Positions 1-56,570 of a stretch of 56,570 bases of DNA are shown in pieces (within the stretch, counting starts at the first letter, position 1; each line of letters opens with the position of its first letter). The position numbers were made by a program, and so were the translations under genes. This stretch comes from Patescibacteria group bacterium (GTDB lineage Bacteria; Patescibacteriota; Doudnabacteria; UBA920). The stretch spans positions 1 through 56,570 of the forward strand of contig WARV01000011.1 in assembly GCA_013387205.1 (NCBI GenBank). Direction: 5' to 3'. The notes beneath the pieces are model-generated. The model was not told the origin of the DNA and made no database searches. It saw nothing but the letters and a program-made list of their open reading frames with translations.

Positions 1-125
1 ACGAGGAGATTAGACGGGTAGAGTATGCCTTAAACACCAGGCCACGTAAACGCTTGGGCTGGAAGACACCGCTTGAAGTATTACAAAGGGGTGGTGCACT
101 TACTTGTTGAACCTAGTACGCCAGT
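1..125 (+). mobile_element. right end of an IS30-family insertion sequence (5' part outside window)
   Basis: The first 110 bases encode the C-terminus of an IS30-type transposase. The stop is followed by a short tail like the right terminal repeat of this family (GGTGGTGCACTT near 91-102, then GTTGAACCTAG). Only the right end is present, so target duplication and intactness cannot be judged. The exact end of the element is uncertain. Confidence 0.55.
3..110 (+). CDS. IS30-family transposase, C-terminal fragment (partial, starts before window)
   Basis: The 35 residues visible in this frame contain the signature tail of IS30 transposases: LNTRPRKRLGWKTP followed by LEVLQRGGALTC. The NxRPRKxLxWxTP block is the conserved end of the DDE catalytic domain, just after the catalytic Glu helix. 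The DDE residues themselves lie upstream of the window. The stop is TGA at 108-110. It would catalyse copy-out transposition if the rest of the gene is intact, which cannot be seen here. It was recognised from the motif, not by a search. Confidence 0.75.
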   Translation, partial: EEIRRVEYALNTRPRKRLGWKTPLEVLQRGGALTC

Positions 126-181
126 TTTAAAGTGTTCGGTAAAAAAAGAAGCTGCCACAAAGCGGCAGCTTCTTATGGTAA

Positions 182-1264
182 CTATTCCAGCCAGCAATGC
201 GGATCTGTTTCAAGATAGTTTCCCCTTTGGACGTGGGCTCTGGCTCTGCAGCCGCCGCATTGGTATTTGAGGTTGCATTTGCCGCACTTCCCATTGAAAT
301 TCCTGGAAAGCAGGTTTTTGACAACTTCACTGTTTTGGTAAGCCGTGGTAATCTCGCCGACCGACAATGGAAACACGTTCATTATCGGAATGTCTAAAAG
401 CGCGCATGGTGTCATTGTTCCGTTGGCATCAACATTGAAGGTAACTGCTGCTGCCCCGCAACCATTAAAGACAAGTTCTTCATCCTGGTTGCTGTCTTCA
501 TGGCTGCACGCCAGGCACTTTAACGGGTCGTTGGTGGAAACCTTTATGTCCGTGTACTTTTCCCGCAGTTCGTAGATGCGTTCTATGAAGGCCTTTTTTT
601 CTTCTTTGGCCATCCATAGGTCTTTGCGGGAAATCGCTCTGCCTGCCGGGTGTACTGGCGAAAAGCCAATCCGCTTGCAGCCCATGCTTCTGGCATGTTC
701 AACCATCGTCCCCATTTCGCCAATCTGTGACGCTTGGATTGTGGAGCGCATGGTAGAAATGAGGCCGGGGATATGGCTTTGCGCAACCAGGCGAAGAGCT
801 TGGTTGGCTTTTTCAAACGCTCCTTTGTGTTTCCGAAAAGCGTCGTGCTCCGTTGGATTAAGGTTGTCCAAACTGACCGACAAGGCAAGGCCTTTAAAGC
901 ACATCTTCTCAAAAAAGCGCAGGTGCTGCTCGGTCAGTAAAACGCCGTTGGTCGTCAGGGTCAGGTTTTTCACTCCCGCTGACCGGACGCTTCTTATAAC
1001 ATCAAAGAATTTACGGTGGATTAGCGGTTCTCCGCCGGAAATAACAATCTCGGCATCGTCCGGGCTGAACTGCCGGGCAAAGCTGATGATTTTTATTATC
1101 TGCGGAATTTCCATGTCCTTCCGTTCTTGGTACGCCGCCCGGCAATGCTGGCATTTCATGTTGCAGCGGCCGGTTATTTCAATCTGGACTTGGCCGAATT
1201 CTACTTCGTAGATGGTGTCGTCAACTTCAACTTCCAGCAATCTCATTGAATTATTTTCTTCCAT
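182..1264 (-). CDS. radical SAM/SPASM peptide-maturase-like enzyme
   Basis: This 360-aa protein has the radical SAM cluster motif CNMKCQHC (Cys34, Cys38, Cys41) and the GGEP motif for AdoMet binding (ISGGEPL). A C-terminal SPASM region has Cys269, Cys287, Cys327, Cys330, Cys336, Cys339 and Cys357, spaced as in enzymes with two auxiliary 4Fe-4S clusters. Such enzymes (PqqE, AlbA/sactisynthase and ranthipeptide synthase relatives) install thioether or C-C crosslinks in ribosomal peptides. It is preceded by a 26-aa Cys-containing ORF on the same strand with an attenuator between them, as expected for precursor and maturase. The start at 1264 has AGGTGAT just upstream. An anaerobic sulfatase-maturase or heme-biosynthesis (NirJ/AhbC-like) role is an alternative. 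The family call is firm; the substrate is inferred. Confidence 0.85.
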   Translation of the reverse strand: MEENNSMRLLEVEVDDTIYEVEFGQVQIEITGRCNMKCQHCRAAYQERKDMEIPQIIKIISFARQFSPDDAEIVISGGEPLIHRKFFDVIRSVRSAGVKNLTLTTNGVLLTEQHLRFFEKMCFKGLALSVSLDNLNPTEHDAFRKHKGAFEKANQALRLVAQSHIPGLISTMRSTIQASQIGEMGTMVEHARSMGCKRIGFSPVHPAGRAISRKDLWMAKEEKKAFIERIYELREKYTDIKVSTNDPLKCLACSHEDSNQDEELVFNGCGAAAVTFNVDANGTMTPCALLDIPIMNVFPLSVGEITTAYQNSEVVKNLLSRNFNGKCGKCNLKYQCGGCRARAHVQRGNYLETDPHCWLE

Positions 1265-1295
1265 ATATCACCTGCCAATGTAAAAGTCCTTTTTG

Positions 1296-1332
1296 AAAAA
1301 ATAACGGGGAGGATTTGCTGTCCTCCCCGTTA
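1296..1332 (-). terminator. intrinsic terminator/attenuator between precursor peptide and radical SAM gene
   Basis: A perfect 12-bp stem (TAACGGGGAGGA/TCCTCCCCGTTA, 7-nt loop) is followed on the minus strand by a run of T. It lies between the 26-aa ORF and the maturase. Partial read-through would give much more peptide than enzyme, a usual arrangement in RiPP loci. Confidence 0.8.
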
Positions 1333-1343
1333 CCCGTTGATGC

Positions 1344-1424
1344 TTAGCCGTTAGTATCGCACGTTCTGCAGCCGTTCTGGCCAATGCGAACCTTCAGGCG
1401 TTTCTTTTGTTTCGGCTTTTTCAT
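1344..1424 (-). CDS. 26-aa Cys-containing peptide, putative RiPP precursor
   Basis: This short ORF encodes a very basic N-terminal part (MKKPKQKKRLKVRIGQ) followed by a small tail NGCRTCDTNG with two Cys in a CxxC-like spacing (Cys19, Cys22). It has a consensus promoter (1443-1471), a strong AAAGGAGG six bases before ATG, and an intrinsic terminator immediately after it. The next gene on the strand is a radical SAM/SPASM enzyme. I infer a leader (residues 1-16) and a core with Cys-derived crosslinks, sactipeptide- or ranthipeptide-like. The basic leader is unlike leaders I know. A small nucleic-acid-binding peptide is the alternative. Confidence 0.7.
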   Translation of the reverse strand: MKKPKQKKRLKVRIGQNGCRTCDTNG

Positions 1425-1442
1425 AAAGCCTCCTTTGCGCTA

Positions 1443-1471
1443 ATAGTAGCCTTTAGGACCTCGTTAGTCAA
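1443..1471 (-). promoter_or_regulatory. sigma70-type promoter for the peptide/radical SAM locus
   Basis: On the minus strand TTGACT, a 17-nt spacer and TACTAT lie just upstream of the peptide Shine-Dalgarno. The leader would be about 10-15 nt. Confidence 0.7.
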
Positions 1472-1649
1472 TATCAAAATTCATTAAAATTTACTTTATT
1501 TATTGATAATAAGTTAAATTGCGAAAAACCTAAGGAAAAACTTGATATATTTAAGAAACACTTGATAAAAATAAGGAATTATGGTAAACTATCAAAGCAA
1601 ATAAGTATAGTCCTAAGTTCTTAGTACTAAGAACTAAGTACTCACAAAC

Positions 1650-1724
1650 GGCCCATTCGTCTAGTGGCTAGGACATCTGGTTTTCAGCCAGGTAACAGGA
1701 GTTCGATTCTCCTATGGGCTACCA
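1650..1724 (+). tRNA. tRNA-Glu (UUC)
   Basis: The cloverleaf is complete: the acceptor GGCCCAT pairs with ATGGGCT (one G-U), the D arm is GTCTAGTGGCTAGGAC, the anticodon loop TTTTCAG gives anticodon UUC, and the T arm is AGGAGTTCGATTCTCCT. CCA is encoded. It marks the left edge of an AT-rich accessory region, a common integration context, but I found no duplicated tRNA 3' end at the right side. Confidence 0.95.
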
Positions 1725-1761
1725 ATTTAAAAAATCCCATAGCATTGGGATTTTTTAAATT
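1725..1761 (+). terminator. terminator after tRNA-Glu
   Basis: An A-rich/T-rich hairpin (AAAAAATCCCA, 5-nt loop, TGGGATTTTTT) directly follows the encoded CCA. Confidence 0.75.
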
Positions 1762-1830
1762 GTCTCGAGCGAAGTTCCGCTTCGCGGAACGAAGCCGAGA
1801 GGCACAAAAAATTGGTGCTATACTATAATC

Positions 1831-2079
1831 ATGTATTACTTTTATCTTTTCCGTACTCCCGATGATACTTTATATACTGGCGTAACCGGTAATTTAGATG
1901 ATCGCGAAAATCGCCATAACACCAGCCGCGGATCGAATTGGACCACTAATCACCGTGGCGGTCAAATCGTCTACACCGAAACCTACCCAACTCTCTCCGA
2001 AGCCCGCCGCCGCGAAATACAAGTAAAAAAATGGTCCAGGATTAAAAAGGAGAATTTGATCAAAAGATTCAAACCGTAG
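1831..2079 (+). CDS. GIY-YIG domain protein (UPF0213-like endonuclease family)
   Basis: This 82-aa single-domain protein matches short GIY-YIG proteins. Tyr residues occupy the first motif (YYFYLF), a second motif reads LYTGVTGNL, R25-E-N-R-H-N follows, and the catalytic-type Glu lies in the EARRREIQVKKW helix. The family shows nuclease folds, and stand-alone members have poorly defined roles in DNA processing. A -10 box TATAAT (1824-1829) lies two bases before ATG, so the transcript may be nearly leaderless. The gene sits between tRNA-Glu and AT-rich orphan genes. The family call is good; activity is not shown. Confidence 0.8.
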   Translation: MYYFYLFRTPDDTLYTGVTGNLDDRENRHNTSRGSNWTTNHRGGQIVYTETYPTLSEARRREIQVKKWSRIKKENLIKRFKP

Positions 2080-2232
2080 TAAACAACCTCACTCCCCGAA
2101 GTGGTGTTTTTGATTTGGTTTAATTGATGCAAAATGAGTTTTCCAAAATCCATTTGCTCAAGCAATAGGAACTGGAAAACTTTTTTGTTTCAAATAAAAC
2201 CAAATTGGGTATATACTGTAGATAAAATATAT

Positions 2233-2769
2233 ATGATAACTGATTTAGAACGTATAAATAAATTTATTAATATTGTTGAGAAATTAAAAAATTCTCAATT
2301 TATTAAAACAACAAAAAATATTAAATTTGAGTTGAATGTTGAGATTGGAGAGAATATTAAACAACAAATATCAGGGTACGATGAAGACCAATTCCGCTCA
2401 ATGTTAATGGATTTAAGAAAGTTACTCATGGTTAAAGATGGGGTCAAATTAGACGAAATCTGTGACTTAATAGTAAAAAATACGAATAAACAGGACGTTA
2501 TTAAAAATGTTACAGATTGCAAGAGAGTATTTAAAGAGTTAATGGACAATCCTCCTATAAATATAATTAAAGACGGAGAATCCTTTAGCTCAGAAGATAT
2601 TATCAAACTTTGGCTGTATGGACATTATGTTCACGAAGACGACGACAAAACTAAAAGATTAAACAATATGGGACTTTCGGCGATGTTTATTAAATATAAC
2701 TTTACTACTGCCATAACAAAGTTATTAGATCTTTCCATAATTATTTCTAATAATGCAAAAATTTTATAA
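2233..2769 (+). CDS. 178-aa hypothetical protein, partner of the UPF0489 gene
   Basis: I do not recognise this family. The product is acidic and mostly helical by composition, with Lys/Asn/Ile-rich stretches and no membrane segment or signal peptide. The longer reading frame opens at 2134, but ATG 2233 is preferred because a -10 box (TATACT, 2212-2217) lies between the two. The stop is 19 bases before the UPF0489 gene, so the two are probably co-transcribed. Base composition is markedly AT-rich compared with the housekeeping genes, which suggests acquisition. It could be an immunity, partner or substrate-binding protein for the next gene, but nothing in the sequence decides this. Confidence 0.65.
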   Translation: MITDLERINKFINIVEKLKNSQFIKTTKNIKFELNVEIGENIKQQISGYDEDQFRSMLMDLRKLLMVKDGVKLDEICDLIVKNTNKQDVIKNVTDCKRVFKELMDNPPINIIKDGESFSSEDIIKLWLYGHYVHEDDDKTKRLNNMGLSAMFIKYNFTTAITKLLDLSIIISNNAKIL

Positions 2770-2788
2770 TACATTCTAATAAATATTT

Positions 2789-3640
2789 ATGGACGCCATA
2801 GATTTTTTAAAAGATAGGGACAATCTTCAACCTCTTAAATACAAAGAAGTAGAAGGTTATATACATAATGACCATCGTTTTTTACTCCCTTTGGTTTATA
2901 TAAGCCAAGAAAAAAGATTGCTTCCTAAGCCTTGTAAACTTATATTATTTGATGCCCATCATGACTCTTGCCCAGTAAACAAAGAACAATTGAAAGAAAT
3001 AGAAAAATTATTTAGTAATAAATATTCAATAAATGATTTAATAAAATTAACTGACAAGGTATTAGGTCAGAATGACGACGACTGGATTCAGGCAGGAATG
3101 CAGTTGAATCTATTTAGTGATGCTATTGTTTTTGGAGTGACCCAAAATCCCATTGACGATATGGAATGCCAAGAGATCGTTGATATTTCAGGAAACAAAC
3201 ATCATCTAGAGATTAGGCCCTTATTTCCTGGAGACATGCTTGAATATCAATGTTCTTTAAGTGATATAGCCTATGAAGAAAGATACAAGCATTTTTGGGA
3301 TTTGTTGGATTGGGAATTTGTACCTCGTGAAGGATTTAAATTTAGAGAGACTAATGAAAATATTGCAATTAGTATTGATTTAGATGCCTTTACCATACAC
3401 TGGGAACATTTTATTTTCCCTTGGGATAATGAAGTATTTATAGATAAATTCCTAAACGAATCAACTTATTGGACAACCCAAAATTGGTCAGGCAAAAAGG
3501 TGTTTGATAACTTTATAGAAAGATGCGGAATGTTTGCTATTGCGAGAGAACCTAGATACTGTGGAGGAGAAGAAAAAATGGAAAAAATCTATTCCAAAGT
3601 TAATGAATTTCTTTTTAACAACCTACTGATTCAATCTTAA
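2789..3640 (+). CDS. UPF0489-family protein with arginase-type metal site
   Basis: This 283-aa protein carries the two metal-binding signatures of the ureohydrolase/arginase fold. One is FDAHHDS, with Asp55, His57 and Asp59. The other is SIDLDAF, with Asp197 and Asp199. These correspond to the DAHxD and DxD ligands that bind the Mn pair in arginase. UPF0489 members include a peptide arginase that converts Arg to ornithine in ribosomal peptides (OspR type), as I recall from the literature. Substrate here is unknown. It follows the 178-aa orphan by 19 bases and lies 1.4 kb from the radical SAM/peptide locus on the other strand, whose peptide contains Arg9, Arg13 and Arg20. A functional link is speculative. 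Confidence 0.75.
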   Translation: MDAIDFLKDRDNLQPLKYKEVEGYIHNDHRFLLPLVYISQEKRLLPKPCKLILFDAHHDSCPVNKEQLKEIEKLFSNKYSINDLIKLTDKVLGQNDDDWIQAGMQLNLFSDAIVFGVTQNPIDDMECQEIVDISGNKHHLEIRPLFPGDMLEYQCSLSDIAYEERYKHFWDLLDWEFVPREGFKFRETNENIAISIDLDAFTIHWEHFIFPWDNEVFIDKFLNESTYWTTQNWSGKKVFDNFIERCGMFAIAREPRYCGGEEKMEKIYSKVNEFLFNNLLIQS

Positions 3641-3728
3641 AGGACCTTTGGTTTAAAATCGAATAAATTCCTTTTACCAGAACAAGAAAAGTTTTCCACT
3701 TGTCTCGAGATGGTCTATCAAGAAAAGT

Positions 3729-3753
3729 CCCCGAGTTTATCTCGGGGTTTTTT
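3729..3753 (+). terminator. terminator after the UPF0489 gene
   Basis: The hairpin CCCCGAG-TTTAT-CTCGGGG is followed by TTTTTT. Almost the same hairpin occurs at 19715-19737. Confidence 0.85.
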
Positions 3754-4189
3754 CGTGGTTAGTTCATGGTTAGGATAAGAACTCCTTCGGGTTCGACTAT
3801 GAGTCCTCCGTAGCTTAGCGAAGGAGAAAATTCCATACTTGTACTTGTTCCTACGAAGCTTTAGTGAAGTGGGATGGATTGCTACTAATCCACCACTAAA
3901 CATCGGGAATCCTTATATCTTGGGTCTTCCAAAATTAGGAAAGATTCTGTAGAATTTCTTTGCCTCATTAACTATTGAAAATCTTTTGATATTAGGGTGG
4001 TGCCTATGAGGCTCCGCTTTTTAAGATTACCCATTGAGTATTGAAGACTATAGAGCTTAGGTGGTTCCTAAAAACGTCAAAGATTTTAATAATGTGTTTT
4101 ACTCTATTAATAAATAAGAATATGTATGAACTACTTCACGTAATTATGAGGAAATGCATACCTTACTCTTATCGTATGTGGACAAATTA
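3754..4189. other. 436-bp non-coding stretch
   Basis: No ORF here has a start site or family signal. The stretch contains a diverged copy of the GTAGCTTTAGCGAAGG repeat word (around 3811-3826, CGTAGCTTAGCGAAGGAG), which recurs at 32775 and 48445, then AT-rich sequence. I see nothing else. Confidence 0.5.
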
Positions 4190-4219
4190 TTGACAAAGCC
4201 CGCATGTATCTGCTAAAAT
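4190..4219 (+). promoter_or_regulatory. promoter of the mini-HTH/AlbA/HEPN operon
   Basis: TTGACA, an 18-nt spacer and TAAAAT with an upstream TGC (extended -10) lie 36 bases before the first ATG. Confidence 0.75.
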
Positions 4220-4255
4220 TTAAGAAACCGTCCACTTATTAACTAAGAATATTAT

Positions 4256-4471
4256 ATGGATGATACAAAAACCTTTCAAAATATAGAAAAAAAACTTACT
4301 GCCATATTAGCTCTTTTAGTAGAGGAGCGAGAGCATAAGACTTACACCAAAGATCTCAATAAGATCGAAGTTGTTCTTAATAATTTAGGGTTCAGCAGCT
4401 CTGAAATCGCAAATATAATTCAAAAAAATCAAGTCGCAGTAATAAAATCCTTACAAAGGGCTAAAAAATAA
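4256..4471 (+). CDS. mini-HTH protein 1 of the array
   Basis: This 71-aa protein has an N-terminal amphipathic/hydrophobic helix (NIEKKLTAILALLVEE), a linker, and a C-terminal helix-turn-helix resembling sigma70 region 4 (LGFSSSEIANIIQ, then VAVIKSLQRAKK). It is the first gene after the promoter and is followed by the next after 4 bases. Four more proteins of the same plan are in this operon, so it belongs to a diverged tandem family. No Shine-Dalgarno is visible. The N-terminal helix suggests dimerisation, possibly between paralogues. Transcriptional or defence regulator is a guess. Confidence 0.75.
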   Translation: MDDTKTFQNIEKKLTAILALLVEEREHKTYTKDLNKIEVVLNNLGFSSSEIANIIQKNQVAVIKSLQRAKK

Positions 4472-4475
4472 CTCC

Positions 4476-4682
4476 ATGGAAAACAAATCAACCAATCAAG
4501 CCTTGCAAGAGTTAGTGATGCTTTTCACGATTATAGTGAAAAGAAGTGTGCCACAATCAACCCTCATTCAAGAAATGAATGCTGTGGGTTTTGAACCTAA
4601 AAGGATAGCCGAGCTATTGAGAACCACCCCTAATACTGTGAGTGTTGCAATCAATAGATTCAAAAAAATGAAAGGAAAATAA
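4476..4682 (+). CDS. mini-HTH protein 2 of the array
   Basis: This 68-aa protein has the same layout as its neighbour: N-terminal helix (ALQELVMLFTIIVKRS), then a region-4-like HTH, VGFEPKRIAELLRTTPNTVS, followed by a basic tail RFKKMKGK. The recognition helix TPNTVSVAINRF differs clearly from those of the other four, so each copy could recognise another sequence. It is separated from the flanking genes by 4 bases and 1 base and must be co-transcribed with them. Confidence 0.78.
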   Translation: MENKSTNQALQELVMLFTIIVKRSVPQSTLIQEMNAVGFEPKRIAELLRTTPNTVSVAINRFKKMKGK

Positions 4683-4683
4683 C

Positions 4684-4872
4684 ATGGGTAAAAATAGTCA
4701 AGAGAAACAAACACTTGATTGCAAATTAGACAAGATTATTAATTTACTACAATTACTTGTAGCAACTGAGCTTTATAGGGATGGTGTTGCAAAGTCCGAA
4801 ATTGGAAAGCAGCTCCATCTTGCAAAAGCATCAGTGGTAGCAATGCTGAAAGGCATTAAATTAAAGGAATAA
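4684..4872 (+). CDS. mini-HTH protein 3 of the array
   Basis: This 62-aa protein has an N-terminal helix DCKLDKIINLLQLLVATELY and an HTH (DGVAKSEIGKQLHLAKASVV, then AMLKGIK). It starts 1 base after the preceding stop, and the next gene starts 3 bases after its own stop. It is the shortest of the first four copies. The DxKLDKI.NLL N-terminus is similar to copies 1 and 4 (KKLxxLxAL), supporting common descent by tandem duplication. Confidence 0.75.
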   Translation: MGKNSQEKQTLDCKLDKIINLLQLLVATELYRDGVAKSEIGKQLHLAKASVVAMLKGIKLKE

Positions 4873-4875
4873 TTT

Positions 4876-5103
4876 ATGGATGATAAACTTGGGGAATCTA
4901 TAGCCAAAAAACTGAATGTTCTAATTGCTTTGACACTAAACAGGGCTCTAAACAGTTCGCCATTTCAACACAATAAAAAAGAAACTGGAGACAAAATAAG
5001 GTATTTGGCTAGTTTTGGATTAAACCCTAATGACATAGCAGAAATTACAGGCTCTCCAGTTCAAAGTGTTAGAACCCTATTGACGCCTTCAAGAAAAAAA
5101 TAG
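4876..5103 (+). CDS. mini-HTH protein 4 of the array
   Basis: This 75-aa protein has an N-terminal helix (ESIAKKLNVLIALTLNRAL), a longer polar linker, and an HTH, FGLNPNDIAEITGSPVQSVR, with tail TLLTPSRKK. It is the last mini-HTH before the AlbA_2 gene, 9 bases upstream of it. The layout (helix plus HTH) and operon position tie it to the other copies. DNA binding is inferred from the motif only. Confidence 0.75.
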   Translation: MDDKLGESIAKKLNVLIALTLNRALNSSPFQHNKKETGDKIRYLASFGLNPNDIAEITGSPVQSVRTLLTPSRKK

Positions 5104-5112
5104 GCTAATTGT

Positions 5113-5904
5113 ATGGATATACAAGAACTAGTTGCCAGGGCACGTATAATCTTCAAGGGTTCTTCTAAGAGACCTAGGATTTTTAGCTTGGTAAATGGAA
5201 AGAGGTCGGCTAAAGAAATAGCACGCAAAGGTGGGTTCACGTTTGTATCCGCTCTGCAAGAATTACAAAAAATGAAAGATCTAGAGCTTGTTTATCCACG
5301 CAAAGATACGGACGGCAATCATCTGAAGAAAGATAATTCAGTGGTGTATGAAAAAGCCCCACTTCTTAAACATCTTCCCCCCTCTTATTTCTCTGAACCC
5401 ACAAAGCTGCCTATAGTGAGAAAGATTAAAAGTCAGAAAAGTAAAACTAAAAATAATTCAGCAACAGTTACTGTTCCAACAGAACAACGGATATTAGATA
5501 TATGCAATCACGGGGAAGATCAGCTATATGAATTCAAAGAGGCTGGCGTAGAAATGTCAAAATTATCAAAAGAAATAAGCGCTTTTGCTAATACTGAATT
5601 AGGGGGAATAATTTTTTATGGCATAGAGGATGACGGCTCCATAGGGGGCTCGGACAAAACACGCCAAACAATAGATCAATCATTACGCAATAGTATAAGA
5701 AACTCTATTTCTCCTTCTCTAAGTGTAAAGATCGTCGAAAAAGACGTCCTTGGTCATAAAATCATACTCATAGTTGTTCCTCCATGGAATAGAAAAGACG
5801 TATATCAATATGAAGGACGAATATATCTTAGAGATGGAACCAATGTATTTGTTGCAAAACCAGAAGAAGTAAGAAAGTTACACCTGGGTCAACCAGTAAG
5901 ATAA
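5113..5904 (+). CDS. winged-helix plus Schlafen AlbA_2 domain protein
   Basis: This 263-aa protein has two parts. Residues about 1-62 look like a winged helix (GKRSAKEIARKGGF, then a second helix). After a basic, flexible linker (about 85-120) comes an AlbA_2/Schlafen-type domain (about 135-240) with EFKEAG at 140-145, the KEISAFANTELGGIIFYGIE core, and the closing DVYQYEGRIYLRDGTNV strand. AlbA_2 domains occur in regulators and in several anti-phage systems, where they bind or cut RNA or bind nucleotides. The gene lies 9 bases after mini-HTH 4 and 2 bases before the HEPN gene, a tight operon. It is not a long AAA/ATPase-fused Schlafen. Its function here is unknown. Confidence 0.8.
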   Translation: MDIQELVARARIIFKGSSKRPRIFSLVNGKRSAKEIARKGGFTFVSALQELQKMKDLELVYPRKDTDGNHLKKDNSVVYEKAPLLKHLPPSYFSEPTKLPIVRKIKSQKSKTKNNSATVTVPTEQRILDICNHGEDQLYEFKEAGVEMSKLSKEISAFANTELGGIIFYGIEDDGSIGGSDKTRQTIDQSLRNSIRNSISPSLSVKIVEKDVLGHKIILIVVPPWNRKDVYQYEGRIYLRDGTNVFVAKPEEVRKLHLGQPVR

Positions 5905-5906
5905 CA

Positions 5907-6740
5907 ATGAACAATACAACACTTCACAATCTTTTTGAGCGTTTACGAGTAGAGTTGAGGATAACAAAGCCGAAAACCTTACGAAAAAAAATTCAAAGGG
6001 AAGCTTCAAAACTAGGTCTTACCACTGATGAAGCGCTGTTTATATTGGCGAAAGAAAATGGTATAGGTTATCAAAGAGAATTTAGAAAATTGAAGCCTGA
6101 ATCCAGACAGTCCATAACCGATGCTATTAGAGAATATAGTTCAAACAGTTCCAATATCACAAATACCGCAAAGGCAAAAGCACCTTCTTTTCGTGGGAAA
6201 AATAGAACAACTACGATCAAAACTAAATTTGGTAGTATCACAGAACCTTATCTTCCTCATACGATTAACCAAGAAGCAGTTGATATGGCTGAGCAAGCTT
6301 ATTTAAGTTTGTATATATTAGAAAATTCAGTAAGGAGTTTTGTTCTAACTGTAATGAAGAAGAATTACGGAGAAGATTGGTGGAAACATAAAATGGGAAC
6401 AAAAAAATTAAAAGATATTGCTGCCAAGGTTACTGACAGACAAAAAACAGAAGAAAAAAATCGATGGCATGGCAAAAGGGGTGCTCACCCAATCTACTAT
6501 AGTGATTTTGGCGACTTATCTGTAATTATAGAAACCTATTGTTCTAATTTCCGTCCTTACTTCTCAAATTTGAAATATAAAGAGTCTTCGTTATTGCTAA
6601 AGTTAGCAGAAATAGAACCTTCTAGAAATGTTACAGCTCATCACAATCCACTAAAAAATAACGACTTGAATAGGGTTCATGGCTACTTAATAGACTGGGT
6701 AAGCCAGTTAGAATATATAAAAGACAACTATATCTTATAA
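5907..6740 (+). CDS. Swt1-type HEPN domain protein (putative RNase effector)
   Basis: In this 277-aa protein the N-terminal third is basic with a helical bundle, and the C-terminal part (about 130-275) resembles the Swt1-like HEPN domain: AYLSLYILENSVRSFV, GEDWW, then the signature R240-N-V-T-A-H245 (RN-x3-H, here RNVTAHHN) that forms the RNase active site in HEPN toxins. The intact motif predicts metal-independent RNA cleavage. It starts 2 bases after the AlbA_2 gene. In a system with five mini-HTH proteins it is the obvious effector, with AlbA_2 or HTH proteins as sensors or controllers. ATG 5907 is the only start near the preceding stop. Confidence 0.8.
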   Translation: MNNTTLHNLFERLRVELRITKPKTLRKKIQREASKLGLTTDEALFILAKENGIGYQREFRKLKPESRQSITDAIREYSSNSSNITNTAKAKAPSFRGKNRTTTIKTKFGSITEPYLPHTINQEAVDMAEQAYLSLYILENSVRSFVLTVMKKNYGEDWWKHKMGTKKLKDIAAKVTDRQKTEEKNRWHGKRGAHPIYYSDFGDLSVIIETYCSNFRPYFSNLKYKESSLLLKLAEIEPSRNVTAHHNPLKNNDLNRVHGYLIDWVSQLEYIKDNYIL

Positions 6741-6756
6741 TTAATTAAAAATAGGC

Positions 6757-6930
6757 ATGGCTCAAAAGAAAAAGAATGTTCAGCTAGAGCCCCTTGAAGC
6801 TATAAAACGACTCATGATCTTGCAGTTATTAGCTCAAGGGGTGAAAACCGAATCCATTGCTGAGATGTTGCAAATCGACACCAGTACAATACGGCATATG
6901 GTTTCTGTAAGAGGTGTTAATTCTAAATAA
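6757..6930 (+). CDS. mini-HTH protein 5 of the array
   Basis: This 57-aa protein lies 16 bases after the HEPN gene. It has a basic start (MAQKKKNVQLEP), a hydrophobic helix (AIKRLMILQLLAQ) and a HTH (GVKTESIAEMLQIDTSTIRH), the same plan as the four copies at the front of the operon. Placing a fifth copy after the effector suggests the array is functional and not a remnant of duplication at one end. It is too short to be found by a 60-residue cutoff. A hairpin or T-rich run follows in the 6950-6975 stretch. Confidence 0.7.
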   Translation: MAQKKKNVQLEPLEAIKRLMILQLLAQGVKTESIAEMLQIDTSTIRHMVSVRGVNSK

Positions 6931-7178
6931 CATCTATAACAATTAAGGCAACTCAACTCGTTGTCTTTTTTGTTTTACTAAATATACTAACATTTTTGGA
7001 TACTCTAAGGGGTATTACTTCCCACTAAATAGGTATAGATTTACAGGTTTCTTTGAATGCCATAAGCTTCTCCAGTATATCCAGAATGGGTTAAGCACAA
7101 CGCTACCACAAAAGAACCAACCATCGGTTGGTTCTTTTGTGGCTGCAAAGATGTCTTTATACAAGAAATTTTTGAAAT
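6931..7178. other. non-coding stretch with one hairpin
   Basis: No gene is visible. AAAGAACCAACCATCGGTTGGTTCTTTTG (7110-7139, quoted as its two arms AAAGAACCAACC and GGTTGGTTCTTT) is a symmetrical terminator-like hairpin that could serve either strand. Confidence 0.5.
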
Positions 7179-7212
7179 AAAAAAACAGGGGAAGAAGGTA
7201 ATTCTTCCCCTG
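7179..7212 (-). terminator. terminator of the secreted-protein gene
   Basis: The stem CAGGGGAAGAA/TTCTTCCCCTG is followed by seven T on the minus strand. Confidence 0.85.
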
Positions 7213-7238
7213 CCGCGCACTTGGCACTGGGTGCAAAA

Positions 7239-7946
7239 TCACTGCACCCGAAAATCCCAGACAAGGCCCTGGAGCTCCTTGGTGACGGAGTCTGCCAGCG
7301 CCACGACGTATTCGCCGTTTTCAAGCAGAGACGTCGGCGTCAAGGATAAATCTCCATTATCCCTTTTTTCGAGCTTGCTGGAGATTTCTTTTTGTTCAAT
7401 CCCCAAAACTTGGGTTTGCATCGGATTGATAGCGCTCTTGGTCAGCTCAGTTAAGACGTGGGCCGCACGGATGATCCGCGCCTGATCCTTCGCCGATGGG
7501 CTGACCTTCAGCAGTATCGGAGTTGAATTTACTCCGTACGTCCGCATGGTTTCTGCCGAAACGACCAGGACAAGTTCGGACCCAGACACTGTTACCGAAG
7601 CGGTTAGTCCTTGCACAAATGAGAGATTGTAACTCTCAGTCTTGGTCTGCTTCTTATATAGCAGGCCTTTGGCTTTTCCGAAGCCAATCACCGCCGCTGT
7701 CCCGGCAATTGGAACGTGCGTTGCGACGCCGGCCAAAGCTGTGGAACCGACCCGGTTTGCCACCTCCTCTTTCGCCTCGTCTTTCAAAAATTCGGTCTTG
7801 TATCCGGCATGAGCCGGCAATGTTGTAGACGCAGAAGGGTGCGCCACCAACGAAACATTTTGGCCTTTGCTAGAGGCCGTTACCGTGATTGCCTGTGCCA
7901 GCATTGTGCTGACAATAAGAAAAAAAAGCGATGCAATACGAACCAT
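7239..7946 (-). CDS. secreted hypothetical protein
   Basis: This 235-aa protein has a clear signal peptide (MVRIASLFFLIVSTMLAQAI, likely cleavage near residue 20). The mature part starts with a Ser/Thr-rich stretch, then a Gly/Ala-rich helical segment (GSTALAGVATHVPIAGTAAV, possible membrane-active or glycine-zipper-like region at about 68-90), then a beta-rich C-terminal half ending LVWDFRVQ. The start has AAGGAGGG upstream and a good terminator follows, so it is a single-gene unit. I do not recognise the family. The location is outside the membrane or on the surface. Confidence 0.75.
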   Translation of the reverse strand: MVRIASLFFLIVSTMLAQAITVTASSKGQNVSLVAHPSASTTLPAHAGYKTEFLKDEAKEEVANRVGSTALAGVATHVPIAGTAAVIGFGKAKGLLYKKQTKTESYNLSFVQGLTASVTVSGSELVLVVSAETMRTYGVNSTPILLKVSPSAKDQARIIRAAHVLTELTKSAINPMQTQVLGIEQKEISSKLEKRDNGDLSLTPTSLLENGEYVVALADSVTKELQGLVWDFRVQ

Positions 7947-8216
7947 ATTTGGCCCTCCTTATGGCCCTGTGTTCACCAAAGTAGTGGAAACACATTGCAA
8001 AATCTTCAAAAAAATTAAAAAATCTGCAACGAATTTCCTTGGTACCATTTTCAATATTGTAGCATTTATGTTATATTTTGTCAAGTTTAATTCTTAAACC
8101 AGGCTGAAATAAGCCATATTTATTTCTAAAAAATGGCACTAAATAATTATATTATTATAATAAATGATAGTTCAATTAAAGTCATTAAAACTCCTAGATT
8201 TTCCTAAGGGCTATCA

Positions 8217-8252
8217 ACAAAAACCCCCAAACACTGTTCGGAGGTTTTTGTA
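8217..8252 (-). terminator. terminator of the DUF1059 gene
   Basis: The stem ACAAAAACCTCC pairs with GGGGGTTTTTGT on the minus strand, starting about 20 bases after the stop. Confidence 0.7.
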
Positions 8253-8270
8253 ATACAGATAATTCCAGTT

Positions 8271-8486
8271 TTACATTTCCGGGGCGGCGTCAAATTTGGG
8301 CTGGAAGTCCGCCATCCATTGGGCGTTTTGTTCCGGGGTCATATTCTTCATTTGTTCGGCAATGTCGGGATGAGATTGCATGACATGCTCGCCTCCGTTC
8401 TTGGCCATTTCCTCGGCCGTTTCGCCGGTGACAACGAAGTTGCATTCAGCCGGCCCGCCCATTTGGGCACAAGTCATTTGTTTCAT
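8271..8486 (-). CDS. DUF1059 family small protein
   Basis: This 71-aa protein begins MKQMTCAQMGGPAECNFVVT and continues with GETAEEMAKNGGEHVMQSHP. The family has this arrangement: two Cys in the first 15 residues, a GxTxEE helix and an HxxxxHP segment. Its molecular role is not known; the Cys/His set suggests metal binding. The frame opens farther upstream, but ATG 8486 has AAAGGAGAT in front and matches the family start. The upstream -10-like TATAAT (plus coordinates 8540-8545) overlaps the repeat hairpin at 8509-8537. Confidence 0.8.
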   Translation of the reverse strand: MKQMTCAQMGGPAECNFVVTGETAEEMAKNGGEHVMQSHPDIAEQMKNMTPEQNAQWMADFQPKFDAAPEM

Positions 8487-8508
8487 ATTATCTCCTTTCT
8501 TTAATTGA

Positions 8509-8537
8509 GCTGGTCTCAAATGAGTTTTGAGACCAGC
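8509..8537. repeat. short GGTCTC hairpin, collapsed copy of a repeat family
   Basis: GCTGGTCTCAAA and TTTGAGACCAGC form the arms. On the minus strand the text GGTCTCAAAACT-CATTT matches the end of the larger elements at 15933 and 22447. Confidence 0.6.
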
Positions 8538-8737
8538 GTATTATATGTTTTGACGCAAAAATTTTCCGCGACTTATAAAATAATTATACCATTAAATGGA
8601 CATATATCAACATTATTTAAACGCCTGTTGGATAAGGCTGAGTATTTCGCAAGGCCGGGGGATAACAACCTATAAATAATATGCAGAAGTTAAAACAATA
8701 TTGATTAATAATTAACCCAGCATTTAATTCCTATTTT

Positions 8738-8755
8738 ATGGAGATGTGATATAAT
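8738..8755 (+). promoter_or_regulatory. extended -10 promoter upstream of structured RNA copy A
   Basis: TGTGATATAAT (-10 at 8750-8755) precedes the RNA by about 16 bases. The same box with flanking bases recurs before the paralogue at 11224-11229 and before RNA copy B at 17590-17595. Confidence 0.65.
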
Positions 8756-8761
8756 TAAATT

Positions 8762-8920
8762 ATAATTTAAGTGCCTAAACCCGAAGCTTCTTGGCTCGGG
8801 CATGGCATAAAAACCATTTGCACATAGAGACGGTCATCCGTCTTGTCTGACTGTGCAAATGGTTGTCGCTCGAAAGGGTGGCAGGTCCGCAAGGGCCAGG
8901 GCAAGCGGGTGGCCCTTTTT
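8762..8920 (+). ncRNA. structured RNA, copy A (unrecognised family), leader of the 659-aa surface protein
   Basis: Three stems can be drawn. P1: TGCC-TAAA-CCCG ... CGGG-CAT-GGCA, an inner helix closed by an outer GCC/GGC pair with a conserved TAAA/CAT internal loop. P2: ACCATTTGCACA ... TGTGCAAATGGT, capped by GACGG-TCAT-CCGTC. P3: GTCGCTC-GAAA-GGGTGGC with a GAAA tetraloop. A terminator-like GGGCC...GGCCC-TTTTT follows (8892-8920). Copies B and C keep the loops and change both sides of each stem. The coding gene starts 68 bases after the T run. It is either a riboswitch-like leader ending in a terminator or a small RNA. I do not recognise it as a named family. Confidence 0.85.
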
Positions 8921-8988
8921 GTATGCCACAAAAACTTGCCTGCCATAAACTGGCGTTAACGAAATAAAATTAATTTAAGAAATATAAT

Positions 8989-10968
8989 ATGCTAAGAAAC
9001 AAAAAATATTTTCTCTCTTTGTTTATAGCTGTTGTTTTAATAGCAACCAGCATTAGTACAGCTTACGCCTTGCCTTATGCTCCAGGAGAAACTTTGGATC
9101 CAACGTGTCATCCCGGCGATGCCAACTGTAATGTTATTATTCCATCCTTTACCGTTGGTGGTGATTTGTCCGGTACCAGTAAAGCCCAAACCGTTATTGG
9201 TCTGCAAGGTAATCCGGTCTCTTCTTCTACCCCTGCCTCCAACCAGGTCTTAGCCTGGAATGGTTCAGCCTGGGCTCCGGCTAACCCAGCTAGCGGCAGC
9301 CAGTGGAGTAACGTTTCAGGAGGAATTTCTTATAACTCTGGTAACGTGACGATCGACACTACGGTACTTCCGCATGGCGTTCCGGTGTCGGTTAAAGCCT
9401 CTCGGTTTGGCGCGGCGGGAGACGCACGGCAGGTCACAGACGGCGCGATTAACGTCGGCACGAACAATAAGCTACTCACCTCCGCAACGGCGGCGTTCGC
9501 GGCATCGGACATAGGCAAGACTATCGTGATTACCGGAGCGGGTGCGGCTGGTGCGAATCTGTCCACTACCATAACCTCTGTCATCAGTTCAACCAGTGTG
9601 ATGTTGACCGTCGCCGCGTCTATGACCGTGAGCGGCGCAACCGTGGTACTCGGCACTGATGACACCGCAGCCATTAATTCAGCCATCTCGTACTTGCAAA
9701 CCGTAAATCGCGGGTCGTTGTATTTCCCTTCCGGCCAATACCTCATCACAGGAGAGGGCTTAAATTTGGACCGTATACAATCGCAGGGTGTTCAGTTATC
9801 GGGAGACGGCCCTGGTCGTTCTGTTATATACGTCACCGGCAGCATCGGCCTTAATTTCCTGGGGACAAATGAGATGGCTGTGCGTGATCTTGGGATCGGG
9901 GGAGTCAATGCCGGGGTAGGTGTTCTGCTTGGCCGTTATACTGACGATCACACTAACGGGCAGGGCCGCTTTGAGAATGTGCATGTCAACGGTACGTTCA
10001 GGACAGCCGCTGTCTATAACATCTCCGCTGAAAGCGTGATCTGGTCGAATGTGTGGATTCAGAACTGGGCACCGGCCAGAGGCTTTTACACTAGCTCGAC
10101 GAACGACCTCAACGTTACACTTTCGCGGGGCACGATCGACACGGTTACTGATGTGCAGAACACGTTTATCGGGTCACACATCCAGACTTGTGCGATGGAT
10201 GCTGCCAGCACGGCAGTGGAGGTTCACGGGAACGTCTCCGTATTTGGCATGTTTAATAGCTATATCGGGACGAACGGAAAAGGCTTCTACCGGAGTGCAT
10301 CCGATACGAACGAGTATTCCGGAACTGTCAATATCATCGGCGGAGGAATTGAGAATTGTGTGGCGAACGGCGTTTCGACGGTGTATTGGCCAGTCTATTT
10401 CGATGGGGATAAATTCGATCACGTCACGATCCAAGGGTTGTCCATTTACCAGACCAGTATCAGCTCGCCGCATCCCGGAATCTATCAGGCAGATGGAGGA
10501 GAGATTGACGGCTCATCGTTCCTCAATATTTATACCGAAGGTACCGGAGGGGGTCCGAGTTTCTACAATCTCAGACATTCGACGGTACAGACTCTTTATC
10601 CGCTTGCCATTCGCCATGACGCCTACAACAACAACTTGAGCGCGTATTCGATCACGATTTCCGGAACGGACATTGGGTTCAACATCAAGAAGGCGTTTTC
10701 GCCGGGTTCGATGGCGATATCTGGCGCGGTGAACATCGACACCGTATCTGCGACAACGTTCATCGGCAAGCGCAGCGCGGGGACCCCCAATTACCCAGAC
10801 ATCTACGGAGGTGCAGTGGGAATTTGTCTAGCCAACGCCGCAACCCATGAGACTCAAATCTGCCTACAGCAAGGGAAGCTTATTATGACGGGTATTCCGA
10901 CCTCTTCTGCTGGCTTGACCAGCGGAATGGTGTGGAACAATGGCGGCGTATTGACCGTGGTTCCATAG
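8989..10968 (+). CDS. secreted surface protein with conserved N-terminal module and pectate-lyase-like beta-helix
   Basis: This 659-aa protein has a signal peptide at 1-27 (ends TAYA). Next comes the module shared with the next two genes (about 28-120): PYAPGETLDPTCHPGDANCN, then GGDLSGT..QTVIGLQGNP, ASNQVLAWNGSAWAPANPAS and a QW..ISYNSGNVTI strand. From about 125 on it reads like a right-handed beta-helix of the pectate-lyase-3/tailspike type (FGAAGD at the start, DDTAAINSAISYL, GSLYFPSGQYLI). Such folds bind or cut polysaccharides; no catalytic residues can be assigned by eye. The leader contains structured RNA copy A. The start ATG 8989 has no Shine-Dalgarno, as in the paralogues. Confidence 0.82.
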   Translation: MLRNKKYFLSLFIAVVLIATSISTAYALPYAPGETLDPTCHPGDANCNVIIPSFTVGGDLSGTSKAQTVIGLQGNPVSSSTPASNQVLAWNGSAWAPANPASGSQWSNVSGGISYNSGNVTIDTTVLPHGVPVSVKASRFGAAGDARQVTDGAINVGTNNKLLTSATAAFAASDIGKTIVITGAGAAGANLSTTITSVISSTSVMLTVAASMTVSGATVVLGTDDTAAINSAISYLQTVNRGSLYFPSGQYLITGEGLNLDRIQSQGVQLSGDGPGRSVIYVTGSIGLNFLGTNEMAVRDLGIGGVNAGVGVLLGRYTDDHTNGQGRFENVHVNGTFRTAAVYNISAESVIWSNVWIQNWAPARGFYTSSTNDLNVTLSRGTIDTVTDVQNTFIGSHIQTCAMDAASTAVEVHGNVSVFGMFNSYIGTNGKGFYRSASDTNEYSGTVNIIGGGIENCVANGVSTVYWPVYFDGDKFDHVTIQGLSIYQTSISSPHPGIYQADGGEIDGSSFLNIYTEGTGGGPSFYNLRHSTVQTLYPLAIRHDAYNNNLSAYSITISGTDIGFNIKKAFSPGSMAISGAVNIDTVSATTFIGKRSAGTPNYPDIYGGAVGICLANAATHETQICLQQGKLIMTGIPTSSAGLTSGMVWNNGGVLTVVP

Positions 10969-11217
10969 GTACCGTAGTTATGTTATTACAACACCAACCC
11001 CAAACATAATTCCCAAACCAAAACTATGTTAGTTCGAGGGTTTCCCTCGTTGTAGCAAGAATGTGAGAATGTTAACGTAAAAATTAACGGCTAAAACGCC
11101 CAATTTCTGGGATTTAGCCGTTTATTTTTTGATTATTCCAATCGTTTCTGGTTGTTTTTGAATTTAGCACCTTGGTTGTCTAATTAAAAACTAGCTTGCT
11201 GTTTCTATTCTATGCAG
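10969..11217. other. intergenic: duplicated 3' flank, REP-like hairpin and terminator
   Basis: Bases 10969-11027 resemble the flank after the third paralogue (14674-14727): both read TAACGTAG/TACCGTAG, then TGTTATT.CAACAC.AACCC and end AAAACTATG. There follow a short CGAGGGTTTCCCTCG hairpin (11035-11049) related to the REP hairpins near 16.8 kb, and a terminator-like stem AACGGCTAAA...TTTAGCCGTT with a T run (11089-11135). No gene is present. Confidence 0.6.
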
Positions 11218-11229
11218 GTGTGATATAAT
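11218..11229 (+). promoter_or_regulatory. extended -10 promoter of the SGNH surface-protein gene
   Basis: GGTGTGATATAAT (-10 at 11224-11229) and the bases after it match the promoter of copy A at 8738-8770. The structured RNA that follows there is absent here. Confidence 0.6.
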
Positions 11230-11289
11230 TTAATTACAATTTATGTACCAGTGTTCATGAAATAAAATTAGTTTAATGAATACAATATA

Positions 11290-12996
11290 ATGAGAAACAA
11301 AAAATACCTTCTCTCCTTACTTGCAGCTACCGTTTTGATGGTAATTAGCTTTGGCACAGCTCATGCCTTGCCCTATGCTCCAGGAGAAACTTTAGATCCT
11401 ACCTGTCATCCTGGAGATAGTAACTGCAATGTTATTATTCCATCCTTTACTCCTGGCGGGGATTTGTCTGGCACCAGCACATCTCAAACTGTCATTGGCT
11501 TGCAGGGAAACCCTATCTCTACCACTACTCCCACTTCAAATCAAATCCTTCAATGGAATGGTTCGGCTTGGGCCCCAGCAACTTCCACCAGTAGCCAGTG
11601 GACTACTAGTGGCAATGATATCTCTTACAATTTGGGGAACGTTAATGTCTGCAATACGATATCTAGCACGCCAGGCTACTTATGGTCTAATGCTAACCAG
11701 TGTGTAGAGGGGACAGTTGATAACGGCATTACTCGCGTATTCAAGACGCGCCCTGCCGCTGAGTCTAAACGCATTGTGATTATAGGGTCGTCCACTGCTG
11801 CCGGTACCGGAGCAAGCGATTATGCACATTCTTGGGCAGGGTTATTCACTGCGGCAATGACCGCGAAGGGTTATACAGTTTTTAATGTTTCAATTCCAGG
11901 CGACTGGTCTGGACAGCAGCATGACCGATTTTATAAAGACGTGGCCCCGCTCCTGCCGGATTTTGTGATTGACGCTCAATCCTTGCTTAACGATAATTTT
12001 TTTATTTCTAATGCCAGCGGAGGATACGACACGCACACAGCAGCTGTTCGCGCGTTTATCAAGATGGTCGAGGGTATTGGGGCTATTCCGGTGGTGATTG
12101 GCCAGTATCCAAATAATAATTTTACCGCAGAACATGTTTCTTATATAAAATCGCTCTATCAGGAATGGGAAAAGCTTGGGGTGCAAACCTGGGACTTTTG
12201 GGGTAATACCGCTGATGCGAACGGACACTATATTAATGGATTGACCGTTGATGGTGCTCATCCAACCAATGCAGGCCATCAAGCAATGTTTGATGCTATT
12301 CCACTTACGTATTTCGATGCTGCGTATACCAAGCACTCTAGTGAAACCCCTCTTGGGGCGGGCGTGTGGGTGGTGAACGGATCTGCCTTGCGGCCCATTG
12401 AAGTTGATTTGCCGTCTCCGGCTAGCTCGTGGAGTTACGCGTACTGGGCTCGAAACACTCTGGGAGGCACTAACCTTGCATGGAGCGGTATTACGCAAAA
12501 TCTTGTAAGAGTCAAGAATTCAGGGACCTCACCGAACAATTATTGGGCACTCTCTGATAATGTTGGAGATGCTGTACTTTCAACAGTTAATGGCGCAGAT
12601 AATACGTGGCATCATATTGCCGTAACATATAAAGCTCCAACCAACACGTTAACATTTTATGTGGACGGGGTTTCTATCGGAACTACTACAAGAGATACTT
12701 TAAGTAATCAAAGCCGCTTCGCCTTCGGTGGCAGAGATGATACGGCATTGAATGCTAATGGCGGACAATTAGCGCACATCGCGGTTTACCGAAGCTGTTT
12801 AGAGCCTGACGATATCGTGTCTCTCGCCAGTGGAAATATTGTTCGTAAGAGTTTGGAGGCATATCTGCCGCTTTCAACTGCTCCTGCCCCGGCTGCCTAT
12901 GTATTAAATATGGCTGATACTACCACCCGAGCCAAAGTCAATGGCAGCGTTACATCTGTCATTGTAAAAGCGGGAAGTACAATCTTGGCGCCGTAA
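11290..12996 (+). CDS. secreted surface protein: shared N-terminal module, SGNH hydrolase and LamG-like domain
   Basis: This 568-aa protein has a signal peptide at 1-26 (ends TAHA). The shared module runs to about 120, nearly identical to its neighbours. An SGNH/GDSL hydrolase domain (about 150-340) has VIIGSSTAAGTG (block I Ser) and DGAHPTNAGH (block V Asp-x-x-His), so it is likely an active esterase, for example acting on acetylated polysaccharide. A LamG/concanavalin-like domain follows (about 375-500) with WHHIAVTYKAPTNTLTFYVD. The gene continues the paralogue series and is transcribed in the same direction. The ATG has no Shine-Dalgarno. Confidence 0.85.
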   Translation: MRNKKYLLSLLAATVLMVISFGTAHALPYAPGETLDPTCHPGDSNCNVIIPSFTPGGDLSGTSTSQTVIGLQGNPISTTTPTSNQILQWNGSAWAPATSTSSQWTTSGNDISYNLGNVNVCNTISSTPGYLWSNANQCVEGTVDNGITRVFKTRPAAESKRIVIIGSSTAAGTGASDYAHSWAGLFTAAMTAKGYTVFNVSIPGDWSGQQHDRFYKDVAPLLPDFVIDAQSLLNDNFFISNASGGYDTHTAAVRAFIKMVEGIGAIPVVIGQYPNNNFTAEHVSYIKSLYQEWEKLGVQTWDFWGNTADANGHYINGLTVDGAHPTNAGHQAMFDAIPLTYFDAAYTKHSSETPLGAGVWVVNGSALRPIEVDLPSPASSWSYAYWARNTLGGTNLAWSGITQNLVRVKNSGTSPNNYWALSDNVGDAVLSTVNGADNTWHHIAVTYKAPTNTLTFYVDGVSIGTTTRDTLSNQSRFAFGGRDDTALNANGGQLAHIAVYRSCLEPDDIVSLASGNIVRKSLEAYLPLSTAPAPAAYVLNMADTTTRAKVNGSVTSVIVKAGSTILAP

Positions 12997-13071
12997 TCGT
13001 ATGGTATACTGTGTTATTTACCTAATGATCGAAATAACATGAAAGCAAAATAATTTAAACAATATCATATA

Positions 13072-14673
13072 ATGAAAAACAAAAAACACTTTTTCTCCTT
13101 GTTTGTAGCTGTTGTTTTGATGGCAACCAGCGTTAGTACAGCTTACGCCGTGCCTTATGCTCCGGGAGAAACTTTGGATCCTGCCTGTCATCCCGGTGAT
13201 GCTAACTGTAATGTTATTATCCCTTCTTTTACTGCTGGCGGAGATCTTGCAGGGACTAGCACTAATCAAACCGTCATTGGCTTGCAGGGGAACCCTGTCT
13301 CTTCCACTACCCCTGCCTCCAACCAGGTCCTGTCCTGGAACGGCTCGGCCTGGGCTCCGGCTAACCCGGCTAGTGGTAGTCAGTGGGCGACTTCTGGAAA
13401 TGATATTTCCTATAACTCGGGGAATGTAACGGTGGGGACTACGTTACAAGTCGATGGCCAGCTAACCAAGTCGGTGTGGCGGAAGTACGGTCAGGTGTTT
13501 GCATCTGCCGCTGAGCCGAGTGTGCTGTACGAGCAAAATGCACGTCTACTCGCTGTACCGGTCGCAACCAGTGTATTTAAGGCGTGGTACGACTGCACCC
13601 TCGGAACCTGCTACGCCGAAAGTCTGACTGCGCTGCCGGGAAGTTGGACAGTACAATCAACCCCGGCCCTTACTGGGTATCAACGCACGGTGGTGCGTCA
13701 TTACGGTTCACTGTATTACTTTTTCGGGTGTCGCATAGGAGATATGGGACACATCGACGTTTTCACGTCTGCTGATGGCACACGTTTCACACTGGCGCAA
13801 GCAAACATTATCACCACAGGTACTGCCGGCGCGTGGGACAGTCTTCAAATTTCGACTGGCACCGTTGATTACGATGGGACTACGTGGCGGACGCTGTATC
13901 AGGGAAAACCTGCGGGCGGTGTGTGGCAAATGGGGCTTGCCACTGCTACTTCGGCGACGGGACCATGGACGAAGTACGCTAGCAATCCCGTGTTCAAGAC
14001 TTCTGACGGTCCAGGTGGAATGGTCGGCGGTGGAACATCTCATTACAAGGATTTATCCGGCAATATCTGGATTTGGCCGCACTCATCTACGATAGGCGAT
14101 CTGCCCACCGACATTTACCGTTACACCTCAACCGACTGGATCCATTGGACCCGCAACCCGTTGCGGCCTGTGCTACAGCGCAGCGCAATTATTGAGGGCG
14201 CTGGATTATCGCAGGGCCAAGTAGCTGACTCGTCGTTGGTGGAAGCTAACGGCAAAACGTACATGTTCCACTCGACCATTCAAAACCAATCATCAGGTCC
14301 GTTTGGCGTCTCATTGGAGATAGCGCCCATGCCATTGGCACAGCTTGTGACCACTGACGAGGGTAGTCATGCTTACGTGGCTCCTGAGCAGGGTGTATCC
14401 AATTTGGGGATCGTTCCGCAATACGTCATTACGTCTGATGGATCGTTGCAGGATAAGAGTTTCCTAGTGCTTCGTCAGGGTACTTTCAATGTCGATGGGA
14501 ATAGTTTGGTGGTTTTCGGCGGTGCGGCGGTGTCCACTTCTGGGTACACTTGCACAGGCAGTTCCAATGGACCGACCAACGGCTCAATCCGGGTGAGGTA
14601 CGACGGACTAGATCGGTTGACGGTGTTCGGACCGCCCAACGAGGCATACTCGCTCTTGTGTTTCGCACGGTAA
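13072..14673 (+). CDS. secreted surface protein: shared N-terminal module and GH43/GH32-like beta-propeller
   Basis: This 533-aa protein has a signal peptide at 1-27 (ends TAYA), then the shared module to about 120 (VPYAPGETLDPACHPGDANC). The rest (about 130-500) has repeats typical of five-bladed glycosidase propellers: TVVRHYGSLYYFFG, DVFTSADGTRF, GTWRTLYQG-like strand pairs, SATGPWTKYASNPVF and STDWIHWTRNP. GH43/GH32-like sugar hydrolase or binding is likely, but I cannot place the catalytic acids. It is the third member of the module series, and its 3' flank is homologous to that of the first. The start lacks a Shine-Dalgarno. Confidence 0.78.
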   Translation: MKNKKHFFSLFVAVVLMATSVSTAYAVPYAPGETLDPACHPGDANCNVIIPSFTAGGDLAGTSTNQTVIGLQGNPVSSTTPASNQVLSWNGSAWAPANPASGSQWATSGNDISYNSGNVTVGTTLQVDGQLTKSVWRKYGQVFASAAEPSVLYEQNARLLAVPVATSVFKAWYDCTLGTCYAESLTALPGSWTVQSTPALTGYQRTVVRHYGSLYYFFGCRIGDMGHIDVFTSADGTRFTLAQANIITTGTAGAWDSLQISTGTVDYDGTTWRTLYQGKPAGGVWQMGLATATSATGPWTKYASNPVFKTSDGPGGMVGGGTSHYKDLSGNIWIWPHSSTIGDLPTDIYRYTSTDWIHWTRNPLRPVLQRSAIIEGAGLSQGQVADSSLVEANGKTYMFHSTIQNQSSGPFGVSLEIAPMPLAQLVTTDEGSHAYVAPEQGVSNLGIVPQYVITSDGSLQDKSFLVLRQGTFNVDGNSLVVFGGAAVSTSGYTCTGSSNGPTNGSIRVRYDGLDRLTVFGPPNEAYSLLCFAR

Positions 14674-14726
14674 CGTAGTCATGTTATTCCAACACTAACC
14701 CAAAATATAATTCTCAAACTAAAACT

Positions 14727-15917
14727 ATGATAAAATCACTTCGTTTAAAAATATTCATCAGCCTGGCGATTATTGCCCTAACCCCGCTTTCTGCTTTTGC
14801 CTCCACTGGCACTATTGACTCTACTAACAAGTACGCCTGGGGAGAGAAGTTGGGCTGGGTGAATTTTAACCCGACTAATGGTAGTGTCCAGGTTACGGAT
14901 AGCGGGATAACAGGTAACATTTGGAGCGCTAATTACGGCTGGATTAACTTAAGTCCAGCTAATGGCGGGGTGAAGAATGACGGGCATGGTAATCTCTCTG
15001 ACATGGCCTGGGGCAGTAATATTGGCTGGGTTGATTTTAGCGGAGTCAAAATTAACAGCAATGGCGTATTTAGTGGTACGTCTACGACTGATTCTTTAGG
15101 TAGCTTGACCTTTGATTGCGCTAACTGTAAGGTGTCTACTTCCTGGCGGCCCACTGTAGCTAGTTCTGGTGGGGGAGTAGTATACCCATCCATTTACCAG
15201 GTTACAGTTGCTACTACTACGGCCACTTCTGCTTTAATTACCTGGAGGACAGACTACAACACCACAGCTACAGTGGTTTATGGTACTTCCACTGCCTACG
15301 GTTTGTCTAAAGTTGACCAGACCGCTGCTACTACTCATTCTCTACTTATAGACAACCTTACCCCTGCCGCTTCCTACCAGTTCCGGGTCAAAGCTGTTTT
15401 AAACGGTATCACCACCACTTCCAGCAACTATGCCTTTACCACGTTGGCTAATCCTGTTGTTAGCATCACACCAACGGTTACTCCTGTTTCTACCCCGACT
15501 ACAACAGAAAATCAGCAGGCTAACAACAATTTGTCTTATCCCTCCGGTACTTTAGTTTCAGATAGAGGTGCGATTTATTTGATTATTGGCCAAACCAAAC
15601 TGGGCTTTGCCTCTATGAAAGCCTTTACAGGTTTGGGTTATTCGTTAAAGAACGTGGTTAAAGGCAATGCTTCTGCTTACAGTTTGTCCAAAACCATACT
15701 AAAATCTGCCACCCAGGCACATCCGGACGGCTCCTGGATTATTTCCGGCAAGGTGGTATTTTACGTTTCTGCTTCCGGATATATTCCCGTGCCTTCCTGG
15801 GACATATTTCTCTCTAACGGCGGCAAGGCCCAATACATTGTCAAAGCCAACCGCGCTGACCTTAAAGACAAACGGCCGATTGCTTCTCCAATGACTGCTA
15901 ATGATAACAGGCTGTAA
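14727..15917 (+). CDS. secreted YAWGE-repeat/fibronectin-III protein with conserved C-terminal module
   Basis: This 396-aa protein has a signal peptide at 1-25 (ends AFAS). Next come three repeats of the type KYAWGEKLGWVNF / SANYGWINLSPANGG / MAWGSNIGWVDFSGV (about 32-115), then a fibronectin type III domain (about 155-240, YQVTVATTTATSALITW to YAFTT), a Thr/Pro-rich linker, and a C-terminal module (about 275-396). The last is shared with the 693-aa protein at 27298: GAIYLI..TKLGFASMKAF.GLGY, HPDGSWI, IPVPSWDIFLSNGG, ending NRL. The C-terminal module is probably for surface attachment. It lies 53 bases after the propeller gene. Confidence 0.82.
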   Translation: MIKSLRLKIFISLAIIALTPLSAFASTGTIDSTNKYAWGEKLGWVNFNPTNGSVQVTDSGITGNIWSANYGWINLSPANGGVKNDGHGNLSDMAWGSNIGWVDFSGVKINSNGVFSGTSTTDSLGSLTFDCANCKVSTSWRPTVASSGGGVVYPSIYQVTVATTTATSALITWRTDYNTTATVVYGTSTAYGLSKVDQTAATTHSLLIDNLTPAASYQFRVKAVLNGITTTSSNYAFTTLANPVVSITPTVTPVSTPTTTENQQANNNLSYPSGTLVSDRGAIYLIIGQTKLGFASMKAFTGLGYSLKNVVKGNASAYSLSKTILKSATQAHPDGSWIISGKVVFYVSASGYIPVPSWDIFLSNGGKAQYIVKANRADLKDKRPIASPMTANDNRL

Positions 15918-15932
15918 TAGTAAATAATAAAG

Positions 15933-16177
15933 AAGTGGTCTCAAAACTTCATTTTGACTGCAATTTTATTATTTCGGGGTTAAGCTGGCAACTGGCAGAG
16001 CCAGATTGCCATTAAAGCTCCATTCGGCCATAAAAATTTCTCCGCTTAGCCTCCGTTCAGTCTCCTCATGGGGCTGAGCCCCATGAGGCATGATTACGGC
16101 TAAACATCGAAATTTATTAAGTCCGACTGTCTCGAAATTCTAAACTTTCGACTTAAAAGCAAGTTTTGAGACCACTT
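15933..16177. repeat. 245-bp inverted-repeat element, GGTCTC family (long form)
   Basis: A perfect 17-bp outer stem, AAGTGGTCTCAAAACTT/AAGTTTTGAGACCACTT, encloses conserved inner ends (CATTTTGACTGCAATT; GACTTAAAAGC). The middle carries a second perfect hairpin CCTCATGGGG/CCCCATGAGG (16055-16089). No ORF is present. It could be a MITE or a structured RNA. Confidence 0.7.
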
Positions 16178-16185
16178 CAAAGTAA

Positions 16186-16218
16186 AAACCGCCCCTCGAC
16201 AAGTGAGGGGCGGTTTTT
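16186..16218 (+). terminator. terminator-like hairpin
   Basis: The stem AAAAACCGCCCCTC/GAGGGGCGGTTTTT lies next to the inverted-repeat element. It is symmetrical and could serve either strand. Confidence 0.7.
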
Positions 16219-16330
16219 GGTATAGCTATCCACAGCCAAGCGCTTGCATAAAAGTATTTGTAGTTCTATAATTATTTTAAAGGGTGAACGATTGTATACT
16301 ATTTTGTATTTGAACTAATGACTATAAATT

Positions 16331-16846
16331 ATGTATACGGCACTTCAAAATTTATGTCCTTGCGCCGTTATGGAGCGTTCGGTTCCGTATCGTTGTTATT
16401 CCGCGCTCCGCATTATTTGCGATGCCTGTTGTCGCGTACCTGAAGAAAGGCAACACATTTTGCCGCATAAGGCGCGGGGCAAGGCGGCCTGCGGATACAT
16501 AATGCTGGATAATAGCGACTCTCTGGTAGAGCAAAAGGCAAAGTATTTGGGGGAGTGCACGGTTGACCAGGCTGAATACCAAGCGATAATTTTTGCGCTC
16601 GACCGCGCTGCGGCTTTTTGCCGGGAGAAAATCGTAATTTGGCTAGATAGCGAAGTGATTGCCGGGCAGCTAAGCGGATGGTATTGCCTGCGCTCCGAAC
16701 TAATAAAGCCCTTATTCGATGAAGTCAAGAAGCTTGAACTGCGCTACAAGTCCGTAACTTACTTCCACCATAGCCGCGGCAGCTTCTGGGCCAGGGCCGC
16801 GGACAAGCTTGCCAACGAAGAATACAGCCGTCTGCAAAAAGGATAA
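16331..16846 (+). CDS. RNase H-like protein (RNase HI family, divergent N-terminus)
   Basis: This 171-aa protein has the RNase HI core with RGKAACGYIMLD, the Glu in QAEYQAIIFALDRA, the Asp in IWLDSEVIAGQLSG, and ARAADKLANEEY at the end. These are the strands and acids that make the two-metal site cutting RNA in RNA-DNA hybrids. The first Asp is probably in ICDACCR, where the family normally has D-G-A-C-R-G-N-P-G. About 18 unusual residues then separate it from RGKAACGY, so activity may be reduced or the N-terminus may be rearranged. The true start is uncertain: the ATG codons at residue 1 and residue 14 have no Shine-Dalgarno. A REP hairpin starts right after the stop. Confidence 0.7.
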   Translation: MYTALQNLCPCAVMERSVPYRCYSALRIICDACCRVPEERQHILPHKARGKAACGYIMLDNSDSLVEQKAKYLGECTVDQAEYQAIIFALDRAAAFCREKIVIWLDSEVIAGQLSGWYCLRSELIKPLFDEVKKLELRYKSVTYFHHSRGSFWARAADKLANEEYSRLQKG

Positions 16847-16848
16847 GT

Positions 16849-16883
16849 ACGAGGGTTCCCCTCGGGCCGAGGGGAACCCTCGT
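16849..16883. repeat. REP-like hairpin 1 (ACGAGGG...CCCTCGT)
   Basis: ACGAGGGTTCCCCTCG and CGAGGGGAACCCTCGT form a near-perfect hairpin. It begins two bases after a TAA stop in the same way as copy 3 at 18391, and lies just before the RAYT-type transposase gene. Confidence 0.75.
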
Positions 16884-16905
16884 TAGTCCGTAACATGATA
16901 CAAAA

Positions 16906-17526
16906 ATGAAAAATCGCGATTATAAAATATTCCGCAAGGGTGAATATTACCACATATTCAACCGAGGTAATAACAAAGACCCAATATTCTTAGACGACCA
17001 GGATTATTTGAATTATTTAAAAAGGATTAAGCTGGTTTTAAATATCGGCTCTTTAAGCGGCAAGCCTGCGGCCTCGGTCACCCGAATACGTCCGTTACCG
17101 AACGATGCTTTTTCTATTGTTTCTTACATACTGGTTCCAAACCATTTCCATTTCATTATAAAGCAGAATACAGATTTAGGAATTGATAAATTTATGCTTA
17201 AGCTTACTACCAGCTATGCCTCGTACTTTAATAAAAAGTACAATCATATTGGAAACGTATTTCAAGATGCATTTAAAGCCAAGTTAATAAATAACGACTC
17301 CTATTTATTGTCTCTTACCGCGTATGTTCATAATAATGTTAGTAATCCTATGGAATATCCGTATTCTAGCTTTTTAGATATAATTGACAAGCGGAATGGA
17401 GAAGTTTGTAAAAAAGACATTATTTTAAAGTGGTTTGATGGAGACCCGGAAAAATATAAAAATTTTGTTTTGAATTTTGCTGACAAAGATTCGCAAAACA
17501 TCCAGCACTTGATATTGGAAGATTGA
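16906..17526 (+). CDS. REP-associated tyrosine transposase (RAYT, Y1_Tnp/IS200-like)
   Basis: This 206-aa protein has the HUH motif PNHFHFII (about residue 81-88) that binds the metal ion, and a C-terminal helix YVHNNVSNPMEYPYSS that carries the catalytic Tyr, as in single-Tyr HUH transposases. It begins YYHIFNRGNNKDPIFLDDQD, the typical RAYT opening. Such enzymes bind and cut REP hairpins and are usually single-copy and domesticated. Palindromes with the same arms lie on both sides (16849-16883, 17543-17559) and once more at 18391. There is a short extra segment (LSGKPAASVTRIRPLPN) that may be an insertion. Confidence 0.88.
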   Translation: MKNRDYKIFRKGEYYHIFNRGNNKDPIFLDDQDYLNYLKRIKLVLNIGSLSGKPAASVTRIRPLPNDAFSIVSYILVPNHFHFIIKQNTDLGIDKFMLKLTTSYASYFNKKYNHIGNVFQDAFKAKLINNDSYLLSLTAYVHNNVSNPMEYPYSSFLDIIDKRNGEVCKKDIILKWFDGDPEKYKNFVLNFADKDSQNIQHLILED

Positions 17527-17542
17527 CCAACGGGGCTGGTTA

Positions 17543-17559
17543 ACGAGGGGAACCCTCGT
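17543..17559. repeat. REP-like hairpin 2
   Basis: ACGAGGG-GAA-CCCTCGT is a minimal version of the repeat on the other side of the RAYT-type gene. Confidence 0.65.
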
Positions 17560-17589
17560 TCCTCGCTACAACGAAAAACTAAAACATGA

Positions 17590-17595
17590 TATAAT
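17590..17595 (+). promoter_or_regulatory. -10 box upstream of structured RNA copy B
   Basis: CATGATATAAT ends 16 bases before the conserved TGCCTAAACC, the same spacing as in copy A. No good -35 is visible. Confidence 0.55.
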
Positions 17596-17601
17596 TCCAA
17601 T

Positions 17602-17772
17602 ACAATTGAATTGCCTAAACCTTGGCTTTTAACGAAACCAAGGCATGGCTCAAAAACCATACCTACACAGAGACGGTCATCCGTCTTGCTTCCTGTAGGT
17701 ATGGTCATCGCTCGAAAGGGTGATGGGGTGGGTGCGTAAGTGCCCATCCGGCAAGCGCGGGTGGCCCTTTTT
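17602..17772 (+). ncRNA. structured RNA, copy B, leader of the 57-aa protein gene
   Basis: It has the same three stems as copy A with changed but paired bases. P1 is TGCC-TAAA-CCTTGG ... CCAAGG-CAT-GGC. P2 is ACCATACCTACA ... TGTAGGTATGGT with inner GACGG-TCAT-CCGTC. P3 is ATCGCTC-GAAA-GGGTGAT. A further stem (GATGGGGTGGGTGC...GTGCCCATC) and a GGTGGCCCTTTTTGTATG tail follow. The ATG of the 57-aa gene is 26 bases after the T run. Confidence 0.85.
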
Positions 17773-17798
17773 GTATGCAAAAATAACTACACAAAATT

Positions 17799-17972
17799 AT
17801 GCCTAAATTTAAAATTGACTTCTGGTTTGATCAGGAGCCTAGAAAGCTGCGCTTAGGAGTAGTTGTTGTTCAGGCTAAAACCGAAGAAGAAGCCTACAGG
17901 CTGGCATGGCAGAGAACAGAGCTGTGGCCGATCGGCGAAGTCAAAAAAGGGAGGTCGAAGCTAAGGCGATGA
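17799..17972 (+). CDS. 57-aa conserved small protein, paralogue 1
   Basis: The N-terminal 45 residues (MPKFKIDFWFDQEPRKLRLG, then VVVVQAKTEEEAYRLAW) are very close to the 77-aa protein at 18155, so this is a tandem duplicate with its own RNA leader. The pattern suggests a small alpha-beta fold: strand KIDFWFDQ, strand LGVVVVQAKT, helix EEEAYRLAW. The tail is short and basic (KKGRSKLRR). I do not recognise the family. No Shine-Dalgarno is present before ATG. It is too short for common ORF cutoffs. Confidence 0.75.
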   Translation: MPKFKIDFWFDQEPRKLRLGVVVVQAKTEEEAYRLAWQRTELWPIGEVKKGRSKLRR

Positions 17973-17987
17973 TCATAAAATCAAAAT

Positions 17988-18128
17988 TGCCTAAACCCGT
18001 GGGCTAAGCTCCGGGCATGGCGCTAAAACCAACATAGATAAAGAACCCTCATCGGGGTTCTATGTTGGTCGTATGGGGAAACCCATGCGTTCGGCCCGAA
18101 AGGGTCGAGCTCCCGATGGGGGCTTTTT
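17988..18128 (+). ncRNA. structured RNA, copy C, leader of the 77-aa protein gene
   Basis: P1 is TTGCC-TAAA-CCCG ... CGGG-CAT-GGC. P2 is ACCAACATA ... TATGTTGGT with inner AACCC-TCAT-(C)GGGGTT. P3 is TTCGGCCC-GAAA-GGGTCGAG. An extra stem ATGGG-GAAA-CCCAT sits between P2 and P3 in this copy. The terminator AGCTCCC-GAT-GGGGGCT-TTTT ends it. It begins 15 bases after the stop of the previous paralogue. The conserved single-stranded TAAA, CAT, TCAT and GAAA match copies A and B. Confidence 0.85.
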
Positions 18129-18154
18129 GTATCTAAATAATTAATAAGGATACT

Positions 18155-18388
18155 ATGCCGAAGTACAAAATCGATATCTGGTTCGACCAAAAACCAAAAA
18201 AGCTGCGCTTGGGATCGGTGGTCGTGGAAGCAGAAACCGAAGAAGAAGCGTATAAGACTGCGTGGCATAAAACTGAGCATTGGATGCTGGGAAAGGTTAA
18301 AGAACCTGCCCAAATCCGGAGCGATCAAGTCAAACGTGATATGGCCGCGCGGGCGGCAAAGGACGGAAAATTTAGACTGCCCAGATAA
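18155..18388 (+). CDS. 77-aa conserved small protein, paralogue 2
   Basis: It has the same N-terminal domain as the 57-aa protein (MPKYKIDIWFDQKPKKLRLG, VVVEAETEEEAYKTAW) plus a longer charged tail (residues 50-77, with KRDMAARAAKDGKFRLPR). It could be a small intracellular regulator; there is no signal or membrane segment. Copy C of the structured RNA precedes it by 26 bases, so the RNA-ORF unit was duplicated as a block. A REP-like hairpin begins right after its stop. The family is not recognised. Confidence 0.75.
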   Translation: MPKYKIDIWFDQKPKKLRLGSVVVEAETEEEAYKTAWHKTEHWMLGKVKEPAQIRSDQVKRDMAARAAKDGKFRLPR

Positions 18389-18390
18389 GT

Positions 18391-18440
18391 ACGAGGGTTC
18401 CCCTCGGCTAAATTTGCTAAGCCCCGAGGGGAACCCTCGT
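18391..18440. repeat. REP-like hairpin 3
   Basis: ACGAGGGTTCCCCTCGG and CCGAGGGGAACCCTCGT form arms around a 16-nt middle. The bases ATAAGT-ACGAGGG at the stop codon are identical to those at 16843-16855. Confidence 0.75.
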
Positions 18441-18541
18441 TATTAAGAAAGACGAAGCCCTTTTGTCCTCGCAATGACACAAGGGCAGTAAGCATTTACT
18501 ATTTTTTAAGTTTCATTTAATAGCAATTTTATATATAATTA

Positions 18542-19645
18542 ATGTATATGAAAGGTGTTATCGAAACAATTGAAGACCTGGGTTACAATGCTTTTTTTGA
18601 ATCTAATCGCAAAGAATTGAAATTAGACGGCTTTTTGGTTGCTCGGGTCACAGCCGAACATAAAGGGGCTTACAAGGTCAGGAGCGCAAATGGCGAATAT
18701 TTAGCAAAGATAACCGGAAAGCAGATGTTTAATGCTGTATCCAGAGAAGACTATCCTGCTGTAGGCGACTGGGTGGTAATTACCGAACTCGATAAGGATA
18801 AAGCAGTAATCCAAGGGATATTGCCGAGAAAGACAATAATAAAAAGAAAACATGGCGGCAAAAACGAAACGCAAATTATAGCGGCTAATATTGACGTTGC
18901 GTTTGTTATTGAATCGTTGGATAGGGACTATAACCTAAACCGCTTTGAAAGGTATCTCGCCATAGCAAAAGAAGAGGGTGTGGAGCCATGCATAATATTA
19001 AATAAAATAGACTTAATCTCTAAAGAAGGTCTGGATTTGAAATTAGCCCAAATAAGAAACAGGCTGCCTGGTGTTGATGTTATTCCAACCAGCATTGTAA
19101 CCGAGAAGGGGTTAGATGAATTAAAAAGATACATCGCAAAAGGAAAAACTTATTGTTTTCTTGGCTCAAGCGGCGTTGGAAAATCCTCCCTGATCAATAA
19201 GCTCATTGGGGATGAAAGTATTAAAACCGGAGATATAGGTCTAGGTACCGGCAGGGGAAAACATACGACTACAAGCAGAGAAATGTATTTTTTGGAAAAC
19301 GGCGGGCTGGTAATAGACAACCCCGGAATGCGGGAAGTGGGAATAACAGACGCAAAGGAAGGTGTAGAGAATGTATTTGATGAAATAACTATTTTGGCAA
19401 ATAAATGCAAGTTTGCTGACTGCACGCACACCCACGAACCGGGATGCGAAGTGTTGCTTGCAGTAAAATCTGGCAAGTTGGAAGAAGACAAATATTCCAA
19501 TTACATTGGCTTGAAAAAGGAAGCGGAATATTACAAGATGACTGAATTTGAAAAGAGGAAAAAAGACCGCCAATTTGGAAAGTTCGTTAAGAACGCGAAA
19601 AAGGAGTTAAGGAGTTACAGGCATAAAAATAAGCAGTGGGACTAG
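18542..19645 (+). CDS. rsgA: ribosome small subunit-dependent GTPase A
   Basis: This 367-aa protein is a circularly permuted GTPase. An N-terminal OB fold (about 30-105) is followed by G4 (ILNKIDL, about 152-158), then G1/P-loop GSSGVGKSSLIN (about 208-219), the G2 region (KHTTTSREM) and G3 (IDNPGMRE). The C-terminal zinc finger has Cys-x5-Cys-x3-His-x4-Cys (CKFADCTHTHEPGC). RsgA checks late 30S assembly near the decoding site. Length is normal (about 300-370). Two ATGs (codons 1 and 3) are possible. There is no Shine-Dalgarno, only a TATATAATTAATG context. Confidence 0.95.
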   Translation: MYMKGVIETIEDLGYNAFFESNRKELKLDGFLVARVTAEHKGAYKVRSANGEYLAKITGKQMFNAVSREDYPAVGDWVVITELDKDKAVIQGILPRKTIIKRKHGGKNETQIIAANIDVAFVIESLDRDYNLNRFERYLAIAKEEGVEPCIILNKIDLISKEGLDLKLAQIRNRLPGVDVIPTSIVTEKGLDELKRYIAKGKTYCFLGSSGVGKSSLINKLIGDESIKTGDIGLGTGRGKHTTTSREMYFLENGGLVIDNPGMREVGITDAKEGVENVFDEITILANKCKFADCTHTHEPGCEVLLAVKSGKLEEDKYSNYIGLKKEAEYYKMTEFEKRKKDRQFGKFVKNAKKELRSYRHKNKQWD

Positions 19646-19714
19646 AATAAAATTGCCTAATTAATTCTATCCAAGTTTTCTACCAGTCTTGATTTTGGGC
19701 TATTACTAAAAATT

Positions 19715-19737
19715 CCCGAGTTTATCTCGGGTTTTTG
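19715..19737 (+). terminator. terminator after rsgA
   Basis: CCCGAG-TTTAT-CTCGGG is followed by TTTTTG, near-identical to the hairpin at 3729-3753. Confidence 0.85.
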
Positions 19738-19808
19738 TTATCAAAATGTAATTTTATTATATAGTGTTTGTATGATAAAATGATTAAGCGATATTAAAAA
19801 TTATTGAC

Positions 19809-20606
19809 ATGAACATAATTGAAGCTAGTAATCTGACAAAAACGTTTGGGGATTTTACGGCCGTAAATAACGTCAGTTTTTCCGTAGGCCAAGGGGAAAT
19901 TTTTGCTTTTTTGGGGCCGAACGGCGCGGGTAAGTCCACAACCATCAAAATGCTGACCACTTTGCTCAAGCCCACGAAAGGTGAAGTTTTACTTAACGGC
20001 AAAAATTCCCTTACCCAGCAGGATGAAGTCCGCAAAACTTTTGGCATTGTTTTCCAGGACCCGAGCCTGGACGAGGAATTAACTGCTTACGAGAACATGA
20101 AATTCCACGCTGTCTTGTATAAGGTATCCAAAAAGGGTTTGGATGAAAAAATAAAAAGCTTGCTCGAGTTCGTGGATTTGTGGGACAGGAAGGATAGTTT
20201 GGTTAAGCAGTTTTCCGGAGGCATGAAGCGGCGATTGGAGATTGCCAGGGGATTATTGCATCATCCCAGGATTTTATTTTTAGACGAGCCGACTTTGGGG
20301 CTGGACCCTCAGACCAGGAACCACTTGTGGAGCTATATTAAAAATTTGAACCAGACCGAACAGTTGACAGTGTTTTTGACCACGCACTACATGGAAGAGG
20401 CGGAAAAAATCGCTGACCGCATTGCTATTATTGACCACGGGAAAATTATCGCCCAAGGTACGGCAGAAGAATTAAAAGCACAGACTCAAACCGCTTCTTT
20501 GGAAGAAGCCTTCCTGAGTCTGACCGGCCACGCCATAAGGGAAGAGGGGGCTACCGGCTTAGACCGCATGAGGGAAATGCGCCAGCGCAGGGCTGGAAGA
20601 AGGTAA
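19809..20606 (+). CDS. ABC transporter ATP-binding protein (DrrA/NatA type)
   Basis: This 265-aa protein has Walker A GPNGAGKSTT (about 37-46), signature QFSGGMKRRLEIARG (about 137-151), Walker B ILFLDEPTLGLD and the H-loop TTHYMEEAE. The C-terminal tail has the LEEAFLSLTGH pattern of DrrA-type exporter ATPases. It powers the ABC-2 permease encoded 253 bases downstream on the same strand. A repeat element lies between the two. Substrate is unknown; drug, lipid or glycan export is usual for this class. There is no clear Shine-Dalgarno. Confidence 0.93.
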   Translation: MNIIEASNLTKTFGDFTAVNNVSFSVGQGEIFAFLGPNGAGKSTTIKMLTTLLKPTKGEVLLNGKNSLTQQDEVRKTFGIVFQDPSLDEELTAYENMKFHAVLYKVSKKGLDEKIKSLLEFVDLWDRKDSLVKQFSGGMKRRLEIARGLLHHPRILFLDEPTLGLDPQTRNHLWSYIKNLNQTEQLTVFLTTHYMEEAEKIADRIAIIDHGKIIAQGTAEELKAQTQTASLEEAFLSLTGHAIREEGATGLDRMREMRQRRAGRR

Positions 20607-20611
20607 AGAAG

Positions 20612-20859
20612 AATTTCTAATTATTCTAATTTCTAATTTCCGCCAGCTGGCGGACTAAACAAATCCCAATTCCCAATTTCTAATACCAACTCCCTCTGTC
20701 TCCCTCTTTAGAAAAGAGGGAGAACATGCTAAGCCAGATTTGCTGATAGTTATCAGTTAGCCTTGCTTAGCTGGTTCCTTCTCTTATTCTTAAGAGAAGG
20801 GCAGGATGAGTTAATAATAATTAGAGCAATTAGGTCAATTAGGAATAATTTAAAACCCC
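20612..20859. repeat. intergenic CTAAT-word repeat with CCGCCAGCTGGCGG palindrome (inside the ABC operon)
   Basis: TTCTAATTATTCTAATTTC, then TCCGCCAGCTGGCGGA (20639-20654), then CTAAACAAATCCCAATTCCC. The opposite words AATTAGAGCAATTAGGTCAATTAGG occur at 20819-20845, so an imperfect inverted repeat brackets about 200 bp including AGAAAAGAGGGAGA/TCTCTTATTCTTAAGAG-type stretches. The same text returns around csoR at 23.6 and 24.1 kb. Confidence 0.65.
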
Positions 20860-21606
20860 ATGTCCACAATTTACATTTTATGGTTAAGGCAAATAAAGAG
20901 ATATTTAAGGTCCCGCTCGCGCATAATAGGCAGCTTGGGCCAGCCATTGCTGTTTTTGCTGGCTTTGGGTTACGGCTTTGGCCCGGTTTTTAAGAATGCC
21001 GGGCAAGGCAACTACATCCAGTTTTTAGCGCCCGGCATTATTGCCATGAGCATATTATTCACCTCTATTTTTACCGGCGTGGAAATGATTTGGGACAGGC
21101 AGTTCGGGTTTTTAAAAGAAACTTTGGTTGCGCCGGTGTCGCGCTTTAACATTATGATGGGCAGGGTTTTGGGCGGTGCTACGGTGGCCGCATTCCAGGG
21201 CCTTATTGTTTTGATAATTTCCATTTTGGCCGGCTTTCGCATCCATCACTGGCAATCTTTCCCTTTGGCAATTTTGTTCATGCTGCTTATTGCCTTGCTA
21301 TTTACTGCGCTAGGGACTGCCATTGCTTCTATGCTGGAAGACTTCCAGGGCTTCCAGCTGATTATGAGCTTTGTGGTTATGCCGATTTATTTTTTATCCG
21401 GTGCAATATTCCCTTTGGCCAATTTGCCGGTTGTTTTAAATTACATCACCAGGGTTAATCCTTTGTCTTACGGAGTGGATGGGCTTAGGATAGCGCTCAT
21501 CCAGCAGCAGCACTTTAATGTAGGTTTGGATTTGTTCTTGCTCAGCGCCTTAAGTATCTTGCTGGTGGCGTTTGGCAGCTACCTTTTCTCCAAAATCCAG
21601 GTTTAA
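20860..21606 (+). CDS. ABC-2 type permease (DrrB-like)
   Basis: This 248-aa protein has six predicted membrane segments, starting IIGSLGQPLLFLLALGYGFG (about 22-41), with the ABC-2 signature region (ETLVAPVSRFNIMMGRVLGG, about 88-107) between segments. The typical last part MPIYFLSGAIFPLANLP (about 187-203) is followed by NPLSYGVDGLR. With the ATPase upstream it forms a two-gene exporter. Full length for the family. The small peptide gene at 21877-21975 on the other strand is near, but no link is shown. Confidence 0.92.
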   Translation: MSTIYILWLRQIKRYLRSRSRIIGSLGQPLLFLLALGYGFGPVFKNAGQGNYIQFLAPGIIAMSILFTSIFTGVEMIWDRQFGFLKETLVAPVSRFNIMMGRVLGGATVAAFQGLIVLIISILAGFRIHHWQSFPLAILFMLLIALLFTALGTAIASMLEDFQGFQLIMSFVVMPIYFLSGAIFPLANLPVVLNYITRVNPLSYGVDGLRIALIQQQHFNVGLDLFLLSALSILLVAFGSYLFSKIQV

Positions 21607-21650
21607 GGGAGAAAGGGAGTATACTAAACCACAATAAAATCAGGCAAACG

Positions 21651-21676
21651 AATGGCTCAACCCCGGTTGAGCCATT
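21651..21676 (+). terminator. terminator-like hairpin after the ABC permease
   Basis: AATGGCTCAACC-CCGGTTGAGCCATT. The same hairpin and the preceding AAAATCAGGCA occur after uvrA (52203-52228). Confidence 0.75.
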
Positions 21677-21690
21677 TGTCTTATTCAGAT

Positions 21691-21800
21691 GATGTAGGGG
21701 CGGATATTATCCGCCCGATAAAAGGCAGGCCACCTGTGGCGTTAGCACAGTAGTGCAGGCCCTTGGCCTGTCTATCTGTTAGCAGGCTCTCAGCCTGCAC
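21691..21800. repeat. GATGTAGGGGCGGAT repeat cluster
   Basis: GATGTAGGGGCGGATATTATCCGCCC matches the in-frame insertion in uvrA (49948-49973); it is given here as two halves, GTAGGGGCGGAT and ATCCGCCC. A CAGGCCACC..GGCCTG and AGGCTCTCAGCCTGCACTAC palindrome pair follows. No coding potential. Confidence 0.65.
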
Positions 21801-21801
21801 T

Positions 21802-21835
21802 ACAAAAACAAAGGACGGCTTTCAAAGCCGTCCTT
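21802..21835 (-). terminator. terminator of the 32-aa peptide gene
   Basis: AAGGACGGCTTT/AAAGCCGTCCTT is followed by TTTGTTTTTG on the minus strand, so it points the same way as the small ORF. Confidence 0.75.
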
Positions 21836-21876
21836 ATAACACCACTCTCACTACCGCAAAATGGTACAATCTTATT

Positions 21877-21975
21877 TTATTCAGTGCCGAAGCCGTTGCC
21901 GGTCTTTTCTCCTGAGTCCGGCGCGTCAGTCCTGCCAAAGCCGCGGCCTGTTCCTTGGTTTAATACTTTAAGCAT
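21877..21975 (-). CDS. 32-aa Gly/Phe peptide with repeated GxGFG motif
   Basis: The ORF encodes MLKVLNQGTGRGFGRTDAPD followed by SGEKTGNGFGTE. The G-T/N-G-(R)GFG motif appears twice (residues 10-14 and 26-30), separated by an acidic stretch. AGGGGGTGGT precedes ATG and a minus-strand terminator follows 42 bases after the stop, which supports a real gene. The N-terminal MLKVLNQGTGRGFG resembles short precursor or signalling peptides, but no modification enzyme adjoins it; the nearest transport gene is the ABC-2 pair on the opposite strand. Function not recognised. Confidence 0.6.
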   Translation of the reverse strand: MLKVLNQGTGRGFGRTDAPDSGEKTGNGFGTE

Positions 21976-22048
21976 AATACCACCCCCTTTATAATGATAA
22001 AATTTTTGGTACTAGTGTGCTGACGGCTGAAGAATTTGTTCCTTACGA

Positions 22049-22077
22049 TTGACAGGGGTTTTTGGCAATGGTAGAAT
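22049..22077 (+). promoter_or_regulatory. sigma70-type promoter of the Cys-rich protein gene
   Basis: TTGACA, 17-nt spacer, TAGAAT. Transcription would start near 22084, so the upstream in-frame ATG at 22068 cannot be used. Confidence 0.8.
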
Positions 22078-22100
22078 ACGTTACGTTTAAGGAGGTAGTA

Positions 22101-22385
22101 ATGGAAGTTATAAGTGTTGGAAGCATCAGCGAGGCTGAGAAGAAGATTTGTGATACAGTTTGCAGCCAGTGCAACGGGAAAGGTTTAACGGTTGTTGCCA
22201 TAAAGCCTTTCCATTGCGACGAGCCAGAGCATCAAGAAAAGTACCTGCTCGTATTTAACACCATGTGCACCTCGTGTTCACATTCGGCTGACGTGGTGTT
22301 CGATTTGACTGACTACTACGTCAACTTAGTCGCGAATCGTATGTTGGCCCAGGCGAACAACCCCATACCTTTGGGGCCTCAATGA
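22101..22385 (+). CDS. 94-aa protein with two CxxC pairs
   Basis: It has a zinc-ribbon-like arrangement: CSQC (about 21-24) in CDTVCSQCNGKGL and CTSC (about 57-60) in FNTMCTSCSHSAD, joined by a strand containing FHCDEPEHQEKYLLVF. The C-terminal third is a helix (DYYVNLVANRMLAQANN). It starts at ATG 22101 with TAAGGAGG nine bases before, directly after a consensus promoter; a strong terminator follows. It is an isolated single-gene unit. I do not recognise the family; a small metal- or nucleic-acid-binding protein is likely. Confidence 0.75.
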   Translation: MEVISVGSISEAEKKICDTVCSQCNGKGLTVVAIKPFHCDEPEHQEKYLLVFNTMCTSCSHSADVVFDLTDYYVNLVANRMLAQANNPIPLGPQ

Positions 22386-22404
22386 AACAGGAATCAAACC
22401 ATTA

Positions 22405-22438
22405 CCGGTCCGTACGTAACCCGTACGGACCAGTTTTT
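22405..22438 (+). terminator. terminator after the CxxC protein gene
   Basis: GGTCCGTACG-TAAC-CCGTACGGACC followed by TTTTT. Confidence 0.9.
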
Positions 22439-22446
22439 ATTTATAG

Positions 22447-22517
22447 AAACTGTCTCCAAACTTCATTTTGTCTGCAATTCTAAAATTCCGCCTTAAAAGC
22501 AAGTTTGGAGACAGTTT
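22447..22517. repeat. 71-bp inverted-repeat element, GGTCTC family (short form)
   Basis: Outer stem AAACTGTCTCCAAACTT/AAGTTTGGAGACAGTTT. Inner ends (CATTTTGTCTGCAATT and GCCTTAAAAGC) match the 245-bp element at 15933. Two stem positions differ from that copy on both strands, so pairing is kept. Confidence 0.75.
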
Positions 22518-22550
22518 CCTAGGTATTTGTTATAATTTAAATATCACTTT

Positions 22551-23438
22551 ATGGAAAAAAATATAGACGGAATAAAGAAAATTGCAAAAAAACCTGTAGT
22601 TGTCAGGCCAGTCATTAGAATTACTGTTGTTAAGCAAAGACCGCCTCAGCCAGCTGCCCCAAAATTTTTTGATACCGCTCCCGAGCGCATTGGAAAAATT
22701 TTATTATCTTTGGCAGAAAAAAAGGATAAAATTAAACGCAAGATTTCTTTTGATTTTCCAAACAAGAAAGTTTTTCAATTTAACCGTTCTGCATGGGTAA
22801 CCGCATTTTTAGTTTTGGCTTTAACCGCATCTTTCGGTTTTGGTTTTTGGGCGGCCTTGACCACTCCAAAATCCATAGCTGATGACGAGCAGCAAGCGGC
22901 AAAGCCTGTTGTTTATGAAATGCCTCTGCCTGACGTTAAGCTGCTCAACCAGCCTAATATCTCCACCAATGACGCGCTGTTTACCATGCCCATCAACCAG
23001 TTGGAAGCGTTCTTAAAGCAGCAGCAGGGGCAAGACAAGCCAAGTAAACCAGTTAAGGATTTGCTGGCCGAGCGCACAGAAAAACTCAAAATTTATTTGG
23101 CGGAAAAGAAATCGCCGTTCGTGGAAATCGCGGATACGATTGCCGGCTTAAAGCACTGGAAGCTGGTTTTAGCCATTTCTAACGCGGAAAGCACGCTGGG
23201 CAAGCATTGTTCCAGCAACAACTGCAGCGGCATTGGCGTGGACCCCAGCCATCCGTTGTGGCGCAAGTATGAATCTACCAGGGACTGGGCCAAAGACTTA
23301 GACAGGCTTTTGGAAAAGAGATATAAAGATTGGACTTTGGAAAAAATGAACGGGGTTTATAACCAACCCGGAAGCCAAAACTGGCTTTTGGCCACCAGGC
23401 AGATATTGGCTGAATTGGCGGAAAGAAATGTTGAGTAA
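22551..23438 (+). CDS. membrane-anchored lysozyme-like (peptidoglycan hydrolase) protein
   Basis: This 295-aa protein has a cytoplasmic basic N-terminus (1-78), one membrane segment (AWVTAFLVLALTASFGFGFW, 81-100), a low-complexity Pro/Gln linker, and a C-terminal domain (about 185-295) with VLAISNAESTLGKHC / NNCSGIGVDPSHP / YESTRDWAKDLDRLLEKRY. The Glu in NAES and the following GIG segment fit lytic transglycosylase or glucosaminidase folds, where Glu is the acid. It probably trims the wall outside the membrane. No Shine-Dalgarno. The exact family is not certain. Confidence 0.7.
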   Translation: MEKNIDGIKKIAKKPVVVRPVIRITVVKQRPPQPAAPKFFDTAPERIGKILLSLAEKKDKIKRKISFDFPNKKVFQFNRSAWVTAFLVLALTASFGFGFWAALTTPKSIADDEQQAAKPVVYEMPLPDVKLLNQPNISTNDALFTMPINQLEAFLKQQQGQDKPSKPVKDLLAERTEKLKIYLAEKKSPFVEIADTIAGLKHWKLVLAISNAESTLGKHCSSNNCSGIGVDPSHPLWRKYESTRDWAKDLDRLLEKRYKDWTLEKMNGVYNQPGSQNWLLATRQILAELAERNVE

Positions 23439-23533
23439 TTTTTGATTTTAGATTTGAGATTTTAGATTTTTGCATTTTAAGGCGGGGAACATTAAGAAAG
23501 GCGCTTCAAGGTGAGTCGAGTGCCTTTTTAAAC

Positions 23534-23561
23534 TTGACATCCGTCAAAAGGGGTATATACT
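23534..23561 (+). promoter_or_regulatory. promoter of csoR
   Basis: TTGACA, 16-nt spacer, TATACT. The CsoR-type operator begins 8 bases downstream. Confidence 0.75.
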
Positions 23562-23568
23562 AGAATAG

Positions 23569-23592
23569 TAGACCCCCCTATGGGGGGTATGA
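23569..23592. promoter_or_regulatory. CsoR/RcnR-type operator
   Basis: TAGACCCCCCTATGGGGGGT centre: a G/C-tract palindrome ACCCCCC-TA-TGGGGGGT of the kind bound by CsoR-family repressors, overlapping the start of transcription. It implies autoregulation of the csoR gene about 180 bases downstream. Confidence 0.75.
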
Positions 23593-23619
23593 TAGAAGCT
23601 TTTGATATTTTCAGTAAAG

Positions 23620-23760
23620 ACATTATAAATTAACCTAATTTCTAATTAACCTAATTTCCGCCAGCTGGCGGACTAAACAAATCCCAAATTCTAATGCCTA
23701 AATTATGAAATTGGGAAATTAGATATTGTTTAGAGCTTAGAAATTAGTAATTAGAATATT
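23620..23760. repeat. CTAAT-word repeat with CCGCCAGCTGGCGG, left of csoR
   Basis: TTAACCTAATTTCTAATTAA, then TCCGCCAGCTGGCGGA (23657-23672) and CTAAACAAATCCCAAATTC. It is the inverted counterpart of the copy at 24120-24215, so the csoR gene is bracketed. Confidence 0.7.
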
Positions 23761-23773
23761 TTTTCAAATATCT

Positions 23774-24058
23774 ATGAAATCAGTTGATAGCCAAGGTAAA
23801 AACAAAAAAGACGTTGTAAAAAGATTGCACTACGCCCAGGGGCATTTGAAGGCCGTCTGCAAAATGATAGAAGGTGACGCGTATTGCCTGGATATCATCA
23901 ACCAGAACCACGCGGTTATTGAAGCGTTAAAAAAAGTGAATCAAATGGTGCTGGAAGGCCATTTGGGCGTGTGCGCCTGGGACGCGGTTAACAGCAAGAA
24001 CACGGCTAAAAGGAAGAAGGCGATAGAAGAATTGGTGAAGTTGTACGGCAGACAATAG
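23774..24058 (+). CDS. csoR: CsoR/RcnR-family metal-sensing repressor
   Basis: This 94-aa all-helical DUF156 protein has RLHYAQGHLKAVCKMIEGDA, YCLDIINQNHAVIEALKKVN and EGHLGVC. The Cys38-His63-Cys67 triad corresponds to the Cu(I) site of CsoR. The palindromic G-tract operator upstream fits autorepression. Normally a Cu efflux ATPase or chaperone is co-regulated; none is here, and the next gene is trxB after another repeat. It could sense Cu, or a persulfide or formaldehyde in other branches. The gene is enclosed by inverted repeats. Confidence 0.88.
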   Translation: MKSVDSQGKNKKDVVKRLHYAQGHLKAVCKMIEGDAYCLDIINQNHAVIEALKKVNQMVLEGHLGVCAWDAVNSKNTAKRKKAIEELVKLYGRQ

Positions 24059-24240
24059 ATAAATTAACCTAATTTCTAATTATTCTAATTGACCTAAATA
24101 ATGCCTAAGTCCCAATGTCTAATATTTGGGTATTAGTAATTAGGAATTGGGATTTGTTTAGTCCGCCAGCTGGCGGAAATTAGAGCAATTAGGTTAATTA
24201 GGAATTAATTTTCAGAAAAAATATCTATAAATAATTAAAA
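24059..24240. repeat. CTAAT-word repeat with CCGCCAGCTGGCGG, right of csoR
   Basis: It carries TTAACCTAATTTCTAATTAT at 24062-24081 and, inverted, GGGATTTGTTTAG-TCCGCCAGCTGGCGGA (24149-24177) and GAGCAATTAGGTTAATTAGG. It is an imperfect long hairpin by itself as well as an inverted partner of the left copy. Confidence 0.7.
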
Positions 24241-24253
24241 TGTAAAATATATT

Positions 24254-25231
24254 ATGAACAATGCAAATGTGAAAAATGTTGTAATTATCGGCAGTGGGCC
24301 AGCTGGGCTGACCGCGGCAATTTATGCGGCCAGAGCAGAACTTAAGCCTGTGGTTTTGGCAGGTTTGACTCCCGGCGGGCAATTGATGCAAACAACGGAA
24401 GTGGAAAATTTTCCGGGATTCATTAACGGCATTATGGGGCCGCAGCTTATGGATAACATGATAAAGCAGGCAGAAAGGTTTGGCGCGGAAATAATTTTGG
24501 AAAACGCGGTTTCCGCGGATTTTTTCAAAAAGCCTTTTTCCGTTAAAACCGATAAAACTGAATACTTGGCTAAGGCTGTGATTATCGCTACGGGTGCGGA
24601 AGCTAATTGGCTTAATTTGGAAAGCGAACAGCGCTTGCGCGGCAAAGGCGTGTCAGCCTGCGCTACTTGCGACGGGTTTTTCTTTAAGGACAAGGAAGTC
24701 GCGGTTATCGGCGGGGGAGACAGTGCCATGGAAGAAGCCAACTTTTTGACCAAGTTTGCCAAAAAAGTGACCGTTATCCATCGCCGCGAAGAATTCAGGG
24801 CTTCCAAGATTATGTTGGAGAGGGCCAAGAGCAACCCGAAAATATCTTTTGTAACCAACGCCCAAGTTTTGGAAGTGCTGGGGGAAAAATCCGTGGAAGG
24901 AATTAAAATAAAAGATAACGCCACTGGCGGGGAAAAAACCATTCCCATCCAGGGCTATTTTGCGGCTATTGGCCACACCCCGACTACCAAAATTTTTGCC
25001 GCTGCCGGAATTAAAGTCGACCAAAAGGGTTATATTGAAGTTCTAAACCATACCCGCACCAATATTGAAGGCGTGTTCGTGGCCGGTGACGTGTCTGATC
25101 CGCGCTACCGCCAGGCCGTATCCGCGTCCGGCATGGGCTGCATGGCCGCCTTGGATATGGAAAAATATCTGGCCGAACACGAAGAGATAGAATCTAAAAC
25201 AGTGGAACAAGTCCAAGAATCAAAAACCTAA
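24254..25231 (+). CDS. trxB: thioredoxin reductase
   Basis: This 325-aa protein has the FAD Rossmann motif GSGPAGLTAAIYAAR (13-27), the redox-active Cys136-Ala-Thr-Cys139, the NADPH motif VIGGGDSAMEEA (about 151-162) and the second FAD motif GVFVAGDV (about 273-280). It transfers electrons from NADPH to thioredoxin in the cytoplasm. Full length for the family. The start follows AT-rich DNA without a Shine-Dalgarno. A partial, single-domain relative is encoded at 26609. Confidence 0.96.
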   Translation: MNNANVKNVVIIGSGPAGLTAAIYAARAELKPVVLAGLTPGGQLMQTTEVENFPGFINGIMGPQLMDNMIKQAERFGAEIILENAVSADFFKKPFSVKTDKTEYLAKAVIIATGAEANWLNLESEQRLRGKGVSACATCDGFFFKDKEVAVIGGGDSAMEEANFLTKFAKKVTVIHRREEFRASKIMLERAKSNPKISFVTNAQVLEVLGEKSVEGIKIKDNATGGEKTIPIQGYFAAIGHTPTTKIFAAAGIKVDQKGYIEVLNHTRTNIEGVFVAGDVSDPRYRQAVSASGMGCMAALDMEKYLAEHEEIESKTVEQVQESKT

Positions 25232-25277
25232 CAGAACAAATCCTAAAACTTATATCATAAATCTTAAATCTAAATAA

Positions 25278-26518
25278 ATGTCTAATCCTTTTGAATCCGC
25301 CAGGCGCCAGCTTGACGAAGCGGCAAAAATTGCCGGGCTCGACAGCCAAAAAATCGAGAGGTTAAAATCTCCAGACCGTTATGTGGAAGTTTCTATTCCC
25401 GTTATAATGGATGACGCCAGCCAAAAAATATTTACGGGGTTTAGAAGCCAGCACAATAACGCCCGCGGCCCTTACAAGGGCGGCATAAGGTTTCATCAGC
25501 AGGTTAATTTAGACGAGGTTAGGGCTTTAAGCTTTTGGATGAGCTTTAAAAACGCGGTGGTCAACGTGCCTTTTGGCGGCGGCAAAGGAGGGGTTGTTGT
25601 AAATCCCAAAGAGCTGTCGCAAAACGAGCTGGAAAAATTAAGCCGCGGTTACGTGCAGAAAATTTACCCCGTCATAGGGCCGGAGGTTGATGTGCCTGCT
25701 CCGGATGTAAATACCAACGGGCAAATTATGTCCTGGATGCTGGATGAATATATTAAGTTATCCCTTGATGGTCACCATCAAGGGAGGCTGCTGGCAACCT
25801 TTACCGGCAAGCCTTTGGATAACGGCGGGAGCCAGGGCAGGGAAGAGGCAACTGGTTTTGGCGGCACCAGGGTTTTAAGAGAAGCGTTAAAAGCCAAGCT
25901 TGCAGATATTCCAGAAGGAGCCAGTATTGCTATTCAAGGGTTTGGCAATGTGGCGACATTTTTTGCGGAAACCGCCAAAGAATTGGACTGAAAGTTGTGG
26001 CAGTTTCTGACAGCAAAGGCGGGATATATAATCCCGAAGGGCTTGATATCAAAACCGTACAGAGCCAAAAAAAGCAAACTAAGTCAGTAAAAGGTTTTTC
26101 CGGCGCAAAAGACATCACTAATGAAGAACTTTTGGAATTGCCGGTTGATATTCTAGTCCCCGCCGCTTTAGAAAACGTGTTGACCGGAGAAAACGCGGAG
26201 AAAATTAAAGCAAAATTAATTGTGGAAATGGCCAATGGCCCGACTACGCCGGAAGCAGATGAAATTTTTGCCAAAAAAGGCATTGTGCTGATTCCGGACA
26301 TTTTGGCTAACAGCGGAGGGGTTTGTACTTCGTATTTTGAATGGTACCAGAACATGCATCAAGAAAGCTGGAGCCGCGACCAGGTTTTGGAAAAATTAGA
26401 CAAGCAAATGGTTCAGGCGTTTAGTGACGTGTTGGAAATTAAGAATAAATTCAACACCACTTTCCGCAACGCCGCGTATATTCTGGCCGCACAAAGAATT
26501 ATCAGCGCGATGAAATAA
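25278..26518 (+). pseudogene. gdhA: glutamate dehydrogenase with a one-base frameshift
   Basis: Two consecutive frames (25278-25991 and 25997-26518) together give a complete Glu/Leu/Phe/Val dehydrogenase: NNARGPYKGGIRFH, FGGGKGGVVVNP, the GKPLDNGGSQGREEATGFGG segment, the Rossmann motif IQGFGNVA, then PAALENVLTGENA and ANSGGVCTSYFEW. At about 25983-25990 the text TTGGACTGAAAG has one G too few; TTG GGA CTG AAA would continue into KVVAVSDSKGG. The joined protein would be about 413 aa, normal size. It may be a real lesion, a sequencing error or a recoding site. A 25-bp palindrome lies in frame at 25761. Reaction if intact: glutamate to 2-oxoglutarate plus ammonia. Confidence 0.85.
25761..25785. 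repeat. in-frame palindrome in gdhA
   Basis: TCCCTTGATGGT-C-ACCATCAAGGGA is perfect. It adds residues SLDGHHQGR between DEYIKL and LLATFTGKP, where the family normally has a shorter loop. Confidence 0.65.
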
Positions 26519-26559
26519 ATTGTCCACAGATGCACAGATAACACAAATTACACAGATTT

Positions 26560-26590
26560 ACCCCGCCCTTTAAGAGGGCGGGGTTTTAAA
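26560..26590 (+). terminator. terminator after gdhA
   Basis: CCCCGCCCT-TTAAG-AGGGCGGGG followed by TTTTAAA. Confidence 0.8.
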
Positions 26591-26608
26591 ATAGTGTATA
26601 ATTAAAAT

Positions 26609-27121
26609 ATGCACGACGTAATTATAATTGGCTGCGGGCCGGCAGGAATGAGTGCTGCAATTTATGCGGCCGCAAACAAATTAAAAACTTTAGTTATAGC
26701 CAAGGAGTTGCCGGACAGGAAAGGCGATGATTTTGAAATTGTCGGACAAACTGAAATCGCACAGAAATTCCAAAAGGCCTTAAAGGACTATCCGAAGACT
26801 TTGGAGTTAAAGGATAAAACCGAGGTGGTGACGCTTGAAAAGAATGTTGTCAGTTTTTCGGTGGAATTGGCATCCGGACTAATTTTTTACGGCAAGACAG
26901 TAATTATCGCCAGCGGAAAAGAGTCTTCAAGTTTTGACATGCTGACAAACAAGGATGCGCACGATAATATAAAGGCAGATGTTAATATGAATACAAGTAT
27001 TCCGGGAATTTTTGCCGTAGGTGATTGTATTGGAGAAGAGAGTAAAGGTGTTCTGGTTTGCGCCGGCGAAGGCGCAAAAGCCGCGCTTTCTGCTTTGAAA
27101 TACCTAAGACGGGATCAGTAA
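26609..27121 (+). CDS. single-domain FAD protein, thioredoxin-reductase-like, lacking the NADPH domain
   Basis: This 170-aa protein has the FAD motif IIGCGPAGMSAAIYAA (6-21) and the terminal FAD motif GIFAVGDC (133-140) of the trxB family, with the C-terminal helix GEGAKAALSALKYL. The region that in trxB holds the CxxC and the NADPH-binding domain is missing: the FAD part runs on through a short bridge (about 95-120). So it cannot use NADPH in the normal way and has no disulfide. It might receive electrons from another protein or be an oxidase or sensor. There is no sign of a frameshift. A -10-like TATAAT precedes it. Confidence 0.7.
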   Translation: MHDVIIIGCGPAGMSAAIYAAANKLKTLVIAKELPDRKGDDFEIVGQTEIAQKFQKALKDYPKTLELKDKTEVVTLEKNVVSFSVELASGLIFYGKTVIIASGKESSSFDMLTNKDAHDNIKADVNMNTSIPGIFAVGDCIGEESKGVLVCAGEGAKAALSALKYLRRDQ

Positions 27122-27131
27122 ATTTCATTTC

Positions 27132-27169
27132 ATTCCTCGATATTTCACGGCCGTGAAATATCGAGGAAT
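27132..27169. repeat. 38-bp perfect palindrome centred on CACGGCCGTG
   Basis: ATTCCTCGATATTTCACGG and its exact reverse complement meet at the centre without a loop. A second palindrome AATTACGTAAT follows (27176-27200, two copies). Compare the 36-bp palindrome at 40195. Confidence 0.8.
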
Positions 27170-27297
27170 TACTCTAAATTACGTAATCAATTACGTAATT
27201 TTTTTTATTAAAAAGGCGATTGAAATTAGTTAAAATTGTTGTTGACAAAACAGTGAAAATTTATAATAATTTAGTGTTAAACCTTAATCAAAAACAT

Positions 27298-29376
27298 ATG
27301 AGAAACTCTCTTAAACTCTTCTCGTTTACAGCTTTAATTGCTGTTTTTTTCGGGTTTTCGGCTTCGGTTTTAGCTTATGGATCCAATTTATCTATCACTG
27401 ATGCCGGAGGTGGAAATGCAAATATTATGGTCAGTAATGCTCCGGCCTATTCCTCTATCCAGCTTTCTTATACTGTGCCCGGATCCTCTTTGCCTACTAC
27501 AATTGGCAACTTCGGCACTACTGGCAGCAACGGATATTTTTCCACGACTATCAGCAGCAGCGCCTACGGGATAAACAATGGCGCGCAAGTTTACGTAACA
27601 GTGGGCGGTCAGCAATCTAATAGCGTACAATATGGCAGCTCCAGTTATTGGGGAGGCAATTACAGCGTTGGAGGCTTGAATTTGAGCCAGGGTAATGTCA
27701 ATTTAAACATCGGCCAGTCAACGACAATTACTGCCGGAAGCGGCGTTTATAATCCCAGCTATTACGTTGCCAGCAACAGCAATTCAAACGTGGCTTCGGC
27801 ATATGCAAGCGGCAATCAAATTACCATAACCGGAAATAATTCCGGCAATGCCACAATCGGCATCTGCTTGTCCGGTAATTCCAGCATGTGCTCAAATGTG
27901 TACGTAACCGTTAATGGCGGGTACAACTACGGCAATTTAAATTTTTCCCAAAACAATATCACGATTAACGCCGGGCAAAGCGCCAGCGTCAACATTTATA
28001 GCAGTTACTCTGGGACTTATTACGTCTCCAGTAATTCCAACAGCAGCGTAGTTTCTGCCAGCGTTAGCGGCGCAACAGTCAACCTTTACGGGCAGAATAC
28101 CGGCAGCAGCAACGTTACGGTCTGCCAAAACAACGGCAGTACTTGCGGGACGATTTACGTAACTGTCCAGGGAAGCAGCAGCGGGTCTGTGACTTTCAGC
28201 CAGAATAATTTGAATTTGAATGCCAGCCAGTCCCAAAGCGTCACCCTTTACGGATATTACTCGAACAATAATTTTTACATTAACGGTAATACCAATTCAA
28301 ATGCCGTATCAACCAGCTTAAGCGGCAGCCAATTGACAATAACCGGGCAGAACAGCGGGTCGTCCACTATCACGGTTTGCCAGAGCGGGGTTTCTAACTG
28401 CGGCTCGCTTTATGTCAATGTTTCCGGCAGCGGCTCTGGTTTTTCCGCATCGCAGAATAATATTTATTTAAATCAAGGCCAGAGCTCGTCAGTCACCTTT
28501 AGCGGTAATTGGGGCAGCTTGAATGTATCCAGTAATTCCAATTCTTACGTTGCTACAGCCAGTTTATCCGGCAATAACTTAAATATTTACGCCAACAACA
28601 ACGGCACTGCCGTGATAACGGTTTGTGCCAATTATTCCAGCAACTGCCAGGCAATAAACGTTACCGTTGGCTTGGGTAATAATTATAGCGGTAATCTGTC
28701 TTTTACCAGCACGAATTTGCCCCAGCCAGTGGTCGGCCAGAATTATAATTACCAGTTGCAGGTAACTGGCGGCAATAGCCCTTATACTTTTGCTTTGAAT
28801 AACGGCAGTTTGCCGGCTGGTTTGGGATTATTGTCTAACGGTGCCATTAACGGCACGCCGCAGAACAATAATTCTGCCAGTTTCTCCATCCGCGCAACCG
28901 ATGCTTCAGGAAGGGTTATCACAACCGGTTTTACTTTAAACCCAACCGGATCTTCCGGTGTCCAGTACCAGACTGGCGCAGTGTTAGGCTTGAGCATGTA
29001 TAACAACGGCGCGCTTATTTCAGAAAATGGCACGGTATATATTGCCTATAAAAATACCAAAACCGGTTTTGCCAGCGCCTCTGTCTTTAAAGCATTGGGA
29101 TATAATTTTGCGAACGTGATAAACGCTTCTAATTCCGGCTTGGCTGATTCAGGTTTTGTCGTTACCACAGCCAGCGCTTCCCATCCCTGGGGCAGCTGGA
29201 TAAAAAGCGGCGCGACCGTTTATTTTGTCCACGAGCTCGGATTAATCCCGGTGGGGGATTATAACACTTTCCTTAATAACGGCGGCGATGAAAGGCTTGT
29301 GGTGCCGGCTAATAGCTACGACTTCCGCTTGCCAATGCTTTCTATTATGATGACGGGGGATTCGAGACTTAGGTAA
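27298..29376 (+). CDS. large secreted repeat protein with conserved C-terminal module
   Basis: This 692-aa protein starts at ATG 27298 (the frame opens earlier with TTG, but the signal peptide MRNSLKLFSFTALIAVFFGF begins here). The body (about 90-460) has five or six Ser/Asn/Gly-rich units of about 80 aa. Each runs L.FSQNN..(I/L)N.GQS.SV..Y, then SNS(N)S.V.SASVSG, TITGQNSGS.TITVC....S.CG.(I/L)YVTV, an Ig-like fold with paired Cys. Then comes a putative Ig domain (LPQPVVGQNYNYQLQVTGG), and finally the module shared with the 14727 protein (GALISENGTVYIAYKN, HPWGSWI, LIPVGDYNTFLNNGG, GDSRLR). It is a surface adhesin or stalk by inference. A TTGACA lies at 27242. Confidence 0.82.
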   Translation: MRNSLKLFSFTALIAVFFGFSASVLAYGSNLSITDAGGGNANIMVSNAPAYSSIQLSYTVPGSSLPTTIGNFGTTGSNGYFSTTISSSAYGINNGAQVYVTVGGQQSNSVQYGSSSYWGGNYSVGGLNLSQGNVNLNIGQSTTITAGSGVYNPSYYVASNSNSNVASAYASGNQITITGNNSGNATIGICLSGNSSMCSNVYVTVNGGYNYGNLNFSQNNITINAGQSASVNIYSSYSGTYYVSSNSNSSVVSASVSGATVNLYGQNTGSSNVTVCQNNGSTCGTIYVTVQGSSSGSVTFSQNNLNLNASQSQSVTLYGYYSNNNFYINGNTNSNAVSTSLSGSQLTITGQNSGSSTITVCQSGVSNCGSLYVNVSGSGSGFSASQNNIYLNQGQSSSVTFSGNWGSLNVSSNSNSYVATASLSGNNLNIYANNNGTAVITVCANYSSNCQAINVTVGLGNNYSGNLSFTSTNLPQPVVGQNYNYQLQVTGGNSPYTFALNNGSLPAGLGLLSNGAINGTPQNNNSASFSIRATDASGRVITTGFTLNPTGSSGVQYQTGAVLGLSMYNNGALISENGTVYIAYKNTKTGFASASVFKALGYNFANVINASNSGLADSGFVVTTASASHPWGSWIKSGATVYFVHELGLIPVGDYNTFLNNGGDERLVVPANSYDFRLPMLSIMMTGDSRLR

Positions 29377-29423
29377 CGAAGTAACACGAACGGATAACGA
29401 ACGGGCACAAATGTACGAATGCT

Positions 29424-29454
29424 AAAACCCCGCCTCTCGCGAGAGGCGGGGTTT
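29424..29454. terminator. convergent terminator between the surface-protein gene and efp
   Basis: AAACCCCGCCTCTC-GC-GAGAGGCGGGGTTT can serve either strand. Confidence 0.85.
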
Positions 29455-29482
29455 CTAATAACTAACATCTAAAACTTAATAT

Positions 29483-30043
29483 TTATTGCGAAGCTCTTTC
29501 CACGTATTCACCGGTAACTGTTGAGATGCGGATAACTTCGCCTTCTTTGATGAACATGGGAGCATTTACTGTCAGTCCGGTTTCCAGCTTGACTGGCTTG
29601 GTAATGTTTCCGCCGCTGTTGCCTTTGACATCCGGCGGGGCCTCTACGACTTTCAATTCGACTTTAACCGGCAATTCCACTGAAACCGGCTTGCCGTTAA
29701 AGCGGACAATGGTCACTTCCAAGCCTTCTTTTAAGAACGGTTCCTGTTCGGCGGTAGCTTCTTTTTGTATGTCAACGGTTTCAAAAGTTTCCTGGTTCAT
29801 GAAGTGAGTACCTCCGTCGTCTGCGTAAAGGAAACTGGCTTTTTCCCTGGTGACATCGGCTTCTTCGATTTTTTCGCCGAACTTGAAAGAGTATTCAATA
29901 ACTTTGCCGGAAATAATATTGCGCAGTTTTGTCTGCATGACCGGTTTTCTTTGCGCCGTGCGCATGCGGTTTGACCAGATTATCTGGCAAGGATCGCCAT
30001 TGTAGAGAATAATGGCGCCTAATTTGATATCGGAAATATCCAT
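29483..30043 (-). CDS. efp: elongation factor P
   Basis: This 186-aa protein has three beta-barrel domains. The KOW-like N-terminal domain begins MDISDIKLGAIILYNGDPCQ, the central OB domain is about 65-125, and the C-terminal domain ends GEVIRISTVTGEYVER. EF-P relieves ribosome stalling at proline runs. The tip of domain I reads NRMRTAQRKPVMQTKLRN, not the PGKG of beta-lysylated EF-P, so the modification pathway is probably different or absent. It is the last gene of the rpsF-ssb-rpsR series on this strand, 103 bases after rpsR with a repeat hairpin in between. Confidence 0.95.
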   Translation of the reverse strand: MDISDIKLGAIILYNGDPCQIIWSNRMRTAQRKPVMQTKLRNIISGKVIEYSFKFGEKIEEADVTREKASFLYADDGGTHFMNQETFETVDIQKEATAEQEPFLKEGLEVTIVRFNGKPVSVELPVKVELKVVEAPPDVKGNSGGNITKPVKLETGLTVNAPMFIKEGEVIRISTVTGEYVERASQ

Positions 30044-30051
30044 TTTATAAT

Positions 30052-30141
30052 CCTAATGCCCCGAATTACCATCCGAATGCCCCAAACGATTCCTTTTCGG
30101 GTCATTTGGATAAATATTCTGGTAATTCGGATTATATTAAT
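30052..30141. repeat. CCGAAT-word hairpin between rpsR and efp
   Basis: TATAATCCTAATGCCCCGAAT ... ATTCTGGTAATTCGGATTATAT: long imperfect hairpin. Sister copies lie at 30985 and 49107. Confidence 0.65.
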
Positions 30142-30146
30142 TTGTT

Positions 30147-30377
30147 TTAAGAGGCAACAAAAGGTAAAAGTGCCATGTGGCGCGCGCGCTTTAAGGCTTT
30201 GGTAACCAGGCGCTGGTGCTTGGGGCAGGTGCCGGTGCGGTTGTGGTTTAAGATTTTAGAATGGGGCGACATAAAGCGCCTTAAGGTCTGGGTGTCTTTG
30301 TAGTCCACGGTGGAAAGCTTGTTGGAGCAGAAGTAGCAGACCTTTTTTGTGGGTTGGGTATTATTAGATGGTCGCAT
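30147..30377 (-). CDS. rpsR: 30S ribosomal protein S18
   Basis: This 76-aa protein contains the S18 signature KVCYFCSNKL, DYKDTQTLRRFMSPHSKI and TGTCPKHQRLVTKALKRARHMALLPF. It binds S6 on the 30S platform; the S6 gene rpsF is in the same cluster. The order rpsF-ssb-rpsR is typical in bacteria. The length is usual. Cys residues (CYFCS, TCP) might bind zinc. Confidence 0.97.
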   Translation of the reverse strand: MRPSNNTQPTKKVCYFCSNKLSTVDYKDTQTLRRFMSPHSKILNHNRTGTCPKHQRLVTKALKRARHMALLPFVAS

Positions 30378-30394
30378 AAATTGATTAAAAGATT

Positions 30395-30495
30395 TTATGA
30401 TTAAAGAGTTTTCTACTAAATACTAATTTTTACTAAAAGTACTAAATTACGAAATCAAAGTTTAGTATTTTTAGTACATTTTTCGTATTTAGTAG
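30395..30495. repeat. TACTAAA-word hairpin between ssb and rpsR
   Basis: GAGTTTTCTACTAAATACTA ... TTCGTATTTAGTAGAGTT: iterated TACTAAA words, inverted on the other arm. Confidence 0.6.
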
Positions 30496-30497
30496 AG

Positions 30498-30974
30498 TTA
30501 AAATGGAATGTCTTCTACATTAACGTCTTCGTTTTGCTGGATGGTGGGAAGCTCTTCGGCAGGGGTTTCCTGGGAAGCTCCGTTGTTCCTGCTTGGGGCA
30601 GAAGATTCCCCGTTAAAGCCTGTAGAAGCCTGGCCTTGGCCGTTGCCGCCGTCGAGCATTATCATGTTATCGGCGACAATTTCCGTGCGGTTTTTCTTTT
30701 GTCCGTCCTTGCTGTCCCAGGTTCGGGTCTGCAAGCGGCCTTCAATGTAAACCCTGCGGCCTTTTTTCAGGTATTGGGCGGCAATTTCCGCAAGCTTCCT
30801 CCACATGACAATGTTGTGGTATTCCACTTGCTCGACTTTTTGCCCGGTCTGCTGGTTGTTGTAGACGTAGTTGGTCGCAACGCCCAATTGGCAGACGCTG
30901 GCTCCCCCCGGAGTAGTGCGAAGTTCCGGATCGCGGGTAAGCCTGCCGATGATCATAACTTTGTTTAAGTCCAT
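30498..30974 (-). CDS. ssb: single-stranded DNA-binding protein
   Basis: This 158-aa protein has an N-terminal OB fold (1-108): MDLNKVMIIGRLTRDPELRT, EYHNIVMWRKLAEIAAQYLK, KGRRVYIEGRLQTR. The disordered Gly/Asn/Gln tail ends in the acidic DVNVEDIPF tip that recruits repair proteins. It lies between rpsF and rpsR as expected. There is no Shine-Dalgarno; an intergenic hairpin repeat occupies the space to rpsF. Confidence 0.97.
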   Translation of the reverse strand: MDLNKVMIIGRLTRDPELRTTPGGASVCQLGVATNYVYNNQQTGQKVEQVEYHNIVMWRKLAEIAAQYLKKGRRVYIEGRLQTRTWDSKDGQKKNRTEIVADNMIMLDGGNGQGQASTGFNGESSAPSRNNGASQETPAEELPTIQQNEDVNVEDIPF

Positions 30975-30984
30975 AAAGTTACCA

Positions 30985-31078
30985 ATATTATAATCCTAAT
31001 GCCCCGGATTAGTATCCGAATGCTCCAAATAATATTCGGGTCATTTGGATAAATATTCGGGTAATTCGGATTATATTA
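30985..31078. repeat. CCGAAT-word hairpin between rpsF and ssb
   Basis: TATAATCCTAATGCCCCGGAT ... GGGTAATTCGGATTATATTA, sister of the copy at 30052. Confidence 0.65.
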
Positions 31079-31079
31079 A

Positions 31080-31568
31080 TTATTTGGTTATATCTTCGTT
31101 CAGGGCTTCTTCAATCTTCTTGTCCAAATCTTCCTGGTTTAAGTCGATTATCGGCTCTGCGGCAACTTTTTCTTTCTTGGGGGCCGGTTCGGGAGCCACC
31201 GCTGCGGAAGCTTCCGCAACCGGAGCGCGGCGGACCAGTTTAGCCTGGGCAGCCTTATCTTTTTCCATTCTTTCCAGATGTTCGTCCAAATTGACGATTA
31301 TGTAGCGGATGATGGAATTTTCCTGGCTGCGTACTCTGGCATCAAAATCATTAATGCCTTTGCCGTCCATTTCGAAATTAACCACAACATAATGGCCGTT
31401 GCGGGTTTTCTTTATTGGATAGGCCAGCTTTTTCTTGCCAAGCTGGGTTTCTTTGATTTCCTTAGCGCCGAGGTCTTCAGCAAATTTTACGATTTGCTGG
31501 GAAATCTTGCTGACTTCGTCGTCGGCTACGTGCGAGCCGAGAAGGTACATAAGCTCATATTGAGGCAT
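31080..31568 (-). CDS. rpsF: 30S ribosomal protein S6
   Basis: This 162-aa protein has the S6 ferredoxin-like fold in residues 1-95 (MPQYELMYLLG, KKKLAYPIKKTRNGHYVVVN, ARVRSQENSIIRYIIVNLDE). An Ala/Pro/Glu-rich C-terminal extension (about 105-162) is common in this phylum and not part of the fold. S6 pairs with S18 on the small subunit. It is the first gene of the minus-strand rpsF-ssb-rpsR-efp cluster. AAGGAAC is near the start. Confidence 0.96.
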   Translation of the reverse strand: MPQYELMYLLGSHVADDEVSKISQQIVKFAEDLGAKEIKETQLGKKKLAYPIKKTRNGHYVVVNFEMDGKGINDFDARVRSQENSIIRYIIVNLDEHLERMEKDKAAQAKLVRRAPVAEASAAVAPEPAPKKEKVAAEPIIDLNQEDLDKKIEEALNEDITK

Positions 31569-31711
31569 AGAAGTGTTCCTTCTATCCCTATCTCAATCAG
31601 GATAGGGAATATGATAATTATTAGTGTCTAGCGGCTAAGTTCGCCAGCTGGCGGAAGCGACTAGATTGATTTGCATAAATTATAGCATTTTTAGGGGTTT
31701 TTAGTCAACCA

Positions 31712-31740
31712 TTGACAGAAAGCCAAAAAAGTGCTATAAT
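31712..31740 (+). promoter_or_regulatory. consensus sigma70-type promoter
   Basis: TTGACA, 17-nt spacer, TATAAT, a full consensus. It drives the 107-aa gene starting at 31805. Confidence 0.9.
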
Positions 31741-31804
31741 TTGAGCCTGTGCCTTTATGGCCAGGCTGTTAGAAATAACAGATTTGATGAAGGAGGGTAT
31801 CTTT

Positions 31805-32128
31805 ATGATCCCGAAAGTCGAGCCTTGGGCTCACATTAAGATTTTCTCTGGCCCTGGAAAGTTTGACCTGTTATGTTTGGGTCTGGGCGCGCAAATACCC
31901 ATGATTTTTCAGGTGGCGGAAGACTTGGCGCCCTGCAAAATAACAAAGAGAATCTTTGTGACCGCCCTCGAGATAGAAGAGAACCTGCATGGGCAGGAGT
32001 GGTACCGGATCGCCGGTTACGAGCGGTATTCAGAATCGTCCGGTGCTGTCGAAAAGTACGTCTTAAGATATGTGGTTAGCGGTCCTGCTATCGGGTCGGT
32101 TAGGGGTTATATGAAAAGGGTAGTATAG
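31805..32128 (+). CDS. 107-aa hypothetical protein
   Basis: It starts at ATG 31805 with GAAGGAGGG in front; an in-frame ATG at 31757 lies only about 10 bases after the predicted transcription start and has no ribosome site. The product begins MIPKVEPWAHIKIFSGPGKF and appears beta-rich with YRIAGYERYSESSGAVEKYV near the end. No signal peptide. It is a single-gene unit with consensus promoter and strong terminator. I do not recognise it. Confidence 0.75.
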   Translation: MIPKVEPWAHIKIFSGPGKFDLLCLGLGAQIPMIFQVAEDLAPCKITKRIFVTALEIEENLHGQEWYRIAGYERYSESSGAVEKYVLRYVVSGPAIGSVRGYMKRVV

Positions 32129-32136
32129 CGCAATAG

Positions 32137-32172
32137 CCGGCGCACGCGTAATAGCGTGCGCCGGTTTTTTTG
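32137..32172 (+). terminator. terminator after the 107-aa gene
   Basis: CCGGCGCACGC-GTAATA-GCGTGCGCCGG followed by TTTTTTT. Confidence 0.95.
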
Positions 32173-32225
32173 CCAAAATAATTTTATCTTATCCGTCATA
32201 TATAAGAGAAGTAAAAGGAGGTGGG

Positions 32226-32612
32226 ATGCCAAAGCCGCTTTCAAAGAAAAAGGTGCACAGCATTTTGGATTTGATGAAAAAAATTGTGGTTGCGGGAAAA
32301 GACATTAACCTGTCGGTGGCGGATTTTATCAACGAGCTTAGGCAGGTGGAAAGTGAAATTTGCCAGCGCCTTGCCGCGAGCACCGAAGACCTTGCCAAAC
32401 TGGCCGAGGTTCTGGAAAAGGCAGGAAATATGCCTGATGCTGCCGTAAAAGCCGAAAAAGCCAAAGAAGTGCTGGAAGACTCCGCGGTTAGCCACATGTT
32501 CTTTTTTCAGTTGGTCAGCCAGATGGCCGACGAACTGCATTCCTGGCGATTGCTTAACCGCGCCAGCCAGGCAAAAAAACCGGAAGCAGGAAAACATCCA
32601 GAAAAAAAATAG
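32226..32612 (+). CDS. 128-aa helical hypothetical protein
   Basis: It has AAAGGAGGTGGG directly before ATG. The protein is nearly all helical with heptad-like patterns (VADFINELRQVESEICQRLA, EDLAKLAEVLEKAG) and ends in a basic tail KKPEAGKHPEKK. It could be a small coiled-coil protein. No known family recognised. A GC-poor hairpin and T run follow at 32618-32660. It is another isolated orphan gene. Confidence 0.7.
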   Translation: MPKPLSKKKVHSILDLMKKIVVAGKDINLSVADFINELRQVESEICQRLAASTEDLAKLAEVLEKAGNMPDAAVKAEKAKEVLEDSAVSHMFFFQLVSQMADELHSWRLLNRASQAKKPEAGKHPEKK

Positions 32613-32689
32613 GCGGCACAAAAAAAGAGCCTTTTGCAGCGGCAAGGGGTTCTTTTTGTCTTGCCACGCCGAAGTTTCAACGCAGGCGA

Positions 32690-32965
32690 GTTTTGCCACG
32701 CCATTGGTCAAAGAGAGCACCTTTGACCGTGTGTCATTGCGAGTGCAGCCGACCTGTCCTCCGACTTGTCCGACGTAGCTTTAGCGAAGGGGGAAGCAAT
32801 CTATTTAAAGATCCTTCACCCTCAGATGCATTCGGGTTCAGGATGACGCCTAAAGGCGTTAAGATTGCCACGCTCGGATGCCCCAAAGGGGCCTCTTTGA
32901 GGCACTCGCTCGCAATGACAGTGAGCGACGTTGGCCAAAGAGCACCTTTGGCCAGGTGTTATTGA
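32690..32965. repeat. composite GTCATTGCGAG / GTCATTCTGA REP-like repeat
   Basis: An outer pair GGTCAAAGAGAGCACCTTTGACC / TTGGCCAAAGAGCACCTTTGGCC encloses GTCATTGCGAGTGCAGCCGA, CGTAGCTTTAGCGAAGGGGG and AAGCAATCT, then TTCAGGATGACGCC and CTCGCAATGACA. The same composite is at 48390-48555. ORFs crossing it are by-products. Confidence 0.75.
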
Positions 32966-33026
32966 TATTTTTTCCCTTGCATTTTTTCAAGGTTTTATAT
33001 ATCCTTTGTTAGATAAGGAGGAGTGC

Positions 33027-33632
33027 ATGAGGTGTGTATTGGCTATTTTGTTGAGCTTTTTGCCGCTTTCCTGTTTCGGTCAAAATCAGAAAATTGACGG
33101 GCTAAGAATTATCGTGGCGAGCTCTGGCAGTGATTTGCGGGAAAACCTTAAGGCTTTTGCCGGCAGCTACGAGGCGGCGGAATCTTTGGAGTCCATGCTG
33201 GCAGATGAATCTAAAAGGCCGCTTTGGCCTAAGGTTATCAAAGCCATTGGCCTTGTTTCGCCGCCGGACGAAAGGATTTACAACCGGCTGGTTAATTTTC
33301 TGGAGAGCGACAAGCCTTTCAAGGATTGCCCGTATTCAACTCCTGGTGAATTTTTGAAGGAAGTTCTTCCCATAGAGCCCGCAGTGCTTAGTAAGGACAA
33401 TTACGACCCGAAGATGGGCGTGATTGAAGTCTTGTGGCTGATTGCGAAAAGGAATCCGGATGATCCTTTGGTTAGCAAGGGGGTATGGAAGTATCTGCAG
33501 CTCGGCAGGTCATGGGCTTACTGGGAATACCATCTCCGCTGGCAGGCAAAAGAAGATTACCTGTCCGGAAAAAAGTTGTGGGATGAACTTGCTAGGCAGG
33601 CCAGGTCCGCGGCAGTCATGCCGTTGAGGTAA
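33027..33632 (+). CDS. 201-aa secreted hypothetical protein
   Basis: The start at ATG 33027 has ATAAGGAGGAG just upstream. A signal peptide MRCVLAILLSFLPLSCFGQN (cleavage near 18-20) opens the protein; the lipobox LPLSC is not canonical. The mature part looks like helical repeats (ENLKAFAGSYEAAESLESML, WPKVIKAIGLVSPPDERIYN, GVIEVLWLIAKRNPDDPLVS), perhaps HEAT-like. It is found outside the membrane. Single-gene unit with a terminator after it. No family recognised. Confidence 0.75.
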   Translation: MRCVLAILLSFLPLSCFGQNQKIDGLRIIVASSGSDLRENLKAFAGSYEAAESLESMLADESKRPLWPKVIKAIGLVSPPDERIYNRLVNFLESDKPFKDCPYSTPGEFLKEVLPIEPAVLSKDNYDPKMGVIEVLWLIAKRNPDDPLVSKGVWKYLQLGRSWAYWEYHLRWQAKEDYLSGKKLWDELARQARSAAVMPLR

Positions 33633-33649
33633 TTAAGCCAGTATTGTTA

Positions 33650-33684
33650 CAGGGCGCCCCAGTTATGGTAGCGCCCTGTTTTTT
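33650..33684 (+). terminator. terminator after the secreted 201-aa gene
   Basis: ACAGGGCGC-CCCAGTTATGGTA-GCGCCCTGT followed by TTTTTTT. Confidence 0.9.
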
Positions 33685-33715
33685 TAATATCACCCAAATT
33701 TTAACAGAGTAAGGA

Positions 33716-34864
33716 TTATACATTAAACCTAAAATGAACCACATCGCCATCTTGTATGGTATATTCCTTGCCTTCCACGCGCAGCCAGCCTTTGTCTCTG
33801 GATCCGCCGTAGCCGCCAGCTTCCAATAATTTGTCCCACTGGATGACTTCGGCACGGATAAAGCCTTTTTCAAAATCCGTGTGGATTTTTCCGGCAGCCT
33901 GCGGTGCCTTGGTGCCGACAGTACATGTCCAGGCTTTGGATTCTTTTGGCCCGGCAGTAATAAAAGTAATGAGTCCCAAAGTTTTGTATGCGGCTTTGAT
34001 AATTTTATCAAGTCCGGATTCCGGCAGGCCAAGCTCTTTTAAATAATCAGCGCGCTCGGCATCGTCAAGTTCAGCAAGTTCGCTTTCCAGCTGCGCGTCT
34101 ATCCTGATCACGGCGTCATTCTGATGGAGTGCATCCGACCGAAGAATCTCTTTTTGGAATTGAGATCCTTCAGCCTCGGATGCACTCGGCTTCAGGATGA
34201 CGCCAGAAGAAGTAAATTCTTTTTTATCCAAATCAAATTTATCATTAGCGACAAACATAATAGGTTTTGTCGTTAAAAGCTGGATGTCCTTGCTGTTTTC
34301 TTTCTCCTCATCGGACAAAATAACGGTGTTGGCCATTTGTCCTTTTTCCAGGGCAGCTTTGTATTTTTCCAAAACCGCTTTTTTAACAATCATTTCCCGG
34401 TCGCCGGATTTAGCGGCACGGGATACGGTTTCCATGCGCTTGTCTACGTTCTGTAAATCCGCCAGTTGCAGCTCAATGGCAATGGTTTCCATGTCCCTTT
34501 GCGGGTCAATGTTGCCCTGTACGTGGATAATATCTTTGTTTTCAAAAAACCTGATTACCTCCATAATCGCGTCCACTTCGCGGATATGGGACAAAAATTG
34601 GTTGCCCAAGCCTTCGCCAGCGCTGGCACCTTTGACTAATCCGGCAATATCCACGAACTCGATCGTTGTCGGTACAATCTTTTCTGATTTCTCCTGCTTA
34701 GCCAATTTGGCCAGGCGTTCGTCCGGAACGGCAACCACGCCTATGTTTGGGTCAATCGTGGCAAAAGGATAATTGGCAGCTTCTACTTTAGATTTAGTGA
34801 TGGCATTAAAAAGTGTTGACTTGCCGACATTGGGCAATCCGACAATTCCTATCTTAAAACTCAT
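33716..34864 (-). CDS. ychF: ribosome-binding ATPase YchF (Obg-like)
   Basis: This 382-aa protein has the P-loop GLPNVGKSTLFNAI (about 8-21), G3 DIAGLVKGASAGEGLG, a G4-like MFVANDKFD, and a C-terminal TGS domain (FITAGPKESKAWTCTVG to DVVHFRFNV). YchF binds ribosomes and hydrolyses ATP. ATG 34864 matches the family start (MSFKIGIVG) and has GGGAGAA upstream. The loop between the helical and TGS parts carries an extra, repeat-derived stretch (residues about 220-251, SSGVILKPSASEAEGSQF...), which makes the protein longer than the usual 363-366 aa. Confidence 0.96.
   Translation of the reverse strand: MSFKIGIVGLPNVGKSTLFNAITKSKVEAANYPFATIDPNIGVVAVPDERLAKLAKQEKSEKIVPTTIEFVDIAGLVKGASAGEGLGNQFLSHIREVDAIMEVIRFFENKDIIHVQGNIDPQRDMETIAIELQLADLQNVDKRMETVSRAAKSGDREMIVKKAVLEKYKAALEKGQMANTVILSDEEKENSKDIQLLTTKPIMFVANDKFDLDKKEFTSSGVILKPSASEAEGSQFQKEILRSDALHQNDAVIRIDAQLESELAELDDAERADYLKELGLPESGLDKIIKAAYKTLGLITFITAGPKESKAWTCTVGTKAPQAAGKIHTDFEKGFIRAEVIQWDKLLEAGGYGGSRDKGWLRVEGKEYTIQDGDVVHFRFNV
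34112..34204. repeat. in-frame palindromic element in ychF
   Basis: 93 bp (31 codons), ends GGCGTCATTCTGA and TCAGGATGACGCC inverted; inside are inverted TGCATCCGA and TCGGATGCA. It belongs to the GTCATTCTGA repeat family, also in uvrC, and half-copies at 34874 and 32845. Confidence 0.8.
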
Positions 34865-34969
34865 ATTTTCTCCCGGCGTCATTCTGAGCGGAGCGAAGAA
34901 TCTCTATCTCAAAATTTTGACGATTATTACTATCATATTTTAAAGCAGATTTAGGATTTAGCCAAGGGC

Positions 34970-34998
34970 TTGACGAGTAATTAAATCAACGATATTAT
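34970..34998 (+). promoter_or_regulatory. promoter of the 84-aa gene
   Basis: TTGACG, 17-nt spacer, TATTAT. Confidence 0.8.
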
Positions 34999-35053
34999 TT
35001 TTGTATTATTGCCGAGGTTTGGCGAATCATTCGAACAATGGAAGGAGGATTCC

Positions 35054-35308
35054 ATGAGCAGATTTATTCCAGTTCAGAATCATGGACTGGGTGGGGGAGT
35101 TTCTCACGACACGCCTCGAATCCCGAAAAGCCATGATAGGCCGAAAAACCAGCTCCGTAAATCCCATCCGGGCCTAACGCCGTCTATGCGGATGGAGATG
35201 GGCCGGACTCGCGGCACCATGAGCCATGAGAAGGATATCGGCAGAGCCGATTCTCACAACAGCACATCGCATTCTCATGGTAATAGCAGGGGATGGGGGC
35301 ACTGGTAA
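35054..35308 (+). CDS. 84-aa basic, His/Ser/Gly-rich hypothetical protein
   Basis: It starts at ATG 35054 with GGAAGGAGGATTCC in front; an earlier frame start overlaps the promoter. The product is low complexity and probably disordered: many Arg, His, Ser, Gly and Met (HDRPKNQLRKSHPGL, HNSTSHSHGNSRGWGHW). It could bind metal or nucleic acid. A strong terminator follows. No family recognised. Confidence 0.72.
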   Translation: MSRFIPVQNHGLGGGVSHDTPRIPKSHDRPKNQLRKSHPGLTPSMRMEMGRTRGTMSHEKDIGRADSHNSTSHSHGNSRGWGHW

Positions 35309-35321
35309 AACGCCAACTCAT

Positions 35322-35365
35322 TTCGCTTCGTGGCGACAGCTGAAAGCTGTCGCCACTTTGATTTT
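35322..35365 (+). terminator. terminator after the 84-aa gene
   Basis: TGGCGACAGCT-GA-AAGCTGTCGCCA followed by a T-rich tract. Confidence 0.85.
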
Positions 35366-35382
35366 ATCCACCACTTAAAATC

Positions 35383-35411
35383 TTGACTTAAATAAAGGAA
35401 AAGAGTAAGAT
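35383..35411 (+). promoter_or_regulatory. promoter of the 49-aa gene
   Basis: TTGACT, 17-nt spacer, TAAGAT. Confidence 0.65.
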
Positions 35412-35469
35412 ATTTGGCATGGGACGCTAGATATGCGTTTCCAAATCCAATTTGCAAGAGGGATGTAGA

Positions 35470-35619
35470 ATGTTTAATCGGAAATTTGATTTTTTCTCTT
35501 TGCCTAAGAACCAGGCGATGCATCGTGCTTTTCGTAGCAGTCATCTTATTAACCGCCGCCATTGCCCCAACCGGGGCAACCACCAGAGGGGCTGGCATCA
35601 CAAGTGGGTAGAGAACTAA
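35470..35619 (+). CDS. 49-aa basic hypothetical protein
   Basis: ATG 35470 follows AAGAGGGATGTAGA. The product begins MFNRKFDFFSLPKNQAMHRA and ends with Arg/His/Asn-rich HHKWVEN; it is very basic and probably disordered. The reading frame in another phase with a hydrophobic stretch (35414-35611) lacks ATG and a ribosome site. A terminator follows 12 bases after the stop, which supports this gene. Not recognised. Confidence 0.55.
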   Translation: MFNRKFDFFSLPKNQAMHRAFRSSHLINRRHCPNRGNHQRGWHHKWVEN

Positions 35620-35630
35620 TCAAGCAGGCG

Positions 35631-35657
35631 GGACAGCAAACATTGCTGTCCCGCTTT
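35631..35657 (+). terminator. terminator after the 49-aa gene
   Basis: GCGGGACAGCAA-ACA-TTGCTGTCCCGC followed by TTTC. Confidence 0.8.
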
Positions 35658-35945
35658 CAAATTGGCAAAAGAAGAGCGCACAACAACGTGTGCGCTTGCC
35701 GGATAAACCGGTTAGAATTGCCTGTGCTGGACCACCTCCTTTCCCGCAAGTAGCGGCTCGTCTGCGCGAGCTTAATCCTCTTAAGATGTTGAACACCTGT
35801 GTGTTATTAGCTACTGGGGAAAGGAGGTATTTTAATTTGGATCATACGATCCTCCTTACCCCTAATATACCATAGAATGAGATTTGACCAAAATTTCAGG
35901 CAGACGTAAAATTGAAACAGTGGTAATGCTGTTATTCCCGAAAGT
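35658..35945. other. 288-bp stretch without a clear gene; possible minus-strand signals
   Basis: GCGCACA-ACAACG-TGTGCGC (35678-35697) is a terminator-like hairpin facing the minus strand. On that strand GTAAGGAGGATCGT precedes an ATG with only 12 codons (start at 35842), and GGAAAGGAGGTGG lies near 35740 without an ATG. A short leader peptide or a decayed gene is possible. I do not call a CDS. Confidence 0.4.
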
Positions 35946-35962
35946 TAGAAGGAGGCAGAAAG

Positions 35963-36379
35963 TTGTTGCATTTTAATCGCGACAATACGCACAATGCCAA
36001 GCGCAACGGGGAAACCTTCTCCCGCGCCAAGCAAGAGAAGCGGAACTTCGTCAAGGGCAAGCTGTTCGTAAACAGGCTTATTCCGGAGATCCATCACCGG
36101 CAGATTCTCTGGATTTGCGCAGCCATTAGCGAATCAAGAAGTTTGCAGACTACCAACAGCTCCCGCGCGTTTGCCGAATCCCTAGACGGCATCGGCAAAC
36201 AGTTCAAGATCAAAAAGGTCCAGTATTGCGAAGCTTGTGTAGCGGCAAGCGTGGGTGGCGTGATGGTTTGGGGATCGCCAAAGGCTTTCAGGAAACTTCT
36301 GGCTTCCGAAAAAGTTGCCCGCAGCGCGTTTGAGCGCAGCCAAGCCGGCGTCTTAACGGCCAAAATGGCATTTGCGTAA
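35963..36379 (+). CDS. 138-aa basic hypothetical protein with TTG start
   Basis: The frame is opened by TTG at 35963 with GAAGGAGGCAG seven bases before; no ATG fits as well. The N-terminus (LHFNRDNTHNAKRNGETFSR) is polar; then comes a helical part (GKLFVNRLIPEIHHRQILWI, 48-67) and CEACVAASVGG (about 94-104) with a Cys pair. The protein ends in basic helices. Nucleic-acid binding is likely by charge only. A terminator follows 16 bases after the stop. Confidence 0.7.
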   Translation: MLHFNRDNTHNAKRNGETFSRAKQEKRNFVKGKLFVNRLIPEIHHRQILWICAAISESRSLQTTNSSRAFAESLDGIGKQFKIKKVQYCEACVAASVGGVMVWGSPKAFRKLLASEKVARSAFERSQAGVLTAKMAFA

Positions 36380-36395
36380 CCTTTCAGGAATTATG

Positions 36396-36430
36396 CAGGG
36401 GGTGCCCACACTGCCCCCTGCTATTTTTAT
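36396..36430 (+). terminator. terminator after the 138-aa gene
   Basis: GCAGGGGGTG-CCCACACT-GCCCCCTGC followed by TATTTTTA. Confidence 0.85.
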
Positions 36431-36480
36431 GCTAAAATGTAATAGCAGATTATTTAAAACGTTTTTATTAATATAATATT

Positions 36481-36572
36481 AATTGTCCACGAACACACTA
36501 ATTATCACGAATATCACTAATATAGCATTAGTGTAATTAGTGTTTATTCGTGAATTAGTGGATGGGCAATTT
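36481..36572. repeat. CACTAAT-word hairpin upstream of the phosphohexomutase gene
   Basis: Words ACACTAATTATCACGAATATCACTAAT on one arm and ATTAGTGTAATTAGTGTTTATTCGTG on the other; listed by arms, CACTAATTATCACGAAT versus TTATTCGTGAATTAGTG. The frame starting at GTG 36540 is inside it. Confidence 0.7.
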
Positions 36573-36590
36573 ATGGAATATAATAAGGTT

Positions 36591-37943
36591 ATGGAAAAAG
36601 TAGATCCTACAATTTTTAAAGCTTACGATATCCGCGGGGTTTATCCGAGCCAGATTAACGAAGATACGGCATATAAGATTGCGCAGGCTTACGCAAAATT
36701 CATTGGCCCGAAAACCGTAGTGCTCGGGCGCGACGTTAGGTTGTCCGGGCCGAAATTATTCGAAGCAGCCAAGCAGGGTTTGGTTGACCATGGCGTAAAT
36801 GTCATCGATATTGGCGTAATCACCACTGACATGATGTATTTTGCCGTGGTGCATCTGAATGCCGATGGCGGTTTAGCTGTGACTGCTTCGCATAACCCCA
36901 AAGAATTTAACGGGTTTAAAATGGTCAGGGCCAAAGCCGCTCCGATTTCCGGAGATACCGGCATTATGGATATCCGTGATTTGGCTGCGCAAGGGTATAA
37001 TTTCAAGTCAGAAATTTTAGGGCAAGTATCAACCGTTGATATTTTGCAAGACTATATTAAAAAAATCGTGTCTGTGGTTGATGTTGCTAAAATCAAGAAA
37101 TTCAAAATCGTGGCCAATGCCAATTTTGGCGCCATCGGCAAAAACTTAAAAGCTTTGGCCGAAAAATTGCCCATGGAAATCGTTTGGATTAATGAGCAGC
37201 CTGACGGTAGTTTTCCCAAAGGCCGGCCGGACCCTTTAATCCCCGAAAACCGCACGGAAACATCGGAAATAATAAAATCTTCTGGCGCGGATTTTGGCGT
37301 GGCCTGGGACGCGGATGCGGACCGCTGTTTCTTTTTTGACGAGACCGGCCGTTTTTTGAGCGGCTACTTTACCACCGCAATTTTGGCCGAGCTGTTTTTG
37401 AAACGCTACGGCCCAAGCAAAGTTTTGGTGGATTCCAAATTGAACTGGGCAACCATGGATGTGGTAAAAAAGTACGGGGGAGAAGCCTTGATGACCCGGA
37501 CCGGGCACAGCTTTTATAAAGCAAAAATGATTGAGCTCGGCGCGGTGTTCGGCGGGGAAGTATCAGCGCATTATTACTTTAAGGATTTTTATTTTTTGGA
37601 TAACGGGCTAATGCCGTTCGTGTTCATGCTGCAGCTGCTTTCCGAAACCGGCAAAAAGATGAGCGGGATTTACCAGCCTTTGTTCGAAAAATATTTCATT
37701 ATTGATGAAACTAATTTTACGGTCAGAAACGTAGACGAAGCCGTTAAGGCCGCAAAAGAAAAATTTTCCGGCGGCAAGCTTTCGGAAATTGACGGCGTAG
37801 CTATGGAGTTTGTTGATTGGAGATATTCCGTCCGCGGCTCCAATACTGAGCCGATTATCAGGCTGAACATGGAAGCCAAAAGCGCCGAGGTTTTGGCGGA
37901 AAAACAGAAAGAGATGGTGGAGTTTATTAAGCGGTTTGTGTAA
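36591..37943 (+). CDS. phosphomannomutase/phosphoglucomutase
   Basis: This 450-aa alpha-D-phosphohexomutase has four domains: the start FKAYDIRGVYPSQINED, catalytic Ser loop TASHNPKEFNGFK (about 102-114), metal loop DADADRCFFFDE (about 240-251), sugar-binding loop GEVSAHYYFKD (about 325-335) and phosphate loop RGSNTEPIIRLNME (about 421-434). It interconverts hexose 1- and 6-phosphates for nucleotide-sugar and exopolysaccharide synthesis. I prefer ATG 36591 (AAGG upstream, matches family N-terminus) over 36573. It fits with the glycosyltransferase fusion at 52432 as part of surface-glycan supply. Confidence 0.93.
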   Translation: MEKVDPTIFKAYDIRGVYPSQINEDTAYKIAQAYAKFIGPKTVVLGRDVRLSGPKLFEAAKQGLVDHGVNVIDIGVITTDMMYFAVVHLNADGGLAVTASHNPKEFNGFKMVRAKAAPISGDTGIMDIRDLAAQGYNFKSEILGQVSTVDILQDYIKKIVSVVDVAKIKKFKIVANANFGAIGKNLKALAEKLPMEIVWINEQPDGSFPKGRPDPLIPENRTETSEIIKSSGADFGVAWDADADRCFFFDETGRFLSGYFTTAILAELFLKRYGPSKVLVDSKLNWATMDVVKKYGGEALMTRTGHSFYKAKMIELGAVFGGEVSAHYYFKDFYFLDNGLMPFVFMLQLLSETGKKMSGIYQPLFEKYFIIDETNFTVRNVDEAVKAAKEKFSGGKLSEIDGVAMEFVDWRYSVRGSNTEPIIRLNMEAKSAEVLAEKQKEMVEFIKRFV

Positions 37944-37945
37944 GT

Positions 37946-38082
37946 CGCCTCTTCGGCGACCCGCCGATAAGGCGGGTCGCAAGTAGCAAGAATCAAGTGA
38001 TTATCAAACAAGGGGAACCCTGTATCTGATACAGGGTTCCCCTTAAATAAGGGGCGCCCCGGGGAAATACGCCGGGGCGCCT
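37946..38082. terminator. three successive GC-rich hairpins between convergent genes
   Basis: TCGCCTCTTCGGCGACCCGC type stem with GACCCGCC/GGCGGGTC (37946-37980), AAGGGGAACCCTGTA/TACAGGGTTCCCCTT (38009-38045), and GGCGCCCCGG/CCGGGGCGCC (38051-38081). The middle one contains AGGGGAACCCT like the REP hairpins. They separate the phosphohexomutase gene from a minus-strand gene. Confidence 0.7.
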
Positions 38083-38087
38083 GGCTG

Positions 38088-38474
38088 TCACGCAGCGGCA
38101 GCGATTTGTTTGCCGGAATATTCAAGTACTTCGGAGTTACAAGGAAGTTTTTTCTTTATTACTTGCTGGATGTTGGCGCCTTTGGTCAGTTCTACCTTAT
38201 ACACTCCTGGGAATATTCCGAAAATATCCTTGACCGCTTGATCCAAATCGGCCTCCATGTCAAGGCATGCGGCAAATACTGCCGAGCCTTGTATGACAAT
38301 GTCGACATGGCTCATTAGGTGAAAATGCTTAAGCCAGGGAGTGTTGTCACTTCTGGTGTCTTTCATGTTTTTGCGCATTCGTTTGGCTCTGCTGACGGCC
38401 TCTGCAAAACTTAGCGAACAGGAATCAAAACTGATCCGCAAAACATAAATCATCATGCGCGGTTGCGGCTGCAC
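38088..38474 (-). CDS. 128-aa hypothetical protein with GTG start
   Basis: GTG at 38474 has TGGAGGGG eight bases before it; ATGs six and seven codons later have no ribosome site. The product starts MQPQPRMMIYVLRISFDSCS and has a helix SFAEAVSRAKRMRKNMKD, a core DIVIQGSAVFAACLDMEADL and a strand VYKVELTKGANIQQVIKKKL. It could be an alpha-beta fold; no membrane segment. Single-gene unit located after trpS and its terminator. No family recognised. Confidence 0.7.
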   Translation of the reverse strand: MQPQPRMMIYVLRISFDSCSLSFAEAVSRAKRMRKNMKDTRSDNTPWLKHFHLMSHVDIVIQGSAVFAACLDMEADLDQAVKDIFGIFPGVYKVELTKGANIQQVIKKKLPCNSEVLEYSGKQIAAAA

Positions 38475-38512
38475 TTTGTCCCCTCCATTTTTGTTTCTTT
38501 GCTTAAATCCAA

Positions 38513-38548
38513 AATAAAAAATCGGACTTTAAATAAGTCCGATTTTTT
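38513..38548 (-). terminator. terminator of trpS, overlapping its last codons
   Basis: AAAAAATCGGACTT-ATTTA-AAGTCCGATTTTTT spans the trpS stop codon at 38529-38531. Confidence 0.85.
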
Positions 38549-39518
38549 GTTTGACTTCAAATATGGTTTCCCTGGCCGCTCCTGCAGCCTTGCTTGCGCC
38601 CTGGGCCAGCACTTCTGCCAGAAACTCTGGACGGGCCAAGAGTTCTTGTTTCTTCTCGCGGAACTGTTCGAAGTATTCAGAAATATCCCGTGCCAAATTT
38701 TCCTTGAGTTCACTGTATTTGAGCGTGCCGGAGTTTTGGGCATCGGCAAAATAAGTAATCTGCTCTTTGCTGCCAAAATGGGTAAGTAACAGCATTAAAT
38801 TTTCTTCACCCGGGGATTTTTTTCCTGGCTCGGAAGCTGTGACTGCTTTTTTCAGTTTCCTGCTAATTTCTTCCGGCGAATCGTCGAGCAGCAAGCTTTC
38901 GTCCCCGGTCTTGCTCATTTTTTTGTTAGGGTCGCTAAGGCTCATTATCCTCAAAGGCTTTTGCAAATAAGTTTTCGGTTCCGGAAAAGTCTGGCCAAAG
39001 CGGTTGTTGAATTTGCGGGCCACGATGCGCGCCAATTCCACGTGCTGAACCTGGTCTTCGCCCACGGGCACGGCCCGGCCCTTGTATATCAAAATGTCAG
39101 CAGCCATCAAGGCCGGGTAAGTCAGAAGGCCGGCATTAATGTTGGCTTTGTGCTGTTTGGCCTTGTCTTTGTATTGGGTCATTCTTTCCAGTTCAGGCAA
39201 AGGCAGTAGGCAGTTGAAAATCCAGGACAAAAAGGCATGCTCGCCAACCTGGCTTTGCGGGAAAAACACGCACTTGTCAGGGTTTAATCCAAGAGCCAAA
39301 TAAGTGGCAGTAACGTCTAAAATGTTTTGGCTTAATTCTTTCGGCTCAAACGGAGTGGTTAAGGCGTGCAAATCGGCAATAAAAAAATAGCACTGTTTGG
39401 TATTGTCTTCGGAAAGTTCGATAAAATTCTTTAAGGCGCCCAAGTAGTTGCCGATATGCAGCTTGCCGCTGGTCCTGATTCCCGCAACGATTGTTTCTTT
39501 AGTATTTTTCGTATTCAT
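38529..39518 (-). CDS. trpS: tryptophanyl-tRNA synthetase
   Basis: This 329-aa class I synthetase has a HIGH-like motif GKLHIGNYLGALKN (about 17-30), the Trp-pocket/dimer segment FIADLHALTTPF, PVGEDQVQHVELAR, and KMSKS-like NKKMSKTGD (about 197-205). It charges tRNA-Trp with tryptophan. Full length (usual 325-340). No Shine-Dalgarno (TATAATATCCTTATG context), like other housekeeping genes here. The terminator overlaps its end. Confidence 0.97.
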   Translation of the reverse strand: MNTKNTKETIVAGIRTSGKLHIGNYLGALKNFIELSEDNTKQCYFFIADLHALTTPFEPKELSQNILDVTATYLALGLNPDKCVFFPQSQVGEHAFLSWIFNCLLPLPELERMTQYKDKAKQHKANINAGLLTYPALMAADILIYKGRAVPVGEDQVQHVELARIVARKFNNRFGQTFPEPKTYLQKPLRIMSLSDPNKKMSKTGDESLLLDDSPEEISRKLKKAVTASEPGKKSPGEENLMLLLTHFGSKEQITYFADAQNSGTLKYSELKENLARDISEYFEQFREKKQELLARPEFLAEVLAQGASKAAGAARETIFEVKQKIGLI

Positions 39519-39550
39519 AAGGATATTATAGCATTTTTTGTTAAATATAA

Positions 39551-39593
39551 AAATAAAAGCCGCGGGCGCTTCGTTTAAAGCGCGCCCGCGGAT
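39551..39593 (-). terminator. terminator of the 50-aa gene
   Basis: CCGCGGGCGCG...GCGCCCGCGG with a T-rich tail (TTTTATTTTTATA) on the minus strand. Confidence 0.85.
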
Positions 39594-39601
39594 AAATGGC
39601 C

Positions 39602-39754
39602 TTAGAAGCTCTCGCTCCTGAACGCCAAGTCCTCTTGGAGCCTTGATATCTGCTCTGATGAGAGATTGTCAGGTGGTTGTTCTTGTTCCGGTTGAGGGGG
39701 TTGAGATGGGGTCCGTCCCCTAAAGACGTCTGAGAAGAATTTAAGTAATTCCAT
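39602..39754 (-). CDS. 50-aa Pro/Gln-rich hypothetical protein
   Basis: The product begins with a hydrophobic helix (MELLKFFSDVFRGRT), then a Pro/Gln linker (PSQPPQPEQEQPPD), then a charged helix (NLSSEQISRLQEDLAFRSES). GGAGGCGTC precedes ATG and a GC-rich terminator follows, so it is probably real despite its size. It may be a small membrane-associated or adaptor peptide. Not recognised. Confidence 0.7.
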   Translation of the reverse strand: MELLKFFSDVFRGRTPSQPPQPEQEQPPDNLSSEQISRLQEDLAFRSESF

Positions 39755-39826
39755 GACGCCTCCAAGTCAAATTAACTATAGCTTAACGGAATTTCGTTGG
39801 TTCGTCAAAAAGTAAAAATTGTCCAA

Positions 39827-39874
39827 AAAAGAAGACCGGCAAGTTCGACGTTTCAGTCGAACTTGCCGGTTATG
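39827..39874 (-). terminator. terminator of the 74-aa gene
   Basis: ACCGGCAAGTTCGAC-TGAAAC-GTCGAACTTGCCGGT followed by CTTCTTTTTT on the minus strand. Confidence 0.92.
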
Positions 39875-39878
39875 GCAC

Positions 39879-40103
39879 TTAAGGCTGTTCTGTCAGCCGG
39901 CCGCATTCTGCCTGCATTTCTTGACGCTGGTTGGACGGGATTGTCTTCGTTCGGTGCGCGTGCACCGTTTGGTTGATCCTGTTGACTGCAGGATCTCCTG
40001 GTGTCACTCGTCCTGGTTCATGTGTACTGCTTGCCTGGTCTGATAATTCCACTTGCCTTTCATCCCGGGCCCTGGAAAGATTGTAATGCGCTGTCATGCA
40101 CAT
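39879..40103 (-). CDS. 74-aa polar hypothetical protein
   Basis: It has AAGGAGGAGCGGT directly before ATG, a promoter (40147-40175) and a strong terminator at the stop. The product is hydrophilic and probably disordered (ARDERQVELSDQASSTHEPG, HAHRTKTIPSNQRQEMQAEC). A Cys near each end (Cys2, Cys67) could form a bond. No family. One of the series of promoter/strong-SD/terminator single-gene units. Confidence 0.72.
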   Translation of the reverse strand: MCMTAHYNLSRARDERQVELSDQASSTHEPGRVTPGDPAVNRINQTVHAHRTKTIPSNQRQEMQAECGRLTEQP

Positions 40104-40146
40104 ACCGCTCCTCCTTGCCAGATTTCCTCCTGGCTATTTCCAGAAT

Positions 40147-40175
40147 ATTTTACATGTAATACGGAAAAATGTAAA
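40147..40175 (-). promoter_or_regulatory. promoter of the 74-aa gene
   Basis: Minus strand: TTTACA, 17-nt spacer, TAAAAT. Confidence 0.65.
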
Positions 40176-40194
40176 TAGGGGATACTTTTGCCAA

Positions 40195-40230
40195 AACTAC
40201 GATAAATGACGGCCGTCATTTATCGTAGTT
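40195..40230. repeat. 36-bp perfect palindrome centred on GACGGCCGTC
   Basis: AACTACGATAAATGACGG and its exact reverse complement without loop. It is next to the promoter above and resembles in its core the palindrome at 27132. Confidence 0.8.
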
Positions 40231-40313
40231 GTTTTAGATAACAAGGAAATATCATCAAAACAATGGAAAGATGGGATAAAAGGGATTGATGGGAATAAAG
40301 GGAAAGAGAAAAG

Positions 40314-40335
40314 GGCGGTCAAATGACCGCCCTTT
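40314..40335 (-). terminator. terminator of the RNase J gene
   Basis: AAGGGCGGTCA-AATGACCGCCCTT symmetrical hairpin with T or A runs on both sides. Confidence 0.85.
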
Positions 40336-40358
40336 TGTTTGCTACATGCTACCAACTA

Positions 40359-42263
40359 CTATACCTCTATCACCACTGGTAAGATCATCGGTCTGCGCTC
40401 GGTTTTTTGGTATAAGTATTCTCCAATTTCATCACGCACGACGTTTCTTAAGTATGCCCAGTTGGGTTCCAGCTTTTCCTTGCCCTTGGATTCCACCAGT
40501 TTCCTGACTTCGTGTTTGACCTCGCGGATTAAGTCATCGTTGCCTTTCATGTAAATGAACCCGCGGGAAATAATGTCCGGCTGGTTGACCAGTTTGCCGT
40601 TGCGTCTGTCCAAAGTCATAATGACCACAAACATCCCGTCCTGGGCCATGACCTGGCGGTCGCGGATGACAACTTCGCCGACATCACCAATACCTAAGCC
40701 GTCAATGAACACGTAGCCGCTGGCGATTTTGGAATCTTCCGTGGCTTTGGCCGTTCCGGCAGAACTGATTTCCAGAATCTGCCCGTTGTCCAAAGAAAAG
40801 ATGTTTTCTTTGGGTATGCTCATGCTTTCGCCGAGCTCCGCGTGCCTGACAATCATGTGGTGTTCGCCGTGTATTGGCATGAAGAATTTCGGCCTGGTTA
40901 AGGCTATCATCAATTTCAGTTCTTCCTGGTGGGCGTGTCCGGAAGTGTGGATGTCCAAGATTTTATTATAGATAACATGTGCCCCGAGCCTGGTGAGGTT
41001 AGAAAGCACAGCGGCAATTGCCCGCTCGTTCCCCGGAATAGGGGAGGCGGACACAATGGCCGTGTCGCCGGTTTTAAGCTTTATAGTCTTGTGGTCGCCG
41101 CGGGCAATGCGCGCCAAGCCGGCTGCGTCTTCGCCCTGCGAGCCAGTGGTCAATACGACAATCTGGTTGTCCGGATATTTTTTGGCCTGTTCTGACTTGA
41201 TAATAATTTTCGGCTGGATTTTCAGGTAGCCGAGAGACAAAGCAATCTCAATGTTGTTTACCAAGCTGCGGCCCGTGACAATGACCTTGCGGTTGTATTT
41301 GGCCGCGGCGTTAAAGACTTGCTGCACGCGCGAAATGTTGGTCGAGAAGGTGGCAAAAATTATGCGTCCTTTTATATCGGAAAAAGTCCTGTCAATTGTC
41401 AGCCCCAAATCTCTTTCTGACATGCAGTAGCCAGGCTTTTCCGCGTTGGTCGAATCGGACATGAGTAGCGTTACGCCTTCGGAGGCGAACTTGGCGATTT
41501 TTTGGAATTCGCTGGGTTTGCCGTCTGCCGGCGTGTGGTCGAATTTCCAGTCAGTGGCATAAATAACCTGGCCGACCGGCGTGACAATGGACAAACCGAT
41601 GCTGTCAGGAATATTGTGGTTAAGCCCAAAGAAGCGAACCTTAAAGTTGCCCAAAGCCAACACGTCGTCTTTGCTTAATACGTTAATGCGGCTGCGGCCC
41701 AAAAGCCCGAACTCTTCCAAGCGCTTTTTAATGAACCCGGCGGTCAAAGGCATGGTGTAAATCGGCGGATCGCCGAGTTTGGGTAAGATGTAAGGAATGG
41801 CTCCAATGTGGTCCAAGTGTCCGTGGGTGATAATGACTCCGCGAATGCGCCTTTTGTTTTCTTCCAGCCATTTGGTGTCGGGGATAATGTAATCGATTCC
41901 TGGCATGGTTTCGTCCGGAAAAGCCAATCCCATATCAACGACAATAATATCGTCGCCATATTCAAAGACTGTCAGGTTTTCTCCGACTTCTTCTACTCCG
42001 CCCATCGGGATAATCCTTAAATTCTGGCGGGAAGCGGTATAGCGGGAAGTGTTCAAGGTTTGCGCCTTGTGCACATCCAAAGCCGTGGCCTTGTTGATTA
42101 GCGCGTCCAGGCGGTCCTGGCTTTTTGCGCCCGTTGTTGCGGTTTGGCCGCGGTTTTTATCCGGGCGGTGGCCCGGGATCCGCATATCGCTTTGCTTATT
42201 GTGCTGGGAAGCGTTTTGGTTTTGCTTGCCAGACTGTGAATGATATAAAGTTTTCCTTATCAT
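40359..42263 (-). CDS. rnj: ribonuclease J
   Basis: This 634-aa protein has an extra basic, Gln/Asn-rich N-terminus (1-80), then the beta-lactamase core starting NLRIIPMGGVEEVGEN with the zinc motif ITHGHLDHIGA (about 145-155). The beta-CASP domain (about 290-420) has NAEKPGYCMSE and TFSTNISRVQQ. A conserved HTSGHAHQEEL and PIHGEHHM follow, then a C-terminal domain to EYLYQKTERRPMILPV. It is a 5'-3' exo- and endoribonuclease for mRNA decay and RNA maturation. ATG 42263 has no clear Shine-Dalgarno. A leader of about 360 nt precedes it. Confidence 0.95.
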   Translation of the reverse strand: MIRKTLYHSQSGKQNQNASQHNKQSDMRIPGHRPDKNRGQTATTGAKSQDRLDALINKATALDVHKAQTLNTSRYTASRQNLRIIPMGGVEEVGENLTVFEYGDDIIVVDMGLAFPDETMPGIDYIIPDTKWLEENKRRIRGVIITHGHLDHIGAIPYILPKLGDPPIYTMPLTAGFIKKRLEEFGLLGRSRINVLSKDDVLALGNFKVRFFGLNHNIPDSIGLSIVTPVGQVIYATDWKFDHTPADGKPSEFQKIAKFASEGVTLLMSDSTNAEKPGYCMSERDLGLTIDRTFSDIKGRIIFATFSTNISRVQQVFNAAAKYNRKVIVTGRSLVNNIEIALSLGYLKIQPKIIIKSEQAKKYPDNQIVVLTTGSQGEDAAGLARIARGDHKTIKLKTGDTAIVSASPIPGNERAIAAVLSNLTRLGAHVIYNKILDIHTSGHAHQEELKLMIALTRPKFFMPIHGEHHMIVRHAELGESMSIPKENIFSLDNGQILEISSAGTAKATEDSKIASGYVFIDGLGIGDVGEVVIRDRQVMAQDGMFVVIMTLDRRNGKLVNQPDIISRGFIYMKGNDDLIREVKHEVRKLVESKGKEKLEPNWAYLRNVVRDEIGEYLYQKTERRPMILPVVIEV

Positions 42264-42625
42264 ATCGTTACTTTATTTTTTGGCCGTGACGTGACGGCCA
42301 TTATTGCAAGTTTTCTACCCCCACACCAACTTTCACCAAGTGTTGATTATTTATCAAGTCTGATTGTAATCGGTGAGTGTGCGATACACACAATGCTTGA
42401 CGGAAATTGGCGCCGGGGTAAACCCAAATAAACACTAATTTCCAGCAATAGAGGGCTGGTTACTTATTATTATTTGCTAGTCTATATTTATCTAAGTTAA
42501 GTGGCCTGTTCAGCCGACCTAGATTAGACTTTACTCGATGGAGTAATTAACAAATGAAAACCAAAAAGGTTTTTTAGCTTTCACCTGTCAATTTTCCTTT
42601 TGTTTCAAGGGATTTCTTGCTTTGT
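42264..42625 (-). promoter_or_regulatory. long (about 360 nt) untranslated leader of the RNase J gene
   Basis: From the promoter at 42632-42660 to the start codon there is no ORF with a ribosome site. Small stems occur, for example CCAGC-CCTCTATT-GCTGG (42442-42459) and a closing TGGCCGTCACG-TCACGGCCA palindrome (42279-42297) just before the start codon. Such leaders in rne-type genes serve autoregulation; here that is inference. Confidence 0.5.
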
Positions 42626-42631
42626 ACTAAT

Positions 42632-42660
42632 ATTATATCATACCTGGCATTTTTCGTCAA
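42632..42660 (-). promoter_or_regulatory. sigma70-type promoter for the RNase J gene
   Basis: Minus strand: TTGACG, 17-nt spacer, TATAAT preceded by TATGA. Confidence 0.8.
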
Positions 42661-42689
42661 TATCAATGATTGTTTAATTGAATGCTGTT

Positions 42690-42815
42690 ATTGCGAGCAA
42701 TTTAAGGTCCGCCAGCTGGCGGATTAGCTTAAATATTGCGTGGCAATCTGAATTTTCACAGGGAAGATTGCTTCGTTGCCAAAGATAAAGCCCTTTGGCT
42801 CCTCACAATGACATG
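42690..42815. repeat. GTCATTGTGAG REP-like repeat with CCGCCAGCTGGCGG
   Basis: Minus-strand text GTCATTGTGAGGAGCCAAAG ... GAAGCAATCTTCCC; the other arm GTTATTGCGAGCAA lies at 42687-42700 and the palindrome TCCGCCAGCTGGCGGA at 42708-42723. The remainder up to the tRNA (42816-42981) holds no gene. Confidence 0.6.
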
Positions 42816-42981
42816 GGGTAGGTGATATCGACGATCGCCAAATCCATGATTAATTTGACGTGCGTAGTGGAAATACTTAAAGAAAAAACCGCCATTTGGC
42901 GGAATTGTTTGTAGCCCTGAACCGTACGTGTCCCGCACCTTTTGAACATACGCCTTAAAAAAGAAAAAACTTCCAGTCAAT

Positions 42982-43068
42982 TGGTGGGCGGGGAGGGAGT
43001 TGAACCCTCACGGGAGTGATCCCACACGGCCCTGAACCGTGCGCGTCTGCCAATTCCGCCACTCGCCC
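42982..43068 (-). tRNA. tRNA-Leu (CAG)
   Basis: Class II tRNA with long variable arm (TGGGATCACTCCCG). The anticodon stem CACGG/CCGTG with loop TTCAGGG gives anticodon CAG. T arm GAGGG-TTCAACT-CCCTC, CCA encoded. The acceptor GGGCGAG/CCCGCCC has an A-C mismatch at the sixth pair. The flanks CGGTCAATTGG and CCAATTGACTGG extend the acceptor stem and are followed by T runs, which may act as the terminator. Confidence 0.93.
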
Positions 43069-43237
43069 TCCAATTGACCGCAAGCGTAATAATTTTAGAA
43101 ATATAGTATAAGGTGCGGGGTAAATCTGCCAGCTTGCCCCGTAGAAATCCGCTGCAAGCGGATATTCTACTGGGGTTCCACCACATCCCCAAAATAACTA
43201 CTTGTATATTTTATATGAATATTTATTTTACTTCAAC

Positions 43238-43346
43238 TATAATCCTACAGATTTACAGATTTCCTACTGATCTACTGATAACTACAGATATTTTCTAAGC
43301 GAATCTGTAGGTATCTGTAGATTCGGATACATTCGTAGATCTGTAG
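43238..43346. repeat. CTACAGAT-word hairpin downstream of the peptide-binding protein gene
   Basis: CCTACAGATTTACAGATTTC, CTACTGATAACTACAGAT on one arm; ATCTGTAGGTATCTGTAG, ATCTGTAG on the other; centre TATTTTCTAAGCGAAT. See the sister hairpins at 46288 and 56452. Confidence 0.7.
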
Positions 43347-43348
43347 TT

Positions 43349-45064
43349 TTATTTCCACACCCTGTTCTCTTTAATATACCATTCCGGCAGATTGTAGAAC
43401 CTTTGGCTCGGTTCGAAGATTTTTTGCAGGCTGACATTTTTGATGTTTTTATCAATGGCGTAAACGTAAACAGCCTGGTCTAAAAAGATTGCCGGAACTT
43501 TATCCGCGAGCAGCTTGTTTAGTTCCTGGTATTTTTGCTCCCTCAAAGCCTGGTCAGTACTGGTCCTGGCATCTGTTATCAGCTGGTCGGCCTTTTGGTC
43601 GGCAAAGCCCGTTAAGTTGTAGCCCGGGTCTTTGGCCTGGCTGCTGTGCCAGAAGGGGAATGGATCCGGGTCTGCCCCGAATTTTAGCGGGAACAGTAAG
43701 ATGTCAAAGTTGCGCGGCTGGATGACGTTTTCAGTCAGTTCTTTTATTGGTAAAATTTTTAAATTTGTCTTGATGTTCAAAGCTTGCCACTGGCTTAACA
43801 CTTCTTCCGACGCCTTGGAGTTAATAAGGTTATCGCTGGTAGTTAAAGTCAGCTCAAGGACGGAACTCTTTTTGGTCCTTAAGTTAGTTTTAGGGTCAAT
43901 TTTCCACCCCGCCGTATCCAGCAGCGCTTTGGCCTGTTCAAGGTTGTATCCATTTCCTGGCAGTAAGGGGGGCAATGCGCTGTCTTTGAGCGCATTTTTT
44001 ATGACCTGATTTTTATCAAGGCCCAAAGAAAGCGCCATGCGCACGCTTTGGTCAGATAAAACCTTGTTGTTTAAATTGAAAAATATCACCTGGTATTGGG
44101 GGAGGGGGAATTTCAAAATTTGCGCGTTGTTTTGCTCGGCGTCTATGTTCAAATTGTCGCCCAAAGGGATAAAACCAAAGCCTGAAATTTCCCTGCTATG
44201 GAAAGCGTTGCGCAAGTCTTCCTCGGTGTCGTAGAATTTTATGTTGACCTGGCCGATTTTGGTTTGCCCCTGGCTGTATCCGGAAAAGGGAATTAAGGCA
44301 ATCTGCTGGATTTTTCCGCTGGGCAGTTTCTTTATTTCTTTAATGGAATACGGTCCGGTGCCGACAGCTTCCAAATTAAACTTAGACAGCAAAAAGTTTT
44401 GCGGCTCCACCCTGCTCCAAATGGCTTTGGGCAGCATGGGCAGAGTCAGGTTATAAATGAACGGCCCGGAAACATCCTTGGTGGTAAATTTTACCGAATA
44501 GTCAGACAGTTTTTCCACGGAGGTGGACATCCACAAATTGCGCAGCGGGCTTTTGTATGCCGGATCCTTTAATATCTGGATGGTGAATACCACGTCGTCC
44601 GCGTTAAACGGCTTGTCGTTATGCCACTTGATATCCTTTTTTAAGTTGATGGTGTATGTTTTCTGGTCAGGGGAGATTTCGGGTAAGCCGTCTGCCAAGT
44701 CAGGCTGCAATTGCCCTTTATTATCAAATTTGTAAAGGCCGGAAAAAACCAGTTTGGTCAAAGCCAAATCTGATTCCTGGTGTGCCAAAAGCGGGTTAAT
44801 ATAAGTGGGCTGGCCTAAGATTCCTTCACTGTATTCGCCTCCCTTGGCCGGTGCGGCAGTTGTGCGCGTGATATAAAAGTTTTTCAATGACCAGGATAAA
44901 GAGGCTAAAGCGACCAGTAAAAGCGACAGCACTGCGATTTTTTCCCTCTTGCCCATTAAAGAAAAAACTTTCCTTAAGGAGGAAAGGCTGATGTTTTTTA
45001 TTTCTTTGAATCCCGAAATTACCTGCCGGCTGTAAGTTATGAAGTTGTGGGTTTTACCGTTCAT
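43349..45064 (-). CDS. peptide/oligopeptide ABC transporter substrate-binding protein (SBP family 5)
   Basis: This 571-aa protein has a cytoplasmic N-terminus of about 40 residues, then a membrane anchor (KIAVLSLLLVALASLSWSLK, about 42-61). The extracellular SBP_bac_5 domain has the starting pattern EGILGQPTYINPLLAHQESD, then SGLYKFDNKGQLQPDLADGL, NLKKDIKWHNDKPFNADDVV and FNLNNKVLSDQSVRMALSLG. It captures peptides or similar solutes. No permease or ATPase gene is adjacent, so it may work with distant subunits. The long N-terminal cytoplasmic part makes it a type II anchored protein and not a lipoprotein. Confidence 0.92.
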   Translation of the reverse strand: MNGKTHNFITYSRQVISGFKEIKNISLSSLRKVFSLMGKREKIAVLSLLLVALASLSWSLKNFYITRTTAAPAKGGEYSEGILGQPTYINPLLAHQESDLALTKLVFSGLYKFDNKGQLQPDLADGLPEISPDQKTYTINLKKDIKWHNDKPFNADDVVFTIQILKDPAYKSPLRNLWMSTSVEKLSDYSVKFTTKDVSGPFIYNLTLPMLPKAIWSRVEPQNFLLSKFNLEAVGTGPYSIKEIKKLPSGKIQQIALIPFSGYSQGQTKIGQVNIKFYDTEEDLRNAFHSREISGFGFIPLGDNLNIDAEQNNAQILKFPLPQYQVIFFNLNNKVLSDQSVRMALSLGLDKNQVIKNALKDSALPPLLPGNGYNLEQAKALLDTAGWKIDPKTNLRTKKSSVLELTLTTSDNLINSKASEEVLSQWQALNIKTNLKILPIKELTENVIQPRNFDILLFPLKFGADPDPFPFWHSSQAKDPGYNLTGFADQKADQLITDARTSTDQALREQKYQELNKLLADKVPAIFLDQAVYVYAIDKNIKNVSLQKIFEPSQRFYNLPEWYIKENRVWK

Positions 45065-45122
45065 TCAGGCTAATGCGAAAGATGCGAAATAGTATGCGAA
45101 TGATGCGAAAATTAAAGCAAAA

Positions 45123-45347
45123 TTAGATTAAAAATGTGGTAATTGTTAATCCGACAAAGAGAATTCCCAAAACAATTGTCGCGTAAAACAGCCATTTTTC
45201 AAACCCGCGCCTAGTCTGGACAATATTGCCGGCGCCGCCAAAAACATTGGAAAGCCCGGAGGATTTGTTTTGCAGGGCAATGACAATAACCAGCAAAACC
45301 ATGATTAAAACGTTGATTAATTGGAAGGTTTGGGATAAATTTTTCAT
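45123..45347 (-). CDS. secG: preprotein translocase subunit SecG
   Basis: This 74-aa protein has two membrane helices (LINVLIMVLLVIVIALQ, 11-27; WLFYATIVLGILFVGLTITT, 52-71) joined by the conserved loop SGLSNVFGGAGNIVQTRRGFEK. SecG supports SecYE in export of the many signal-peptide proteins seen in this window. It lies 58 bases upstream of the SBP gene on the same strand. Confidence 0.95.
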   Translation of the reverse strand: MKNLSQTFQLINVLIMVLLVIVIALQNKSSGLSNVFGGAGNIVQTRRGFEKWLFYATIVLGILFVGLTITTFLI

Positions 45348-45467
45348 GTTTCAAGAAAATAAAAATTAACTGTTAAATTATATCGTAAATGCCAGTTAAG
45401 GTCAAGCTTGACAAAATATTAAAAAAAATGTTTAATGTAATCTAAATTTTAGCTATAGCCGGTTGCC

Positions 45468-45514
45468 TAAAAAAGAAAGCACTCGTTTGGCTGGATGGGC
45501 CAAACGAGTGCGAA
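45468..45514 (-). terminator. terminator of the LuxR-type gene
   Basis: GCACTCGTTTGGC-CCATCCA-GCCAAACGAGTGC followed by TTTCTTTTTTA on the minus strand. Confidence 0.92.
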
Positions 45515-45530
45515 GGGGGAACTGCATGGT

Positions 45531-46217
45531 TCACTGGATCTCCGTGGGAGCACTGATGCTCTTATTGATTGAGAAGGCGCTGGCAATGGCTGGGCCTACC
45601 TTCACCAAGCCACACTTTAATGCGTGCACGGCCATTTCGGTCGTTGAACGGACACTTAGTACCTTCTTAATCCTGAACTTGTGGAATTCAACAGTTTTCG
45701 GAGAGATGCTCAAGAACACGGCAATCTCTTTTGCGGTTTTGCCGCAAGCAACCAACTCCAGGATTTCAAGCTGTCTGGCGGTAAGGTTTTTTTCTTTTCC
45801 CCACTTGCCTTTGGGAACAGGTTCATAGATTGCCTGCCTGCAGAATTCCCTGAAAGATTTTGCCGCAATGAGGCTGGCAATCAATTCCTCTTTGGTGAAA
45901 TTGCTTTGGACGAGCCCGCAGACTCCGTTTTGAAGGAGTTGAGGGATGGCAGATGGTTTGGCGGGCGGTATTCCGATGATAACCACGGGAGGTATGGTTT
46001 TAACCATAACCTTCACGAGCGCTAGAAATCTTTCGGTCGGCATGTCGTCGATGCTTGTGCCAATGACAAGCACGTCGATGTCCAATAGCCGGGAGTATTC
46101 AAACCCCGCGGCTGAATTAAAAGCCCAGGCAATGCGGGCTTCTGAACCGTCGAGCGCGCTCATGATTCCTGCTCTGACGACTTGGCCAGGATATAAAACT
46201 CCGATTCTGATACCCAT
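45531..46217 (-). CDS. LuxR/NarL-type response regulator with degenerate receiver
   Basis: This 228-aa protein has a C-terminal GerE/LuxR HTH at about 150-212: LTARQLEILELVACGKTAKE, IAVFLSISPKTVEFHKFRIK, then KKVLSVRSTTEMAVHAL. The N-terminal 130 residues follow a receiver-like plan (IRIGVLYPGQVVRAGIMSAL ... PPVVIIGIPP) but the expected phospho-acceptor Asp after strand 3 is missing: DVLVIGTSIDD places Gly/Thr there. It may be controlled without phosphorylation or by a ligand. No kinase is nearby. AAGGAGAG lies 10-15 bases before ATG. Confidence 0.85.
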   Translation of the reverse strand: MGIRIGVLYPGQVVRAGIMSALDGSEARIAWAFNSAAGFEYSRLLDIDVLVIGTSIDDMPTERFLALVKVMVKTIPPVVIIGIPPAKPSAIPQLLQNGVCGLVQSNFTKEELIASLIAAKSFREFCRQAIYEPVPKGKWGKEKNLTARQLEILELVACGKTAKEIAVFLSISPKTVEFHKFRIKKVLSVRSTTEMAVHALKCGLVKVGPAIASAFSINKSISAPTEIQ

Positions 46218-46287
46218 TTCTCTATTGTCTCTCCTTGGGACGTAACAAATGTCTTATTTATAACAAAAATTTTGGGGTTTGTAAACA

Positions 46288-46400
46288 ATTAACTAATCAT
46301 GTAACCAATCTACGAATTCATACTAATAATAACTAATGACAACTAATATTCTTCTAAGGGTATTAGTTGTCATTCGCTTTATTCGTTACATTAGTTGATT
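46288..46400. repeat. AACTAAT-word hairpin between uvrC and the LuxR-type gene
   Basis: ATAACTAATGACAACTAATA on one arm; TATTAGTTGTCATTCG and ATTCGTTACATTAGTTGATT on the other; centre TATTCTTCTAAGGGTATT. Sister hairpins at 43238 and 56452. Confidence 0.7.
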
Positions 46401-46420
46401 AGCCAATCTGATTGGTTAAT

Positions 46421-48304
46421 CTATAACGAAAGTTTTATAAGTTCCGCTAAGCGCTCGCCTACGACTGCCGCAAGTTCGTCCAAACTGGCTTGGCGGATGT
46501 TTTTGACTGTGCCGAATTTTTCTTTCAAAAGTTTTTTAGTTTTATGGCCTATGCCCGGAATGTCGTCAAGCGCGGACCTGACCGCTTGCTTGCTGCGCAG
46601 GTTCCTGTGGTAAGTTATGCCAAAGCGGTGTGCTTCGTCCCTTAGGCGCTGCAATAACTGCAGGGCAGGGTTGTCTATTGGCAGCACAATGGGATCTTTT
46701 TTATTAGGCAAATATATTTCTTCCAGCCTTTTTGCCAAACCAATCACTGGAATTTTGAATTTGGAATTTTGAATTATGGAAGCCGCAATCCCTAATTGTC
46801 CTTTTCCGCCATCAATGACAATGAGGTCGGGTATCGGCCAGGTATTTTTGTCTTTAATGCTTGATTCTTGATTCTTAATTCTTACTACTCTGCGTTCAAG
46901 CATTTCCTTCATCATCGCAAAATCGTCAGGTGTGGATTTGGAGCGGATCTTGAACTTGCGGTATTCGGATTTTGCAGGCAAGCCGTCTTTAAACACTACC
47001 ATGCTGCCTACGGCATTGGTACCTTGGATGTTGCTGATATCGTATCCTTCAATCCTTTTTGGGACAGAAGGCAGGCTGAGCTGTTCTTTAAGCTCGGTAA
47101 GCCCGGCGTTAATCCGGTCTAAGTGCCCGGCTTGGCTTGTTAGCCAGTTTTTCAAATATTCGCTCGCATTGGTTTCGCCCATAGTCATTAGTTCCTTGGT
47201 TTTGCCTTTTTTGGGAACAGAAATATCCGCCTTTTTGGAAAACCTGGCCTTGAAAAGTTCGGTTAGAGTTTGCCTGTTGTCTATTTCGTAAGGGATGTAG
47301 ACGCGGGACGGGACGCTGCTAGTTTCCATATAATAATTTTCCAAAAAAGTTTCGAGTACTGTGCCGGTGGCACGCCCTGCATACAGCGATGTGTCGTAAA
47401 CGAAATTTTCTTTGTCGAACAGCTTGCCTTTCCTGACTTTAAATAAATTGGCGCAGGCATAGCCCTGGTCAAAATTTATTGATACCACGTCCCAGTTTAC
47501 GGCTTTGGGTAAAATGACAATTTGTTTTTCTTCCAAAAGCTCTAAAGATTTCAACTGGTCGCGGATTTTGGCCGCGGCTTCGAAATTTTTTATTTTGGAT
47601 TGCCTGGCCATCTCATTCTTTAATTCTTTGATGACGCCGGACGTGTTGCCGGATAGGAACATGGCAATTTTTTCCAGTTGTTTGTTGTATTCATCTAAAG
47701 TAATTTTGCCTACGCAAACTCCAGGGCAGCGGTGCAGATAATAATAAAAGCAGGGCCGGCCGGAAACTTCCTGAGCTGAACAGTAGGGGAAAATCCTGCG
47801 GATCATGTTTAAAGTGCTGCGGATTTTGTACGCAGCGGTAAAAGGACCGAAATAGCGCGCTTTTGGCGTCATCCTGAACGAAGTGAATGATCTTTTTTGT
47901 TGAGATTCTTCGTCGTCTGACTCCTCAGAATGACGCCGAAGATCGTCAATCTTCCTTACTATTACAATCTGAGGTATTTGCGTTGAATAATCTATTTTTA
48001 TAAACGCGTAGTTTTTGTCGTCCCGCAGCATGATGTTGTATTTGGGAAGGTACTGCTTTATAAGCGTGCTTTCCAAAAACAAGCTTTCCAGTTCGCTGCT
48101 GACTACTATATAATCCACGTCCGTGGCTTCTTCCATCAAGTAGGGGATTTGTTCGCGCTCGTCGTGGCCTTTAAAATACTGGTTGACCCTGGCTTTTAAG
48201 TTTTTCGCTTTGCCAACGTAAATTACCTCGCCGCCTTTATTGTAAAATTTGTAGACGCCAGGAGATTTTGGAATGTCCTTGATTTTGTTTTCCAAATTAT
48301 TCAT
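46421..48304 (-). CDS. uvrC: excinuclease ABC subunit C
   Basis: This 627-aa protein has an N-terminal GIY-YIG nuclease (SPGVYKFYNKGGEVIYVGKA, about 13-32), a Cys-rich insert (YCSAQEVSGRPCFYYYLHRC), UVR motif (about 215-250), a C-terminal RNase H-like nuclease (YDISNIQGTNAVGSMVVFKD; LIVIDGGKGQLGIA) and helix-hairpin-helix pair (DDIPGIGHKTKKLLKEKFG). It makes both incisions in nucleotide excision repair with UvrA/UvrB. Start ATG 48304 is the family start. A repeat-derived stretch (about 123-147, rich in Ser/Glu/Asp) interrupts the N-terminal part. uvrA lies 1 kb away on the other strand. Confidence 0.96.
   Translation of the reverse strand: MNNLENKIKDIPKSPGVYKFYNKGGEVIYVGKAKNLKARVNQYFKGHDEREQIPYLMEEATDVDYIVVSSELESLFLESTLIKQYLPKYNIMLRDDKNYAFIKIDYSTQIPQIVIVRKIDDLRRHSEESDDEESQQKRSFTSFRMTPKARYFGPFTAAYKIRSTLNMIRRIFPYCSAQEVSGRPCFYYYLHRCPGVCVGKITLDEYNKQLEKIAMFLSGNTSGVIKELKNEMARQSKIKNFEAAAKIRDQLKSLELLEEKQIVILPKAVNWDVVSINFDQGYACANLFKVRKGKLFDKENFVYDTSLYAGRATGTVLETFLENYYMETSSVPSRVYIPYEIDNRQTLTELFKARFSKKADISVPKKGKTKELMTMGETNASEYLKNWLTSQAGHLDRINAGLTELKEQLSLPSVPKRIEGYDISNIQGTNAVGSMVVFKDGLPAKSEYRKFKIRSKSTPDDFAMMKEMLERRVVRIKNQESSIKDKNTWPIPDLIVIDGGKGQLGIAASIIQNSKFKIPVIGLAKRLEEIYLPNKKDPIVLPIDNPALQLLQRLRDEAHRFGITYHRNLRSKQAVRSALDDIPGIGHKTKKLLKEKFGTVKNIRQASLDELAAVVGERLAELIKLSL
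47865..47937. repeat. in-frame palindromic element in uvrC
   Basis: 73 bp with inverted ends GGCGTCATCCTGAA/CTCAGAATGACGCC; it encodes RHSEESDDEESQQKRSFTSF and MTP in the minus frame. Same family as the ychF insertion. Confidence 0.8.
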
Positions 48305-48389
48305 AAGTGTATTATAACTATCGATATTGCTAACGTCCAATCATCTTTTCAACGGCTAAAACGATGTTTTAGCCGTTGGTATAAGTTGG

Positions 48390-48558
48390 CCAAAGATGCT
48401 CTTTGACCATGTGTCATTGCGAGTGCATCCGACCTGTCCTCCGTAGCTTTAGCGAAGGGGGAAGCAATCTTATCAATGAGTGATCGCCGTGTTGCCCTGC
48501 GGGCTCCTCGCGATGACATAATGAGATCTTAGTCAAAGAGCACCTTTGGCCAATAGCG
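48390..48558. repeat. composite GTCATTGCGAG REP-like repeat
   Basis: Outer GGCCAAAGATGCTCTTTGACC / GGTCAAAG-type ends, then GTCATTGCGAGTGCATCCGA, CGTAGCTTTAGCGAAGGGGG, AAGCAATCT and, inverted, CTCGCGATGACA; second copy of the composite at 32690. An AACGGCTAAAAC/GTTTTAGCCGTT hairpin (48352-48379) precedes it. Confidence 0.75.
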
Positions 48559-48561
48559 GCT

Positions 48562-48590
48562 TTGACATATTCATCAACAATAAGTATAAT
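48562..48590 (+). promoter_or_regulatory. consensus sigma70-type promoter
   Basis: TTGACA, 17-nt spacer, TATAAT, full consensus, before the 50-aa membrane peptide gene. Confidence 0.9.
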
Positions 48591-48611
48591 CTGTCCTAAG
48601 AAGGGGGAAGC

Positions 48612-48764
48612 ATGGTTTTCAGCGGAATCTACGATTTTTGCGCCAAGACAATGTGCGGAGCACTTTTGCTTACTGGTTCTCTGTACGTATCGGCAATGTA
48701 TTTGCTCATCGGTCTTGCGTTCGTGGCGGATTTCACCATCAAGTTTGTTTTACATATAGCCTAA
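48612..48764 (+). CDS. 50-aa small membrane protein
   Basis: The peptide starts MVFSGIYDFCAKTMCGALLL and continues as one long hydrophobic segment (about 15-47: GALLLTGSLYVSAMYLLIGL, AFVADFTIKFVL), one or two membrane helices. AAGGGGGAAGC precedes ATG. The stop TAA is part of the Shine-Dalgarno TAAGGAG of the next gene, so the two are translated together. Two Cys (10, 15) lie near the N-terminus. Not recognised. Confidence 0.72.
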   Translation: MVFSGIYDFCAKTMCGALLLTGSLYVSAMYLLIGLAFVADFTIKFVLHIA

Positions 48765-48775
48765 GGAGAAAACAG

Positions 48776-48964
48776 ATGTTCCAGGATCTGGTTGTAAAAG
48801 ATGTCAATCCGAACGACCTCAGTATGCCTGTTGTCAAATCCATGGTCAATGAGAAGTTCGGCAAAGGTGCAATTCCAAAAGGATGGGCAATGAGAAAGCC
48901 GTTAAAACCCGAAGATGGGAACGGCTCTGGCCACCTCGCAATTGTTTACAAGATAGCTTGTTAA
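48776..48964 (+). CDS. 62-aa hypothetical protein
   Basis: It follows the 50-aa membrane peptide by 11 bases with TAAGGAG before ATG. The product, MFQDLVVKDVNPNDLSMPVV onward, is soluble and basic in its second half (NEKFGKGAIPKGWAMRKPLK) and ends YKIAC with a terminal Cys. It may act together with the membrane peptide. No family recognised. A large terminator follows. Confidence 0.7.
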   Translation: MFQDLVVKDVNPNDLSMPVVKSMVNEKFGKGAIPKGWAMRKPLKPEDGNGSGHLAIVYKIAC

Positions 48965-48970
48965 ACCTTT

Positions 48971-49027
48971 GCGCCCAAGGCGCTGGCTTACACGCATTTT
49001 GCGTGCTTAGCTAGCGCCTTGATTTTA
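48971..49027 (+). terminator. terminator after the two small genes
   Basis: CAAGGCGCTGGCTTACACGC-ATTTT-GCGTGCTTAGCTAGCGCCTTG, followed by ATTTTATTT. Listed arms: AAGGCGCT/AGCGCCTT and ACACGC/GCGTG. Confidence 0.85.
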
Positions 49028-49106
49028 TTTAATCAGGTTTGCCCCTAGTCCCTTGCTTACCCTTGACATTCGTGGTAAAATTATGACTAGTTTATCTGCA
49101 AAAATA

Positions 49107-49212
49107 TAATCCGAATTGCCCGAATAATCCGCCAGCTGGCGGACCAAATGACCCGAAAAGGGAAGAAAACATTTGGGGCATTCGGATGCTAATTCGGGGT
49201 ATTAGGATTCTA
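49107..49212. repeat. CCGAAT-word hairpin with CCGCCAGCTGGCGG before uvrA
   Basis: ATAATCCGAATTGCCCGAAT, palindrome 49128-49143, then CCAAATGACCCGAAAAGGGA and GGGGCATTCGGATGCTAATT. It is an inverted version of the elements at 30052 and 30985. Confidence 0.7.
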
Positions 49213-49214
49213 CT

Positions 49215-52118
49215 ATGGGTAACGATATTATTTCTATCCGCGGGGCGCGGCAGCACAATTTAAAAAATTTGGACGTGGATTTGCCAAGGAACAAGCTCGT
49301 GGTCATGACCGGCTTGTCCGGAAGCGGCAAATCGTCTTTGGCTTTTGATACTATTTATGCCGAAGGACAGCGTCGCTATGTGGAAAGCTTGTCAGCTTAC
49401 GCCCGCCAATTCATTGGCCTTATGGACAAGCCGGATGTGGACAAGATTGAAGGCTTGTCCCCGGCGATTTCCATTGACCAAAAGAGCGCGTCGCATAACC
49501 CCAGGTCCACTGTCGGCACTGTCACGGAAATTTACGACTACATGAGGCTGCTTTGGGCACGCGTAGGTATTCCGCATTGTCCGGTTTGCGGCAAAAAAAT
49601 CGTCGGCCAAACTCCGCAAGCCATGGTTGACCAGCTCATGAATTTGCCGCAAAACACCAGGCTCATTTTGCTGGCCCCGTTCATCAAGGACCAAAAAGGG
49701 GAGCATAAAGTTATTTTTGAACAGATTAAAAAAGCCGGTTTCGCCCGCGTGCGCGTGGACAAGGTGATTATGGATTTGAACGAGGCGCAGCGCCTGAATT
49801 TGGACAAGCAAAAAAAGCACAGTATTGACGTGGTGGTCGACAGGATAACAGTCTTGCCGTCTGACAGGGGGCGTATTGCCGAAAGTTTGGAAAAAGCTTT
49901 GGATTTGGGAGACGGCCTTGCTATCGCGTTACGTGTAAATTCAGCCGATGTAGGGGCGGATCTTATCCGCCCAAATGACGGGAAGATGAGATCTTCCCCT
50001 ACAGGGAATACCGAAATTCCCCTCTCTCAAAAATTCGCATGTCCGGACGGGCACATCTCGCTAGCCGAGCTGGACCCTCGAGACTTCAGCTTTAACAGCC
50101 CGCATGGAGCTTGTCTTGATTGTAAAGGTTTGGGCACCAAGCTGACCGTGGAGCCGGATTTGGTTATTCCAAATCCCAAATTGACTTTGGCCGAAGGCGC
50201 TATCCGTCCCTGGAGCAAAACCACTTCCAGGCTGTCATGGTACGGCAGGATTTTGGAAGCCGTGGCCAAAGAATACGGGTTTTCTACCAATACTCCGATC
50301 AAGGATTTGCCAAAGAAAATTGTGGACGTTATTCTATACGGCACGGGCGACAAGAAAGTCAGGGTTTCCGGGGAATTTTCTTCCCGCGACGGGCAGTTTG
50401 AAATGAACACTGCGTTCGAGGGTGTTATCAAAAATTTGGAAAGGCGCTACAAAGAAACCGATTCCGATTACATGCGCGGCGAAATTGAAAATTACATGAG
50501 AATTCGGCAGTGTCCGACCTGTAAAGGCCAGCGCCTTAAGCCCGAAGTCTTGGCAGTGACAGTCGGCGGCAAGGGGATTGTGGAAGTGGTAAATATGACC
50601 ATTGAAAAAGCGGCTGTTTTCTTTAAGGACTTGGCGAAAAATTTGTCGCAAAAAGATTCTACTATTGCCAGGCAGGTGCTAAAGGAAATAAACGCGCGTT
50701 TGCAGTTTTTACTGAATGTCGGGCTGTCTTATTTGTCTTTGGACAGAACTGCTGACACGCTCTCTGGCGGGGAAGCGCAGCGCATCAGGCTGGCAACCCA
50801 AATCGGTTCCGGGCTGACCGGCGTGCTCTATATATTAGATGAGCCGTCCATCGGCTTGCACCAGCGCGACAACAGGAGACTGCTGGAAACCTTAAAGGAT
50901 TTGCGCGATTTGGGCAACACTGTCATTGTGGTGGAACATGATGAAGAAACTATCCGCGAAGCTGACTGGGTAGTGGATATTGGCCCAGGCGCAGGCAAGC
51001 ACGGCGGCGAACTGGTGGCTCAGGGTAAGCCGGTTGATATAGAAAAAAATTCCAAGAGCTTGACCGGGCAATATTTGGCCGGTAAGGAATTTATTTCCGT
51101 GCCTCCCAGAAGGCGCCCGGGTAACGGCAAAAAGCTGTCGATTTTCGGGGCAGAAGAATTTAACTTAAAAGGGGTGAATGTCGATATTCCTTTGGGAAAA
51201 TTTGTCTGCGTGACCGGCGTGTCCGGCAGCGGCAAATCGACTTTGCTCAATGATATTTTAGCCAAGGCCCTTTATAGGCATTTCTTTAACAGCAAAGACG
51301 AGCCGGGCAAGCATAAAAAAATTTTGGGGCTGGACCATTTGGACAAAATCATCAACATTGACCAAAGTCCCATTGGCCGCACGCCGCGCTCCAACCCGGC
51401 TACATATACCGGAGTCTTTACTCCTATCCGCGATTTATTCGCCTCAACGCGCGAAGCTGAGATGCGCGGTTACAAAGCCGGCAGGTTTTCGTTTAACGTC
51501 AAAGGCGGCCGCTGCGAAAAATGTTTCGGTGACGGCGTACTGCGCGTGGAAATGAATTTCCTGCCGGACGTCTATATCACCTGCGACGAGTGCCACGGCA
51601 AACGCTACAACCGCGAAGCTTTGGAAATCCATTACAAGGAAAAAACCATTGCCGACGTTTTGGAAATGACCGTGGACGAAGCCAAAATGTTTTTTGCCAG
51701 CATTCCGCAAATCCACAAGAAACTGCAGACTTTGAGTGAAGTCGGATTGGGTTACATGAGGCTGGGGCAGAACGCCACGACGCTGTCGGGCGGGGAAGCG
51801 CAGCGCATCAAGCTGGCTTCCGAATTATCCCGCGCCTCAACCGGGCGCACGCTTTATCTGCTCGACGAACCGACCACTGGTTTGCACTTTGCGGACATTA
51901 AGAGATTAATCACCGTGTTAAACAAGCTGGTGGAAAAAGGCAATACCATTGTTGTCATTGAGCATAACTTGGACATGATAAAAACTTCCGACTGGATTAT
52001 TGACCTTGGCCCCGAAGGCGGGGACAAAGGCGGGGAAGTGGTGGCTGTGGGGACCCCGGAAGACGTGGCTAAGGTGAAGAAAAGTTATACTGGACAATAC
52101 CTAAAGAAAATTTTGTAG
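49215..52118 (+). CDS. uvrA: excinuclease ABC subunit A
   Basis: This 967-aa protein has two ABC ATPase modules. First Walker [15 protein letters not shown] (about 33-46), zinc fingers ([22 protein letters not shown]) and signature [14 protein letters not shown]. Second Walker [14 protein letters not shown] (about 668-680), [16 protein letters not shown], signature [14 protein letters not shown], and two Walker B LDEPS/LDEPT. It scans DNA for bulky lesions and loads UvrB. It is about 20 aa longer than usual because of an in-frame palindrome (residues about 245-264). No Shine-Dalgarno before ATG. Confidence 0.97.
49949..50003. repeat. in-frame palindromic element in uvrA
   Basis: TGTAGGGG ... 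CCCCTACA ends with inner GGCGGAT-CTT-ATCCGCC and AAGATG-AG-ATCTT. It encodes [19 protein letters not shown]. The same element lies intergenically at 21691. Confidence 0.8.
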
Positions 52119-52202
52119 TGACAAATTTATAATATCAGGATATCTAAGGGGCGCCTTGTGCAGGTTGCCCCTTAGTTTTATTCAGTAAAATCAGGCATTT
52201 TG

Positions 52203-52228
52203 AATGGCTCAACCCCGGTTGAGCCATT
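52203..52228 (+). terminator. terminator-like hairpin after uvrA
   Basis: GAATGGCTCAACC-CCGGTTGAGCCATTC, same as at 21651. A further TAAGGGGCGCCTTGTGCAGGTTGCCCCTTAG-type stem (52147-52176: AAGGGGC/GCCCCTT) is nearer to the stop. The rest of 52229-52431 is AT-rich without a gene. Confidence 0.75.
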
Positions 52229-52431
52229 CATCATTTTTATAGTAAGAGTATTTGCAGTTTCCCGTTTTTTAATAATAGCTGTTATACCCAAAAAATATCC
52301 TAATTTTTCTTTAAGGGGCTTTTGTTTTAAGAAATAAAATCCAATTGATTTAAGCGGTTTTTCAGCTTAAGTCTTTTTGGGATACTTCAATAACAAAGAA
52401 TCAATAGAAACAGTAAAAATATAGAAAAGTC

Positions 52432-55400
52432 ATGAAAGTAAATGTCATATACCAGCAGCCGCCGGAAAAGATAAAAAAAACTCCGCTAAAAACTAAGACT
52501 TACAAAGATGCGGGTAGCCAAGAAATCGGCCTGGTAGATTATCTACCTGGGCCGGATTTGGAATTTGAAAAAAACTTGCCGCATACTGTTTTGGCTGAAC
52601 ACGAAACTGCGGCAAAAATTTTGACCAAAGGCCAAAAGGTTTTAATATTGGCCGCCGGCGTGACTTTAACTGCGGCTTTGATTGTAAATTGGCATGCCGT
52701 AGTTTTCAGCCTGCTGGCGGCGTTTACGATAATATATTTTTTCGATTTGGTTTTCAGTATGGTTTTGGTTTTCCAAAGTTTTAAGGCCGGCCAGGAAATT
52801 ACAATCTCTGAATCGGAAAAAAATACAGCGCCGATTGGCGGCTGGCCGCTTTACACCGTATTTTGTCCCTTGTACCACGAATGGCAGGTGGCGCCGCAGT
52901 TCGTTAGAGCCATGCAGGCTTTGGATTATCCTAAAGACAAATTGGAAATATTTTTATTGCTCGAAGAAGATGATGAGGAGACTGTAAATAAAATCGGCGA
53001 ATTGCAGCTGCCCGAAAACATTAAAGCCATTGTTGTTCCCCATTCTTTGCCCAAGACCAAGCCCAAAGCTTTGAATTACGGCTTGCGTTTTGCCCGCGGA
53101 GAATTTACGGTCGTTTATGACGCCGAAGACGTTCCTGATTCCGACCAACTCAAGAAGGCTGTGACGGCTTTTGCCAAATCTTCGGACAATACCATTTGCG
53201 TCCAGGCCAAACTGAATTTTTATAACCCGCGGCAAAACCTGTTGACCAAAATTTTTACCGCCGAATACAGTTTGTGGTTCGATTTAATTTTGCCCGGACT
53301 GCAGGCGCTTTTTGCGCCTATCCCTTTGGGCGGGACGTCCAACCATTTTCGGACCAGCGCCATAAAACAAATTGGGGGCTGGGACGGTTACAATGTCACC
53401 GAAGACTGCGATTTGGGGATTAGGATTTCCAAAAAAGGCTATCAGACCAGGATAATGGATTCGACCACCTGGGAAGAAGCTAATTCCCAATTCGGCAACT
53501 GGTACCGGCAGCGCAGCCGCTGGGTTAAAGGCTACATGCAGACTTACCTGGTCCATATGAGGCAATGGAAAGAATTTATTTCAAGCGGCAGGCGCCGCAA
53601 TCTTTTCTTTTTCCAGCTGACCGTGGGCGGAAAAGTTATTTCCATGTTCGTGAATCCTTTCATGTGGCTGTTCACCATCGCGTATTTTTCGTTCCGGCCG
53701 CAGGTTGGGCCGATTATCGAATCTTTTTTTCCAAGCCCTTTGCTTTACATGGGAGTGTTTTCGTTCGTTTTCGGCAACTTTTTTTATTTATACAATTACA
53801 TGATCGGGCTTGCCAAGCGGGAATTTGACGGGCTTATTAAATACGTTTTTTTCGTGCCGCTGTATTGGCTGGGCATGAGTTTAGCCGCATGGAAAGCTTT
53901 ATACGAATTGGTTATTAAACCCCATTACTGGGCTAAAACCAAACACGGTTTGCATTTACAGAAGCAGTCAAAGCCCCAAAAGATTCAAGAAGAAAAGCAA
54001 AAGCTAAATATGTGGCCGGGTTTGAAAAATGCCTGGCAGGCTGTTAAAACAAATTTGTTTGCTTTCAGCGGAAGTTTTTTGGTAGGCGCGGTTATTGCTT
54101 CGGATTTTACCAATTTTTTGTTTACTGTCATGCTAGGCAGGTTTTTGAGCTTGGAAGAATTTGGTGTGATTGTCCTGTTTAACAACTTCATGCTGTATTT
54201 GGCAATTATCACTTCCGCTTTGGCCGCTACCGTCAATCACCGGGTGGCTTTTCTTACTGCCAAAGGGACTGCTTTAGGAGGCAGTGTCTTTCGTGTCGCG
54301 ACAAAAAAGAAAGCACTGGCCGCGGCTTTGGGTTTCACTTTACTGTGGCTTTTAAGCTCCACTTTACTTGCCGCCTTTTTCAATGTACCCAATGTGTATT
54401 TGGCTTGGCTGTTTTCGCCCGTGGCGGTTTTCGGGTTTATGGCAGCCACTGACCGCGGGTTTTTGCTTGGCACATCCAGTTTTATTAAAGCAGGTACTGT
54501 GCTTTTGGCCGAATCCGTGGTGAAATTTTTAGTGTCTGGAATTTTAATCTTGCTTGGTTTGCAAATGTGGGTGGCGGCGTCTTTGCCCGTATCTTTAGGA
54601 TTCGCTTTCCTGTTGACTTGGTATTTGGCCCGCGTAGCCGAAAAGCAATCTGGCAAAGAAAACACGCTGGCCGTAAACAAACAGGATGCCAAGCGCTTTC
54701 CGCGCAGGTTTTTTACCGCAGCTGTTTTAACCGGCTTGTCTTCAACTGCGTTTTTGAGCCTGGATGTCATTTTGGCCAAACATTTTTTGGGAGTTTCCGA
54801 AGCCGGGCAGTATGCCTTGCTGTCTCTCATTGGAAAAATGGTTTTTTATTTCGGTTCGCTGCTTAGCGTGTTTATTATCACCTTTACCAGCCAGGATGAA
54901 GGGGCAAACAGGAATCCGAACCATAGATTCTATAAAATTTTAAAATGGACTTTGCTTCTTGTCGGCTTGGCCTGGGTGCCTCTGGGCCTTCTTGGTAAAT
55001 TCACCGCGCCATTGATTTTTGGCGCCAAAGCCGCAAACCTTGGCCCCCTTTTGCCGCTTTATACCGCGGGCGCCGCGCTTTATGCCATAGCTAACGCTTT
55101 TGTGGTTTATCATTTGGCCCGCAAGCACCTACTGTTCTCTTTTGTCTCTCTTTTCAGCGTGGCGCTTTTGGCCATAGGGATATTTAAATACCACGATTCT
55201 ATTGCCAGTCTCGCCCACGTGCTGTTTGCGGTTTCTTTGGTAAATTTGATTTTAATGGGCCTGCTTCATCTGCTGCAGCGCAACGGCCGGTTTATTGTCA
55301 GGAACCTGGTTGATTTGGTTGACGCGTTTTTCCCTTTAGCCCAGCCCCGTGCGGCCTTAGGAGGTAAAAGGATTTTAGTTTTCAACTGGCGCGACACCAA

Positions 55401-56451
55401 ACATGTATTTGCGGGGGGAGCCGAAGTTTATATTCATGAATTAGCCAAACGCTGGGTAAAAGAAGGCCATCATGTCACGGTGTTCTGCGGCAATGACGGA
55501 CAAACCTCCCGCCAGGAAACAATTGACGGAGTCAGGATTATAAGGCGCGGCGGCTTTTATATGGTTTACGTCTGGGCTTTTGTCTATTATCTGTTGCAGT
55601 TCCGCGGCAGGTTCGACCTAATCATAGATTGCGAAAACGGCATCCCGTTTTTCACCCCGCTTTATGCCAAAGAAAAAGTGGTTTGTTTGCTGCATCATGT
55701 GCATCAACAGGTTTTTAGGAAATATTTAATCGCGCCTTTGGCATTTTTCGCATCCATTTTGGAAAACCGGGTCATGCCTTGGGCATACAGGCAGGCTAAA
55801 TTCATTACCATCTCCGATTCTTCCAAAGATGATTTATTGGACCTTGGTTTGGGATTAAACGGCGTGAAGATAATCCACCCGGGCATAAACTTAGATGTTC
55901 TGCGTCCCGGCCAAAAAGAAAAATTTCCCTTGGTACTTTATCTGGGAAGATTAAAAGCGTATAAATCCGTTGATGTGCTGATAAAAGCTTTTAAAAATAT
56001 TGTCGCCAAGATTCCGCAAGCGCGGCTGGTGATAGCCGGCAGCGGGGAAGAAGAGCGGAATTTAAAAAACCTGGCGGCGGAACTGGCCTTAAGCCAGGTA
56101 ATATTTGCCGGCAAGGTCAGCGAAGAGGAAAAATTGAGCCTTTTGCAGAAAGCCTGGGTTTTGGTTAATCCTTCCATGATTGAAGGCTGGGGGATTACCA
56201 CTATTGAAGCCAACGCCTGCAGTGTGCCAGTGGTCGCAGCTGACGTGCCAGGCCTGCGCGATTCCGTGAGAAACCCCCATACTGGCTACCTGGTGCCGCA
56301 CGGCGACGTGGAAGGGTTTAGCAGGAGAATTACCGAATTGCTTATGGACCACAAGCTCCGGGGAAAAATGGGAAGATATGCGGTGCTGTGGGCTAAAAAA
56401 TTCGACTGGAACAATATTTCTGAGCAGGGACTGAAGGTGATATACGAATAA
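52432..56451 (+). CDS. GT2 glycosyltransferase - MOP flippase - GT4 glycosyltransferase fusion
   Basis: This 1339-aa protein has three parts. Residues about 60-510 are a cellulose-synthase-like processive GT2: two N-terminal membrane helices, VVYDAEDVPD (DxD, about 229), TEDCDLG (about 323), QxxRW in RQRSRWVKG (about 358-366) and several C-terminal helices. Residues about 527-965 are a polysaccharide flippase-like (Wzx/MOP) domain with about 12 membrane helices (SFLVGAVIASDFTNFLFTVM, LGRFLSLEEFGVIVLF). Residues about 977-1339 are a GT4 with GGAEVYIHELAKRW, VVLYLGRLKAYK-type strand (LVLYLGRLKAYKSVD), and EGWGITTIEANAC (E-x7-E, about 1251). Synthesis, translocation and transfer of a glycan in one chain is inferred. 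The ATG is near GAAAAG. Confidence 0.92.
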   Translation: MKVNVIYQQPPEKIKKTPLKTKTYKDAGSQEIGLVDYLPGPDLEFEKNLPHTVLAEHETAAKILTKGQKVLILAAGVTLTAALIVNWHAVVFSLLAAFTIIYFFDLVFSMVLVFQSFKAGQEITISESEKNTAPIGGWPLYTVFCPLYHEWQVAPQFVRAMQALDYPKDKLEIFLLLEEDDEETVNKIGELQLPENIKAIVVPHSLPKTKPKALNYGLRFARGEFTVVYDAEDVPDSDQLKKAVTAFAKSSDNTICVQAKLNFYNPRQNLLTKIFTAEYSLWFDLILPGLQALFAPIPLGGTSNHFRTSAIKQIGGWDGYNVTEDCDLGIRISKKGYQTRIMDSTTWEEANSQFGNWYRQRSRWVKGYMQTYLVHMRQWKEFISSGRRRNLFFFQLTVGGKVISMFVNPFMWLFTIAYFSFRPQVGPIIESFFPSPLLYMGVFSFVFGNFFYLYNYMIGLAKREFDGLIKYVFFVPLYWLGMSLAAWKALYELVIKPHYWAKTKHGLHLQKQSKPQKIQEEKQKLNMWPGLKNAWQAVKTNLFAFSGSFLVGAVIASDFTNFLFTVMLGRFLSLEEFGVIVLFNNFMLYLAIITSALAATVNHRVAFLTAKGTALGGSVFRVATKKKALAAALGFTLLWLLSSTLLAAFFNVPNVYLAWLFSPVAVFGFMAATDRGFLLGTSSFIKAGTVLLAESVVKFLVSGILILLGLQMWVAASLPVSLGFAFLLTWYLARVAEKQSGKENTLAVNKQDAKRFPRRFFTAAVLTGLSSTAFLSLDVILAKHFLGVSEAGQYALLSLIGKMVFYFGSLLSVFIITFTSQDEGANRNPNHRFYKILKWTLLLVGLAWVPLGLLGKFTAPLIFGAKAANLGPLLPLYTAGAALYAIANAFVVYHLARKHLLFSFVSLFSVALLAIGIFKYHDSIASLAHVLFAVSLVNLILMGLLHLLQRNGRFIVRNLVDLVDAFFPLAQPRAALGGKRILVFNWRDTKHVFAGGAEVYIHELAKRWVKEGHHVTVFCGNDGQTSRQETIDGVRIIRRGGFYMVYVWAFVYYLLQFRGRFDLIIDCENGIPFFTPLYAKEKVVCLLHHVHQQVFRKYLIAPLAFFASILENRVMPWAYRQAKFITISDSSKDDLLDLGLGLNGVKIIHPGINLDVLRPGQKEKFPLVLYLGRLKAYKSVDVLIKAFKNIVAKIPQARLVIAGSGEEERNLKNLAAELALSQVIFAGKVSEEEKLSLLQKAWVLVNPSMIEGWGITTIEANACSVPVVAADVPGLRDSVRNPHTGYLVPHGDVEGFSRRITELLMDHKLRGKMGRYAVLWAKKFDWNNISEQGLKVIYE

Positions 56452-56570
56452 TAATATGATACTAATATACTAATGGTACTAATGATACCAATAATACGAA
56501 TAATTACTAAGAATAATCTTCTAAGAATATTAGTATTGTTAGTATCATTCGCATGTATTCGTATATTGGT
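56452..56570. repeat. TACTAAT-word hairpin at the right edge
   Basis: GATACTAATATACTAATGGT, ACTAATGATACCAATAATACGAAT on one arm; ATATTAGTATTGTTAGTATC, ATTCG..TATTCGTATATTGG on the other; centre AATCTTCTAAGAATATT. It continues to the last base. Confidence 0.7.

Follow-up and report, generated by a model that had tools for sequence, protein, structure and literature searches.

The three structured RNA copies that lie in the window (the whole stretch of 56,570 nucleotides analysed here) belong to the LOOT family, Rfam RF03000, and LOOT is likely to be a cis-acting leader with a docked core and alternative pairings rather than a free small RNA.

LOOT RNAs in the window and in the phylum

The first-pass annotation had taken the three copies for an RNA outside any named family. 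This was wrong, since the comparison with Rfam that it had proposed matched all three to a known class, at 73.5-79.1 bits (gathering threshold 46.4) and with E-values of 2.7e-13 to 5.5e-12, far beyond chance, so that an unnamed family is ruled out. The cmscan alignments run end to end through the RF03000 model, with the P1-P4 layout and the loops of the family, and the four-helix consensus with its conserved CCUAA/AUGG and GAAA is present in the window copies. The earlier description was otherwise accurate: the copies are where it had placed them, all on the forward strand, the words TGCC-TAAA, CAT-GGC, AAAACC, TCAT and GAAA are common to them in the same order, and the stems P1, P2 and P3, correctly described, differ in sequence yet pair. 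It was also right about a shared promoter, TGATATAAT, before copies 1 and 2; copy 3 lacks a clear promoter, and it begins 16 bases beyond the stop codon of the ORF that follows copy 2. The features of the three copies are as follows.

8747..8755, + strand: extended -10 promoter TGATATAAT of copy 1, from the sequence; TATAAT hexamer nearby in a promoter scan
8772..8897, + strand: LOOT core, copy 1 (RF03000, 79.1 bits)
8774..8779, + strand: 5' half (CCTAAA) of the 11-nt-receptor-like loop, copy 1, from the sequence
8801..8805, + strand: receptor 3' half (CATGG), copy 1, from the sequence
8824..8848, + strand: b segment, copy 1 (P2 apex; pairs with itself or with the 3' element)
8872..8875, + strand: P3 GAAA tetraloop, copy 1
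8898..8923, + strand: 3' element b' with T-run, copy 1, complementary to b and outside the Rfam model (duplex -30.0 kcal/mol)
8989..10968, + strand: ORF downstream of copy 1, signal peptide, pectin-lyase-like 'moron' protein (PHROG 32881, 2.3e-26)
17587..17595, + strand: extended -10 promoter TGATATAAT of copy 2, from the sequence
17612..17748, + strand: LOOT core, copy 2 (RF03000, 73.5 bits)
17614..17619, + strand: receptor 5' half (CCTAAA), copy 2
17644..17648, + strand: receptor 3' half (CATGG), copy 2
17667..17691, + strand: b segment (P2 apex), copy 2
17714..17717, + strand: P3 GAAA tetraloop, copy 2
17750..17775, + strand: 3' element b' with T-run, copy 2 (duplex with b -32.0 kcal/mol)
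17799..17972, + strand: ORF downstream of copy 2, small protein of 57 aa, no Pfam or PHROG match
17988..18107, + strand: LOOT core, copy 3 (RF03000, 79.1 bits)
17990..17995, + strand: receptor 5' half (CCTAAA), copy 3
18016..18020, + strand: receptor 3' half (CATGG), copy 3
18038..18060, + strand: b segment (P2 apex), copy 3
18078..18081, + strand: P3 GAAA tetraloop, copy 3
18107..18131, + strand: 3' element b' with T-run, copy 3 (duplex with b -32.6 kcal/mol); also a simple terminator-like hairpin in a terminator scan
18155..18388, + strand: ORF downstream of copy 3, 77 aa, paralogue of the 57 aa protein (67% identity)

From the T-run to the start of the ORF there are about 65, 26 and 26 bases in copies 1, 2 and 3.

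LOOT is already catalogued as an orphan structured RNA found by covariation, typed in Rfam as 'Gene; sRNA' with a model that stops after P4. It was displayed in the Rfam 14 paper, and CaCoFold reported 28 'cross-covariations' for it (PMC7657543). A literature search, which did not reach the family's original description, returned no function for LOOT, nor any mention of the 3' element or of how it pairs with the P2 apex, of a P2 copy at the start codon, of the 11-nt receptor reading or of the link to prophage cargo. The source genome holds five copies, and the search of Patescibacteria genomes that had been suggested found LOOT in 83 of the 380 genomes sampled from the phylum; 130 copies formed the set for family comparison. 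When GTDB was scanned with the 3' element, LOOT lay beside the match in 14 of 42 contigs, namely 12 Patescibacteria lineages, one bacterium without a lineage label and one Neomarinimicrobiota bin, which is possibly mis-binned. Among viral sequences, an IMG/VR pattern scan with TGCCTAAAC..GGCATGGC gave 49 contigs, with LOOT in only two sequences (L109/L119, which are one sequence, and L121); the remaining contigs were rejected as chance or coding matches, and no more viral copies emerged when IMG/VR was scanned with the 3' element. Copy 3 had no blastn match in named phage and plasmid collections.

A putative docked core

P1 holds a variant of the 11-nt GAAA receptor, and the P3 loop is GAAA in 128 of 130 copies. 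The receptor reads CCTAAA/CATGG in 75 of the 130 and CCTAAC/TATGG in 31, the variants seen being CCUAAA/CAUGG, CCUAAC/UAUGG and CCUAAC/CAUGG, and the last of these (CCUAAC_CAUGG) is among the GAAA receptors investigated in a set that was selected for thermodynamic fingerprints resembling the wild type (PMC11381326). LOOT thus shares the CCUAA-N/N-AUGG loop and the GAAA loop with the GAAA/11-nt receptor of Tetrahymena P4-P6, RNase P type B and group I and II introns. Moreover, GAAA is kept on P3 beyond what stability would need, in contrast to the P4 loop, which is GAAA in 42 copies, another GNRA in 50, UUCG in 9 and something else in 29. Against docking counts the position at which the canonical receptor, CCUAAG/UAUGG, has a G-U pair, since in LOOT it is occupied by A-C (85 copies), C-U (32) or C-C (8 of 130). 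On these patterns of conservation, the P1 receptor variant probably docks the P3 GAAA loop, which would give a compact, aptamer-like core.

Conserved, putatively alternative pairings at the 3' end

The apex of P2 (b) can pair with b', a segment located 3' of P4 and missing from the Rfam model. On a MAFFT alignment made from sequence only, b:b' is 91.6% paired, with 125 compensatory cells compared with 1-16 in slid alignments, and in partner swaps own partners reached -28.3 as against -19.1 for swapped ones (sd 0.36, 0/10000), an excess that is also found within both subtypes. Dinucleotide shuffles of b:b' gave -15.7, and b folds on itself at -6.0 compared with -2.5 for its shuffles, being lower in 123 of 126 copies; shuffle-based counts may be inflated by the shared ancestry of the copies, against which the slid and within-subtype controls guard. 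b:b' would compete with the apical hairpin of P2, which it exceeds in strength when taken in isolation, and b' can also pair with a downstream partner, c, after the T-run (own -12.96, swapped -9.93, 0/5000). A full b:b' of 20 bp and a closed P2 are geometrically incompatible, which implies an opened P2 or a shorter b:b' helix. G-U makes up 19% of b:b' pairs and 5% of those in the P2 apical hairpin, as expected of strands that serve two partners, and this share disfavours an inverted repeat acting at the DNA level, such as a recombination site. These complementarities exist, are conserved and covary, and they may explain the 28 'cross-covariations' of CaCoFold (PMC7657543).

The terminator that had been proposed for each copy holds in part. 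A clear simple hairpin is seen in copy 3 and only a weak one in copies 1 and 2, and in each copy the P2 apex is a better partner for b' than a simple hairpin would be. Across the family the T-run measures at least 5 bases in 56 of 126 copies and 3-4 in the other 70, so that termination cannot be universal, and the pairing runs past it. A simple GC hairpin terminator, clear in some copies only, was rejected as the general ending of LOOT.

Position relative to cargo genes of mobile elements

In 118 of 127 copies LOOT shares its strand with the nearest gene downstream (binomial 2e-25), compared with 57 of 128 for the upstream gene, and for this reason we read LOOT as a cis leader. Furthermore, the 3' strand of P2 complements the region downstream of its own copy (-11.14; swapped partners -8.78, 0/5000), while its 5' strand does nothing of the kind (-7.34 own, -7.28 swapped). 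In about 30 copies, about a quarter, the complementarity falls on the start-codon region, which there repeats the P2 5' strand; the three LOOTs of the window lack this repeat or have only a weak one.

The first downstream ORF has a membrane- or secretion-like segment in 73% of cases (background 20%), and a large serine recombinase lies within 10 kb of LOOT in 49 of 69 (expected 4.4), which together suggest that the cargo belongs mostly to prophages or integrative elements. PHROG neighbours of LOOT copies include integrase, primase and terminase; no recombinase or structural phage genes were seen near the three window copies. The downstream genes are of many unrelated families, among them zinc-ribbon/SHOCT membrane proteins, nucleases, methylases and proteases.

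A promoter of its own, a leader, a T-run and a single cargo gene make up the layout of a phage 'moron', and LOOT could be a constitutive part of such a unit, an insulating or stabilising leader whose pseudoknotted terminator lowers cargo expression with no switching. The dominance of b:b' over the competing hairpin in isolation would fit, but three mutually exclusive pairings, each conserved beyond shuffles or swaps, do not, and an insulator leaves the receptor/tetraloop core and the P2 copy at the start codon unexplained; we regard this explanation as unlikely. Slightly less probable still is a trans-acting or housekeeping-type small RNA, with b' and the T-run as its 3' end, pseudoknotted into the P2 apex, and the gene behind as a mere neighbour. 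Its Rfam type agrees with this, as do the T-runs of at least 5 bases and a promoter-like element of its own, a -10-like element found family-wide 6-7 nt upstream of ACAAYT. The strand bias of the downstream genes nevertheless disfavours a free small RNA, as do their largely membrane or secreted character (73%), the complementarity of P2 to the start region of its own gene, and complementary bases that run on beyond the T-run. Of the earlier alternative, 'riboswitch-like leader or small RNA', the leader half is thus better supported, by the codirectional genes and the covarying alternative pairings.

An antitermination RNA of the put or EAR kind, which modifies RNA polymerase for read-through of cargo operons, would suit the prophage setting, the 5' position and the compact fold; it is improbable, given that the cargo is usually one gene close by and that the start-codon complementarity points to translation. 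A type III toxin-antitoxin system, in which LOOT would be the RNA antitoxin and the gene after it the toxin, is suggested by a pseudoknot-forming RNA whose T-run immediately precedes a gene on mobile DNA. It can be given hardly any weight, as LOOT is a single RNA lacking the tandem repeats expected of that type and its downstream genes are of many families, with no ToxN-like one among the most frequent Pfam/PADLOC matches of 94 downstream proteins.

A possible switch and its meaning

LOOT is best read, from comparative sequence analysis, as a cis-acting, riboswitch-like leader. A promoter of its own would drive its transcription, and the one cargo gene behind it would usually belong to a prophage or integrative element and encode a membrane or secreted protein. 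The apex b would either fold back on itself as a hairpin or pair, along some 20 nt, with b', the segment leading into the T-run, and b' could alternatively pair with c after that run; in about a quarter of copies the 3' strand of P2 (a') would leave P2 and cover a'', the copy of the P2 5' strand before the AUG. If these pairings are alternative states, b:b' (with a':a'') may be OFF, through termination at the T-run and/or blocked translation, and P2 with b':c may be ON, a signal bound by the docked core picking between them. As complementarity, what we find are mutually exclusive conserved helices linked to the T-run or the ribosome binding region, the arrangement looked for in a riboswitch.

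LOOT resembles riboswitches and attenuators in its leader position, its putative compact core and its alternative pairings, which extend to the T-run or the ribosome binding region, whereas its targets are mobile-element cargo instead of metabolism genes, and its competing helix starts at a hairpin apex, which gives a pseudoknot. With phage morons and lysogenic conversion genes it shares a promoter and single gene near an integrase, and membrane, superinfection-exclusion-like, nuclease and methylase products; in contrast to morons, its units are led by a large conserved RNA. We tentatively hypothesise, at somewhat less than even confidence, that LOOT is a signal-responsive switch class, largely of Patescibacteria, which mobile elements use on their own cargo, and which combines a P4-P6-like docked core with a multi-strand exchange that can block translation through the start-codon copy of P2. 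The cargo controlled by such a class would comprise surface, superinfection-exclusion-like and nuclease proteins.

To our knowledge, the phage biology of Patescibacteria is nearly unknown. If our reading is true, LOOT would be re-typed from small RNA to cis-regulatory leader, the RF03000 model would be extended by about 25 nt at its 3' end, and the search for a ligand or protein partner would start from the prophage cargo of Patescibacteria.

A known RNA family in the position of a leader

The three leaders, which the first-pass annotation took for a structured RNA without a named family, all match LOOT RNA (Rfam RF03000, listed there as an sRNA, helices P1-P4) from end to end in cmscan, with E of 2.7e-13 to 5.5e-12 and a gathering score of 46.4 bits:

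8772-8897 (+), LOOT copy 1, 79.1 bits
17612-17748 (+), LOOT copy 2, 73.5 bits
17988-18107 (+), LOOT copy 3, 79.1 bits

Reading and aligning the sequences, we found the shared unpaired words and pairing stems as described, and since the matches also lie above the gathering score the structure is real: the earlier observation correctly picked out a family that is known but unexplained. The window copies are filed as RF03000 members, and 'riboswitch' may name a way of working for LOOT, not a membership established by test. LOOT was displayed as an example in Rfam 14 (PMC7779021), was given two added covarying pairs in Rfam 15 (PMC11701678) and was remarked on for 28 'cross-covariations' in the CaCoFold paper (PMC7657543); none of the three gives a function, and the original description lies outside this literature.

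Sixteen copies served to build a covariance model, 130 were gathered in all, and about 120 regions were taken, with flanks of up to 5 kb. In 118 of 127 copies the closest gene downstream shares LOOT's strand (100/103 where it lies within 200 nt); for the closest gene upstream the figure is 57/128. The word ACAAYT stands 5' of P1 in 88/128 copies against 7.7 expected, often 6-7 nt 3' of a -10-like hexamer, so that transcription probably starts shortly 5' of P1. Strand bias and promoter-like element together place LOOT like a leader.

Distribution

The same genome holds two further copies, on contigs C24 and C20. LOOT is present in 15/22 genomes of the family and 83/380 sampled from the phylum (one to seven copies per carrier), and in 0/14 control genomes. 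Scanning GTDB contigs with the 3' element brought up 14 that carry LOOT, 12 of them with Patescibacteria lineage labels (Uhrbacteria, Andersenbacteria, Gribaldobacteria, Saccharibacteria, others), one labelled 'bacterium' and one, possibly mis-binned, from a Neomarinimicrobiota bin outside Patescibacteria (L235). An Uhrbacteria contig (L254) has three weak LOOT-like matches (888-990, 1786-1888, 2684-2778) at an exact 898-base spacing upstream of a full LOOT, possibly a tandem repeat of a decayed element, a spacing that our tandem finder (period limit 500 bases) would miss. The 3658-base contig L218 (G116:C25) has the same LOOT sequence at both ends, as do other contigs of its genome; these ends are probable assembly breaks at identical copies.

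Cargo and mobile DNA

A hydrophobic membrane or signal-like segment occurs in 73/100 first downstream ORFs versus 20% of other surrounding ORFs, a background that includes spurious ORFs. Pfam and PHROG matches of the cargo include zinc-ribbon/SHOCT membrane proteins, SNase nucleases, methylases, proteases and superinfection-exclusion-like proteins. A serine recombinase cluster lies at 60/130 loci, mostly upstream on the opposite strand, and across 40 genomes a PF07508 recombinase lies no more than 10 kb from 49 of 69 LOOTs, where 4.4 would be expected; no recombinase was found on the window contig. Upstream proteins match PHROG integrases, primases, helicases, ParB and terminase, and two IMG/VR viral sequences carry LOOT. 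The copy 1 gene matches a moron-class PHROG (pectin lyase), and copies 2 and 3 each lead one of two small proteins, paralogues of each other, that have relatives following LOOTs in another genus of the family. The surroundings in the window include:

about 4256-5100, four short HTH-like ORFs preceding the next pair, a repeated small-protein cluster
5907-6930, Swt1-like HEPN protein adjoining an HTH_23 protein
8989-14673, three tandem secreted proteins with a common N-terminal region (ALPYAPGETLDPTCHPGD..NCNVIIPSF) and differing C-terminal domains (pectin-lyase-like; GDSL esterase plus lectin; unassigned)
16906-17526, Y1_Tnp (IS200-like, RAYT-like) transposase ORF immediately 5' of copy 2
about 17545-17560 and 18392-18440, REP-like palindromes (acgaggg..ccctcgt)
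17799-18388, two members, with no Pfam or PHROG match, of a 51-77 aa family (M-P-K-[FY]-K-I-D-x-WFDQ-P-K-L) seen behind LOOT in two genera (also L060, L061)

The 8989-14673 proteins are modular surface proteins behind one LOOT.

A putative GAAA receptor in P1

P1 has an asymmetric internal loop, CCTAAA..CATGG in 75/130 copies and CCTAAC..TATGG in 31/130; the P3 loop is GAAA in 128/130, and that of P4 varies (GAAA 42, other GNRA 50, UUCG 9, other 29). The 11-nt receptor that binds GAAA reads CCUAAG/UAUGG, from which LOOT differs in having A-C, C-U or C-C in place of the canonical G-U, the two sides of this position being strongly associated (Fisher 3e-19). A CCUAAC_CAUGG receptor belongs to a studied set that had been selected for a wild-type-like thermodynamic fingerprint (PMC11381326). 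We infer from these loops that P3 may dock into P1.

Alternative pairings and a proposed two-state leader

An element 3' of P4 (b'; examples GGCGGCGGGCUUU, GGGUGGCCCUUUUU, GGGAGACCUUUUUU) is complementary to the P2 apex (b). Own duplexes reach -28.3 kcal/mol versus -19.1 when swapped between copies (sd 0.36, 0/10,000), -15.7 for dinucleotide shuffles and -13 to -14 for other flanking stretches, and the difference holds within subtype a (-27.8 versus -19.8) and subtype b, which includes window copies 1 and 2 (-29.8 versus -22.2; 0/10,000 each). With 73 copies aligned on sequence alone, 91.6% of cells pair, against 42-56% once the partner is slid 1-3 columns; 125 cells versus 1-16 have changed on both sides, and as many as six pair types occur at a single pair. 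The self-fold of b beats shuffles in 123/126 copies. Further predicted pairings join b' to a stretch after the T-run (c; -12.96 own versus -9.93 swapped) and the lower P2 strand a' to a stretch before the AUG (a''; -11.14 versus -8.78; 0/5,000 each); its partner strand a gives no signal in the same comparison with that stretch. About 30 copies, the C20 copy among them (CCGATCAAG), repeat the P2 5' strand exactly over 9-13 bases, usually 1-7 bases before an ATG; a clear a'' was not seen in the three window copies. G-U makes up 19% of b:b' pairs versus 5% of the apical hairpin, which fits b' having to pair with another strand too and argues that selection acts on RNA rather than DNA.

These pairings exclude one another (b with itself or b', b' with b or c, a' with a or a''). 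The simplest reading of LOOT is a two-state leader. In the ON state P2 would be closed with its apical hairpin, b' paired to c and the start region free; in the OFF state b would pair with b' immediately 5' of and into the T-run, and the released a' could cover the start region. Since T-runs measure 3-4 in 70 of 126 copies and 5-6 in the other 56, LOOT probably acts through termination in some copies and through translation in others; which way it switches, and that a signal exists, we infer. What this analysis adds is functional: LOOT as a probable cis leader instead of an sRNA, its cargo on mobile elements, a putative 11-nt receptor, and a partner for 3' pairing that had not been modelled.
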